Below the pieces are notes generated by a model, which saw only the letters and a program-made list of their open reading frames with translations, ran no database searches and had not been told where the DNA came from. This document shows positions 1 through 64,000 of a DNA stretch of 64,000 bases, piece after piece. A program made the position numbers and the translations under genes. The DNA lies in assembly GCA_022818135.1 (NCBI GenBank), contig JAFMSR010000029.1:124001-188000 (forward strand), read 5' to 3'. The DNA is from Saxidomus purpurata. Lineage: Eukaryota > Mollusca > Bivalvia > Venerida > Veneridae. Every line of letters begins with the position of its first letter. Within the stretch, counting starts at the first letter, position 1.

Positions 1-1334
1 GAAACTTAAGAGGAATAAATACATGGTAAGGTGAATGCTGCATGCCAACTGCTATTGCGGTCCACTTTTTATGGCAGAGTTCTGGTCCTTTATTACTTTC
101 AATTGGCAATTTTTGTAAAGGTAATTTTTTTGTCCGGAATTTCGAAATAATTCAGAAGAGATCTCCTTTTGGCGAGGAATATAATTTTTCCTAAAATGTA
201 ATTATATTATTATCAGTATCTAACAATGACGATGAAATCATTATCATTTTAGACTCAGCAATGACATCTATGAATATCCATACTGTGAACCCGATGATGA
301 TGACGATGACGATGAAGATTATTAACCAAGCTTTGATATATACATTTGGTAATTAATTAAAAAAGATGTAAACTTGACGGCCCTTGCTTTATTGTGCTGA
401 AATGATTCATGTTGTGTTATTTCATCCCAATCAAACTTACACATAATTTTATTATATGTTGTTATTGGCGGCATAATTATAGGCGTACTAGGATGTTTGG
501 CAGACATGTAGATACTTTCTAAAAAAACTCATCTTATGTTTTCCTTGCTTACATGGGGACTGCTGCAGTTTGCCAGACGTTCCCGTAGAATAAGTCCCGT
601 TTCGGTTTCAACGGGGTGGGGGGACTATAGGTTTAACATCTGTCTTTCCCTCAGAAAAACTGGATCATGTAATGTCTCAAGAACAACACATGCTAGTCAA
701 ATGAAGGTTTGTTTGTTTGTAGTGGAGTGGGCAAAATAGAGATTATACACATTGTTTTTTTTTTCGTCAGACAAAAATTGTGGTTGCTATGGCAACGGAA
801 ATACAAAACATACCAAATTCAACCTGGATTTTGTGACATATCAAAAAGTTTGGCATGTGGATGAGGATTTCGCTCATCATTTCATTTTCTTTGTCAGACA
901 AAAATTGGTGTTTTTATGGCAACATAAATAATTAATTGTTTTTTGTGTCCGGAGCGTAACTCAGTGAGTTTGGAATGGTTTTAATTCGAAGTGTATACAA
1001 AAACGGGGTATTAAGAGAAAGTGTACTGGGTAAGAACTATTACTCTACTTGCCTAGTTTTTAACTATCGTTGAAAAAGTCTTTATAAAAAATCAATGACT
1101 TTGTCAACCTATTAACAAAATATTCAAAGTCTTTCCTGAAGGCTTTAACTTGGTACAGGACTAAAATATTGTTTGCAATACTCCTGTTACTTGTTTTTAA
1201 AAATGTATCTGTTATATGCTTCATACCAGTAGATGAAAACATATCGGATAGTTCTTTTGCTGAGGATTTCTTTAGACAAGAGGATGATAAAGAGAGCAGT
1301 GAACATGGTTTTGAAGGTGTGACAAGAATGATGA
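1..1334. other. No gene recognised; short repeat fragments
   Basis: AT-rich sequence without a supportable gene. Two near-copies of a short motif (GTCAGACAAAAATTG followed by TATGGCAAC) lie at about 766-798 and 893-922. A fragment near 948-990 (TGTCCGGAGCGTAACTC) resembles the start of the tandem unit seen at 52,989. These are probably relics of interspersed repeats. Open frames here are short and look random. Confidence 0.5.
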
Positions 1335-3337
1335 CGCTGCAAAGTTGTCCAGCGACCAGATGTTTTTATGCTGCCGTGAGTCATTGCTGACACTATCACA
1401 AATGTCTGCGCCAGTATCATGTAAGATATGCAGCAAGCCAGTAACGAGGTCACAGAAAACCATAGGTTCAGCTGTATATATGAAATGGGCAAATGTTTCG
1501 ATGAAAATCATTATACAGATTATATCCATATTTTCATAATATATGTATGTGTTGATAAAAAATTAATGTCAATGATCATATTATAGATATAATGATCGTT
1601 TCTTGTGATCTAGACACGATACAAGACAGGTTCAGCTCACTTCAATCTGGGTTAGAAAACTAGGTAGCCGGGTCAAGACCTTGTGTTTGCAATAGAGGCT
1701 GCATTATTTAAGGGATTTTCGTTACACTGTTGGAATTATTGTCTTGTTGAAAGCTAGGTTGAGTCTTAATATAGGTCGTATTGGGTCAAGAACTGAGTCA
1801 CCGTGGCAAAACAAAGGGAAACTAATGGCCACATAAGTAATCATGAAAATTGGTCAGAATGATTGTCTCGGTGATCTCGAAGAAAGGCAACTAGGTAACA
1901 CAATGTCAAAAGATAGATCAATTGGTCTAATAAATGAAAAAATCATAGCTTCTTACAGTGAATGGTCTTTGCTTACAGGTTGGACTGTACAAACGAGTGT
2001 GTTGCATTTTCTGTCGTGTTGATGTCATGCTTTGGAAGAAATGTAGTGGCTAATGTCTTTGCTTTAAAAGATGTAACATTTAAGTTATATATGTACTTTT
2101 CAGGCTTGTTCAGATTGACATGATGGCCCAACTTGGTGTTCTCAGGCATTAGTGAAACACGGTGTGCACAGTGGAGATTTATGATATATGCAGTAGTGTT
2201 ATTTTCTTGGAATAATTCAGAAAAGTTCGCTGTTTTGTAGATTTCTTAAATCTGGTCATGCTCTACCCAAGCGAATACAATAGGTTTCAGACAACATACT
2301 TGGTGCCAGTTGTTGAACAGATATTAGAGGCAAGGAGAGAAGGAGAAATTGTTATTCTGGGTATTTCGATTTTGTCAATACATTTTTGTTGAAATGTTAC
2401 TTTGTTGTACTTCTCTTTTACATTTATAACCTTTGTAAAAGACATTTGTCTGTGTAACACACAGTGTAAGTAACAGTCTTTATTGATACAGTTATGTTTA
2501 CCTTAGGCTTGGAAATATAAAAACTATGCTTAATCTTATATCATAACATTTGGTCTATTTTCATGTAACCTTTCACCTGATAGATGAATCAGTTGATGTT
2601 TTTAATTGCAGGCGATAGTAAGATGGACACGCCAGGACACAGTGCACAATATTGCACATATAATGGAATGGACAATGAGACAAACATATTTTGTTTGTAA
2701 TGACGGTTGACAAACGAGAAACTGGGAAGTCCAGTATTCGTATGGGGAAGGAGGCATTTGTACGAAATTTAGACCATTTGGTAACAGAGGGCGTTAAAAT
2801 TGCAGAAGTCGTGACAGATGCCCATACATCAAGTTCAGCTTACCTCGGTTAGTAAAAAAATATATCTTTCTTTTCAGTAGTAGAAACATATTTCAGAACT
2901 TTAAATAGTCCCATTTTTAAAGCAGAGGGTGTTATAATTACTGAAATAGTGAAAGAAATGTGTCTTTGTTACATAGATATTTTGCCAAGGACAATAAAGC
3001 ATGCATTACGATAACTGCATAAGGTTGTTCAATTCCTGATAAGACTGCTGGAAATTTATAACACTGCATTTCACTGTAATCAGTGACCAAACGAGCTAAA
3101 AGCTAAACAAAAATTTGTAATCTAAAACCTGCTATATGAAACATCACATTTGTTTCAGGAAAAGAATGCCCTAAAAGTTTGCATTCGTTTGATGCATGGC
3201 ATGTTGTAAAAAGTCTAGTAAAGAAGATCATGAAGGTTAAGCATGTGCATGATTATTTTCCAGTTTACTACTGTGTGAAAAGGCTTTCGGCTGCAAGCCT
3301 ATATCTATGTGAATTACGTCACTGTACTAGAGGTTAT

Positions 3338-3525
3338 GGAAGGCTGTACCTTGGTGAAGATGTAGACAGTCAGACTTCTAGCCCATAGGTCGCGGGTTCG
3401 AACCCATCGGATGAATAAAACTTGAACTTCTACACTCCCTTCTGTTGGCGTGAGTACTTGTCAGAACCCAGGAAGCAGTCATCGAGAGTAATAATTTAAG
3501 TTGGAGAACTTGCTTATACAATCAA
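3338..3525 (+). repeat. tRNA-derived SINE-like copy
   Basis: A Pol III B-box-like sequence (GGGTTCGAACCC) lies near 3395-3407, preceded by a degenerate tRNA-like stretch (TTGGTGAAGATGTAGAC). A non-tRNA body follows downstream. No target duplication was identified. It sits just after the third exon block of the transposase-like pseudogene and is probably a later insertion. Confidence 0.45.
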
Positions 3526-3850
3526 TGTATACGAGTACGTATGTTAAAACTAAAACCATACTAGCAGTGAAAAGAAAACAAGGCATCTGATTTTGTACTG
3601 CTTCTGTAAGAACTTGGTTTTTATACATAACAATTGTATTTATTCAGGTAAACCCTTTCTCAAAAAAGATACTTGTAATGATCTATGTAGGCTGGACAAT
3701 AGAAGCAATGTAGTGAGCTGAAGGGATGGTGTCGACACACAATCAAACACTTCTACCATACAAGTGATAAAGCTGAAGATTTTGAAGAGTAAGTAAAATC
3801 AGTTGGGAACGTACCCAATATATTGATTGAATTCCTTTCTTAGAAACACC

Positions 3851-4173
3851 AATTATACCCCCGTAAACAAAGTTTCAGGGGCTATATTGAGGTTACCTTG
3901 CTGGTCCTCAATGCATAATTTGTGCATGCCATTTCTCAGCAGTCATTAGCCTGATGCCAATGAAACTTTATTAGAGTGATTCGTACCAAGCTTTTTTATG
4001 CATATTGTCATTATGTTGCGCTCGGATGATTATGACCCTTAGATTTTTTCATAATTATAGTGTACTTTGAGCATTTTATCTGCTTTTTTCTATGTTTCAT
4101 GTTCAGTGCAAACAGTCTTTTAGATATTCATATATATTCATTCATGGGTCCAAGCCACGAAGGGGGTATAAAT
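3851..4173. mobile_element. MITE with ATACCCCC terminal repeats
   Basis: The left end reads ATTATACCCCCGTAAAC and the right end, reverse complemented, reads ATTTATACCCCCTTCGT. That gives imperfect terminal inverted repeats around an approximately 320-bp non-coding body. The same CCCCC-bearing terminus recurs at the ends of the element at 37,305-37,983. The copy lies in an intron of the transposase-like pseudogene. Confidence 0.55.
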
Positions 4174-4751
4174 CACCTTTAGTGAAAGTTCTAGCTTGAA
4201 CATATATGTTGTGGTAGTAATTAGGTCAAAACTTTCAAACAATGCTATAAATGAAATCATGTGATTCAAAAGAAACAATGGACATAATTGTATATTACTT
4301 TCAGACAAGCTCTACATGAAATGACTGTAAAAAATTGCTTTATAATTTGTTTAAGATGAAAGCTTAGAAAATTGTGTCAGTCTTATTATTGATATCATTG
4401 CATTAATAAGTTTTTGATACAGTATATCATTTTATGTTAGACTTTTGTTATTGCTTAAATATATATTTATAACTAAATCAAAGTAGCAAATCAATTAAAA
4501 AGAACTTTTCAGGAGCATGGCTGAACTGGAAGGTTTCAATAACCTGATTCTAATGTATGCTGGAAAACGTTTTTTCCTACCCTCCGCCCGTGTACAGAGC
4601 AAGGAACATTCTTGCTGCTAACGACCACAACAGTCATCTTGAGAGACCTTCATTCATCAATAAAGATGGATCTGAGATGTATTTACTCGTTCCATGTGAA
4701 TAGTCTCCAATATCTATATTAAGACTTACACTAGATGCCCACGTGCAACAT

Positions 4752-5438
4752 GTCGAGCCCGCCATATGTCAAAAGGGCTAACTCCTTACCAAGTAGAGAT
4801 GGGTCAAAATACACCTAAATATTGGATGTAACATGCATGTTGTACCACAGAAAAGTGGTCTCGATTTTTTACGGCCAGTAATAAAAAAGTTACAATATAA
4901 GCTATTTATAGTAACAACAAAGGGAAGTAATTCTAAAAACAAGGGTAGCCCATGGTGGTGAACATTTGTACTAAGTAACATCAAAATCCCTCCATGCATG
5001 AAGAAGAAATGCTCCAGACAAAGATATTCTTGACTTTGAACTTTAACCTCTAAGTGTGACCTTGACCTTAGACGTAGGGACCTGGTTCTTGCGCATGACA
5101 CTCCGTCTCATGATGGTGAACATTTGTGCCAAGTTAAATTAAAATCCCTCCATGCATGAAAAAGATATGCTCCGGACAAAGTCATTCTTGAATTTGACCT
5201 TTAACCTCCAAGTGTGACATTGACCTTAGACCTAGGGACCTGGTTCTTGCGCATGACACTCCGTCTCATGATGGTGAACATTTGTGCCAAGTAACATCAA
5301 AATCCCTCCATGCATGAAAAAGATATGGTCCGGACAAAATCGGACGGACGCACGCACGGACGCACGCACGGACGCACGCACATATACTGAACCGCCAAAA
5401 GTGACGACTAAGTCGAGCTCACCGCAAGCGGGCTCGAC
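4752..5438. mobile_element. Short element with 11-bp inverted ends and 158-bp tandem units
   Basis: Exact inverted termini GTCGAGCCCGC (4752-4762) and GCGGGCTCGAC (5428-5438) enclose three tandem units starting at 4951, 5109 and 5267. Each unit begins CATGRTGGTGAACATTTGT. A (CGGACGCA)n array follows at about 5337-5390. Just inside the right end, GTCGAGC and GCTCGAC (5412-5438) can form a hairpin. The layout resembles non-autonomous bivalve elements with tandem cores. Open frames across it are repeat shadows. Confidence 0.7.
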
Positions 5439-5759
5439 AAAACTGGCTCATTATGTTTTTCTTAACCAAGTAATTACTTTTACACTCCCACTTCCTGTTC
5501 AAATAATTTGAGCAGACCAGTGTGCTTGAGGTGTTTCAGTCTGATTGTGTTGCCATTACCTTTGTCAATAGCATTAGATAAACAAACATAACATATGTCA
5601 TTGGCTTTTTGAAGCATCGGGTATACTATATAAATTCATTATTGTTGAAGATTGCATAAAACTGACAAATTTAATGGTGACCAGATCTCTAGAAAGATTA
5701 CGACAAATAGTAGATATGATATACAGTTGTTTCAGGAGGCATTGCCGTTTGTTATGTAC
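5439..5759. other. No feature seen
   Basis: AT-rich spacer between two mobile elements. No coding signal, tRNA-like motif or repeat was recognised. Confidence 0.4.
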
Positions 5760-5764
5760 TTGAA

Positions 5765-6890
5765 CAGGGGGTCGGACGTAAACGATGTATCTCGGGGCTT
5801 TAAGCGAGAATTTGATGTAGTTCTGGTCAAAATGGCGGAAATTATGTTTGGATTTTCCGCCGTTTTCTCCCCCGTTTGGACGGTTCAGACCGCTTTACTC
5901 GAGCTTATTTGAATGCATTTCGTATAAACATGATTCGATCCATTGTTATGTAATGTGTGCACGTTTCCAATACGAATTATCGCCGATTTTTTAAACTTTA
6001 AACCGATTTCGATGTATCTCGGGTCGTTTTAAGACGATTTGATGTATCACCGGGTTCCAAAAGCAGCTGTAAACGGTAAACCAACGGACAGCATGGATGA
6101 TGTACCATGTGTAAATTGCGAACCAGTGCGGCTGCTGCCCACACTAGTGTTTCATCGACCATGGAATTAAATATCACAAAATCGAATGGTATTAAACTGA
6201 ATCAACAAACATTTGCTGTCAACATGTAATGCTGAATGAAACAAAATTAATAGATCTATATGAAGCTAATCTTTGTATCTATATGTACATTTTTTTAACA
6301 GAAATCCCTTAGTTACAGGCATTGTGGCAGCTGAAATTTAGAGTTGAATGTTGTATGATTCAAAAATTCATTTTTGACACAATTTACACATGTTTACCGT
6401 TTACAGTTGTTTTTGGAACCCGGTGATACATCAAATCGTCTTAAAACGACCCGAGATACATCGAAATCGGTTTAAAGTTTAAAAAATCGGCGATAATTCG
6501 TATTGGAAACGTGCACACATTACATAACAATGGATCGAATCATGTTTATACGAAATGCATTCAAAATAAGCTCGAGTAAAGCGGTCTGAACCGTCCAAAC
6601 GTGGGAGAAAACGGCGGAAAATCCAAACATAAACACTACCGACCAATTTATCCCTTCAATAACTTTTTTATTTTTAGGTCCACGATCCAAATCGGTGTGA
6701 CGATTTCATATATTACATGTGGCTATACAAAGGGCATGATAACAGTTCGATCAAATTAAAAACAAACATTTCCTTACCAATTTTCTTATCCGTCTCCCCA
6801 AAAAAACATTACATTTCCGCCATTTTGACCAGAACTACATCAAATTCTCGCTTAAAGCCCCGAGATACATCGTTTACGTCCGACCCCCTG
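5765..6890. mobile_element. Fold-back element with long inverted arms and TTGAA duplication
   Basis: The left arm (5765-6081, 317 bp) is repeated in inverse orientation at 6392-6890. Both termini read CAGGGGGTCGGACGTAAACG. TTGAA flanks both sides (5760-5764 and 6891-6895), consistent with a 5-bp target duplication. The right arm has about 181 bp (roughly 6633-6813) with no counterpart in the left arm, so either an insertion or a left-arm deletion occurred. The central 310 bp is unique and non-coding. Pairing covers nearly the whole left arm, which points to a recent or gene-converted copy. No transposase ORF is present, so it is non-autonomous. The superfamily is not assigned. Confidence 0.85.
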
Positions 6891-7019
6891 TTGAAACAAC
6901 TGTTATTTATTTCAGAGTACACAAAGTATTAACAAGAAAAGCTCCAGATGGCTTATAAGACCCGTCAAAGAAAAGAAGAAATACGAATAAAGAAACATAA
7001 ATGAGTTTTAAGTCTGCTT

Positions 7020-8440
7020 GACAAAGTCCAGCAGAGCTTATCCAATGGTGTTTTGTCTGTCGTACTTCGGTCAGTAAACTTTTCTCGATAACGCACTACA
7101 GGTCGCAATTTTCATTTGACCTTGATGAAACTTTGTGATAACGATCCCTTCAACTTGAAGAGCTATTGTTTTTGGGGTCCGTTGGTCGAAGTCACAGTGA
7201 CTGCCAATAACAATTCCTTGATATCACTCTACAGGTCATAATTTTTATTTAACTTTCATTAAACTTGCCAAAAGGTTACATGCAATATCATATCTAGATG
7301 ATCCCCATTATTTTTGGGGTCAGTTGGTCAAAGTGACCATCAGTATATTTTACTTGATAACGTTCTTCAGGTCACAGTTTTCATTCAACTTACTCAGAAG
7401 TTTCTCTGCAACATGTTAATGATTTCTATTGGTTTTTAGGTTAGTGGGTGAAAGGTCAAAACACGGTGAAATGAACTTTGAAAATATTTGCCGCTAAATA
7501 TCTTGAGATCTATTTGATCAACACACATCAAACTTCAAAGGACGATTGTCCTCACTGAGGAGATAACCCCTATTGTTTTTATGGTCAGTTAATGAAAGGT
7601 CACAGTGATCCGAACTTTGAAAATCTTTTTCCACTCAATATCTTGAGATCTACATCACACACAGGCTTCAAATGACATATAATGATTGGTCTTACTGAGT
7701 AGATGTTCCCTACTGTTTGTTGTTAGTGGGTCAAGGTCACTGTGAACTATGTTAGCTTTTCTTTTATAACATTGCAAAAGATTTTTACAAAACTTACTCA
7801 GGACAGTCCAGTCAGACCAATAGAGCAATACTGGCCCTTTTGGGTAACTTGTTATAATTGTAAAGCGTGTATGTCCTAACACACTAGCGTAATTTTGCTT
7901 CCATTTCAAAGCATTGGGGCTATATTTAATGAATCTTGTCTCTTTTTTAAGGTTACTTGATCAAAGGTCAATGTCACAATTACCTTACTTTAAAAATGGT
8001 TTTGACTTAAAAGTCCTAAACAATGATCATGGACTGTAGATGAACCGTATTTAATTTTAAGTCACAGGGTCAAAGATCAAGGTCACAGTGACTGACTACT
8101 CTTTTAAAAAGCTTTTTTGCTAAAACACTTGGCAATGATTTGACCTATGATCTTGTCAGGGATACAGTTTATGAAGATAACACGATCTCTATAGATTTAG
8201 AGGTGAGGTAATGGTCATAGTTACCTGGGATTTAAAAATTATTTCTGCTACTAACTTGAGCTAACATCTTCAACCTTATAAATTCCTTTGACTGCCATTG
8301 ACTTCGTCAACGGTTTACTTGGTCAAAGTTCAAAATCAGTGACCTTGCAGTAAAACCCAATCTTGTACAATAGATTTACAGCACAAGAGCAAATAATTTA
8401 TATTATTTCTCGGGGCCACACGGTCAAAATACAAGGTCAC
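7020..8440. repeat. Diverged tandem-unit interspersed repeat
   Basis: Degenerate units of roughly 110-150 bp recur, built around GGTCACAGTGAC, TTTTTGGGGTCAGTTGGTCAAAG and AACTTTGAAAAT. Examples lie near 7190, 7320, 7450, 7570, 7730, 7960 and 8070. Individual copies are strongly diverged and the outer limits are approximate. It is non-coding. Confidence 0.6.
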
Positions 8441-9083
8441 AGCTCAATTGGGAATCTCTGGCTTTTGAAGAAAGTCCGAATCATGGCAACGTCTTTCATT
8501 TTTATTCTACTCAAAGGTTGGGAGCATATAGTCCCAGCTCTGTTCGAGCACAATGCCAAAAGTATTGATGACATTGAGCTGATACAATATAGATTAGAAG
8601 TGCAGTGACCAAGGACCATAGTTGTAACCTTATTTTTTGAATTTCCCTCTATCATGTGAAATATGCTTTGACGAAAATTTTAAATCAAGATACAAATGTA
8701 TTTGATATTACTCATACTGGTAGAAGATATTTAGATAGGAAGTGAAATGTTCAAGAATCATAACTTTTTCTGCACCTTGGATTAAATTATGATCCTTTCT
8801 CATTTTTGTGTTCTCTTCAGTTACAGTACTCATGCAACAGAGTTGAAACTTGTTATGTTTCAGCTTTAAGAAAAAACACGTCAGCTGTTCAATAGACACA
8901 TGTAATGCATACTACAGGGAGCATTCATCAGTGTTACCAACGAATTTGTGTGATTAATTTATCCCTTTTATCTCGCCATTTTGAATTACATGCATACTGA
9001 TTATATGAAATACAAACAATAACTTTTTTATTCTTTATATAGTTCCATGATTCACATTAAACATTCATCGACTTCTTTCGAAC
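8441..9083. other. No feature seen
   Basis: AT-rich non-coding sequence downstream, in transcript direction, of the minus-strand P2X7-like pseudogene. It may hold its 3' flank. No clear exon or repeat was identified. Confidence 0.35.
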
Positions 9084-11147
9084 CTAACCTAATCTGGAAG
9101 GTTTAAACAAAGTGTACTGTCCGTATGGGTCCGGAAACCGGTCTCTTATTGTCCATACACAACATTAAGGTATTACCATCCGTACTCCTTGTCCGAGCCT
9201 TCCGTGTCTGTACATAATGAGCTGCCTATAGTCAGCATGTCTATTTGCCTTGCAAATGTCTTTCACATCTGGATACACCAGAATTTTCCGTCTGTAAACC
9301 CTTGCCAGGGATAGCACCTCTTCAAACAGTATCTACTGTTGTATAGCCTAAAAATAGAATAATCAACTGAATGAATTCATAGATATTACATAATTCATAC
9401 CCAGTCATGATGGCTGGCTCCATTAAATGCAATTATTGAGCAAAAGAAAGAAAAAACAGATAAAAAACTGAATGATCTCTTAAGTGTTTTCATATTCAAG
9501 TTAGTTTAAACAATATTTTTTTCATCAAATATCATGTAAGTACAATATATATTTCAAAGACAAGGGATCGAGTAGTAAGCTAATAAGCTTTTTTGGAAAC
9601 TCTTTCCCGAAGTTGATACTAAACTTAGCACCAACATCAATTCATACCCAAAATTATGAACTGGGTCGGAATTCCTAAATTTTTGTGGTTTGGGAACCTC
9701 ACTGCCTTATGCATATTAGGGCTAGCTACAAATATAAACTATAGCCAAACCTGTGACCAAACACCACTTACTAAAGGAAGCTATGGATATCGCTATTGAT
9801 ATTTGGTCTTTATTCACAAACGGGACAAAAAAACTAAGTAGTGCAATGTTTCCCTCCTGGTCTTTATCTGCACAGTGGACTTAACAAATGTTTGACTGTA
9901 TCTGTGTTTGAAGTTTGTTAACATTAAATCACTCCTGCCTAAAGTTGATTAGAATAAAAGTATGTGGGATAAAATATGACAAGTCACAAAATGTGTCTAA
10001 ATAAGAGCCTCTACAATGACAATACAAGATGCATATCATGCCTTCATCCTAATGAGCTGAAACATAATTGTATATAAAAACTCACTCTTATCTTTGTTAG
10101 AGTAGGATGCCACATAAAATATGTGAAACAACAAAAACGCAACCAAGTGACTGAAAATACATGTAGCTCCCACAAAACAGGTTTGCCTGGGTTATAATAT
10201 TGCACTGAATAGGCGAAAAGTCTGAAATATTATCTGTATATTTGAGATGCAATGACATTAAAATAGTTACATTAAGAAAGGGAAAGTTAGCTACAAACCG
10301 GTAACTGTGAAAGGCAGTTCTCTGAAGTGTACTCACAACTCACTCTCTCTACAACAGTCGGCATATCTCTACACCTGTTGCATGAACACCACGAAGGACC
10401 GACACTTCCTGGTGCAGGATGAAACCCGGATGGTTGAGCTAGCTCAATCCTGTCTAAAATGTCCAACACAAGACTAGGCTGACAGTCTACTGCAGAGCAC
10501 AGTATTTGCTTTGCTCTCTCGCATGTCAAACTTGCCACAAATCCCTGTAAAATTAATAATTATACATCTATAGAAAGTCTACTAATTCAGAAGTCTTGCA
10601 ATGAAGCACAGTTACATTTACCTGTTCTGAACTTGTACCACAAATGTATTGTAATATTCGAAAGAAACATTTCTCTTAGTTCTGAATTCTATAACACTTG
10701 TAAGTTGTACGCGTTAAAATGAGTACAGAAAGTTTAAAAAAGAATACGCACCTAACCGCATCACATGATGCTTTGTACGAGTAATTGAATTGTCCTTTCT
10801 TGCAATCCAGCAAGATCAAAATAGAAAAGCTGTAAATAAAAAACTTTTAAGTCTACCTTCACCCTCTCCTGCCTTTTATTTTCTGTTTTTGCTCTCCTTA
10901 CAGTAGTGGCAGCACCTCTCCCTCATCCAGCACGACTGCCCCTTCCGCCTCTACTAGTACTGCCTACACCGTCAGACCCTTTCTGCCCACCTCTCTGTCC
11001 ACCACTTCTGCCACCTCTCCTTCCACTTCTCCTTCCTCCTCTTCCACCCGATACACCTCTGACATTTGACCTACTGCTCTCACTTGACCTGGTATCCGAA
11101 CAGTTATAATACCGAAACTTCTTTTGGGAATCAGGTAAGTTATGCAT
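9084..11147 (-). pseudogene. P2X7 C-terminal (ballast)-domain-like gene, three exons, two nonsense codons
   Basis: Three minus-strand exons join in phase. Exon A (about 11147-10902) is Arg/Gly-rich (RGVSGGRGGRRSGRRGGRSG) and ends at a GTAAGG donor. Exon B (10544-10337) follows TTTTACAG and ends at GTGAGTAC; it carries LVLDILDRIELAQP, HPAPGSVGP and WCSCNRCRDMPT. Exon C (9332-9084) carries YRQLIMYRHGRLGQG, CCVWTIRDRFPDPYGQY and a terminal TAG. The WCxC-RCRxMPT and CCVWxIRxxFPDPxGxY patterns match invertebrate proteins annotated as P2X purinoceptor 7-like, which share only the cytosolic Cys-rich zinc-binding region of P2X7. No channel-pore segment is visible. In-frame stops lie at 10925-10923 (TGA in the RG tract) and 9167-9165 (TAA before CCVW). 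An exon between B and C that would hold further cysteines was not found. It is probably a pseudogene. An N-terminal exon may be missing. Confidence 0.65.
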
Positions 11148-13130
11148 TGTTTCAGTAGTTTAATAACTGTTTAAATATCAACATATTCTTTCATTATTTC
11201 ATCTTTTTTATATTATGATTATCAGATATTATGACAGTTCAGGATTTACAAGATCCATGGTCAGGTCACTAAAATTATTCACGAACTATGAAATCCCAAC
11301 TTGCGATTTGATCAATCTGCCTGATAAATGCTAAAAGAAATATGTGTCATTATTAGACATTGTCAGTTCCATAACCATGTATGTACACATGTGAATTCGT
11401 CTGTCTTTTGCAACGATGTCGACAGTAAATATACATACATTGAAATACCTGAATCATTATAAAAGGTAATTAAAAGTCCGTGTATCTTTGTTACAGTTGG
11501 CGATTTGACAAGAAATTGTGCAAAGTACGAATCACACACTTTCGTAAACAAATCTCTTTGGAGCCCCAATCATGGCCAATGGATGTTTATGCTCAAGTTA
11601 TAAAAAATACGATTAAATGTAACTATTCCAAGCTGAGCGACGATCTTATCACATCTTTTTTGTATAGTAATTGCTCTTCATTCTAATCTGAGTTCTAAAT
11701 AAATTGTTGACATTCTTTTCTCCGACCATTAGCGGAAATTTCCGTAAGCGTCCGATATCGATCTTGTCTAAAACAACGACGACTACAACCTAATCTTTTC
11801 GCGAATAAATGACAGTCACGGAAATATGTTTTTGTAAACGTTATCGGTAATTGATGGAATTTTTGGCTGAAACTTTTTGGGCGATTTTTATTCTTATATT
11901 AGTTCAGTTTTCTCATACTTTTGCAGTCATTTTTAAGACAAAATTGTAGGGTATGTGCCTTAAATAAGAAAAATGAATATCATTGATCATTAATAGATTT
12001 TCACCTAGCTTAAGCACTGCTTAATATAATTATGTATTTATTCTATACCTGTAGATTATATGGAAGATGTAATGTCCTTTGTCCCACTAAACACTGGTCT
12101 TATGGAAAAGATGAGTTGTAGTTTGTCCTGAAAATATTTGAAAATATTTATAGACACTTTGATACACATTGTCTTTATCAAAGCCACACATATATCTGAA
12201 AAATACGTTAATACTTGTGAATTGATTCAATTATGACCCTTTTACGATTCCATATTTAGATTTTTTTTCGAAAACCCCCCACATGCTACATGACCATTTT
12301 TCTTTTGTTTCTGCGTTAGATTACGTCGAAAAGACGGGAACTGTTTACTTTGCTCATAATAAAAGGGTAATATATTTAAAGAAACAAAAACAAAAACTTT
12401 TCTGTCTCTGAACTTTCTCAAGGTCACCAATGCAATTTTCAGATTTCCTTCACGCAAACCTGTATACTTCCGTTTACAGTCAAAATTTAATAAACATAGA
12501 TATTTCATAAATAATTACTACTATTAATAACCTATCTAAATACCTCAAGATCCTGCGATTTTCGACTTCTTCTTCGCTGATCACAAACTCAACACAGTAA
12601 CCTTCGCCATGATAGTTCCGTGACATCATCAATGTTTTAGTTATTACGATGGTATTGTAGCGTATCAGAAACATGTTGCAGAATGGCATTTTAAAAACAT
12701 TTAAGTCTATTTGTTTCAATTACAGCACTAGCAAAATAGTGGGACTTTTTGCTATGACATCTTTACAAAGGTTTATTTCGCATAGTGCAAAAAGAAATTA
12801 TTTTGCAATTTTGTCATAACTTTCCCTGTCTGTACTAGTACCTAAAGCATGTCGCAAAAAGTAATGTAATATCAATTTTAATGTTAAGTACTAAGCAGAA
12901 GGACATCAACTTTACTTTAAACAAATATTTACTTAGGTTTTAGACTTCATGGTATTTTATTATTACGCACCAAATCAAGCCGACATTTTTGCAGATATTA
13001 ATGAAGTGAATGTTCTTTTATGTTTTACGGACTTTGACGTGAATTTAAATGTTAAAAACGAATTTTAATAAAGACAATCATGTTTGCAAAGGAACCACCG
13101 TGATTAATATAGATGTATATCCCGAAATGA
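11148..13130. other. No gene recognised
   Basis: AT-rich intergenic or 5'-flanking sequence upstream of the minus-strand P2X7-like pseudogene. A stretch at about 11,720-11,830 is locally richer in CpG and could be a relic promoter or first exon, but I see no supportable coding block. Open frames on both strands up to 88 codons look random. Confidence 0.35.
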
Positions 13131-16100
13131 AAATTACAAAGTCTGGTCCCCCAAAAATCCGGTCACCTAAAAAATCCGGTCGATTTTCTCCCGCCGAAGG
13201 CCTACCGGAATTTCGAGGTTCTACTGTATTCATTCATTTATTTGTTCATTTTTTCCACTACTTATTTTTTTCCTAACTTTTTGTCCAGTCAGTCATCCAG
13301 TCAGTCAAGCAATCAGTTAGTGCATTCTCCGAGTCAGTCGATAAATAAATCAATTGTTTATAATTTATTCAATAAATTCTTACAAACTGTAAGGAACGAT
13401 GCTAGAAACGTTTGGTATGGTGTAACCATTCATTAAGTATACGATATGGTTAATTTTGATGCATTTACGAAAATAAATTGGCACATTTACCTATTTAACG
13501 TTTGATTTTCTTTGTAAATCAGAATTTTCCCCGCATATAATTATTGATATACCAAAGTTAAACTGCCATGGCTATTTTTCAGTTTTATTATTGAATACTT
13601 CCGCAAAAAGTAATGTAAAATAGGGTCAGCTTCTGACAGAATTCTAACCAACTTCGACTATTCAAAATCGCTATATTTAGATCTATGTACAAAATTACAG
13701 ACTCGACATATTCACTACTCTTTCCAACTGGTTAGGTAAGCTGTCCATCTGTAAATATCCGAATACTGTTGAATTGGCGATAGTACAATACCAAACAAAG
13801 AACTATCGCGAATCGACAGTTGTACATACTGCATGTATATTTGTATTTTGTACTTTAGTTCGAGCGAGTCAGTAAACTTCAGAGTTTTTGTTCATTACAT
13901 GCGGATAATTGTGCTGGTACTTTATTATGATGATAATGGAATGAGAGACAACGGAATAAATAAAAACTTACAAGCATTACAAACCGCGAATAAAACGGGC
14001 GGACAACATATCGAATTGATTGTCTTGATTTTGAATTGACTTTTTTTCCTTTTCTTTTTTCTCACTTTCTTGTTTGTTGAAAATAACTGAATTACAAATT
14101 CGGTACACTGTATTGGCATACCCGATAATTTGATCATCCGTTCATAGGCCCACATTTACTTGTACTTTTTAGAATGAACGCTAATTTGCTGGTTAGTTGT
14201 TGCTTGTGTGTCCTTTTTATTTCTGTTGCTCGTCCCTTGTGTGTGTTGCAAAAAGATTTAGTGTTCCTTTTTGTGATTGTACACCAGTTTTTGTTTCCCA
14301 TCTTTCTATTTATGAAGCTATGTCTTAGTCCAAATGAAACATTGAAATGTGAAGGGATTTTCAAGGTTTGCGAAAGTATAGGTTACTCTATTACTGATAC
14401 CGTATAAAGTTGTTCACTATTATATACACAAACATTGACTTTGAAAATACATCCTGATTTATACTGCACTATCCCTTTCGTTCACATTAGGGATCAGTAG
14501 CAGGTTTCACAATCTGAGGCTAAAACACAGGATGTTTGTCCTCGTTATCTTTCTTTAAGCCGTATACTTCAGTGTTATATAAAAGCTGATCGTAAAGAAA
14601 TATTTGTCCAGGAGAAACCTAGTGGAAACTTATGGAGTATTTGTTACAGCATTCTAAACCCTGAAAGAGAATTACTAATATCAAATATGAGATTTCAATG
14701 CAATCTCATCTTATATCTTATTGTCCTTAAGTAATCGTCAAGTGGTCATAGCTTTCGAAATATAACAACACGACGAACGATTTGTTGTTTGTTGTTAATT
14801 TCATATAGTACCGTTAGTAAGGTATAGGCGTTGGAAGTGTGCTTTCTAATGTTACAATTTCGATGATAAAATAGCTGAAATTTTGGTTATTCCTTACAAA
14901 ATCACATTCTTCAAACTCTACTTCTGAGTACTCAAATACAGTTCCCAATTCATCTTCACTCACATACCTCATTCTACTTGAACTCATTCTTCACAATTCA
15001 TACTTACAGTTCAGACTTCACTGTAGCGCTTAATAATTCACATTCACAGTTCTTACTCCACATCAAAATTGAAAAGATTGAGACTTCAAATATGGAGGCC
15101 ATTTTAATAACTTAATTTGCATAATCTGCATTTTAAGCCATCAATGAATAAGCTGTTTTGTGTATTTTGATAAAACTTTGTGAATGATGAACTGGCACTT
15201 GTAGTGATGAACTGTTTTCAATGTTCTAGATTTAGATAGTTGTCTTTCATAACGAGAAACTTTGATAAAAATGCAATGAGTACTGAACAAAATGAAAAAA
15301 CGCGAAACTCAGGCGACCGAAACTGACCAGATCTGGGTTATTTTTTCTCAGATGTCTCAAACTTGACAGACTTCGCTGACAGTGAGTACCTCACATCATG
15401 GAAATATGACTCGGATCTATTATAGGGTTTGGACTAGCCAAACAAACATTGGATTATACAGAAAAACTCCTCTTCTGAATCCATTTAACATCAGAGATGA
15501 AGCGATGCTTTCGCATTACAGAAACGAACTGTAGGTAAATATTATAAGCACATACTAAATCAAACTTCAGGAAAACAATCAATTAATTGTAGCCATACTT
15601 TAATGAGGAGAGGATTGATTTAATCAAATAAATTGATAAATGAATCGTAGTTAAATAATTTGTACCAGATGTCCCAAGTCACATACTTGACAGCCAGCCA
15701 GCAATGTACATTTTTGCACATGCACATGTCTTTCAGCAATATGAAAGCAATCGGGAGAACTATTTTGATTGTTTTCTGTTGTCTTTATTACCAACAAATA
15801 AACGGAGCAAAATACTGAAAATCGTAACAGCAACCCTCTGCACGAACTGCAAATAGTTTTGCACTGCGAGTGTAAACATATTGTCTTTAATAAGATCCAT
15901 CTGGAGGCAGCATAGTCAGGGTCAGGATGGTCACCAAGGCACGTGAAGGTTTACTTTGCTACTGAACTAATGAAGTACGGCTGAAACTTCATTATAATGC
16001 TTAGTTAGATAAATCACTCTAAAAATTCCAGGGCATGCTTTATGTTTTTTTGTATTGTGTGTATATTTAAAAAAAGCCAGTTTACAACAGGCAATGTGCA

Positions 16101-17775
16101 GAAACAACGACCAGCATCCAAAGCTGCGCATACTTGACGTAAAATGCATATTTTTAAAATTTCTATTGGTAAGATCGAAACAGATTCTAAACTTTGTTGC
16201 CCTTTACAACAAGTTGTGAGGATAACTTCTGTTTAGCGTTAAGTTACCCTTATATATTTTGTTAGCGCGCAGGAGGACGGAAACTGAATGTTTGAGGTGT
16301 TCCAAAGCTGAAATAATCATTTGATTGTTTCTCCCTAGAGATGGCTATACAGCACTACAGATTATGTTCTGGGTATTTAATATTTCTTTTCTGTATACTC
16401 AATATTGTAACTGTCATCTTGATACTAGCTAAACCAAATGTCTTGTAACCAGGGTTTTCAGCCACGTATTCATTTACACCGAAGGGTCTCGAGCTTCGAT
16501 ACACTGCAGAGGCACACTCAAATATTGATATTAAAGGTTAAAGTTACAGGTATTTGTTTATGCAGCGGTACTAATCAATATGTAACACATAGTAAACTGT
16601 GGAAAAGTTAACAATGTTTTTTTGTTTCCGCCTAAGAATATATAAGCATTTTATTTATTGGGATGTCTTAACGGTGGTAGACAGTCATAGGCGATGCTTT
16701 AAAGTTAGGATGCCGTTTCAGGTAAACAAATTTCTTTTCTCACCTAATCTGTACATATTATATCTAATCATTTTGAAATTCAAATTACATGTACCTTACT
16801 ATTTTGACAAATCGAAAATATCAATCAGAAACTTCATGCAATTGATGTTGTTCATATCGATTTCAATGAATATATTTATATTTGCAGTCATGTAGTTGGC
16901 TAGCAGTTATCCCAGCTGTTAGACCTATGACTCAGATTGTTGAGGTAATGGAGTGCATATATTGTATAAATGAACTTCTATTGTGGCTTCCTAGATCTAA
17001 ATACACTCAACAACACCTCAAAGACATGTCGTAGTTTATTAAATTTTCTTTTCTCTTTGGATGAATATTTTATGGTCGTAATAACAACGACTGAGCTTTA
17101 ACAATCTACCAGATTGGTATCCAACTCAGTGGTAGGCAACGTTTTAAACACAGTAGCTCCAATATTTAAAATTCACAAAAACGTTTAAACGGCCAGGTTG
17201 TAAACAGTCAGCGCATTACACAGCCAGTCGTTAATGATTTACAAATATGTCAAAAGCAGACAAATGCCAATGGGTGACCATCCAAATCTTGTAAGAATAA
17301 GTTCTTGAGAAAATGTAAGGTGAGAGTTTTGCCTGATTGAAATCCAAAACTAAAATTTAACTTGAGGCATATTAATGGTAATGAGCATCGTGGAGGCCCT
17401 TTAACTTGTTCTTACTTGGACGTACCAGTTTTCTGCAATCTGGTTCTTCTCATGAATTAATCGTAGTAAGTTTATTCATATGAAAACATCTCTACGAAGA
17501 AAAGCAACCCTGTATCAGACCAATTCACGAGTTTTGATTAGTGAGTGCACGGAAAAGGAAATCTCTGTAAGGTTAGAAACATCAACTACGTCAATGAATT
17601 TAGTGTGTAGGATATTTTGATAAAAGCAGGATAAAATATCGAAAAAATGGGTAACTAAATTGATGTGCTGATAACAACTGTACAATTGCACTATGGGAAA
17701 GTAGTGCAAGAAGAAATACCAGATCAAGCTGCTGTTTGAATGTCGATTATGATACGACCATGTAAAACAAGGTAA
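13131..17775. other. No gene recognised; minor low-complexity sequence
   Basis: Mostly AT-rich sequence. At 13,140-13,215 there is a GC-richer segment with repeated AAATCCGGTC motifs that may be the end of a dispersed repeat. At 13,285-13,335 a short CAGTCAGTC-type simple repeat occurs. At 14,900-15,060 a degenerate CATTC/CACATTC-rich tract occurs. None gives a coding signal. The frame at 14,174-14,404 starts with a hydrophobic stretch resembling a signal peptide but lacks supporting context. Confidence 0.35.
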
Positions 17776-17829
17776 AACATGATGGCCCTATATCGCTCAC
17801 CCGAGTACCAGTGCACTTAAATAAGGAAG

Positions 17830-18410
17830 TAACTTGTTGCTAGGGAAAGTCACTGGTTGCTAAGATAATCACTGGTCAGTACTTTAAAGTTCTTGATTTC
17901 AAAACACAACTGTTGCTTGTTGCTAAGGATGTCAGTGGTTGCTAAGGACTCACTGGTGGCAAAATAATGCTTAGGGTTGCGAAGGAAGTCATTTATTGCT
18001 AGGGGAAGTCATTGGTTGCAAGAGGCAGTCGTTGGTTGCTAGGGGACTATATTATCACTAAGTAAGTCATCACTGGTTGCTTAGGAGGTCACTGATTGTT
18101 AAGGGTAGTCACTGGTTGCTATTGAACAAAATTGTTGCATAGGAAGTCAATGGTTTCTAAGAATGTCACTTTTTGCTTATGAAAGTCACTGGTTGCTAAA
18201 GAAGTCACTGGCTGCTACGGAAGTCACGTTTTGCTAGGGGAAGTCACTTATTGCTAAGAAAGTAAATGGTTGCTAAGAAAGTTACTTGTTCCAAGAGGAA
18301 GTCAATGGTTGCTAAGGGAAGTCACTGGTTTCCATGGAAGTCACTGTTTATAAGGAAGTCAGTGTTGCTTGGTAAGTCGCTGGTTGCTTTAGGAACTCAC
18401 TTGAAGCTAG
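17830..18410. repeat. About 20-bp minisatellite (GTCACTGGTTGCTAAGGAA)
   Basis: Some 25 imperfect copies of a 19-22 bp unit (consensus GTCACTGGTTGCTAAGGAA) run head to tail across about 580 bp. Substitutions and 1-3 bp length changes are scattered through the array. It is the first array inside the composite element. Confidence 0.85.
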
Positions 18411-18439
18411 GTTTTTCCTATAAGACTATTTACAGACAA

Positions 18440-19330
18440 GGGAACCCCCTCCCCAAATTTTGACCCAAGGGGCATGATTTGAACATTTTTTGTAGAGGTC
18501 CACTGGACCGATGTTACATACCAAATATTTAAGCTCTAGAGCTCTAGGTCATGTGATCTGGAGCAGGTTTCTGAGTGACACTCTATGTGTGGTCAATAGG
18601 GACCGTATTTGAAGAAGCTTGGTAGAGGTCAACTAGGCAATGTTGCATGCTAAATATCTAAACTTTAGGCTTTGCGGTTTGAGAGAAGAAGATTTTTAAC
18701 GTTTTTTCCAAAATAAACCTATGTAAAATCAAGTGACCCCCGGGCAGGCTGAATTTTGACCAAGGGGTCATAATTTGAACAATCTTGATAGAGTTCTATA
18801 AACCAATGCTACGTGCTAAATATCTAAGCTCTAGGTCTTGTGGTTTCTGAAAAGAAGATTTTTAACTTTTTTCCAATAAAAACCTATGTAAAATAAAGTG
18901 ACCCCCCGGGCGGGCTCAATTTTGCCCGGGGGTCATAATTTGAACACTCTTGGTAGAGGTCTACTAGCCAATGATACTTGCTAAATATCTAAGCTCTAGG
19001 ACTTGTAGTTTCAGAGAAGAAGATTTTTTAACGTTTTTCCTATAAAAGACTCCCCGGGCGGACATAATTTTGACATTTGGTTAATAATTTGAACAATCTT
19101 GGTAGAGGTTTGCTAGCTTATGCTACATAAATAGCTTAGCTCTAGGCCTTGTAGTTTCAGAGAAGAAGATTTTTAACGTTTTTCCTATATAAGCCTTTAT
19201 AAAATCAGGTGACCCCCAAGGCGGGCTCAATTTTGACCAGGGGGTCATAATTTGAACAATCTTGGTAGAGGTTTACTAGGCAATGTTACATGCAAAATAT
19301 CTAAGCTCTCAGTCTTTTTAGTTTCAGAGA
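18440..19330. repeat. Tandem array of about 150-165 bp units
   Basis: Six diverged copies, recognisable by CATAATTTGAACAATCTTGG near 18,470, 18,603, 18,767, 18,931, 19,083 and 19,244. Each is followed by TAGAGGT, a TACATGCTAAATATCTAAGCTCTAGG-like stretch and GAGAAGAAGATTTTTAACG. It is non-coding and the second array of the composite element. Confidence 0.8.
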
Positions 19331-19494
19331 AGAAGAATTTTAATGTTTTCCCTATTTGTTGCCATGGAAACCAGAGTTATGCATGGAACGAAATTTCCTT
19401 TAAAACCTTTGGAAGAGCTTCAAGCAAGGAAAATGTCTTATCAACATTGATAAAGTATAGTAAAGAAATTAAAGTGCTAGACTGCAAACTCAAT

Positions 19495-19975
19495 TAGATA
19501 TTGCAATTTTTGTTAAACCAGGGGTCATAACTCCGGAAGAACTAATATGATCAAGCCCAGATCTTACGGTAATACACATTCTCTGTAAATATGATAAGGA
19601 TTAGTGAAAAAATGAAGGTGCTAGAGTATAAACATAGTTAAATATTGCATTTTTTGTTAAATCAGGGACCATTACTCTGGAATAACTACACCGATCAAAT
19701 CCATAATTGATCTCGTCCAAGATCTTGTAGTCATACACATTCTCTGTAAATATGGTCAGAATTAGTGAAGAAATGAAGGTCCTAGAGTGTAAACATAGTT
19801 AAATATTGCATTCTTTGTTAAATCAGGGGCCATAATTCAGGAAGTACTGATCAGATTAAGTTCATAATTGAACTCATCCGAGGTGTTGCGGCTATGTATA
19901 TTGTGTTTAAGTTTCATTATGATTGATTGAAAAATGTAGATGCTAGAGTGTAAACAAACGAATTGTGGACAGACT
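19495..19975. repeat. Tandem array of about 155-bp units
   Basis: Three copies start near 19,500, 19,652 and 19,807 with TTTTTGTTAAATCAGGGG. They contain CATTCTCTGTAAATATG and end GTGCTAGAGTGTAAAC. This third array leads directly into the GACGG-type tract at the right end of the composite element. Confidence 0.8.
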
Positions 19976-20050
19976 GACGGACGGACGACGGACGCCGGAC
20001 ATTCAACGATGTTAAAAGCTCATCATAGCCATTTTGTAGAGAGGTGAGAT

Positions 20051-20817
20051 AAAAACAGTACAGACAGTTTCGAACGACTGCAGACTAGTTCATGGCTTAC
20101 GGGCTCAATTACACAGTTTTTTCACCGGCTCTGGTGTAAGACAATGACTGCGTTGAAATTGCCAACTTACGCTGATTACGGAAGATAATCATATACATAT
20201 CACGGAAAATTACGGATATTTACGGAACGTACGTACCTCGATATAAGAGTTTGGATTTTTATTTTCAAATTTATAATGTTAATTCACCCAAAACCTTTTT
20301 ATTTACAACGAATACATCTAAATCCACCTAAAAATAAATTTCTTTTAAAAAGATAGACTTAACGTGTATTTCCGATTAAGAAAACATTGGACATTGTATT
20401 CATCCGTTGACTAAAGGACTTCCGCTATGCCGTTGTTGAGCACAGAACTGCAACCAGTTGGTAAACAGCGCTGCTCTTGATCAGTTAATCGCATCAAATA
20501 AGTAACATTCCTTAACAATATTTTGAAACAGTACATATACTTATATGCATCGTAATCGTCATAAAGTGGTGTAAGACCTAAGTGGGTACATGTAAGATCG
20601 TTTTTATATGCCGTTGCTGAGCACTGACAGTTAGTTAATAAACAAACGTAGAAAATGCAAATACTATTTGAACTTTTATGTCTGGGGATTGAATGGTTCT
20701 GCCTAATCGGAAATGAAGGCTTAGAATTAAAGAATATGGTTGCACACTCTGAATCAACACGGCAAAATTAAGAACTGTAGTTTGTCGATTATCGTTTGAA
20801 TATTTCGTGAAAAAATG
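20051..20817. other. No gene; short duplicated motif
   Basis: AT-rich sequence. TATGCCGTTGTTGAGCAC (near 20,426) recurs as TATGCCGTTGCTGAGCAC (near 20,607), a small direct duplication of unknown meaning. Nothing else was recognised. Confidence 0.35.
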
Positions 20818-20832
20818 ATCTTGAACGATCTT

Positions 20833-21059
20833 AGTTTATACTAATTTATTTATTCTCGATTGCGAAACAAGTTCTTACAACTTATATAAATCGCTCTCGA
20901 GACTCATACCAGATGGAATCAACCTCGAAGAGAGAGAGGCAATGTGGAATTATTTGTGTCTTGCCTAAGGACACTACCGACAAGGCGATAGTAGGGATCG
21001 AACCCGGGGCTCTTCGATCCTGAGGCGAACGCGCTACCACTGAGCCACGGCGGCTCCCA
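20833..21059 (-). mobile_element. tRNA-derived SINE with perfect 15-bp target duplication
   Basis: ATCTTGAACGATCTT occurs exactly at 20,818-20,832 and 21,060-21,074, flanking 227 bp. Read on the minus strand, the insert begins with a tRNA-like head containing GTGGCTCAGTGGTAGC (A box) and GGGTTCGATCC (B box). A body with TTAGGCAAGACAC and CTCGAGAGCGATTTATA follows, and the tail is AATAAATAAATTAG. The perfect duplication means a fairly recent LINE-mediated insertion. Related copies occur at 35,467-35,729 and 56,480-56,862. Confidence 0.95.
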
Positions 21060-21074
21060 ATCTTGAACGATCTT

Positions 21075-23124
21075 GAAACAATGTTGATATATATGATGTC
21101 CTTGTGTGGAAAATGAAATTGTTAAATTAGATATTTTTCATAAACAGAATTACAAAACATGGCTTGACTCTTTTTTAAGTTGCTCCCTTTAGAATTTAGT
21201 TAAAAACAATGTTCTTCCAACTGTCCGAAATAAACATATTTTAGAACGAACCTTCCAATAAAAGATTTCCATATAAATTCATTTAAAACTATTCTGTAAT
21301 TTTTAAATTACATGCTACCAACTTATAAAGCGTTACAAACGCTTTTGAAATTTCAATGTAAACATATAGTTTAGCGGTACCGTCAAACCAAGCACACTTA
21401 CATTTTCAGATTTCTAGAATTGATATGTAGATGTGTACTTGTGTTGTTGATACTAGCCATTACTTTTGTTTTTGTTTATAATTATGGAGAATTTTTTTTT
21501 ATCGGAAACCTTGAACGAGAAGCTTTACCATAGAAGTCTATAACGGTATTCCCGCGCTTGATATGTTGTGACATCACTATGAACATTTAGTTGCTTAATT
21601 TGATGTGTGCTGCACTATTAACTTTGGCAACACTCAAGTATGAGCTATGAATTTTAAAGTTTAAAGTGTAAATTATAAAATTTAAGAATCGTCAAAAGTA
21701 TAGAATATTTGTAATGGCCACCAAGATTTCCCAATGTTGTCATTATCATTGAATAGTTTACTGGTTTGCTTATGTGCATCACATCCATACAATTGTAACT
21801 TCTAGTACAAATCTGTATCATATGTTTCAAGTTAGCTTCTTTAAATAAGACTTTCATTGCCGCATTTAGCAATAAGATTTTCTGTATCTCCAAAGTACAT
21901 GTTAATTTTGAATATAACTTGACTGTAATCTACGTTGCTATGAAACGTTATCATCATTTTCATTCGTGGTAGCACTTAAGACAAGTCTTTAAACCATCCA
22001 ATCAGTTACTTATATATGCTATGTCAAATACAGATGCGCAAAAGGTCTTACAAATTTCGGGACTTGGTTCAAGGCATGTGTGTAAAGCCATTTTCGATGG
22101 GGTGGATACAGATGTCTTTGCAACGAATCAGGGTGGAATGTTTCCCTACCTTGTGTGTCAAGTGACTCAAGGACCGGAACATCTGATTTCTGTAATGAAA
22201 AGAGAAGTTCTCAATTGAAACTGCACGGAATCCTTGAAAGGATATCTAAACGAATACGTTAAAACAGTAAAAACAGTTAAAACACAACACATTTTTTAAA
22301 AGAAAACATATATTTTAAAAGAAAAATATAGAAATATATCTTTTCTTAATAAAATATATCTGTATGGAAATGTAGCTTTATTGAATGGATGGATTCAAAT
22401 TCATTATTCACAGTTGCAATCGTTTGGTAATTTATAACAATTTTAAACTGTATAAATAAATGTTACAGACCTACTTAATTACTATTGTAAAATTTCACTT
22501 CATATTCATGGGAAAACCAAAAAGTGCGAAAGGTAATTTGTATTTCGTTGTGAAAACATCATTGCCACGAGTTGCAGATTTCGAAAATACATAAGATACC
22601 GATATATAAAGACTATGTCAAGTTAACGGCGAAACAGTACGTAAGTTTCCCTCTGGACGAATCTGTCCATATTTTACCTTATTTGTGATCTACAAAACAT
22701 TACCCCAGTTTCAACTAGATGCAATTGCCGTATTTCGAATAATTATGGCCATAAAAGCTGACGTGGTTTTGGTTGTTACGCAATAACCAAAAGGAAACCA
22801 AACCTTTGTGAAATTAAAGATATCACTAAAAGTTGTGAATAGCTAAAGATGTCACTATGGCAGTTATTCGAGCATTTTGCTAGCCGCTGCAACCTACTTG
22901 AAAACAGTAAAGGAAAAGAGCACTACAGATGGGTGCTGTACGCTGATGGCAACGCTTGCATTAAAATGAATATATAAGAATTATCAAGACACCATCAAAG
23001 CACTTTATGCCGGCGATATGCTTAACGTAGCTTAACACTCGTATGAACTTTCAATGGTATTCAGTCAGTGATTTCTGAATGAAAACACTCCCGGAAAAGA
23101 AACTTCGCAAAATACATTGATACA
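21075..23124. other. No gene recognised
   Basis: AT-rich sequence. A 65-codon frame at 22,021-22,218 (+) begins MSNTDAQKVLQISGLG and is slightly GC-richer than its surroundings. It matches nothing I recognise and has no exon or promoter support. No repeats were seen. Confidence 0.35.
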
Positions 23125-23982
23125 CACCGGTAAACCCGATAAAGCGGGAGCGACTGGAAAACCTGGAGCGACTGACAGAAAAGATAATTATTTGTTGTAA
23201 TGATAAATATTTCCCTATTTTTTCGTTATACTATTAAATCTATATAGACAAGTAATTAATAGTATTAAAGGGCGATGGTTTATGCACTAATTGGTCTTTT
23301 CAGATTCAAATTTGGGGAAGTATTACCCGAGAAATCACTTGTTGAAAGCTCAATTTCACGTTGGAAATGGTTTAAACCTGGTTTACGAGTCCATATCAAC
23401 GACGTACCAACCCGTATTTCTAACTAATCCAATAAAATGTTGTATAAACTACAATCTCTCTAAATTTCAACCATTTGACGTTTTGGTGATGCTGTCGAAC
23501 TTTAAGGTGATAAATGTACCGTTCAAAATGATAAAGCTGGCGCGACTTAAAAAAATGATGATAAGAGATTGCGCGACTGAAAGAAATGTCATATATCGAG
23601 TGAAATATTGTCCAGTCAAGCGTTTTTACCTGTTTCGATGTAAAATATTGCCAGTAAATGATTAAACTGGTGAAAACCCGACTTGTGAAGATATAATCAG
23701 CTACTTGTATATGTGAACTCTGTATATGTGACGTTACTACATGAGCTTTGAATTATTTAGATTACAAATCCACGTCTTATAATGTTTGATATCGAATGAC
23801 TTTTATAAAATGATGTGAGAAATACATGTAGCTCCTAACGTGCATAAACGACCACCTGTATACAGCGTGACATTGTCTATAACGGCCAGCGTTATGTATG
23901 ACACACGACAATCCCTTGCTATATATTGAACAGCGCAGTTAGCGGTAACTTAAAATGTCGTTAATTGCGAAATATATAGTGT

Positions 23983-24765
23983 GTGAATAATCTCACCAAA
24001 ACCTGGCTAGAGGGCGGGTCTAATACGTCCTTGATAAATTTCACAAATCCAATATTTAGCACGGACGTCAAACCTTGCGCGGATTTCTACACAATAATTT
24101 ATAAATTAATGATACAGCGGATTGCACGAGAAGTTGTGTGTTCTTACTTCTCTGTTAATATGCCTATTTTTTCGTGCATCCCTTCCGACCAACTGCATGT
24201 ATGCTTCACAGCTACAAACCGACATAATACATGTGTCCTTGAATTAACCAAAGTTCAAGGAGAAATCATTCCAACAGTGTTTCATACATCAGCTTTTCCA
24301 GACTACTTCTACGGAACGTCTTGTCAGAATGCAAGCTTCAAAAAGGAATCAGAGCTTGTTTCAGCCATTTGCTTTTTTTCTAGCTCAGTTTTGTACTTTA
24401 CCTACTCAAATCTCACAGTTTTGTTTTGCAAAATATAAACACGGATAAGAAATATCAGGCATTTTCATAAAATGTCAGCATGTTGTTCATTTTTGTTAAT
24501 TTACGGAAAAGTATTGCAATTTGAACTACATGCTGTTAAAAGGGTAGGAAGCAATGACTATTTTCAGGTCTATTTTGAGTTGGCCTACACGGGATTGTTC
24601 ACGGTGTATACAGGCTCATATACAGGGGCTCTTGACCAATCAGAATCTTTTAAATTTATCTGCGGAATTATAATAATATATATATTCATACAAGGCTTGA
24701 TAAAGTTTTCATGCATACTAGAGTTTCATGTCAATGTCGCTAAATGGCGATGTATAGCGTCGTGA
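23983..24765 (+). other. Open stretch of unknown nature inside the inverted-repeat structure
   Basis: A 151-codon frame (23,983-24,438) and a 97-codon frame (24,472-24,765) share one reading register with a single TAA (24,436-24,438) between them. The first product is rich in Phe, Cys and Ser without a recognisable domain. The second contains a hydrophobic stretch (FICGIIIIYIFIQGLIKF) near residues 63-80. Both are long for this base composition but could be chance. I do not recognise a function. Their position within the arms would fit a degenerate element-encoded protein. Confidence 0.2.
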
Positions 24766-25220
24766 GCTGAATATCCATATTTACGGACCTGAGGTACATG
24801 TATAGGTAAACTTATCAGATACCGGACTCCATATATTTATTAAATCACCAGCAATCAGTTAATTGTTTGTATAATAGCCCTATGTCAGAGATTTTGACGC
24901 AGAATTGTGTCGCTGGTCTTCATGGTATGGACATAGACCTGATGGGCGACACGGCATCGCAATGTACTCGAAAACTATGCCGCATGAGAAAGTTAAAGCC
25001 TAACGTTTGATGTATATACTTCCTGAATAATATTAAGATATAGACTCGTAAACCAGGCTTAAACCATTTCCAACGTGAAACCAGGTATAAACAATTTCCG
25101 ACGAGGAATTGAGCTTTCAACAAGCGATTTCTCAGATAATACTTCCCCAAATACATTGTTGTATTAATATGAAAAGACCTAGGTGCATAAATCATCGCCC
25201 TTTAATACTATTTATTACTT

Positions 25221-25252
25221 GGGTTAGGGTTAGGGTTAGGTAAACCCTAACC
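25221..25252. repeat. Interstitial telomere-type repeat, palindromic
   Basis: Three TTAGGG-type units (GGGTTAGGGTTAGGGTTAGG) are followed after TAAA by CCCTAACC, so the motif can fold back on itself. It lies in the right arm of the inverted-repeat structure and is absent from the left arm. A very short CCCTAACCCTAA occurs again near 27,950. Confidence 0.85.
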
Positions 25253-25360
25253 AAGAAAATACGGAACTACATGTATTTTTCATTACAAAAAAATGGTTCT
25301 CTTTTCTGTCAGTCGCTCCAGCTTTATCCAGTCGCTCTCACTTTATCGCGTTTACCGGTG

Positions 25361-26249
25361 GGTTATATGTATAAATAATGATGATGATTTAATAAAATTC
25401 ATCGAGGCGTAAAAATCTAACAATTTGCACAACTCAGTCTGTATGAATGTTCATTTAAACCCGGCAAATTGTTATTAAATCATTGGTCAGACAAACATCA
25501 CCATGCACACACGTGTATGGAAAAAGAGTGTAACTGAATGAACTATTATCCAAGTGCAACATGCCGATAATATGCAGAAATAGTCTTGGTGCTTAACAGT
25601 TATGTAGGATTTAATTGAATTCCGACCAGTGGTTGCCGAGTAGTAGTCCGGAAAAATATGTCTACAGACGTACGGACAGACACGATTCCAATATAGCCCG
25701 TATATACTTTGCATCACGGTGTGCAATTACTGTTATTGATGTTTTAAAGATACTGCAACTGGATGTGAAGATGATGTATTAACATGATATGGCATTTCAG
25801 AAAATGAAAGAAAATATTTAAAATACTTTCACTTAACGTTAATATGTAAATCATATATAGCAATAGAAGGGCCGAGATAAACTTAATTTTTCATATCTTT
25901 TCTCTGTCGACTTCGCAGAAGTTAAGACTAGTAACGGACTTTTTGTTGTTGTTTTGAGACTTTGATTGCTAAACTATTAATTATAGACAATTGTACTTTG
26001 TTTGCTCATGGCTGATTCACGTCTTTCATAAGTGCAATAATAAACACGAAGTGTCCATTATAATGAAATGAGTAGAGCGACACTTGTCACACAAAATAAC
26101 AAGGTATCAGATAAATGTAAGCATCTGAAAGGCATCGCTCTTGTTTTGGAACACTGCTGGTCAAGTCTGATATCAGTTTGGTGAAAGTAAGGTCTACGCG
26201 ATATCTCCATGTATATGTTAATCCGAGGAAAATCATGATCACGTATGAA
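25361..26249. other. No feature seen
   Basis: AT-rich non-coding sequence between the inverted-repeat structure and the first MITE-like copy. No gene, tRNA-like head or tandem repeat was recognised. Confidence 0.35.
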
Positions 26250-26586
26250 TATTTACTAAACGAAACTTCTAGTGGTACAATTCATATACATGTAGCAGAT
26301 AATTATAATTTAACGTTTAAACCGCCGTAGACTTAATATTGCTTTTTGCACTGTTGCTTTTCCTTATGAACCGCACTCTCAAAATTTTCTTCCGTATAAA
26401 ATTTGTATCACTCGATCATTTTGAAATTCATGTAACGGAAGCATCCAACCAGTGTTTTGATAAATGCAAGACATGATAGCTTTCGTGCACAGATAGCTTA
26501 AAATAAGCTGTCAGATATTGAAAGGGTTGATAATTAAAAAAAAGAAGGAAAAGGGCAGGTGGTGCGTTAGAAGTTATTAGTATATA
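26250..26586. mobile_element. MITE-like element, copy 1
   Basis: The left end TATTTACTAAACGAAACTTCT and the right end, reverse complemented (TATATACTAATAACTTCTAA), form imperfect inverted termini. The body shares TTTAACGTTTAAACC(G/T)CCGTAGAC and GGCAGGTGGTGC(G/A)TTAGAAG with the copy at 28,486-28,880. It is non-coding. Boundaries were set from the comparison of the two copies. Confidence 0.6.
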
Positions 26587-28485
26587 ATAATACAAATAAA
26601 ATTAACCCCTCCGATGCAGTATATGTTTCTCATTAGCAAGGTAATAAGACTAATTTAAGTGTTAAGTATCCTTTTTAAACAAGAACATTATCACTTTACC
26701 CAGTTATTGTTGCTATTGTTAAATTTTATTGGATATCGCATTTACACCCTTTCCACAAATTTCGTTTCTACATTCGACACAATGAAAACGCTATCGCCAC
26801 ACCAGGGTTGTATGTTTTGACTAGTTAAATATTTTCAGTAGTTTTTGTAGATGTTGATAAAAGCATCTTTGCACTGGAAACCAAATTCCGCCAAATAGTT
26901 TCTAAGCGGGAAACCTTTTCAAACGCCCTTAACCGCGAATAAAATGGTATCTGCCATGTCTTCACGTGACATTAGTTATCGATATACTCTATGTACTTAT
27001 AGCTTATAATTAGTTAGAAGAAGAGGCTCTTAGTAAAAACCAATATAATTAAACAGTTAGTATATAGACTGTTGTGTTTTCAAGGACTTAATACTGGACG
27101 TTTATCAGTATATTATAGTGCATGTAATTTTTACGGTTATAGCCAATTTTAAAGACAGTTTTATGGTGCGTTGTATCCAATATTTTTTTAAAAAAGTATT
27201 TAGAATGGTATAAGGCAACAAGTCTTTCATATTTCTATATGCAGATACCGGATACAAGACCATAGCTTTTTTACGAAAAGACCCTTTGGTCATTGTACAT
27301 GCTCGGTGTATAACACCGATACACGCAAGACTACCTCTGGCTTTCTAATTAATTAACACTGAATTCCTTCCCGTTGTTGCTTAGAAAAGGAAGTGCAATA
27401 ACTCAATTAACATTTATCTCAGAGCAGCTGGCCATGGCTAGGCACAACTATGCTTGGTACTCAACATTTATGTGAGGTCTCAATGAATTTCCTCAATAGG
27501 TTGAAATGGCTAGGACAAACATCTCTACATACGCTTTATGTATGAAAAATTCAAAGGGCAATAGCTCAAGAAAATCATCCGAATTCAACATGCCGAATAT
27601 ATGTACAGACTTTGTAGGCTAGTATAGTAGGTATGTGCAACAAATTAGAACTTCAACACAGTAGTTCTTACTATTTCGAAGAGACTTTTGTGACCGTAGA
27701 GACAGTTTAATCAAATTTAGAAGCTTTATTATGATGTTTGAATACTTCTTTTTCCCAAAAACAAAAACGCAAAGTCATATTTTAAACTATTCTTTTAACA
27801 CATGTTTTAGCAAGATATATTTATTAACTACTCAAAAGTTACAATATTTGAAAAGGAACCCACGTGTAAATACTCAAATTATTGGCTTCCATTTAATTCT
27901 TGTATGTTTTAGGATATAAATTCAAATGTCTGTGGCACACACAAAACAGCCCTAACCCTAATTTCTTTGAAGTCTTCTATTTTATAAATGCGGTGATGTT
28001 TTGCATGTTTCGTCTTCTGAAAGTACACGATTCCAACATCACGCAAGGTTCTATATAAACGTACCAATAAAATACGGCCCTCGGCCCATACACATAGCAT
28101 ATATACAATAGTTCAAATACAGTGTAAAGTACCGAGAAGTTATTGACGGTAATGATAAGATACATCCAAAGAACATATGACTCAAAATGCCATTGAATAT
28201 TTTTAATTGAAACAGTCTAAATATTGATTATTCTTGTAAAGACTGAATAACAGATGTTCTCTCTCTTTAAAGGATAGTATTATATATTACAACATGTCTG
28301 CTAATTTTTAACAATTTCACTGAACACAAAATATCTATTTTTCATGAATAAACTGACAAGAACTGTTCTCCTTCTTAACAAGCACAGTACAAATGCATTG
28401 CAATATTTCAGATCGTTGTATCATTTTCGCTAGATATTAAGTCATAGAACTTTTGCAGTGAAGCATTTATAGTAAAGTGTTCGGG
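26587..28485. other. No gene recognised
   Basis: AT-rich spacer between the two MITE-like copies. Small frames on both strands look random. A CCCTAACCCTAA dodecamer near 27,950 is too short to call a telomeric repeat. Confidence 0.35.
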
Positions 28486-28880
28486 AACATATACTTAACG
28501 AAACTTCTAACGATACCTGCCTTTTTCCATCTTTATTTAATTTTCAACCCTACCAATATCTGCCAGCTTATTTTTAGCTATCAGTGGACAAAATCTATAA
28601 TGTTTTGCATTTATGAAGACACTGGATGTATACTTCCGTTACATAAATATCGAAATGATCGAGTCGTTCAAATTACATGGCAAAAAATTGTAGTTTAACG
28701 TTTAAACCTCCGTAGACGTAACATAGGTTATTGCCTTGATGCTCTTCCTTTGTACACCCACACTCAAACTCGATAGCATCGATAGCTAAAAATAAAGCTG
28801 GCATATATTGGAAGGGTCGACAATTAAATAAAGAAGAAAAAAGGCAGGTGGTGCATTAGAAGTTTCGTCTAGTATATGTT
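28486..28880. mobile_element. MITE-like element, copy 2, fold-back
   Basis: The termini AACATATACTTAACGAAACT (left) and AACATATACTAGACGAAACT (right, reverse complemented) are near-identical. The inverted match continues inward for about 90 bp, as far as TATTTTTAGCTATC. The core TTTAACGTTTAAACC is shared with copy 1. A small hairpin-forming element without coding capacity. Confidence 0.75.
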
Positions 28881-30019
28881 GATCGAATATTTGAATACAA
28901 CGGACAAATGAGTACAAAATGAAATGCATCTTTAGTAAGACGTTCAAAATATGGACAGTCGCAATATTCTCTATCACTTCCATAATGCTTACCATTTTCT
29001 ATCATTAAACTATGCGAAGAACTTCAACAATTTGCTATACATCATCTAAATTCTGCAATATCTAAAACAGTGGCATGCTTCACTGTTCTATAAATTGTTT
29101 TGAAATGGAGGTAATGACAGAGTTAACTGTTCTCATTACATCCAGACCTCCACGTTTGCACATACTGATCTTCTCAGATCTCCCATATATAACCAATTCC
29201 GTTAGTAAATACACATCTTTTAACATCTGTAACCCAGCCAAAATTACCATAGTACATCAACATTCCATGACTCTATTTTGCGTATCTATTTCTAGGCAAA
29301 CTGAACCGAATCCAATGTTAAATACAACATTTAGCTAGATGAGTATATATTCTAAGTCCCCATAGTTCATAACAATACAACAAGACGGATGCAATCTTAG
29401 TGCAAAATATCTTAAAGAAAGTTTTGAGAGGCACATGTATACATTGCAAGTGTTGCAAAGACGTGAGAATATGTACAAGTACTTTTTTTCTATTTAACTG
29501 ACAAAGCTTAAGCCATGTTATACATTTGATTTATTAGAATTTTGTAAGTTATATCCGTATAGCAAATGGCAGATCTAAAATGATAAGGCTAGATTACATT
29601 ACATTAGTCAGCTCAATTGTAGTTTGATTGACTTCATGTTATATTCAGACGGTATAAAAGTGTCTATACAAATGTAACAGATTTTGGTATAGGCAATAGA
29701 ACTGAATTATTGCATGTGACTCTAATATTTAACTTTAAAGTGATATTTAATAATGTTCAAAATCAGAAGTGATACGGAAAATAATTTAAATATGCTTTCA
29801 AATATTGTGAAAATCTGAGTAAACATTTATCCGCATCCTCTATAAACAATTTACATTAGAAATTATAGATGTGGCAACAAATTTATTCGTTGTTATAAAT
29901 AAACTCAATGACATTCTATATTCTTGTGGAAAATGTAGCTTAAAGCAATTGGAAAATAAAATAGCATTTCAACCAAATTGATTTCAAAGCGAATGCAGAA
30001 AATTTACATACTTAAACTT
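28881..30019. other. No feature seen
   Basis: AT-rich sequence upstream of the LINE pseudogene. No exon, repeat or tRNA-like motif was supported. Confidence 0.35.
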
Positions 30020-31770
30020 CGCGTGTTAAGACGTCTAAGAAGCGAGGCAAATTTAAATGCATATATTTCGGCACGAAATTAGTTATTGTGACTTAAAGCT
30101 TAAAGAACATTATAGCTCCCAATTAAATGAACCAATACTTTATGCGAAAAGCCAAAAGGCGTTTTTGAGAAAACTTAAACTTATGTGTTCTTGAACAAGC
30201 GATAGTTCGAATTCAATTTCACCAGAGGAATGGAAAACCTATTTTGAGAACCTTTTTAATTTGGATTAAGGGGGGAATGTTTTTGAATCAAATATAATCG
30301 TGAACAATTCTGAAAATGAGATTGAAGATTCCATTTTATATTCTGAGATTACAGATGACGAGATTCTTTGAGCAGTTAAAGGTCTTAAGAAGGGTAGAGG
30401 CTTGTGTGAAAACGAATGGGGGTCTTACGGAACATTTTGATTGTCCGGTAGGTTGAAACAGGGTTGTTAAGTATCACCGATATTAATTGTAGTATTCATT
30501 GATGAACTAGTCAAGCTATTCCCTGACTTAACCGAAATACTGTCACTTTTGTTTGCAGACGATCTTGGACTTACTGCAGATAAAGGTATAGGTCTTCAAA
30601 AACTTTTAAATCATTACATACATTTTGTAACGAAAATGGTGTAAAGATTAATACACAAAAATCTGAAATTATGGTATTTTAAAAGGAGGAATATTATCTA
30701 AACATGAGAAATGGCTTTATAATGGTGAAGTTATTGAAACAGTTAATAATTTTGTCTATGTTGGGGTAACTTTGGCACATCAACTATCTTATATTAGTAT
30801 GGTAAGGGAACAAGCATTAAAGGCTAAAAGAGTACTAGTCTCAGTACTTAAAAACTAATCGATTATGGCAAGCTACCCAGAAATTTTGTTAATATATTTA
30901 ATACAAACATCAGTCCTATTCCACTATAAGGGCCAGACATTGTGGGTACACAAAAGCAGAATTCAACAGACATTGCACATTATAACGCTTGTAAAAGATA
31001 GTTAACAGAAATGTTAAGAAAAGCTATTTGATTATAAAATACACTTTCTAGATAATTTAGCACTAAACAACTGGGTTACGAGTATAATGAAACTTGTTAT
31101 GTAAAAATGGTTTCGGCTATCTTTGCCCAATTTGTAAAACAAGAAACAAGAAAAGTCATTTTTATTTAAATTTGTACAACGTTTACAAGTTCAATATATT
31201 CAAGAGTGGTTCGGGACAATAAGGAATAGCTCCTAACTAAGTTTTTACATTCATTATAAGCTCGAATTCAAACACGAAGCATATTTAAATTATGTCAAAT
31301 TACGAAAAAAAAAATAAAAATAATATCAAACAGGGAATGCCACGTACCAAAAACGCAGCCTCCCCAAAACGAGCCCCACAGCACCCAGAAGTGCACACCA
31401 CCAACACACACACACACACGCACACACGCACACACGCACACACGCACACCCGCACGCACGCACGCACGCACGCACACACACACGACATACACACACATAC
31501 GAAAGTTTAGGTATGCTTTAACAGCACTACGGTCTTCATCTCATACTCTTGAAATAGAGCGAGGAAGGAATGATAACACACCAAAAGAGAATATAATCTT
31601 TAAACTATGTAACTCTGCAATAGAGACAGAATACCATTTTGTTTTAGTATGCTCAAGTCTGTCATGTGTCAGAGAAAAATATATACCTCGAAAATATTTC
31701 GAAAATACAAATGTGCATATGTTTAGAATTGTCATGAGCTGTAATTCTGAAAAGATAATTCTAGGTTAAG
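30020..31770 (+). pseudogene. Degenerate LINE reverse-transcriptase fragment
   Basis: Broken frames on the plus strand carry recognisable non-LTR reverse transcriptase pieces in order: LKEHYSSQLNEP near 30,100; SPEEWKTYFENLFNLD near 30,220; a GLKQGC-SPIL-VFIDELVKLF block near 30,440-30,520; the catalytic LLFADD box near 30,545-30,565; INTQKSEIMVF near 30,645; and NGEVIETVNNFVYVGVTL near 30,720-30,775. The C-terminus (SSSHTLEIERGR, then LCNSAIETEYHFVLVCSSL) lies at about 31,520-31,680. The segment between KGLKKGRG and GLKQGC is missing, so most of the palm is deleted, and stops and frameshifts are frequent. The reading KHEAYLNYVKLR to KFRYALTALR is split by an insertion at 31,306-31,497. It is a dead copy. 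The clade is not assigned. Confidence 0.8.
31306..31497 (+). mobile_element. Microsatellite-bearing insertion (CA element), copy 1
   Basis: This segment interrupts the LINE pseudogene. TACGA(AA) occurs on both sides (31,301-31,305 and 31,498-31,502), suggesting a target duplication. It holds an A-rich start, the shared body (TAATATCAAACAGGGAATG, CCCCAAAACGAGCCCCACAG, CACCACCAACAC) and a (CA)n/(CGCA)n array. The same body occurs at 35,037-35,219 (opposite strand), 60,330-60,373 (partial) and 63,892-64,000 (opposite strand). Open frames across the CA array are low-complexity shadows. Confidence 0.8.
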
Positions 31771-32185
31771 AAATGTATACATACTATGATTGTATTTTAA
31801 AAACGTAAATCAATGCCGGATATACAACATATATATATTAGATGTATAAAATATAATCTTGCCATGAGAACCACATTGATATAGTATTATTAGTAAGTGT
31901 AACCCCAGTCAGTATTAGTTACACATTGTTGTTATTTAAACCAGTATTATTTACACATTTTTGTCAATAACTGTTACCAGTCAGAATTTGATACAAAATT
32001 GAAACATATTATTTTGTAATGGGCCGGCGGCAAATATCAAATAAACCATTTGTCATTTTCATTGTCATAGATAATCTATTTGAAAAATATGTACGAACAT
32101 AAGTAAAACCATTTAAAATGTCTAACCTATCATTTGAATATTTCTACTTTTCCCTCCTGGCTCTCCGCCCACTTCTTTTAAACAA
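31771..32185. other. No feature seen
   Basis: AT-rich spacer between the LINE remnant and a tandem-unit element. Nothing supportable was seen. Confidence 0.35.
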
Positions 32186-33005
32186 GAGGGCCAAGGTGGC
32201 CCTGAATCGCTCACCTGAGACCTACCTTTGACAAAATGTGACCGATATTCAACCCTAAACCATCAACACATTCTGTTTGACCTTGTCAAATCAGACATGC
32301 TTACCAATTTACATGGTGATTACTAGAGTACCATTAAGGTATTCCTTAGAATTGACCTTGTGACCTAGGTTTTTATCCCATGTGATCCACATAAACACTC
32401 TGACCAAATTCTATGCCGATTTGGTATTAAAGGTGACCTCTAGAGTGTTAACAATGTTTTTCTATGATATGACCCCATGACCTACTTTTTAACCCTAGAT
32501 GTATTATATTATAAATTGATCTAGATGTCGTCAAGATAATCATTCTGACAAAGTTTCATAAAGATCCAATCATTCTGACTAAATTTGATGAATATTCGAT
32601 GAAAAATGCAGCCTGTACTGCATACACAAGGTTTTTTTCTCTATTATTTGACTCTACGGCCTACTTTTTGACCCCAGATAACGCATTTTCAATCATAACC
32701 GTCATGTCGACAAGATTATCATTCTGACCAAGTTTCATTCAGATCCAAATAAAAATGCAACCTCTATTGCATACACAAGGTGTTTATATGATTTGACCTT
32801 GTGACCTACTTTTTGACCCCATATGACCTATTATCAAACTCGACCTAGATGTCATGAAGGCAGTCATTCGGATTAAGTTTCATGAAGATCCAGTGAAAAA
32901 GCAGCCTCTATTGTATACAAAAAGATAAGTTTGTGTGGACGACAGACAGAAAACAGACAGACGACGGACACCAGGCGACCTCAATAGCCCCAGTGAGCTT
33001 AAAAT
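32186..33005. mobile_element. Non-coding interspersed element with tandem core (GGTGGCCCTGAATCGCTCACC family)
   Basis: The left end reads GGCCAAGGTGGCCCTGAATC then GCTCACCTGAG. The right end reads GACGACGGACACC then CCAGTGAGCTTA, so CTCAC and GTGAG oppose each other. The core is about four diverged units built on GACCTTGTGACCTACTTTTTG, ATGTCATGAAG and CAAGTTTCATGAAGATCCA. Truncated relatives occur at 34,800-34,960 and 48,953-49,440. No protein is encoded. Confidence 0.75.
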
Positions 33006-33360
33006 TGCATCTTTGTTTTGGATATATTTACCTTAAGTTCACTGGCATCAAAAAAGACATGTAGGGTATTTAACTGCTTTTGTAAACCGGGCATATTATC
33101 TGCTAAAAGAGAACCACTTGTTCAACGCTTATAACGTTGTGAAATTAAGTCATAAATAGGTTGTCGTGATCTTATAGTATTGTCCGAACAAATTAACCTG
33201 ATCCTGACCTTTATCCATGTATATATTATTCAGCAATTGCGCTGAATAAATCAATTTTCGTGAGCATATCGTGCAATAACTTTACCTTTCGTTACAATAA
33301 CGGAAATTTACGGCGGTTTAAAGTTGTTTAAACTGTTAATATTCGACAACAAGAAATGTA
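33006..33360. other. No feature seen
   Basis: Non-coding AT-rich spacer. Nothing supportable was recognised. Confidence 0.35.
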
Positions 33361-33440
33361 TTGACAGCTGTAGCTAAGTGGTTAGCATGCAGAATTCTTG
33401 ACTAGAAATACAAGAGTTCGAATCACGTAAACTGATACAA
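33361..33440 (+). repeat. tRNA-like sequence (pseudo-tRNA or SINE head)
   Basis: TAGCTAAGTGGTTAGCATG (A-box-like) is followed 40 nt later by GAGTTCGAATC (B-box-like). The acceptor and T stems do not pair well, so this is not a functional tRNA gene. It faces a similar tRNA-like sequence on the other strand about 250 bp away. Confidence 0.5.
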
Positions 33441-33639
33441 TTAAAAAAGAAAACCTGGAACTAGTATGTACAAGTATTTGCAGTCGAACAGGAAATGCAC
33501 GAGCATCACTTCGTTTGTTATTCTTTTTGAAAAATAATAAATGTATCAAAATGAATATGATGAAATAATAGTATATTACTGAAATATATATAAAAAGTTT
33601 AAAACATTTATTGAGCTAAACCTTGAAAAAGTTTCACTG

Positions 33640-33727
33640 ACGTTGGAAGGACTCGAACGCACGAGATATAGATCAGAAATATTTAAAAAAAGAAACACGT
33701 TCGCTTACAACTGAGCTACCGACCCGA
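33640..33727 (-). repeat. tRNA-like sequence on the minus strand
   Basis: Read on the minus strand, GGGTCGGTAGCTCAGTTG (A box) is followed by an overlong T-rich middle and GCGTTCGAGTCC (B box). The stems do not close properly, so it is a pseudo-tRNA or SINE head rather than a tRNA gene. Confidence 0.5.
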
Positions 33728-35036
33728 TCGATAATATTTTTTTCGACCTAAAGATATTTATCAGTTATTCCATTTAGCTTACCACGTACATATCCGTAAA
33801 ATGAAAACCGAAGATAGGCAATAAAGCGTCCGTGAAATTATGCCCCATACAAACAATCTATTATGCAACACCTGAAGGAAATAGACATTACTGCAAGACT
33901 AAAATGAAATGATGCGTGCAAACGATTGACTGCTTAAAAGTGTTTGATTGTCAGAATAAGCCCACCTCACATTTAGTGGTTACATAAACAACATCAGATA
34001 GTTCCCCATAGTTCCTTTTGTTGTTTATTGTTCTTTGTTACTACGTAAGTTATTCTTTAGTCAGATTTATATTTGTTTCAGCAGTGAAAATTCACCTGAA
34101 AGGGAATATACCAAACTCTGAGCCGATGATCAGTGTGCCCTTGTCTTGCCATAGTCATACTGTGGTCAAAGGTCTATGTTAGCTGCAATTTATTTTTTGA
34201 ACCGGAGTCACGCTCAGGTATATAAAATAACAGTATGTATTTTGATATGTGCTCAGATATTTCATTTTGAAGATATGGGTTTTGTTTAAAATCGAACTAA
34301 GTTAGAACAAAATATTTTGTTTTTCAGACACGCAAACAATTTTGAATCAAGCGTAAACGGTTAAGTACCAGGATCTTAGAGTTATTCAACTGTCTAACTT
34401 ATAGCAGTATTTCATTTGAAGACTGTATGTAAATGTATCTAATACCTTGTAAGCACAAAATGCTTTTACATCATTACTCGAAAATAGAATGTGGTTTACA
34501 TGAATCAAACAATGATTAAAATAGCTCAAATTATAAATTTTCTAATGTCATTTTAGGCTTATGGCAACTTAATCACTCAAAAAATGTGCTGACAAATGTA
34601 TAAAAGCTTATACGTTGCCATTAAATGAAGGTATGTGTTGCTGAGCAAGGTTTTAAACCTTACTGTATGATTAAAGACGTACCTGGGAGTTGCTACGGCA
34701 CATCCCCACGGAACAGCGTGAGATCTTTCACCTAAAGTTCTTGTATGCATGTATAAGCAACTTGAATTCTAGATTCAATTTTGACATAGAAAGCATTTAT
34801 AAAATATTCTTACCGTTTTTATGATGATTGGTAAATAAGTGTAGCCTCTAGAGTGCTAACAAGGTTTATCTTTAATTTGACCGTGTGACCTAGTTTTAGA
34901 CCCTAGAAAACTATAATAGCTCATATTTGAGCACGTCTGCTTAGGTGAGCTAAGAGCAAGGCATACTCCAAACTTTGGAAGTCTTCTGTCCCCTGAGAAT
35001 CTCAATTGCGACCTATGTTGACGCATATCAGGCATT
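33728..35036. other. Mostly featureless; truncated tandem-unit repeat near 34,800-34,960
   Basis: No gene. At about 34,800-34,960 there is a truncated relative of the 32,186 element (GTGTAGCCTCTAGAGTGCTAAC, TTTGACCGTGTGACCTAG, ending GGTGAGCTA). The remainder is AT-rich without recognised features. Confidence 0.45.
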
Positions 35037-35076
35037 GTGTGTGTGTGTTGTGTGTGTGTGTGTGTGTGTGTGTGTG

Positions 35077-35107
<31 letters not shown>

Positions 35108-35219
35108 TGGTGGTGTGCGCTTCTGGGTGCTGTGGGGCTCGTTTTGGGGAGGCTGCGTTTTTGGTGCGTGTCATTCCCTGTTTGATATTATTTTTGTTTT
35201 TATAATTATTCGTGTACAT
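35037..35219 (-). mobile_element. Microsatellite-bearing (CA/TG) element, copy 2
   Basis: (TG)n at 35,037-35,108 leads into TGGTGGTGTGCGCTTCTGGG, GGCTCGTTTTGGGGAGGC and CCCTGTTTGATATTATTTTT. This is the reverse complement of the copy at 31,306. The same unique body next to a dinucleotide array in separate copies shows that array and body move together. Frames across it are not genes. Confidence 0.8.
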
Positions 35220-35466
35220 ATATAGTGACGAAGCTGCATATGTTTTGATAATGCATTTGACATGACTGTGATCTATGTAATCTAGAGGTGTGGGTTCGTT
35301 TCCTAGTACTGTCTTGTGTTTTGGGCAAGGCTGCTTTTGAAGTACATTTTCTCACATTTTCTTAGGCAAATTGCCTTCGTCCAGTCAAACCTGATTTTTT
35401 TTGTGTTCAGTGTTTAGACACTGGTGGCAATTTTTTCAGTAGTTTCGGCTCTTCGATCTTTTTTAG
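35220..35466. other. No feature seen
   Basis: Short AT-rich spacer with no recognisable feature. Confidence 0.35.
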
Positions 35467-35729
35467 TTTATACAATTTTATTTTAGTTAGATTGCGAAGA
35501 AGCTCCGGAGCTTATTAGATCGCTCTCGGACGCTCATTGCAGATGTCATCTCGCTCGCTCGCGAGAGGCAGCGATTATTTCATCGCTGCTACCAATATAG
35601 AAATGGGTGGACTGAGCCATGTGTGGCATCAGTATCTTTGCCCAAGGACACACCTTGTGCTCGGGCTGGGATGCGAACCAGGGACCTCACTGAAGCGAAC
35701 ACCATAATCACTGAGCTATCGAGGCCCGC
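35467..35729 (-). mobile_element. tRNA-derived SINE, same family as 20,833
   Basis: On the minus strand a head with CCTCGATAGCTCAGTGATTA (A box) and TGGTTCGCATCCCA (B box) is followed by GTGTCCTTGGGCAAAGATAC. The body holds GAGAGCGATCTAATAAGCTCC and the tail is CTAAAATAAAATTG. The order matches the copy at 20,833-21,059. No exact target duplication was found, so it is older. Confidence 0.8.
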
Positions 35730-35771
35730 TGATATATTTTGAAGTAAGACCACATCACAAAATTAAGTTAA

Positions 35772-36299
35772 AGGTCCATTACTAACACCAAATCAAAATT
35801 TCTGGAATTGTAACAGGGAAATACAGTTTGAATCAGGCTTCTAAAACTTAACAATAGCCGTGGAGTATTTCCCTGTTTGAAATACTGCTCCATAAGAAAC
35901 ATGTGAATGTTTGTGTATTTCCTTAGATTGACCTGGGTGGTCTTTTTGTCCTACTTTCGCTTAATTGAATGTTGTTAACAGTTAGAGATATACTTTGCAC
36001 ATAATTGGAAGTAAAATTCTTCAATTATAATTCAAAATAGGCATGCTTATTTATGTACAACCTATTTACAGCCTCTCTCTGGGAGATTTCTGGAAAATTA
36101 CAAAGATATTTGAAAACTGGAAAACCTACTTTCGTTTTTCAAAAGGCAAAATACAGTTTATTAATTCTTTTGTTAAACTCAAATTTTCAACACAATATGA
36201 TCACAATTGATGCCGTATGTCATATTTTTCCTTCTGAGAAGACACCCGTTACAATTCAAGATTTAAAAGAAAATTCGAATTGGTGTTAGTAATGGACCT
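35772..36299. mobile_element. TTAA-flanked MITE, copy 1
   Basis: TTAA flanks both sides (35,768-35,771 and 36,300-36,303). The termini are perfect inverted repeats beginning AGGTCCATTACTAACACCAA, with the match continuing imperfectly to GAATTGTAAC for about 45 bp. The 528-bp body is non-coding. A TTAA duplication is typical of piggyBac and Kolobok DNA transposons. A related element lies at 62,437-62,769. Confidence 0.9.
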
Positions 36300-36303
36300 T
36301 TAA

Positions 36304-37304
36304 ATATAGTCAGTACAGTTCGTTCTATTGTATTCTAAAACTGCATTTAATACTGAATATCAATAATCATATGATAAAGATGCCTTATGATGTGCATATA
36401 GTAAATGCATATGTACATTGAATGACATATATACAAAATGTACTGTAATCTAGAAATTATTTTTAGCTTTTAAAGTAACAGAAAATTGTGAAGATAAGTT
36501 TTGGATGGCCTTATCTGACATTATTTTACAATAGCCTACCAGTGTGGATAATTGAGCAATTATAGGTTTATAATTTTGTAATTCAATGGGATTAGTGTAA
36601 ATGCGGAGTTGTACGCCTGATCACTTGCCTATTTGTACTTTGCACTAACTTTAAATACCATAATCATGTCCGGGAAAGGTCAAGGACAATGTAGCGAAAA
36701 CAACAACAACAAAAACTGGTATAATCCCAGTCTGCCCCACACAAAGAAGAACAAACTAAGCTATTCAGATGTAAGCAATAGCAGCTTTGATCTCTCATAA
36801 AATCCCAGCTTGACACAATCAGTAATTATATAGCGTAGTTAAAAACACTTTACATACAGTTATGAAGAAAGTAGATATAGAAACACTTATAACCAATACT
36901 GTCACACATATTATGGTTGGATTAGAATAAACTCCGAAAGATAGTATTGTATATAAGTTCAGTCAGAAAACTCAGGCATTACTAGACAAAATAACTGTTC
37001 TTGAGTGTAACAAACAGCTTACAGATAAGGCTTATAAGGTAGAAAGGGAGATGAAAACTAAAATACATGACATTACATGTATGGAGCGTGAAACTAAGCA
37101 CACATGCAGCTATGCAAACTAAAATGAACAGTACTCACCCAAGAATAACAGTAAACTTGCGTACGCAAAACACGCTGAAGGAGAGGGCCAGCAAAAAAAC
37201 CAAATGTCTCATTATAGATATGCTTTTCTGCATTCCGTTATGCACTTTAAAGTAGATTTCTAAATACAAACTTATCAAAGCTAGAACTATCACTGAAGGT
37301 GATG
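36304..37304. other. No gene recognised
   Basis: AT-rich sequence without a supportable gene or repeat. Short frames look random. Confidence 0.35.
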
Positions 37305-37983
37305 AATAACCCCCGTACACCCCACTGACACAGTTTATAAAATTTATGTAATATTTGATGCTTTAATTATTGGACCTGCACAACTTAAGGTTTCTGTGAA
37401 GTATAATCAAATTCTGGCCAGTATTTTGGAGGTTAAAAGCGCACAAGATTTTACCATCTCAAGCCCTTGTGACCTTTGATCTAGTGACCTGAAACATGGA
37501 CCATGCACAACTTAACATGGTGCTTATCACTTCTATGAAGTATCATTAAATTCTGACCAGGGGTTTTGGAGATTTAGCGTCCACAACATTTTTCTATCTC
37601 GAGCCCCTGTGACCTTGACATGTAACCTAGTGACCCAAAACATGGACCATGTACAACTAGGCATTGAACTTATCACTTGTGTGAAGTATCATTAAATTCT
37701 GACCAGGGGTTTTGGAGATTTAGCGTCCACAAGATTTTACTATCCCGAGCCCCTGTGACCTTTGACCTTGAGACCCGAAACATAGCCCATGCACAACTAG
37801 GCATTGTACTTATCATTTGTGTGAAGTATCACTAAATTCTGACCAGGGGTTTTGGAGATTTAATGTCCACAAGATTCCGTCTACAGACGGACGGACGGAC
37901 GGACGGACGAACGGACGGACGGACGGACAGATAAGCTGAATCCAGTATACCCCCTTTACACTTTGTGTTCGGGGGTATTATAG
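37305..37983. mobile_element. Element with CCCCC-bearing ends and four tandem units
   Basis: The left end is ATAACCCCCGTACAC. The right end, reverse complemented, is TAATACCCCCGAACAC. The interior has about four units of roughly 143 bp (GGACCATGCACAACT, AAATTCTGACCAGGGGTTTTG, GAGCCCCTGTGACCTTTGA) starting near 37,368, 37,495, 37,641 and 37,781. A (GGAC)n array follows at about 37,887-37,926. Its termini resemble those of the MITE at 3,851, suggesting related ends around different cores. Confidence 0.7.
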
Positions 37984-39636
37984 TGTATAATCATATAAAT
38001 CAAACGTTATTCAGATGTTGTGTTTGGGAAAGTGACGTCACAATGTTTATAACGTTACTTCACAAGTTATTCACGAGAGTCATCTGACACAGGAGGGGTC
38101 TCAACGGTCTCATTGGCAGACTGTTTAGCCATACTGAGATTACTGCAGCCTGTTACTTCAACGGTTCTGTATATGGTGAGGCTACATAGAATGAAAATTT
38201 AAAATTTGACATTTATGACGATATCTGTGAAGTGATTTCTGACTTTAGGTAAAATATGGTGCATAAGAATAAATTGACGCAGAAAGTGCTAAATGTTGGA
38301 TTAATATTGACATTAAAAGCAGTTATATATTGGGACTGAAGTGTTAATTCAGAAGAATAAATGCATGTACATCATAATGATACATATGTTTAAATCAGTT
38401 TATGTGATTTCCACATTGCAAGTTATGCAGTAAATATGCACCAATAAGCATAAAGGCATAACATATTTAATTTGTTTACATTTTGCTATTGGTTGTATTT
38501 GGTACCACTGTGTTATTTAAATCACGTCTTCGGAATAAATTCTGCTCATGCATTTCTTAAAAGTAGGCACTATAATAAATGGTAGTATCAGCAATTATTA
38601 TTTAACACATTTTCTATACTTAATACAAACGAGTTTTTGTTTTGATTTTCTTTTATTAAAAACCTTGGGCCAGATTCAATTAGAAATAGATGTAGATATT
38701 ATCTGAAATGAATTTTATAGCTACCAATTTATGATTTAATTTGTAGTAACACTGCAATATATGGTGCAGGTTACAATCTATAATAAATCATTATTTAAAA
38801 GCAATTAAAAACATGTAACACATGAGTATAGTATAAATTTTCAATTATTATTTAAAGTCTCAGAACCACATATACAGGCAGCTCTCACTTTATCAAGAAA
38901 GATGTCTAACAGACAGAAATTACCTTCATTTGTACCAAACATATTCCTAACTTTGCTTTTTAAACCGGTAAATACATATGAGAAACATAGTGCAGTATTT
39001 TATTCAATGATACTGCAAAAAATGAGAAAGGCTTTCTGATAACTCTTTGAGAAACACTATGAAACGACTTGAATACCAAAGAGAGGTATCTGTCAACTTT
39101 GTTTTAGGGTGAATAGAACATGGTTCTGTCATTATACTATCAATTAACTAATTTTACTATACGGTAAATTCAAAGAAATCCTGAGAATTTAAGTCATCAG
39201 ATTACACTAGAAATAGTTAATTTGTTCATAATAGTTCCTGTATTGTGTATCTCCTATCGGTTGTGTATAATAAATGGTTAAAATTTTGTAATTAAAACAA
39301 TGACAATCGTGTTCATAATACTGCTACAGCTGTAAACCTGTATATTAGCAAGAGAAAATATTCTAACTAGACCAAATTCACTGTATTTGTAGAAGACTTT
39401 GTGTTGCCATTGTTCACATTTACTTATATTTTTCTTCTCAATGTCTTCCCAATGAGATGTTATTAAGAAACTTACTGATTTGTTAAATGACTTTGTATGG
39501 TTTTGCAAAATTAGAATGAAGAACACAGTACTTATCAAAGATTACACTGAATATGGGTTAAAGATGATTGTTATTCCAAGTGTCATGAGGGGTCTTAAAA
39601 TTAAAAGGTTAATAAACTATGTTAGGAATAGTAGCA
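37984..39636. other. No gene recognised; 5' flank of the BEL element
   Basis: AT-rich non-coding sequence. TGACGTCA occurs near 38,032, a possible CRE-like octamer, but without a recognised gene nearby it cannot be interpreted. Confidence 0.35.
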
Positions 39637-39641
39637 GTAAA
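39637..39641. repeat. Target-site duplication GTAAA, left
   Basis: GTAAA directly precedes the 5' LTR and is repeated directly after the 3' LTR at 47,723-47,727. Five base pairs is usual for BEL/Pao integration. Confidence 0.9.
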
Positions 39642-39643
39642 TG

Positions 39644-39658
39644 TCGTGAACATCACGA
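39644..39658. promoter_or_regulatory. Palindrome TCGTGA-ACA-TCACGA at the LTR edge
   Basis: A perfect 6-bp inverted repeat with a 3-bp spacer starts two bases inside the LTR. It is conserved in the 3' LTR. The CGTGA/TCACG half-sites recur as CGTG-TTT-CACG at 39,783-39,793 and as CACGAAA-A-TTTCGTG at 46,081-46,095. This spacing suits a dimeric DNA-binding protein. Function is inferred only. Confidence 0.45.
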
Positions 39659-39753
39659 TTTAAGTTACACTATATTAACGTAATGGTAACATTAACGGCG
39701 TATAACATACTACTGACGATGTAAGTTATATAACTGAGTACATATAGTATGTT

Positions 39754-39777
39754 ACCGACGGTGATGGTTCCGTCGGT
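39754..39777. promoter_or_regulatory. U3 palindrome ACCGACGG-N8-CCGTCGGT
   Basis: A perfect 8-bp inverted repeat around an 8-bp loop lies about 85 bp upstream of the TATA-box candidate and is identical in both LTRs. It could be a binding site for a transcription regulator. It lies upstream of the predicted start, so a role as an RNA hairpin is less likely. Confidence 0.45.
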
Positions 39778-40090
39778 GTCGTCGTGTTTCACGTTCTTTC
39801 TTATATTAAATCATTCCTCTTTCCACGTGTTTTTCATGGGTTTTGTGTTATATATACTATATATATAAGTGCAATTTTCTATAATAAGTAGAGCATTCAG
39901 AGCATTTAGAACATTCAGGACATTTACATTTAGAATATAGAAATTAACGTTTATCTATAACAGACTTAATAAATGGTTCAAATAGAATCTGTTTGTGTTG
40001 GAATAAATTATAAAACTTGGAAATATCATTTATTTGTGCTCTCCATAAAATGTAAAGGAAATCAAATTCCGATGTGGTCGCCACATTGTT

Positions 40091-40108
40091 TGGTGCCGGA
40101 ACCCGGGA
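40091..40108 (+). promoter_or_regulatory. Primer-binding site
   Basis: TGGTGCCGGAACCCGGGA begins five bases after the 5' LTR. TGG complements the CCA end of a tRNA, and the rest fits an 18-nt tRNA 3'-end match. I do not assign the tRNA species. Position and length are as expected for priming minus-strand DNA synthesis. Confidence 0.8.
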
Positions 40109-40257
40109 AAAATCGGGAAAATGTAAAGAGTGTAAAAGGAAGATAAAACCGACAAATAATGGAAATTGAATAACGTTTACTAAGTAAAGAAAATAGGAAT
40201 AGTGTCACACTGATATTGTGTACAGTGTTGTGCTGTGTATTCAAAGTGTTTGGAAAT

Positions 40258-40268
40258 TCAAGGTAAAA
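40258..40268 (+). promoter_or_regulatory. Candidate splice donor overlapping the gag start
   Basis: CAAG|GTAAAA (exon end at 40,262, GT at 40,263-40,264) lies immediately before the gag ATG at 40,268. Splicing here would remove the gag start and all of Gag-Pol from the message. Paired with the acceptor-like site at 46,151-46,152 it would place the zinc-finger ORF at the 5' end of a short mRNA. Inferred from motif only. Confidence 0.35.
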
Positions 40269-40675
40269 TGGCGAACGTGTCAAGAATAAAAGCAGTGCGA
40301 ACAAGGTATAGGAATACCTTGAACATAGAGATTGAAATGGCTAAAGGTTTAATATATGGTGAAAGTCAGGAAAGTGATCCTATCGCGTTCGGAAATAAAT
40401 GTACAAAGTTACTGAAATGTTACAGTGAAAAATTGGAGGTTCAAATGTGTAAACTGACCGATGCGTTCGAAGATAGTGATCCTGAAAGTGTAGAGAAAAT
40501 AGTTGACGAAGACTGTGAACTAATACAACATGCGGAAAACTGCCTGATTGAGCTAGAACAGTTCATTGAAAATATGAAAGCCAAAACAAAAGATGAAAGT
40601 TTGGACGGAAATAACCTCGAAGTCAAGATCGAAAGTAGTAGGCTTATATATCTGCAAGAACAAATGCAACAGTAA
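40268..40675 (+). pseudogene. gag: BEL Gag N-terminal part, ends at in-frame TAA
   Basis: The ATG at 40,268 (AAAATGG context) opens a 135-codon frame starting MANVSRIKAVRTRYRNTL. An upstream in-frame ATG at 40,235 is less favourable and lies before the donor-like site. The product is charged and largely helical in composition, ending in a Gln/Glu-rich stretch typical of the coiled-coil region of BEL/Pao Gag. TAA at 40,673-40,675 stops it. The same frame continues directly into the rest of Gag, so the stop is a single lesion or, less likely, a readthrough codon. Gag would form the cytoplasmic particle that packages element RNA. Confidence 0.8.
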
Positions 40676-42265
40676 GTGTTCAGACAAATGCAGCAGCAAA
40701 GGGAACTAATGGAACGCCAAGAACAAAAAGAACTTCAACAAAAATGCTCTGTTAAATTACCAAAATTGGATTTGTACACATTTAACGGGAATAAATTAAA
40801 GTGGACTCAATTTTGGGACGCATTTGAGTGCACAGTTCATGCAAATAGAAACCTGTCACAAATTGAGAAGTTTAATTATCTACAAACAAAAGTTGTGGGT
40901 GAAGCCAGACAAGCTATTGCTGGTTTAGCGTTGTCCAAAGAAAATTACGATGTCGCAGTGGCCATTCTCAAAGAAAGGTTTGGAAATCCCCAAGAAGCTG
41001 TTGATTTACACTACAAAGGGCTAATAAATATTCAAGCACCTAGTGCTAAAGTGGAAAGTTTAAGAACATTCCTAGATACGGTAGAAAGACACTTGCGTAG
41101 TTTAGAGGTATTAAATGAAAACATCAATCAACATGTGTTTATTTCAATAATTCGATCCAAACTTCCTGGAGAAGTATTAAAGCAAATAGAACTACGCACT
41201 GGAGCGAAAACACAATGGACGGTGCATAAGCTCAGAGATGAAATCCGGGAATATGTGTTAGCATGTGAACGATCCGAAAGCAAAGGGGAGAACACAACAT
41301 CAACAGAAAGTCATAGAGGAAGCATGTCTAAGTTTCAAAGGCATCAATACAGGTCAAACTATAAAGCATATCCTCCCCAGAGAAGTGAACGGCCGTTTTA
41401 TACACCTCCAGCTTCAGCAGAGGCATTAACAGCCAGTGTTAAAGGCAGAGCAACAAGCATAATCAAAGATAAGTGTAGGTACTGCAGCGAACGGCATTGG
41501 AGTGATGAATGTGTAAGATATAAAACAGTTGACGAGCGCAAAAGAAAATTATATGGGTCCTGTTTTAAATGTTTGAAAGAAGGACATATGGCTACTGAGT
41601 GCAGATCTAAGAAAGCTTGTGTGTATTGTAGTGAAATGAACAGTCATCATAGAAGCCTGTGCCCAAAGAAATTCGACATAAAATTATCTAGTGTACACTT
41701 GTCGGAAGAAATAAGTGATAAAACTACGAAGCAAGGCTTTCTCGAAGAAGGCCATGTTCTTATTTCCTCTGATGAAATGGTGCTGATGCAAACAGCCCAA
41801 ACAGACGTGCGTAATGAAGACAGTTCAGCTTGTGAAACAGTTCGCTTATTATTTGATTCAGGGTCACAGAGGACATACATCACAGAACGATTAGCTGCTA
41901 AACTAGGTTTGAAACCGGAAGACGAACAAGAGTTAAAACTTGTGACGTTTGGGAGTGAAAATACAAAGGTGATAAAAACAAAGACAGCTCGAATAGGTAT
42001 CAAATTAAATAATGGATCCTACATGAAGATAACAGTAAATATTGTGCCTACTATAAGTGGTACAATTCAGAGAAATCCAGTGACAAAATTGTTAACTAAG
42101 CAGATGGAACATCTGGTGAATAGTGTTGAGCTGGCGGACACAATTCCAACAGTGAAGGAACATTCAACAGTAGAAGTTCTGATCGGAAACGATTACTACT
42201 TAGATTTCGTGTTGCCACAGAGAATTGAAGTCGAACCTGGTTTGTATTTGCTAAGCTCAAAATAA
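40676..42265 (+). pseudogene. gag-pro: BEL Gag core, zinc knuckles and retropepsin
   Basis: 530 codons continue the Gag frame after the TAA; no ATG lies at the start. Residues about 28-190 resemble the DUF1759 Gag core (KLPKLDLYTFNGNKLKWTQF, later LKERFGNPQEAVDLHY). Residues 267-330 hold three cysteine-histidine knuckles, the middle one a canonical CFKCLKEGHMATEC. An aspartic protease follows, with the catalytic Asp in LLFDSGSQRTYI at residue 394. The protease would cleave the polyprotein. The segment ends at TAA 42,263-42,265, immediately before a GWILTG motif that normally follows the protease in this superfamily, so the stop is within a conserved stretch and probably disabling. Confidence 0.85.
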
Positions 42266-43999
42266 GGGTGGATTTTAACAGGTCGAACAAGTGAAGTTTT
42301 AAAAGGCATAGACACAGTGAATATGCTTGTTTTAACGTACGGAAATGACGTCACAAATAACAGTGTTTTCTCAAGTATAGACGGTGCAATATCCACCAAA
42401 CCAGATTTAGAAGACTTCTGGAACGTTGAGTCTATCGGCATTACAGACAACGTGAAGAAATCGAACGATGAAATTGCTATGCAAAAATTCAAAGACACCA
42501 TAAAATTTGAGGACGGTCGATACGAAGTGACCTGGCCTTGGCGTGACGAAGAGTTTGAATTACCAGAAAACAGACAGCTTGCTTTAGGTCGTCTGAAGTC
42601 GACTATATCGCGAATGAATAGCCAACCAGAGCTTAAGAAAAAATACAACGCTGTCATTGAAGACCAACTTAACAAAGGTGTCATAGAGAAAGTAAATTAC
42701 AAAGTTCAAGATGGTATGACACATTACATACCTCACCATGCTGTCATTAACCCGCAAAAGACAACCGCGAAACTACGTGTAGTTTATGACGCTTCATCAA
42801 AGACACGAAAAGAAAACAAAAGTCTAAACGAGTGCCTATATCGAGGACCGGTGATTCTACAACATCTCTGTGGAATACTGTTGCGGTTTCGCTTGCATAA
42901 AATAGCAATAGTTTCGGACATTGAAAAGGCGTTTTTGCAGATAGGGTTACAGTTAGATCAAAGGGATGTAACGAGGTTTTTGTGGTTAAAGGACATTGGT
43001 ACACCTACGGTGGATTCGAGTAATATACAAGAGTACAGATTTTGTAGGGTCCCGTTTGGAGTAATATCGAGCCCATTCCTGTTGGGAGCAACAGTACAAA
43101 ATCATATGGATACATACAATACCGATCTATCCAACAAAGTGAAAGACAACATGTACGTAGACAACTTGATAACTGGTACAAGTAATGAGAGTGAAGCGAT
43201 TCATTTCTACAAGGAAGTAAAGTTTATGTTCAAAGAAGCTTCAATGAATTTACGAGAGTGGATATCCAATAGTGATATTGTGAATAACTACATACCACGT
43301 GATGACCGGGCTGACGCGGGGTCAATATCAGTACTAGGTTTGTGTTGGAATCCTATGGACGATACGATATCACTGAAATCGACTGAAGCCAGTGACATTG
43401 TAATTCCAACCAAACGTTCCATATTAAAGAACGTAGCTTCGAAGTTTGACCCTATTGGATTATTTTCGCCGGTGCTTCTCAGTGGAAAGTTACTTTTACA
43501 AAAGCTTTGGCAATTAGGGCTTGATTGGGATGAAGAAATACCAGAAGAAGATGTATTACAATGGAACGCAATTAAAAGTGATCTTGAAAAACTATCAAGT
43601 TACAAATTACAGAGATGCGTTACAAAGGACGGAGATAGCTGTGTGAATTATAGTTTAATATGTTTTTGTGACGCCTCTGAAAAGGCATATTCAGCAGCTA
43701 TTTATCTGCGCCAAAGTTCAACCGTTGAAACAAAGGTCGAACTAGTATTTTCTAAATCAAGACTTGCTCCAGTGAAAACTTTGACCATACCTAAGCTAGA
43801 AATAATGGCAGTTTTGATTGGTGTTAGGTGCATTAAGTTTGTCCAGTGTCAACTTAAACTGACAGTACAGCATTTGCATCTCTATACAGACTCACAGTGT
43901 GTCTTAAAGTGGATTTCGTCAGAAAAGGATCTTCAAGTATTTGTGAAAAATAGAGTAAATGAGATCAAAACACAGAGATGTTACATTCTCATATGTTAA
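42266..43999 (+). pseudogene. pol: BEL reverse transcriptase and RNase H
   Basis: The same frame resumes after the TAA at 42,263. The first ATG is at 42,317. RT motifs follow in order: KLRVVYDASSKT, VSDIEKAFLQIGL (catalytic Asp), RFCRVPFGVISSPFLLGAT, then YVDN at 43,154-43,165 in the position of the YxDD box, an Asn variant I believe occurs elsewhere in Pao-type elements. The RNase H region has CFCDASEKAYSAAIYL (Asp at residue 452 counted from 42,317), PKLEIMAV and LYTDSQCVLKW. The frame terminates at 43,999, after a frameshift near the AAAA run at 43,967-43,970. The downstream frame carries the normal continuation (DVTFSYVKTKENPADVATRG). The enzymes would copy element RNA into DNA. Confidence 0.9.
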
Positions 44000-45860
44000 G
44001 ACGAAAGAAAATCCAGCTGATGTTGCTACACGCGGAACCACACTGCAAAAACTTGCTGAAAATGAATTGTGGTGGCATGGTCCATCTTGGTTAAGTGTAT
44101 CGTGTTCGAAATATCCAAGCGACATAGCCTCAGAAATGTGTACTTCAAGTACATGTGCATGTACTGCAATCGAACAGATGCAAGGTGAAGAAATGAAAGG
44201 TGCAACAAGTGTACTTACATCGAACTTAGAAACGATTGTTCCGTTTGAGATTGACTATGGGTCATACTCTTTTATCACAAAGCTTATACGTGTAACGGCC
44301 TATGTGCGAAGATTCATATACAATCTGAAGAAACATGCAGACAAAAACACCGGAGTTCTCTCTAATTCCGAAATCAATGAATCAGAAAATATGTGGTTAC
44401 TTTTCATTCAGCGGAAGCATTACAGTGACGTTCGATTGGCAATAAGTAACAACAAATCGAACTGTTTACAACGCCAGTTAGGCTTGTTTCTTGATGACAA
44501 GGGTTTTCTGCGTTGCAGGGGAAGGCTGCAATATGCAGAGCTTAGTGAAGGTTCGCGATACCCAATACTTGTGCCCAAGAAAGACAAGTTCGCTCATCTG
44601 TTGGTTGAAAAACATCACAAGGAAATTATGCATTGTGGTGTGTCTCAAACGCTGAGCAAGTTGCGCTATAAATACTGGATTCCGCAAGGACGGGCAACCG
44701 TAAAATCAGTCTTGCGCCAGTGTAATGTGTGTCGTCGTTGTGAAGGTGGTCCTTACAAAGTTCCGGAAATGCCACCATTCCCAAAGATGCGGGTAACATC
44801 GTCACCGCCATTTACAAACACAGGACTGGATTATTTAGGTCCTTTATTCATAAAGTCACCTGTGGAAACAAAGAAAATTTGGGTTTGTCTTTTTACCTGC
44901 TTGGTAACACGCGCCATTCATTTGGAACTAGTGCAAGACATGTCGACTGACGAGTTTCTCCTTGCCTTTAGAAGGTTCATTTCTCAGAGAGGTGTTCCGA
45001 ATGAAGTAATTTCGGACAATGCATTACAATTCAAAACAGCAAGTGCCACAATTGATTTGCTTTGGATTCGAATGTTGAAAAATGAGGATGTTCTTAGTTA
45101 CATGTCCGAAAGGAAAATCAAATGGCATTTCATTGTTGAACGAGCACCGTGGTTCGGTGGATGTTATGAAAGGCTAGTTGGCTTAGTCAAAAGATCACTT
45201 CGTAAAACACTGGGTCGAAAATTACTTACACTCATTCAAATGACCACAGTTTTGAAAGAAATTGAAGCCATACTTAACTCAAGACCGTTAGTCTATGTCG
45301 GTGACGACATCAATTCAAATATCACATTGACTCCAAACCATTTCCTTACCTTAAATCCAAGAGTTAGCGTACCTGATATCGACGATGATGGCGGTGACAA
45401 TAGTTACTTACCCTGGGCAAGTTCTGCCGATAAATTACTAGTAATGTGGCATAAAGGCCAATTATTACTTGACAAATTTTGGAAAATCTGGAGAGATGAC
45501 TATTTGTTGAGCTTGAGGGAAAGGACACAAACAAAATTAAAAACTGGTAGGATACAGTCCTCGGCGCAACCATGTGAAGGGGACGTAATTCTTGTGAAAG
45601 ACGAACTTCCGCGGAGTTGTTGGAAAATGGGTAAAATAAACAAATTAGGAATATGTAGTGACGGAAATGTACGGTCAGCGGAAGTGCAGCTGGCATCAGG
45701 TCGTGTAATAAGACGACCTCTGAAATTCCTGTTTCCAATTGAAACGTCGGAACAACACGAAATGAATAGTGAACAAACACGGCCTACAAAGTGTGACTCG
45801 CCGCGACCTGTGCGCAAAGCCGCCATAAGGGCTTTACAAAAAATGAAAGAATTAAAATAA
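43971..45860 (+). pseudogene. pol: BEL integrase and C-terminal domain
   Basis: Relative to the upstream pol frame this frame is shifted by one base. Numbering from 43,959, it contains the ENPADVATRG linker, an HHCC zinc-binding domain (His about 213 through CNVC at 255-258), and the catalytic triad D291 (TGLDYLG), D353 (VISDNALQF) and E404 (GGCYERLVG). The second gap is about 50 residues, wider than retroviral integrases and, as I recall, usual for BEL/Pao. A DUF5641-like tail follows (LTPNHFLTL, then EGDVILVKDE). It ends naturally at TAA 45,858-45,860. It would insert element DNA into chromosomes. The domain itself is intact; only its connection to pol is broken. Confidence 0.9.
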
Positions 45861-46178
45861 AGATAAGATAATATACTGCAAACATTTGTGGCATTACGAA
45901 TAACTTGTAAATAGTATTTCTATGATTGGGTATTTAAATATTATTATGTAGCAAACCTAATTCTCGATGTTTAAATCTCAACGGTGTATTGTTATATAGT
46001 AAAGGTGTGCACGTGATAATTTACCCGCCAAGTAGTATCTTCATTGTTATACACTTATACACCGTCGACCTTACTCTTTGCACGAAAATTTCGTGTTTCT
46101 TTATGTTTTTATAAAGTATTTGTGTGGTCATTTGCTACTTAACTTCGGACAGCAAGGTCATTTCTGTAACGTTGGAAA
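45861..46178 (+). promoter_or_regulatory. pol-ORF3 spacer with candidate splice acceptor and palindrome
   Basis: 318 bp separate the pol stop from the zinc-finger ORF. TTTGCTACTTAACTTCGGACAG|CAAG gives an acceptor-like AG at 46,151-46,152 behind a pyrimidine-leaning tract, and no ATG lies between it and the ORF start at 46,179. CACGAAAATTTCGTG at 46,081-46,095 is a near-perfect palindrome sharing half-sites with the LTR palindromes. Either splicing or an internal promoter could express the downstream ORF. Both are inferences. Confidence 0.4.
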
Positions 46179-47123
46179 ATGCCTATACATAAATGTAAGG
46201 ATTGTGGAAGGATTTATCAGCACCAAAAGAGTCTGAGTAGACACATTAAAGAAAAACACAAAATGATTGAACACTGGCTGTGTGTACAAAGTGATTGTTC
46301 ATCTAAGTTTATAAGGAAAAGTTACCTTTCTAGACACCTAGTATTGAAACATGAATTTACAGCAATAGAAGCCAGAGAACTTGCCCTTTCTGCTCGTCGC
46401 GGAGACGTATCTACGACGTCATCAAACTATTATGACGACGTAAGTGAAGATGACTCCGCATTTGACATTTTAGCAGAGTTAGATGAATTAAGGAACGGAG
46501 GAGATCCTGGCGCTTTCAAGGAAACGATAAAAGAGTTTGATATTACCTTATTGTCTGAACAACAAGTTATAGATGATATCGTACTAGAAGAGCCAGAGTG
46601 TGAAATTAGTGTTGGTGACGGAGATGTTAGCCATGTGGATAGTGTAATAAGTGAAAATTGTGAAGTAAGTGTTTCGGCTGATGTATGTTCCAATGATGTA
46701 GAAATTGAGTGTAGCGTAAGTGATAAAAGTGATGGTGGTAGTGCTTCAAAATGTTGTGTGCGAGATTATAGCGATATATCGTCGGCTAGTGAAGTCGGAA
46801 GTGTTAGAATACATACTGATATTTCGCGTACTTCAAGTGTTAGCAGTGTTTTGTGTAGTGGCGATAATGATGTTGAAAGTGATATTGAGAGTAGTACTGT
46901 TAGTAATAATGTTGAAAGTGATAGTGATAATGTTATTGAAAATGACATAATTGTAATAAGTGATGATGAAGAAGATGAGCTAAATATCTGTACGGATACA
47001 ACAACGACACGACGTGTGTGTTACTGGACATACACCGTTAGAAAGATTTTCACTTATAACGGAGACACTGTTGTGCATGAACAAATGAACACTAGCATTG
47101 ATTCATGGAATTACAAAACATAA
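46179..47123 (+). CDS. Two-finger C2H2 zinc-finger protein encoded in the retrotransposon (ORF3)
   Basis: An intact 314-codon ORF, ATG at 46,179 (GGAAAATGC), stop at 47,121-47,123, sits between pol and the 3' LTR. Finger 1 is C6-x2-C9-x12-H22-x4-H27; finger 2 is C35-x4-C40-x12-H53-x4-H58. Both contain the usual aromatic and Leu core positions (LSRHIKEKH, LSRHLVLKH). Residues about 75-256 form a low-complexity Ser/Asp/Glu/Val-rich acidic tail, probably disordered. Residues 257-267 (IIVISDDEEDE) fit a SUMO-interaction motif with acidic flank. A short C-terminal segment (YWTYTVRKIFTYNGDTVV) looks folded. The design suggests a nuclear DNA-binding regulator acting on the element LTR or host chromatin. 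There is no transmembrane segment, so it is not an envelope protein. It is uninterrupted although Gag-Pol is broken. Origin by host-gene capture is an inference. Confidence 0.85.
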   Translation: MPIHKCKDCGRIYQHQKSLSRHIKEKHKMIEHWLCVQSDCSSKFIRKSYLSRHLVLKHEFTAIEARELALSARRGDVSTTSSNYYDDVSEDDSAFDILAELDELRNGGDPGAFKETIKEFDITLLSEQQVIDDIVLEEPECEISVGDGDVSHVDSVISENCEVSVSADVCSNDVEIECSVSDKSDGGSASKCCVRDYSDISSASEVGSVRIHTDISRTSSVSSVLCSGDNDVESDIESSTVSNNVESDSDNVIENDIIVISDDEEDELNICTDTTTTRRVCYWTYTVRKIFTYNGDTVVHEQMNTSIDSWNYKT

Positions 47124-47276
47124 ACGATTTACATTATATTTGATATTGACTTAAGTATATTCTTTTGTATAATTTGATTTTCTGTTTCAGAATAGACTTT
47201 GTGACTAGAAAGCACTGTATTATGCTTAATGTCTTTACACATAAAATTCAATTTGTATGTTAATTTCCGGCGGGAA
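47124..47276 (+). promoter_or_regulatory. ORF3 3' flank and weak polypurine tract
   Basis: The sequence just before the 3' LTR is TTTCCGGCGGGAA. The purine run is short and interrupted (GGCGGGAA), unlike the long polypurine tracts of many LTR elements. It is the only candidate plus-strand primer site by position. Confidence 0.4.
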
Positions 47277-47722
47277 TGTCGTGAACATCACGATTTAAGT
47301 TACACTATATTAACGTAATGGTAACATTAACTGCGTATAACATACTACTGACGATGTTAGTTATATAACTGAGTACATATAGTATGTTACCGACGGTGAT
47401 GGTTCCGTCGGTGTCGTCGTGTTTCACGTTCTTTCTTATATTAAATCATTCCTCTTTCCACGTGTTTTTCATGGGTTTTGTGTTATATATACTATATATA
47501 TATAAGTGCAATTTTCTATAATAAGTAGAGCATTCAGAGCATTTAGAACATTCAGGACATTTACATTTAGAATATAGAAATTAACGTTTATCTATAACAG
47601 ACTTAATAAATGGTTCAAATAGAATCTGTTTGTGTTGGAATAAATTATAAAACTTGGAAATATCATTTATTTGTGCTCTCCATAAAATGTAAAGGAAATC
47701 AAATTCCGATGTGGTCGCCACA
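47277..47722 (+). repeat. 3' LTR (446 bp)
   Basis: It is a direct copy of the 5' LTR with two substitutions and one additional TA dinucleotide in the TATA tract. AATAAA at 47,605-47,610 is the expected poly(A) signal for element transcripts. GTAAA target duplication follows at 47,723-47,727. Confidence 0.95.
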
Positions 47723-47727
47723 GTAAA

Positions 47728-48952
47728 TGAAATAATTTGATAGATGCTATGTTTGACATAGAGACAATACTTTACTGTGGTGAACTATATTGTGAAATCA
47801 TTATATACAATATTAATAATGAATTCTGGATATATGTGCTTAAGCCTTATATGTGCTACATAGACAAGTTGCCTATTGTTACTACAATACAACTACTTAA
47901 TATATATGCCATATATGTATACTAATAACTTCCTCATGAATAGAAATGTATACTTTTACCCTCTTTATACTTTAATGGGATAAGGTTTGTAAAAGATATA
48001 ATTGGTGATACTGGAAGTTTGAAGGTTTAAACCATATAGAAGAAACAACTGGGCGAACACAAAATTTCCTTCAATTTCATGGCATGCCACAAACTGTTAG
48101 TGGGAAATTTGGAAGTAACTAAAGAATCCATAAATCCGAATATAAGTTGTTATATATATCAAATTTTATTAAAGACATACATTAATAAATTCATATATAA
48201 ATTCTTACAGAAAATGAAGATAAACCTACAAGTCAAATTAAATGGGTATCCATGAATGATGATGCTATAAATTGGGATTTAATGTATAGTTATGTGTTTT
48301 AAGTGTACACGAGATAGATCTATACAATAGTGGTTACAGACAAAAATTATACATAGAATTTAAGCAAAATAATGAAATAAAATAATTTACTTCTCTTTTC
48401 TTGCAGGCAGATAGATCCAAGTTTTGTGATTTTTGTTTTTCAATATATCGAATAGAGCTCACATAACATTTGAAACTTTGATAAAACATAAAGCTATTCA
48501 CATTTATATTTTTGTTCTGTTTGTAAAACAGGGAATTAGATATGTATTATACATATACATGTATTTTATCTTTATTTCATAGAGTAGATAGTTACATCAA
48601 TTTTAGTATAGTATTTGAAAAAGCCACAGAGCTTGTTTATAATTATAAATATGTGTTATGAAATGAAATATCATACCCCCTAAAAATGAAAAGAAATTAT
48701 CATCAGACAGTCGAAAATTTAATATAAAACAATATTTATTTATCAAATTAAGAAATGTGTTGTTTGTAATGTTTTTCATTATGGTCAACACACGGAAGTC
48801 ATTTTATGGCGAAGTGCCAGATAAAGTACATGCCTTATGTATAGTACTCATGAATGGAGTCTTTAAAGTGATATTACCGTTCAAAGTGACAATCATGATT
48901 TTAAGTAAAACATTAATCAGTGATTTTAACTTCCAGAATTATAAACATTGCC
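47728..48952. other. No gene recognised
   Basis: Very AT-rich flank of the BEL insertion. No exon or repeat was recognised. Confidence 0.35.
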
Positions 48953-49440
48953 ATTGGGCAAAGGTGGCCCTTTATCGCTTACCGGATACCTACTTATGAC
49001 TACTTGTGACCAAGACAAACCTTCTGACCAATTTACATGATGATTGGAAATAAAATGAGACTTCTAAAGTACCAACAAGGTTTCCTCGGAATTGGCCTGG
49101 TGACCTAGTTTTTAGTCCCCAGGTGATTCACCTTAACAAGTTAACCGGGTGACCTAGTTTTTGACCTCAGATGACCCATACTTTAACGCAACCTACATTT
49201 TATAAAGATAATATACTGACCAAGTTTCATAAAGATCCAATGAAAAACGCAACCTTTAATGCGTACACAAGGTTATCCTATGATATGACTGTGACCTAGT
49301 GCTTTACCCCAGATAATCCATATTCAGACTCGATCTAAATTTCACCGAGATAGTTATTATGATCAGGTTTCATGATGATTCAATGTAAATCCAAAATAAC
49401 TATTATGCATTAATTAAGTTGTTTGACACATCACATCAAA
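48953..49440. repeat. Truncated copy of the GGTGGCCCTnnATCGC tandem-unit element
   Basis: The left end GGGCAAAGGTGGCCCTTTATC is followed by about three units (GGTGACCTAGTTTTTGACC, CAAGTTTCATAAAGATCCAATG) as in the element at 32,186-33,005. The right end with a GGAC array is missing, so it is truncated. Confidence 0.65.
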
Positions 49441-52102
49441 ATACGACTAACTACATAGTGCCTAGTTTCCCAGCAACGTCTAAAGACAGAAGATTATCAG
49501 CGCCATACGGAAAACATGAAACACTGAGTTTGCACATACGGTAGATGATAAACAGACTCAACCACTTTTGACATTCATGAAATTCTGTAAATCTGGAACA
49601 CATTTTCATGATATCATAGATTTACATTGGCTTGAATTTAAGATAACATAGAAACCTGTTAATGGCAACACAATCATTTGTAAAATGAGTGCATACTATG
49701 TGTCTAGATGCTTTTCTCAATAATAATCAATGGCTTATGCTGTTAATTTTAACCGCAAAAAAGTGCAAAATATGCGCAAAATATTCAAAAAAATATATTT
49801 ACGATATATTTCAGGAATAAAAATAAAAATATTCTGCAATTTTTCAAATGTCTTGGCATGCAATCAATTTAATGCGAAAACGATGTGAACTTTGAGTTTT
49901 GATAATTGTTTGGCTATCTAAAAGAGTTTTAAAACTTAAAATATCTTGTGTTTTAACACAGTTACAATCGTTAAAATGCACAATCTACCGGCTTGTGCCC
50001 AACCGCGTTATGTCTCATCTGTAGAAAATATTGCGTAAGACTAAGATTGTTTCAAAGATGATCTCCCCTATAATGTTGGCTATTAATACATAATCTAGAT
50101 ATTTTGACAGGACCACTGAATGGTTCTACTGGGCTGATATACCGGTATATAAAAACACATGAACATTACAAGCAATTTCAGTGAATTTATATCCTCCGCC
50201 AAATGAAACAAATAACTGAAAAAGAACAAGTGGAAAGTGTATTGGTCTGTCTGTTTCAGATAATAACTAAGAAGTTTTAGATGAAGACTATGTTGTTGGA
50301 GTGCTTCTATATCTTTACAAACGGTACTACAAAGGGGTGTGGAATTACTTTTTCCAACTTGTCTGACATGGGAAATTTTGCCCACGGGCAAGTGGATTGT
50401 TCTGTCCCGGAAGTAAAAAAAGAAAAACGAAATAAACAGTGAACGATAGCACTGTTCAACCCTCTCGAGCTTTTTGTAGTATTAGGAAAACCAATATTTT
50501 TATCTAGATCAAGCGTAGATTCTCGTTCGATGCGGTGAAACGTACTGCATCGAAAATAATCCGCCATATTACCTCATATCCTTTCCGTTACCGTAGCCGC
50601 TTCATACTTGAAAACCGGGGATTCCCAGTACCGGTATTACACACCAACGAAGCACCTTAGCCGCCTAAAATGTACCAAATATTCTGTGCTCCTGAGTATT
50701 GATACCGTACAGAGAAAGAGTACCATTAGTTTTGAGAATTATGTGATATCAATTTGAAAACTAATGCACACTGCAAATTCGTTCAATAAAATCAATGATG
50801 AGATAACCAACATTAATCATTTCATCATATAATGCAATTAAATATGTGCATCAATTAAATCTAAAATTCTGTTTAAATGGTAGTGTTAAACACAGCTTTA
50901 GATATCAAAATACAAGCCAAACAACAAACATCTACGGGATGTGGGGTATATTAAGGTAACTTTTTGCTTTCTACAGAACGTGTCCATTATGGCGTATAAA
51001 CAAACTTGCCTCACAAAAAAATCAAAATGCGCATGTGCTAGTCACAAGTGCAATAAAATCGTAAGCACTCCTTATTATAAGTACAGTTACAACGTCATAA
51101 CATGAGCCAAGAGACAAGGACGTACTGTCAAAATAGTAATGCAGAAGAGATATACCCATATAGTAACTAACATATGTAAACATCCTTTACTGACATTCGT
51201 CGCGAAAATGTTTTCCCGAATAAAGGTCACTTAGAACTTTTTCTTATTCATCCTTGATTGACTGCAATGCATTATCACTTATATTCAAAACCTGTTGTAT
51301 TTTACTTAATGCAAATACACCATATTATAGTTTTAACCGTCAGATTTATCACATATTGCTTACGCATTAAATGTTACGTCTGCAGAAGTTTTGTTACTAA
51401 AGTAAAACAACAACATAGAAAATATACCCGGCAAAAAGATGCAAACGCCGATGTCCTCGTGAGTATTGCATTATTAGCCATGTATGTATATGTATTTGTC
51501 AAAGTTCTAACCAATACCAATACAACAATACCATTTCATGCTTAATGTGTTCCTTTTTTTTCTTACAAACTTCTTCTGATTCCGTTGAATTGGACTTCAA
51601 AAAGGTTGATGATGAGTGTAAATTTGTAAATACTAAATGCTGTGATAACTTTGGAGGCTATACGCACTATTAAACGTGAAATTTTAATCTGTTACATATG
51701 TAATAGGTCATTAAAAACTGGAGTGAATTTAATTTTTTTAATTGAATGACTATTAAATGGGGCAATAGAAATACACATTAAATGAATTTCATTTACCAGT
51801 AAATATTATGTTAGACAAGTAAATTTACTTTTTAGGAATAGCGTTTTCCTAGTTGTTGCACCGCATTTCCTACAACATTTATAGGCGTACCGTTATGCAA
51901 TAAATCAACACACTTATGTCATTTTTTGTAAGAAATGCAATGTAATGAATTTGATTCCGATGTAAAGATAATAGTTGTTTCTTTAATTGAGGTAATAAAA
52001 AGTTAAAATGGAACCAAGAGTTTCCCCACAAATATTTAAAATGTCAGTGTTTGCATTTTGTTTTGCCGGGTGTATATATATATATCAAACAAATTTACGT
52101 AC
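49441..52102. other. No gene recognised
   Basis: AT-rich sequence downstream, in transcript direction, of the C1GALT1-like exons. A terminal exon of that gene could lie here, but I could not identify its expected conserved C-terminal block. A frame at 50,567-50,307 (-) starts ATGGCGGATTATTTTCG in a locally CpG-containing stretch and could be a first exon. A short plus-strand stretch at 51,560-51,676 reads SSDSVELDFKKVDDECKF. Neither is supported enough to call. Confidence 0.35.
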
Positions 52103-52249
52103 TGCTAAACATAAACCAATTTTTTGATCTTCGTCGAAGCCATCTTCAAAATTGCTATCTTGGAATCCAATGTGTATTAACAGATGAAGAGCGCCCGAGC
52201 TGATGGCGTATCCTGCACCTCCGCTCATATATCCATTTCGCCAACTTTT
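52103..52249 (-). CDS. Core 1 beta-1,3-galactosyltransferase-like, downstream internal exon
   Basis: This 147-bp minus-strand exon follows an acceptor (AGAACCAG) and ends at a GTACGT donor. It encodes KSWRNGYMSGGAGYAISSGA then a DEDQKIGLCL block. YMSGGAGY followed by an acidic ED-x-IGxCL segment is characteristic of the C1GALT1 family, Golgi type II membrane enzymes that transfer galactose from UDP-Gal to GalNAc-Ser/Thr to form the core 1 O-glycan. It starts in phase 0, exactly matching the phase at the end of the exon at 55,647-55,885, so the two join as FHMK|KSWRNG. The intron between them contains a tandem-unit element. The last coding exon was not found in the window. Confidence 0.85.
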
Positions 52250-52897
52250 CTGGTTCTATGTGAAACTTATATCATTTACACATATATTAGTTGTGAAATA
52301 TCTCACCACGATAGAGAGATGTAGTAGATATAGATATAGTAGATATAGATAATATAAGGTCACTGTCTTAGTGTGGTTGAATTTATAAGGCGAGTCGTAT
52401 AAACACTGAAGTGAAACAAGTTGCAAAAATAAAACTTAAAAAGCTAAACACCTTTACATGTTACTGTTATTTGAAGCTATTCTAACCTGAACATGATAAA
52501 CTAAGTGGTATGCATTATTAATTTCTGCGATAGTCATATTTACAACATCGTCAGTCAACACAACATGTGTCATAAACAGTGATGAAGTGAAATTTCACTG
52601 AAAATACATGATTTTAACCCAGTTGTGTGTCATTCAGGTGATAAGCATGATTACTCGCTGTTTGCAGTTAAATATGAAAATTTTGAACATTGATGACAGC
52701 ACCATAAAACTGTATACTATGTGTTATAGGTGCGAGTGGTTGGGGTGTGGTTGATAGTACTGAAGCTGACTGTGGTAAATAGAAATGTCATGTACGTGCT
52801 TAGTGGCTTGATACTGGTTGGTCTGGTAATTGTTGTGATTGCTTGGGCAGATACCTGTAGTGAACAGTTGCGGAAAGAAGATTCAAACATTATTTGT
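52250..52897. other. Intron sequence, no feature seen
   Basis: Part of the intron between the two C1GALT1-like exons. AT-rich with no recognisable feature before the tandem-unit element. Confidence 0.4.
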
Positions 52898-53777
52898 TTA
52901 TCCCCCCGCCGAAGGCGAAGGGGATATTAGAAATGGTCTCCGTCCGTGCGTCCGTGCGTCCGTCCGTGCGTCCGTGCGTCCGTCCCAATTTTGTCCGGAG
53001 CATAACTCCAAAAGTACTTGAGGGATTTTCTTCAAACTTCATACACTGACAGAGCACATTGGTAGAAAGTGCAGTGTGTAAGAACAATAACTCTACCTTG
53101 CCTGCTTTTAGAGTTATTCCCCTTTATCAGATTTACTTTAAAAGTTTTGTCCAGAGCATAACTCCAAAAGTACTTGAGGGATTTTCTTCAAACTTAATAC
53201 ACTGACATAGCACATTGGTAGGAAGTGCAGTGTGTAAGAACAATAACTCTACCTTGCCTACTTTTAGAGTTATTCCCCTTTATCAGATTTACTTTAAACG
53301 TTTTGTCCAGAGCATAACTCCAAAAGTACTTGAGGGATTTACTTCAAACTTAATACACTGACATAGCACATTGGTAGAAAGTGCAGTATGCAAGAACAAT
53401 AACTCTACCTTGCCTACTTTTAGAGTTATTCCCCTTTATCAGATTTACTTGTCCGAAGCATAACTCCAAAAGTACTTGAGGGATTTTCTTCAAACTTCAT
53501 ACACTGACATAGCACATTGGTAGGCAGTGCAGTGTGCAAGAACAATAGCTCTACCTTTCCTACTTTTAGTCAAATAGAAAAATACCATACCTATACTGAT
53601 AATGAACATTAATATAATTTTGCAAACCTTCTCTTCATTGCCTTATTCTTTTTCCACTTACTTGAAAACTGTACTCAGCATGACCATAACTATACGGCTT
53701 TTTAAGGATTTCCTCTCACCAAGTAAAATGTACGAAAGTACAACCTTCAGGTAACTTCTTCCCGGCGGGGGGATTAA
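52898..53777. mobile_element. Element with CCCCCCGCC ends and four tandem units
   Basis: The left end is TTATCCCCCCGCCGAAGG. The right end, reverse complemented, is TTAATCCCCCCGCCGGGAAG. After a (CCGTCCGTGCGT)n tract at 52,938-52,985 come four units of about 153 bp starting near 52,989, 53,144, 53,299 and 53,449 (TTTGTCCGGAGCATAACTCC, AGTACTTGAGGGATTTTC, CAATAACTCTACCTTGCC). The units are very similar to one another, implying recent amplification. The same unit occurs in inverse orientation at 57,370-57,990. It sits in an intron of the C1GALT1-like gene. Confidence 0.85.
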
Positions 53778-55646
53778 CCATGTGTAACATGGCTCTTGTT
53801 TCTATTTGAAAAGGGGACTTTTAGTTAAGAGATGTACTGGAGCAAACAGAAAGTTGCAAACAAACAAGTTGGACATCGATTCAAATATAGGTCATTCGTA
53901 CCAGAGATACAAGGATACAAACTGTTTACAATGATAGGATAACAGGGACACATATCTTTTATTCAAGATTTACTGCCGTCCCGTTAATTCTGGACCAGAT
54001 GTTTCCTGATGAAATGATTAACTCAGTGATTGAATGACTCAAATAAACAATATAGTACCATAATTATCATAAAGAAAGGACTTCCAATCTTCCAATACTG
54101 ACAAACCCCAATGCTACCAGTGAAAAAGAAAGATATTTTAATAGACTTTCTTGTTGATCATTTCACCTATCATATGATGAGCTGTACTGTAGCTGTATTC
54201 ATTTCTCAGTTGAAAACTATAGGAAAGAAATAAGACACACGAGCAGATAAGAGACTTTTATGACTAAAACTTTATGTTTGTGATGCATGGATATAAGTGT
54301 TTTCCGGCAAATTAAATTTTAAGAAGAAATATTTAAATGAAAATGATCACTGAGTGACTCTTAGGTTATAGCACAGTTCATGTTTCAATCACATATTTTG
54401 ATATTTAATCATTTGGTCTGGATCGATTTAATAAAAGATCATGCTTGGGATAAATTTACTTCAAGTTCAACAACAGTCGTTTATCAGAAGATGAAGCACG
54501 CGTTTTTCTTAAATATTAGCAGTTTTTCAGGAATTGAATAAATTGGCACAAACTTGCAACATTTATTTCAATTTAAAACCTCTATCAAGAGCTTTGTGAA
54601 TGATACAAACATTGTTTTGTGGAATTAACATGTATTTCTTGACTAAGCAAAACAGTTTCTTTACTCCCATATTGAGAAACGAACCAGGGTTTATCAGTGT
54701 CTCTGTCAGACAGTCGTGTTATCCTGCATCTAGGGTACAATAAAGAACGGGTGTTCATCCTAGAAAAATCATCTTGTCTTTTAGCAGAATGGGTTGTGTT
54801 TTATCATACGTTTATGTAAAATAAATTTTAAGCAAAAACCTTGTGTGTTACAGCTGGTGCATATACATTCAATTTTCTCCCCGATTCCAGTTCATTTTAG
54901 TTAAATGTAGATACATTTACTGTAATTATTTTGGCACAGAGAGAACGATTAAAAAAAGTAAAAAATCAATTTAACAGTTTTAGACATCATTTTCTTAATT
55001 CAGGAATATTTATGATTAGATCTATTTAAGTATTCTTAAAATTACATCTGTTAATGTTGAAAATTAGATAAGTATATAAAAGAAAACTCAGGTTTGTATT
55101 TTAATTGTATCAGCAGTTTAATCAATATTTGTCTGCAGGTACTTCATGACCGACAAACTAAGTCATGAAAGTAATCCTTCATCAGCTGTTGCTAAGGCCA
55201 ATGAGGAAATATTTCGTAAAGCTGTCCTAAATGATTAAAGACTTGCCGTTCATTTTTTTATTTTGCACAAAATGACAATATTAATACTAGCTATTAAATG
55301 ACACATTGATATGAGTTTAAATGTTTTAAGATTGCCTTTATAGTCGATTTAAAGCTTTAAAATGGCGGCTAAAAACAGAATGTCAGTATGACAGGCCGTT
55401 GCCTTGTCGTGTAAAGCTTTCCTGTCGTGTAAACCTCATGTTTATACGACAGGCCGATTTTGTACAAATAAAGCAGTAATGGTATGATAAAACTCGTTAC
55501 ATTATTTTTTAGCTTCCTGGCTATCTAATTAAATATAAATGTAATTTTAATTATCAAACGCCATAAAACTAAGGTTTCGTTCATATTTTCTTTCAAATAG
55601 CTAAGCCAACATGAAAATCTAAACAATGCATAAACCCTTTCCGTAC
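53778..55646. other. Intron sequence, no feature seen
   Basis: AT-rich remainder of the intron between the C1GALT1-like exons. Nothing further was recognised. Confidence 0.4.
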
Positions 55647-55885
55647 CTTCATGTGAAAACCAAGATATCCGGGTTTCTTCGGATCTGCATGTGATAGAAG
55701 ATATCGTAAATTCTCAACAATAATGTAGGTGTCGTCGTCAGATTTCAATATCCAATCAAAATTGTTGTTATATGTATGGTAGACATATTGAAGAGCGTAT
55801 CTAACTTTTGCAGTTAAATGTGCCCGACTTTCCGGAACGGGAACATACAAAACGTTTTCGTCTTTTTGTGACTTCTCGGTTCGGC
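55647..55885 (-). CDS. Core 1 beta-1,3-galactosyltransferase-like, catalytic internal exon
   Basis: This 239-bp minus-strand exon begins after ATTTATACAG and ends at a GTACGG donor. It encodes ENVLYVPVPESRAHLTAKVR, YALQYVYHTYNNNFDWILK and SDDDTYIIVENLRYLLS, then KKPGYLGFHMK. The SDDDTY motif (about 55,725-55,742) is the DxD-type metal and nucleotide-sugar site of GT31 enzymes. HLTAK and the spacing to DWxLKxDDDTYxIVENLRY fit C1GALT1 rather than other GT31 members. The exon is intact and in phase with 52,103-52,249. The ATG that could extend it upstream lies in intron sequence and is not the start. The N-terminal membrane-anchor exons must lie upstream, probably beyond the window. Confidence 0.9.
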
Positions 55886-56479
55886 CTGTATAAATGAAAA
55901 TGACAAAATAATACAAATAATTAAAAGAAAAAGCAAAAGCAATGTCCACACTCATTGATATATTTGCGGGCGCATGCTTACCTTTTGAGTGTTGCTTGTT
56001 AAGTTTTGTAGTTTAAAGCCAAATGCAATATGAGTAAGTTGGACTTGTAAGGATTAAGGAAGCATTGCGTTATGACACGTCTGCTGGTTTATGCACATAC
56101 TATAAAAACACTTATTATAAATTTTTAACAAATGGAACATAGCAATAGCTGTCATTTGTAAGAGACAAATGCCCCCGAAGTGGTGTCTTACAGTTTGTGA
56201 CCTTGACCTTCAAGGTCTCGACATGGTTATTGTGCACGACTCTTTATCTTCATGTGTTAAACATTTGTGCCAATTTGTTTTAAAATTCAGTCTGAACAGG
56301 AAAAATGCGTAAAGCTTCATCAAACTTTATTATATTTTTTCAGCAAGAGCAATTATTTACCTCTTTATTGTCTTTGTCTTGTACTTGACTATATTTCGTA
56401 TTTGTATGTATGCATTTTAGAGTTTTATCGTTTGTACCGTATAATTCATATGACCAACGCAAGAGTTTAGTTATTTAAG
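55886..56479. other. No gene; short repeat fragment
   Basis: Probably intron of the C1GALT1-like gene. A fragment at 56,170-56,300 (ATGCCCCCGAAGTGGTG, GTGACCTTGACCTTCAAGG, AACATTTGTGCCAA) resembles the tandem-unit element at 4,752-5,438. Confidence 0.4.
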
Positions 56480-56862
56480 GTTTGTAGTTTATAGTTGATA
56501 CAAATTTATTTTAGCTTGATTGTGAAGAAGGCTTGAGCTCATCGAGTCTCTTTGAGTCCGCTTCCTGGAAAAAGCAGTACTGGTGTCATATGAGGAGGTA
56601 CGGTCGTGACCCCAGTGGGTTTCGAACCCGCAACCTCCGGTTTTTAAGTTTGGGGAAAATGCAAAATACAGACAGCGTCCCATTTCCTCAGACACTCCTG
56701 GTTCTCAAACATGTCCGGTGTACAGTACCGATTCATCAGACATCGGTTTTAGGTCTCATCCGACAGACCATTAGTTATGTTAGTGGAGGAGCGGGGGATC
56801 GAATCTGCGATCCCTGTATTACCAGTCCAGCACGTTAACCACTAAACCACTGATCGGCTCCT
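56480..56862 (-). mobile_element. SINE-family copy with two tRNA-like heads
   Basis: On the minus strand a tRNA-like head (GATCAGTGGTTTAGTGGTTAA, then GCAGATTCGATCCCC) starts at 56,862. A second B-box-like sequence (GCGGGTTCGAAACCC) lies near 56,625. The tail (AAGCCTTCTTCACAATCAAG, CTAAAATAAATTTG) matches the other SINE copies. It may be a dimeric form or one SINE nested in another. The frame at 56,533-56,838 is its shadow. It is likely intronic to the C1GALT1-like gene. Confidence 0.7.
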
Positions 56863-57369
56863 AAATTCGGATGGGAAAAGGCACTTTCTATATGCTCATA
56901 GTGTAATCAACCATCAATCAATCAAAACTGTTTATCACACCTAATTCGCCATTGCATGATTTGGGCATTAATATGCACATCATGGCTATTATTATCTTGT
57001 CATCTACCCTTTCAACAACTAAGAAAGTTTTCATATCTAAGACAAAAACAATACTGTTGTGGCATTTATCATAATTGAGTAATTCATGTCAATTGACTGC
57101 AGACAAAGAATTTAAAATCTGTTTAGCGTCTCAATTATTATCAAATATGATTTGTTAGAATATACCATCCTTTGTTAGCTTAAAGATGTTTGCATACATT
57201 CTACTGAAATCAATAATAAGCCAACAATAGAAGTTGATTATATTGTAACTCCAAATTGCTCTTGTTAGTATCATTTGTTGATTTTTTAAATATGTCTTTT
57301 TTTCTTTGAAATCATTTAAGTAACATTCCAAGCAAAAATATATAATTGACCAGCAGACAAAATAACTTT
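56863..57369. other. No feature seen
   Basis: AT-rich sequence without recognised features. Confidence 0.35.
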
Positions 57370-57990
57370 CATATCATTATTGAAACGTTTCTGGATTCAA
57401 AATCTCCCTACAAAATACCAAAGAATTACTGTATTTTCCCTTAATGTCCTCTCTCATTGTATGCAATATGAAGTAATTTTCTTCAGTACTCCGGACAATA
57501 AAATGTAACAAAGGGGGATAATAAAAAATTAGGCAAGGTAGAGTTATGGTTCTTAGGCACTGCACTTTCCTATATTGTGCTCTGTCACTGTATGAAGTAT
57601 TAAGTTATTCCCTTCAGTACATTTGATTTAGGCTCCAGACAAGAACAATCAATAAAGGGAAATAATTCAAATATAAGGCAACATAGAGTTATGGTTCTTG
57701 GGCACCATACCTTTTTGAGCGTCCTCTCTTAGAATACGCAGTTTGAAAGAATTCCCTATAAGTACTTTCTGAGTTATGCTCCGGACAAGAAAATGTAACA
57801 ATGGGGGATTATTAAAATATTAGGAGAGGTAGAGTTATGGTTCTTAGACTATGCACTTTTCCTCATTGTGCTCTATCATTGTGTGAAGTTTCAAGTAATT
57901 CATTTTTATACTTTTGGAGTTATGCTAAGGACAAATAAGTGAGGACGGACGGATGGATGGACGTGACGGACAGACGGACGGACGCACGAA
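57370..57990. repeat. Tandem-unit repeat, inverse orientation, with GGAC tract
   Basis: About four diverged units (GTAGAGTTATGGTTCTTAGG, GCACTTTCCT, ATTGTGCTCT, TTATGCTCCGGACAAG) read as the opposite strand of the unit at 52,989-53,560. They end in (GGACGGAC)-type sequence at 57,944-57,990. A further short (GGAC)n tract lies at 58,142-58,162. It is non-coding. Confidence 0.7.
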
Positions 57991-60329
57991 GTGATAATAA
58001 TGTGGCTATGCTATTGTTACCTCCATTGTTCTTTTAGCCACGTAAAAGAAAGTTTTAGTCACATAACAGACTGAATGAATAGAATTTACAGTAACGTTTT
58101 GTCCCCATAGCCATGTAAGTATCTATAAGTCAGCTTTGGCAGACGGACGGACGGACGGACACATGGACGATGACAGAATGAGACAAAGTATACTGATATT
58201 TCTCAATTCTTTTTTACCAATATATTCTTTTGCACCAGATGCTTTTTCTAAAAAAAGAAAGAAGTATTTATGATAATATAATAGTAAAGTATTAATAGGA
58301 GAGTTTTATGTGAAACAATACAATAAAAAAAGACATCAAATGTTTGCTCTGCAGAAAATTCAAGACTGTTTATCAAGATAGTATAACATTTTATCGCATG
58401 ACATTTTGAACAAACTAATTACAAGTTCTAAACCGATGTGATAAATAATGAATTTGACTGACCATGTTCAATCTTTATCTTCCAAGTATGTGTCAAATCA
58501 TCTAAATATTATATGAACCTAAATGTCTTACGAAAATGTGTATAATCTGAAATTTACTGTCTACTGTTTTCCGCGATAACCAGATATTACCAAATTTAAT
58601 AGGCTTTACTGTTCCATCAATGTTATGAGCGTGTTACGTTATGAAAGACCTTAAATGAATGCTTCTTTTATTCCATAAATCATTTTACAGTTTAAGGTTA
58701 TAGTTTGAATTTTGAACTGTGTGATAAACCCATCTGCTTCTGTTCATAGATTAGAAAAATCTGTTGTCTGGTTCGGATAACTAACTACGTAGAAAAACAC
58801 ATTACGATGTTTTATTACGATTCTATCTGTGAAAGAAATTAGAGTAGACATTACACTCATTGAAGAGGATGAAACCCTCACCATTTGAAAAATATTCATT
58901 CATCTTAAATCATTTAAATTTAACAGATTTTAGCAGTCTCAGAAAGAGTCTGACCGGGAGAATATCAAGACATAATGTAAAAATAGCTCAAAGAGTCAAA
59001 CACTCTTAAACCAATTTTAATCCAGCATTTGAATAGACATTTGTTAAATGAACTAAGAAAATAGTATAATAGCATTGACAAAACAAAGCTTACAGTAAAG
59101 AGTATAATTCAGTATAGTTCAGTATAGTTAAAAGTTAGATACAAATACAAAAGTCATCGGCAGAACTATTTGAAGTCACGAAAAGTCTGAAATAAAGGAC
59201 AAAACCACCATATCTGTCACTCGATCATTCAATTAGAACCTGTTTAATTTTTTTTCTTTCTACATACGTTAAAAAAACTTCGAACCTAAAGAAAAATACG
59301 CCAGTCTCTCGTGTTAAGACCGGTTCTATACGCTTAAAGAAAGTTCACTAGATGCTGAATTTAGTCTCAGTTTTCTCACTTTTTTTCAGAAAATATAAAT
59401 GCATCCAACAGAAATGACATATTATAAGCAAAATCATAAAATTGAGTTTTCCATACAGATGCATAGATACAGATGATTTTTAAAAATGGCTGTCTCGTGT
59501 AATGTGTCGTTATATTTTACTGTTAACACTATCTTATTACATTCTTGCTTTTTATTTGGATATTGCACGAAACGAATCTATTTCCACTTGTTTGGCAGCA
59601 CGGTCTTAAACGCTCTGTAAAGCATTGCTAAACAACAAATTATCTTTCCCATAAACTGTATCGTCAAAATAGATAAGAAGTAACTAACCGAAACGGGATT
59701 TATTTAAAGTAAGGCAGGGTATCTATAAATTGCAGATTTTAAGCATTTGTCGATAGTTTTTAGACTTAGTCCAAACTCTTTAGACAATGACATATGATTA
59801 ACAGTATTATCACAGAAACGGTGTTATTATTTATATTTTTCTTATTATGTTGTAATTTGATGTGGTCTATAGTGAATATAGTGTTCTCCAGAATATTTGG
59901 ATAAGAAACGTAATTAAATAAGAGTTGATAAGCACTTTTATGACGAATTGTTTTTACACAAACACACTGGTGCCTGTTTGAAATGAATATGAGCTGATTG
60001 ACATAAGCGCCCTTCCTAGAAATTTGTATTGTCTCTCTTTCTTTCCAAAACACTACCAGATTTTGAGGTTGCCAGAATCGTACAACTTGCGAAATGCACA
60101 CACTTAACATAATTCGGTACGTTAAATGTTTGTTTTAGAGCAAAAATGTTAAAATATTATCAGTCTTAATTCGACTATAATCTATACTAAGTTAATAAAA
60201 AAAAATGAGGCCTAAGTTCAAGTATTTATTTACATGTCAGTTGCATAGTGGGCATATGGTGACATGCAAACCTGTCTTATTATATTCCAAATAAATATAC
60301 ATTATTGATTTGTGTTATTTTATCCTAAA
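57991..60329. other. No gene recognised
   Basis: AT-rich sequence. A 114-codon minus-strand frame at 59,766-60,110 has no recognisable domain or splice context and is probably chance. A short (GGAC)n tract near 58,142 is the only repeat seen. Confidence 0.35.
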
Positions 60330-60373
60330 AACAAAAATAATATCAAACAGGGAATGCCACGTACCAAAAACCA
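60330..60373 (+). repeat. Partial copy 3 of the microsatellite-bearing element
   Basis: AACAAAAATAATATCAAACAGGGAATGCC and ACGTACCAAAAAC match the body of the copies at 31,306 and 35,037. The CA array and the rest of the body are missing. Confidence 0.7.
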
Positions 60374-60699
60374 AAACCACTTTGACAGACCAGTATTTGG
60401 CGGGCGAATAGTCAATACCACGATTGTATCGTGATCCCCGTGACTCCCGTGACAACCAAGAGGGTTAACTTAATAAAGATAAATTTAGTACCATGTTAGT
60501 GACGCATGACTTGTTTAAGAACATACTGTGTTTTTTTAGGTGCCTACATATATATTCCTTTTATGATAACTTGATAGCGCGTCATAGGATTAGGCTCAAC
60601 TTGACAGGTAAATCAAGTATAACGGTTATCTCAGTACTTGTTATGGTGAATATTACATACATGTAAATAGTTAACAAATCGTGGAAAAAATAATTGCCT
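60374..60699. other. No feature seen
   Basis: Short non-coding spacer. Nothing supportable was seen. Confidence 0.35.
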
Positions 60700-60776
60700 G
60701 AATAGCTCAATTGGATAGTGCGTAGACAATTTGATCGTATAGTTTTGACGGTTCAGGTTCGAATCCAGGTGAATTT
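60700..60776 (+). repeat. tRNA-like sequence (pseudo-tRNA or SINE head)
   Basis: GAATAGCTCAATTGGATAG (A box) and CAGGTTCGAATCCAGG (B box and T-arm-like) are spaced as in a tRNA. The T stem has a mismatch and the acceptor halves do not pair. T-rich sequence follows. It is not a functional tRNA by eye. Confidence 0.5.
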
Positions 60777-61057
60777 AATTTTTCATGAATCTTTTATTTT
60801 TCTTTTCTTCTTTTTGGATACTTTATTTTTCATTTATATTTTTTTCTTCTCTTTTTTAGATCATGTTTTTATGGTATCATTTATTTTATGTATGTAGATA
60901 TTTCATACCCTATATGAATTAAGTTTAATGCATTGCTCGCATTCCTATTTAGAACTTTACGAGAACAGATGTTAATATTTCCATGAGATGTGTTAACTCT
61001 TGATAACCAAAGAATTTCAACGGGATTTATAAAAAGAAAGAAAAAAAAGAAACCCTA

Positions 61058-61142
61058 ACATTCTGGGATTCGAACCAACGACCGTGTCATAAAAAGATGC
61101 AATTTCACTACCGTTACCACTAAACCAATGACTAGTTTTATA
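61058..61142 (-). repeat. tRNA-like sequence on the minus strand
   Basis: The minus strand reads CATTGGTTTAGTGGTAACGG (A box) and GTTGGTTCGAATCCCAG (B box). Acceptor pairing is poor. It is probably a pseudo-tRNA or truncated SINE head. Confidence 0.5.
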
Positions 61143-62436
61143 GTATCTATCAGAAAAACAAATACTTATTGTATTGACAAAAAGCTGTCTTACCTGTTTT
61201 GGTGTTTTCAAAATACCAGCAAACGTAAACATCATGTGACGCAACTTTCAAGTTATCATAAAAGGACTATAGTATGATGAACCCCAGGAAGTCTTCCTCG
61301 ACCCTGATGTTTATATTTGTATTTACCTTACACTTTTATCATTGGATACTACAGACGGTTTGGTGTACGCGATAAGCTTATGCTAATCTTTATATGCGCC
61401 ATTGTATTTGCCACATGTTATGCATTTTAGCCCGGATGATATATCTGGGAGTAGAACGTTGACGTAACCTTTTGATTCGTCCCCCAGAAAATAATATAGG
61501 AAAAGGGTATGATTTGACAAGTGCTATGAATTCGTTATTTGACATAGTGCTCAGTGTACTTCCACATCTTTAAAGGACACGTTTGAAACAACATTGAACT
61601 GTAATTGATACAATTTACTCGAGCTTGTTCTGTAATTAGTTTATTATTATCATTATCAGTATTATTATTATAATTATTTTGTTTCATTTAATTCATTTTG
61701 TAAATAATTCATCTTTGTAAATAACCTTATTTATATTGTACATAATTGTTGATAGTTCTTGTGATCTACTGTGTTTCTGTCTGGCCATTCTTACTACAGC
61801 CAACTGATGTGTGTACTAATTTGGGAAAATAAATGTGATTATGTTAGTGTAAGACATGTCATCAACTCAAATCTCTTAAAATTATTGACAATATAAAAGT
61901 TTTCTGATTTTAGAAAAATAATTCTCGAAAGTATCTCAATTTTCATTCATGAAGTAATTGATTAATGGTTACTCTACAACTTGCAGATTGTTTACACCAA
62001 CAACGTAAAATGGGCTTAATGCACATGATAATGCATTAAACAAATTCAAGAAGAACAATATTGACAGATGTATCTTTTATGCACAAAATACCAAAAGAGT
62101 AATATTCTGTTTTAAATTGAAATTCCCGCAAAGATTGTAAAACAAACGTTATGTTATGTTTTACTGAATGCCACATGGGTTTTCACCACTAATCGTTATA
62201 ATTTTAGCTTCTTAACTTTGAATGTTGTGACAATGTTTTCAATAAATTTCTCTTTTAATTGTTATGCAATTGAAAATTACACAAAGTTTAAGGGTGAACC
62301 AGCAAAGAAATTACATTGGCTGTGTTGACACAACAATGCACACACCAGTTAAACTGTCTAGCTTTACCCATCAAGTCAAGTTATTCAAGTACCATTCAGT
62401 CGTAGGTATATTGTTTACAATCACACAAGCCTTTAA
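61143..62436. other. No gene recognised
   Basis: AT-rich sequence including a TTATTATCATTATCAG-type low-complexity stretch near 61,640. No coding block was seen. Confidence 0.35.
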
Positions 62437-62769
62437 AGGTCCACTACTAAGCGAAAATTAAGTGACAGTTGTTTGAATGGCAAGTACATTACCTTATGCA
62501 AGACACTAAATAATGAAGATTGGCAGGTTGAAATTTACAGAAAGTTTTAGGAACACAAAGACAAATATGTGTTTTATGTTGAAATCTCAGTGAATCGACA
62601 AAATAACCACCTAGGTCTTTTTAACTTTCTTCATAATGCATAGAAAAATAATTGTACATGTACTGTGATTTATTTAGAATTTCTACATACCAACTTTCGT
62701 TTTTTACTAAAGCTAACTTATTTCTGTGCTTTTTAAAGTATATTTGAATTTTCGCTTTCCTAAGTACCT
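62437..62769. mobile_element. TTAA-flanked MITE, copy 2
   Basis: TTAA flanks both sides (62,433-62,436 and 62,770-62,773). The left terminus AGGTCCACTACTAAGCGAAAA and the right terminus, reverse complemented (AGGTACTTAGGAAAGCGAAAA), are imperfect inverted repeats. The first 14 bases match the termini of the MITE at 35,772 with one difference. It is 333 bp and non-coding. Confidence 0.8.
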
Positions 62770-62773
62770 TTAA

Positions 62774-63069
62774 AGTATCCTTATACTACTTATTATAATA
62801 CATTTTATTACTTATTATAACAAATGTCTTATTCAATCAATGTTATTCAAAGTTGCAAGACAAAGCAAGAACATTTTTCACTTAACTTTTTCAATCACAT
62901 TCCTTGTGTAAACTAAGATATTTACCTTTTACTGTGACCGTATCAGACAACGTTCGTAAAACTGTAACAATGAGTACTATCACTAGCAGGCAGGTAACCA
63001 GGAAACATCAAAGAACTCTTAAACAAAAGCCGTCAAACAATATCAAATATCTAGATAAGGTAACATGTG
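62774..63069. other. No feature seen
   Basis: AT-rich spacer. Nothing recognised. Confidence 0.35.
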
Positions 63070-63285
63070 GACCTTGAGTACTCCGTGGTTTTGTCGTGTG
63101 CTTCGGGTCCGTTACGCCCTGGGTTCAAATCCGAGCCGACGCATGGGCATTGTCCTTAGGGAAAGCCAAATATGACTCCAATATCTGCAAAATAGTTAGC
63201 AACGTCTAAAAAACTCAAAGCTGCTATCTTGCCAGGGCAGTTCTATCTGGAATAAAAGATAGGGAGCAGTTCAAATGCGTATAAA
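63070..63285 (+). repeat. tRNA-derived SINE-like copy
   Basis: CTCCGTGGTTTTGTCGTGTGC (A-box-like) and CTGGGTTCAAATCCGAGCC (B box) form a tRNA-like head on the plus strand. A body with GTCCTTAGGGAAAGCC follows, comparable to the TTAGGCAAGACAC segment after the head of the SINE at 20,833. The end is not defined. Confidence 0.6.
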
Positions 63286-63885
63286 ATCGTAGAAACTGAA
63301 GTTTACCTTCCTTTTAATTGTTGTACTGATATTTTGTTTAGGAGACCTATATGATATGAAATGTCAATTGTAAGACAGTGAGATATAAACATAAAAGCAG
63401 TCGAGAATATAGCTTAAACATATATTTCTCTAATACTTTAAAATTATAAACATTAAGATAACAACAATGTTTATAAACCAGGCTTTTTACATGTTCCAGA
63501 CAAAGTCTAAGTTTATATTACAAAATTGAAAATCAACTGCAATTCACAACACGTTAACCTAGTAGATAGCATTTGTGTTTTTCTCTTTTCCTAATTTGAA
63601 AAGTAGTCATAAATTTTATCTCAGCAGCACCTTAAAGACGACCTTTGTAATATATAAAATATGTATTTCTTTAGTGTTGTTTAATTAATTGTGGCAATCA
63701 CTTTTTGTCACAAAAAAAAATGTTTAAAACAGTTATATCGCTATTACACACTTTATACATACAACTAATGCTAAAAATCAAAATCTTAGAAACACATTTC
63801 ATCCCGTTCATGTGAACCAACAGAAGTTTATATGTAACAACTGCAGGCTTTTAAAGCCTCTTAAATGCTTTTTGAAGAAGTTTTA
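63286..63885. other. No feature seen
   Basis: AT-rich non-coding sequence. Confidence 0.35.
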
Positions 63886-63887
63886 TT

Positions 63888-63953
<66 letters not shown>

Positions 63954-64000
63954 GGTGGTGTGCGCATCTGGGTGCTGTGGGGCTCGTTTTGGGGGGGCTG
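63886..64000 (-). mobile_element. Microsatellite-bearing (CA/TG) element, copy 4, cut by window end
   Basis: (GT)n at 63,892-63,952 is followed by TGGTGGTGTGCGCATCTGGG and GGCTCGTTTTGGGGGGGCTG, the same body and orientation as the copy at 35,037. The element continues past the end of the window. Confidence 0.8.

Follow-up and report, generated by a model that had tools for sequence, protein, structure and literature searches.

Animal LTR retrotransposons are usually described as gag–pol elements, with or without env. In foamy viruses, an accessory gene downstream of pol encodes Tas (Bel1), which, like similar transactivators, binds and activates the LTR. These systems belong to vertebrate retroviruses and are not C2H2 pairs; their likeness to the gene described here, ORF3, is one of role. 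Mosquito Pao elements took a chuvirus glycoprotein, and a Pao–chuvirus hybrid is Anakin (PMC8742986; excerpt of PMC7642597). Plant LTR retrotransposons carry additional ORFs in both sense and antisense orientation, e.g., gene23 of Grande and those of Retand (excerpt of PMC7264820). In VANDAL transposons, the VANC proteins lift the silencing of their own transposons (excerpt of PMC10398659).

The locus described here resembles the BEL/Pao elements (Belpaoviridae, Semotivirus) with env-like genes in possessing gag–pol, LTRs, and an extra ORF beyond gag–pol inside the LTRs (PMC8742986; excerpt of PMC7642597). However, the extra ORF encodes a C2H2 protein that is acidic and lacks a transmembrane-like stretch, whereas theirs encodes a glycoprotein. 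With Grande gene23 and Retand, as presented in the excerpt of PMC7264820, it shares its place behind pol and ahead of the 3′ LTR as an accessory ORF, together with a suspected nuclear regulatory role; those are plant elements with other domains, often in antisense orientation, and are likened to it by role and position. The likeness to VANC is the proposed role, in which a protein of the element binds DNA of its own family and removes silent marks (excerpt of PMC10398659); VANC belongs to Arabidopsis elements of another class and is related by role only. Among the matches listed, no C2H2 accessory third ORF of LTR elements was found described in the open-licence literature, Repbase aside. The main text of PMC6238403 does not contain the word "zinc" and that of PMC3118150 does not contain "zinc finger", and the excerpts of PMC12440569, PMC8220671, and PMC2774666 treat additional ORFs or CCHC fingers and not a C2H2 third ORF. 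We would cautiously call the ORF3-type gene so far undescribed. Accessory ORFs as such are already known; the accessory type that combines C2H2 fingers with an acidic stretch would be the new part.

The window, i.e., the whole stretch of 64,000 nucleotides of Saxidomus purpurata DNA that was analyzed, contains a young copy of a BEL/Pao element on the + strand. Apart from ORF3, its parts are the following.

39637..39641, no strand: target site duplication GTAAA, left copy, flanking the 5′ LTR
39642..40085, + strand: 5′ LTR with TG...CA ends
40091..40108, + strand: putative primer-binding-site-like stretch just 3′ of the 5′ LTR, read from the sequence
40235..40675, + strand: first open stretch, by position the putative N-terminal part of Gag, with a program-assigned GTG start and closed by an in-frame stop
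40676..42265, + strand: Gag (DUF1759), zinc knuckle (under cut-off), and aspartic protease (DUF1758), with an in-frame stop at the end (ORF list, Pfam)
42317..43999, + strand: reverse transcriptase and Pao Peptidase_A17 region (ORF list, Pfam)
43959..45860, + strand: integrase (H2C2, rve under cut-off, DUF5641), in a frame different from that of the reverse transcriptase part (ORF list, Pfam)
47269..47276, + strand: purine-rich tract abutting the 3′ LTR, read from the sequence
47277..47722, + strand: 3′ LTR with TG...CA ends
47723..47727, no strand: target site duplication GTAAA, right copy, flanking the 3′ LTR

The two LTRs are 99.1% identical, differing over 446 aligned columns by two mismatches and a single 2-nt gap. 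The assignment to BEL/Pao, already made in the preliminary description from the sequence alone, is borne out by the LTR pair with its TG...CA ends, the short GTAAA target duplication, and a Pao-type pol comprising Peptidase_A17, DUF1758 protease, reverse transcriptase, integrase, and DUF5641. Along Gag–Pol, the Pfam families follow in the order DUF1759, DUF1758 (E 7.3e-14), RVT_1 (6.8e-9), Peptidase_A17 (Pao; 4.6e-51), H2C2 (4.4e-10), rve (3.8e-4, below cut-off), and DUF5641 (1.1e-13); the stretch 40235..40675 matches no Pfam family over cut-off. Gag–Pol is not intact: in-frame stops interrupt it at 40673 and 42263, and the frame changes at about 43959–43999. Both stops are TAA, in a copy whose LTRs are only two substitutions apart; by a rough estimate, about 0.6 stops are expected in Gag–Pol versus two seen, an excess that is not significant. 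The copy may have been defective already at insertion. A tblastn search of the window with ORF3 and the stretches starting at 40676, 42317, and 43959 returned self-matches only.

Elsewhere in the window, tandem arrays with units of 140–166 bp (TRF) lie at 4951–5338, 18607–19349, 19572–19956, 37392–37876, 52989–53569, and 57489–57934. AACTCTACCTTGCCT is common to the units of the arrays at 52989 and 57489, where it lies on opposite strands, and these units possibly belong to one satellite family. An isolated ORF of 151 codons with a GTG start is found at 23983–24438.

ORF3 and a possible promoter of its own are located as follows.

46110..46115, + strand: TATAAA, candidate ORF3 promoter in AT-rich DNA, 69 nt before the ORF3 start
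46179..47123, + strand: ORF3, encoding a 314-aa accessory protein (P0001), from an ATG start to a TAA stop

ORF3 is separated from the pol stop by 318 nt and from the 3′ LTR by 153 nt; the coordinates and LTR ends thus agree with its earlier placement as an intact 314-codon ORF between pol and the 3′ LTR. The stop-free run at ORF3 comprises 317 codons, the maximum in 2000 dinucleotide shuffles of 45861–47274 being 199 over six frames. By sequence comparison, ORF3 is not a chance frame, because 17 related proteins exist, the nearest of which (P0002) is 49% identical over 100% of the length (E 1e-75). Four upstream ATGs lie between the pol stop and ORF3, and these together with the TATAAA suggest that a spliced or separately started ORF3 mRNA is likelier than reinitiation. 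That ORF3 has stayed open while Gag–Pol has broken, as was noted at the outset, is correct as a fact; as a sign of selection it was dropped. The two LTR substitutions translate into an estimated two or so substitutions in ORF3 after the element inserted. A stop results from 4.5% of substitutions there, so that, indels aside, ORF3 would have remained open in roughly nine cases out of ten anyway. Its openness says little, because the copy is young.

The ORF3 protein is built from two fingers, a helical block, an acidic stretch, a short motif, and a terminal hairpin.

46194..46259, + strand: C2H2 finger 1, aa 6–27 (Pfam, model, pattern)
46281..46352, + strand: C2H2 finger 2, aa 35–58, holding 9 of the 12 invariant family columns (alignment, model, pattern)
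46431..46496, + strand: conserved block, aa 85–106, with a modeled helix at 93–106 (alignment, model)
46497..46943, + strand: acidic Ser/Asp-rich stretch of low model confidence, taken as disordered (AlphaFold, composition)
46947..46973, + strand: SUMO-interaction-like motif (SIM), aa 257–265 (alignment, pattern)
47013..47117, + strand: C-terminal β-hairpin, aa 279–313, with block pLDDT values of 90, 94, 92, and 77 (AlphaFold model)

The finger ligands read in the preliminary description, C6-C9-H22-H27 and C35-C40-H53-H58, are both present, and the pattern C-x2-4-C-x12-H-x3-5-H coincides with a finger fold in the AlphaFold model. Finger 1 is matched by Pfam zf-C2H2 at residues 4–27 with E 9.2e-5 and 23.1 bits (curated cut-off 25.2). 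Finger 2 of P0001 has no Pfam match; despite this, it is modeled as a finger by AlphaFold. The two ends of the protein, which had been singled out for structure prediction, are both confidently modeled as the finger region and the C-terminal hairpin, and both are confident again with P0004 as the target, for which the same 17 sequences were realigned. Foldseek returned no match with E < 0.001; the first solved match is the two-finger Tramtrack–DNA complex 2drp (prob 0.99, E 0.015), which likewise has two tandem C2H2 fingers. Tramtrack, however, is a host transcription factor with 27% identity over the fingers, and no membership is claimed. The net charge of P0001 is +8 in residues 1–60 and −42 in the remainder, in keeping with the long acidic Ser/Asp tail noted before. 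No strongly hydrophobic or transmembrane-like stretch is seen on the Kyte–Doolittle scale, used here in place of a dedicated predictor, the maximum over 19 residues being 0.57; across the family, this maximum ranges from 0.37 to 1.66, except for 2.07 in the frame-shifted tail of P0011. When the tail of P0001 is shuffled, the SIM-like pattern arises in 323 of 1000 trials and is cheap as a feature of a single sequence; hence, only its repeated position across the family counts.

Together with its 17 relatives, P0001 makes up a set of 18 proteins. Six relatives were found at E 0.001 among 5.8 billion proteins, and 16, including these six, by a profile search at E 0.01 that scored the 7991 candidates sharing most words; the 17th, P0018, came from a search of longer proteins. 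The relatives are 25–52% identical and share a common architecture. In all non-truncated rows, this plan consists of one or more N-terminal C2H2 fingers, a short helix, a [DE]D[VI]S[DE]D block, a variable acidic stretch, a SIM-like core of the form [IV][IV]x[IV] followed by Ser/Asp/Glu, and a C-terminal region. P0001 displays it in full, from finger(s) through block 81–106, acidic linker, and SIM-like motif to the terminal hairpin, the last of which was modeled in P0001 and P0004 only, one from each of the two subfamilies tried; truncated rows lack parts. The SUMO-interaction-like motif, noted earlier in P0001, keeps its place across the family, in strict form in 14 of the 18 proteins and more loosely in P0014 and P0016. 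Finger 2 is likewise strict in 14/18, and both fingers are strict in 6/18 (P0001, P0004, P0008, P0009, P0015, and P0018), several of the misses being truncated or frame-shifted gene models. Finger 1 is shortened in P0002 and has lost one ligand in P0005, and two-finger binding may not be universal in the family. Invariant in the 11-row alignment are C35, C40, F44, R46, Y49, L50, H53, L54, H58, A65, S89, and D91; finger 2 thus keeps its zinc ligands C35, C40, H53, and H58.

Between P0001 and P0002, 22/27 positions are identical in finger 1, 20/32 in finger 2, 20/26 in block 81–106, and 26/40 in the hairpin, with 48/134 in the linker 107–250 and 7/18 in the SIM stretch. This uneven conservation is as would be expected for folded parts under constraint. 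A 14-row tree, from which the truncated or frame-shifted P0010, P0011, P0012, and P0017 were left out, places P0018 outside a group of P0001, P0002, P0003, and P0016 (support 94/88); herein 1 of 11 inner branches passes both support limits, and P0016 and P0018 form long branches. Apart from finger families and scattered, weak hits, Pfam and NCBIfam yielded no model that describes the family. No relative was confirmed in the viral contigs and prokaryote genome contigs scanned, which is expected, since these collections do not consist of animal genomes.

P0018 supplies a second retroelement context. It has 718 aa and stands for a cluster of 25 sequences, the longest contig being 5.2 Mb. Its family part, residues 373–718, is matched by phmmer to 15 of the 17 other members, with E 6e-29 for P0001 and 5e-36 for P0004 in the 17-protein set. 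Residues 7–155 match the end of Ty3 integrase (E 0.018, the sole PDB match at E up to 1), and residues 135–168 match Pfam Integrase_p58_C (E 2.6e-5, 24.6 bits, under the cut-off of 27). Where GPY/F stands in Gypsy-type integrases, P0018 has GPW. It has no phmmer match to the BEL/Pao integrase of the window, and the best BLASTP hit has E 0.65. The P0018 element is likely of Gypsy type, judging from these modest scores. The fusion may be a join of gene models; a cluster of 25 sequences makes a repeated feature more plausible, the coverage rule of the clustering being unstated. A long spacer, residues 199–372, separates the integrase end from the zinc-finger part and has near its end a basic RRSRR, which we take to resemble the usual end of Gypsy Pol.

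A location behind integrase is seen in both P0001 and P0018, the 2 of the 18 proteins with context at hand, and the family appears to recur there in two LTR-retroelement superfamilies. This recurrence makes a one-off capture of ORF3 unlikely. With a relative located after an integrase end of Gypsy-like type, the ORF3-type gene is probably not specific to BEL/Pao, and it may be a portable helper gene that retroelements use in the nucleus. The case in which the gene occurred in this copy only, which the preliminary description had set against itself, did not arise: there are 17 relatives, and an integrase end is attached to one of these.

The reading that we prefer, at a probability of roughly 0.5, is that LTR retroelements have in ORF3 a genuine accessory gene, whose nuclear DNA-binding product acts on the transcription or silencing of its own element. 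The missing transmembrane-like stretch, the basic finger region, and the acidic rest of P0001 point to a nuclear DNA-binding regulator. In the earlier proposal that the element carries its own regulator, the part that stands is a BEL/Pao element with a DNA-binding-type third ORF, and the regulator role is what we infer from it. The ORF3 product would enter the nucleus, where the tandem C2H2 fingers would bind DNA, most likely within the LTR or leader of the element itself. The acidic tail and SUMO-interaction-like motif would engage host SUMO-dependent chromatin or transcription factors, and the C-terminal hairpin would probably pair the protein with itself or a partner. As a result, the expression of the element would be raised or its silencing lifted, an activating or anti-silencing direction to which we give even odds. 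In yeast as well as in plants and animals, silent chromatin is reported to be favored by SUMO (excerpt of PMC8131101), so that an element protein that is bound to DNA and carries a SIM could interact with such machinery, either blocking or using it.

A candidate binding site for the fingers is present in both LTRs.

39754..39777, no strand: GC-rich inverted repeat ACCGACGG-N8-CCGTCGGT in the 5′ LTR, candidate binding site, chosen post hoc
47389..47412, no strand: the same GC-rich inverted repeat in the 3′ LTR, chosen post hoc

The repeat has perfect 8-bp arms separated by an 8-nt spacer and is followed, about 70 nt downstream, by a TATA-like, AT-rich stretch. A perfect 8-bp arm pair with at least six G/C, a feature picked after the fact, is absent from all 500 shuffled versions of the 3′ LTR. 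It could be a protein site or an RNA hairpin. Autoregulation through a site present both in the LTR and ahead of ORF3 was also considered and found no support from word sharing: the two regions have 14 8-letter words in common versus 11.5 expected (reached by 92 of 300 shuffles), three 9-letter words versus 3.7 expected, and no 10-letter word.

The ORF3 gene would, moreover, have moved between superfamilies, being present in BEL/Pao here and in a Gypsy-type element in P0018. Taken to its full extent, this would make ORF3 a portable C2H2 gene of animal LTR retroelements, passed between BEL/Pao and Ty3/Gypsy, that frees its element from SUMO-dependent silencing by LTR binding, an animal counterpart of VANC; so far-reaching a version is put forward tentatively, at a good deal less than even odds.

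Alternatively, ORF3 could travel with the pre-integration complex as an integration tether or nuclear-import helper, steering integrase to chromatin by means of its fingers and SIM. The ORF3-type gene follows integrase in both linked cases, a DNA-binding-type fold is modeled, and SUMO-rich chromatin would be a plausible address. However, a separate ORF that starts 318 nt past the pol stop, behind four upstream ATGs, is not obviously packaged with Pol, and a target bias is not measurable from the single insertion at hand. We regard this as unlikely.

The same machinery could also be used in the opposite sense, with ORF3 binding the LTR and recruiting SUMO-dependent repressors, so that copy number stays tolerable or related elements are excluded. 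The reported promotion of silent chromatin by SUMO (excerpt of PMC8131101) would suit such a self-limiting repressor. Its anatomy would equal that of the main reading, and nothing in the data gives the sign of the effect. Selection on mobile elements is usually thought to favor activation or escape, which counts against repression, and we consider it distinctly unlikely.

C2H2 fingers can bind RNA as well, and the fingers of ORF3 might serve the RNA of the element in packaging, export, or translation rather than bind DNA. Two of 17 family members weakly match zf-C2H2_jaz, a family of dsRNA-binding fingers (best E 0.016). However, the solved structure that best matches the two fingers is bound to DNA (2drp), and Gag already has a zinc-knuckle-like stretch (under cut-off); an RNA-binding role is accordingly judged improbable.

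C2H2 genes are abundant in animals, and a piece of a host gene caught by chance and kept without function could remain open in a copy this young. The relatives, however, share their architecture at 25–52% identity, and one is joined to the integrase of an apparent second element type, which leaves such a passive passenger very improbable. A degenerate or unusual envelope gene would fit the position between pol and the 3′ LTR, but it can practically be set aside, since P0001 has no transmembrane-like stretch (maximum 19-residue hydropathy 0.57) and ORF3 carries zinc-finger domains.

If ORF3 is a conserved accessory gene of nuclear type, present both in a BEL/Pao element and beside an integrase end of Gypsy-like kind, some animal elements would carry their own regulator. 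It would then offer a direct handle on how such elements fight or use SUMO-dependent silencing, and it would provide a marker gene for recombination between element superfamilies.
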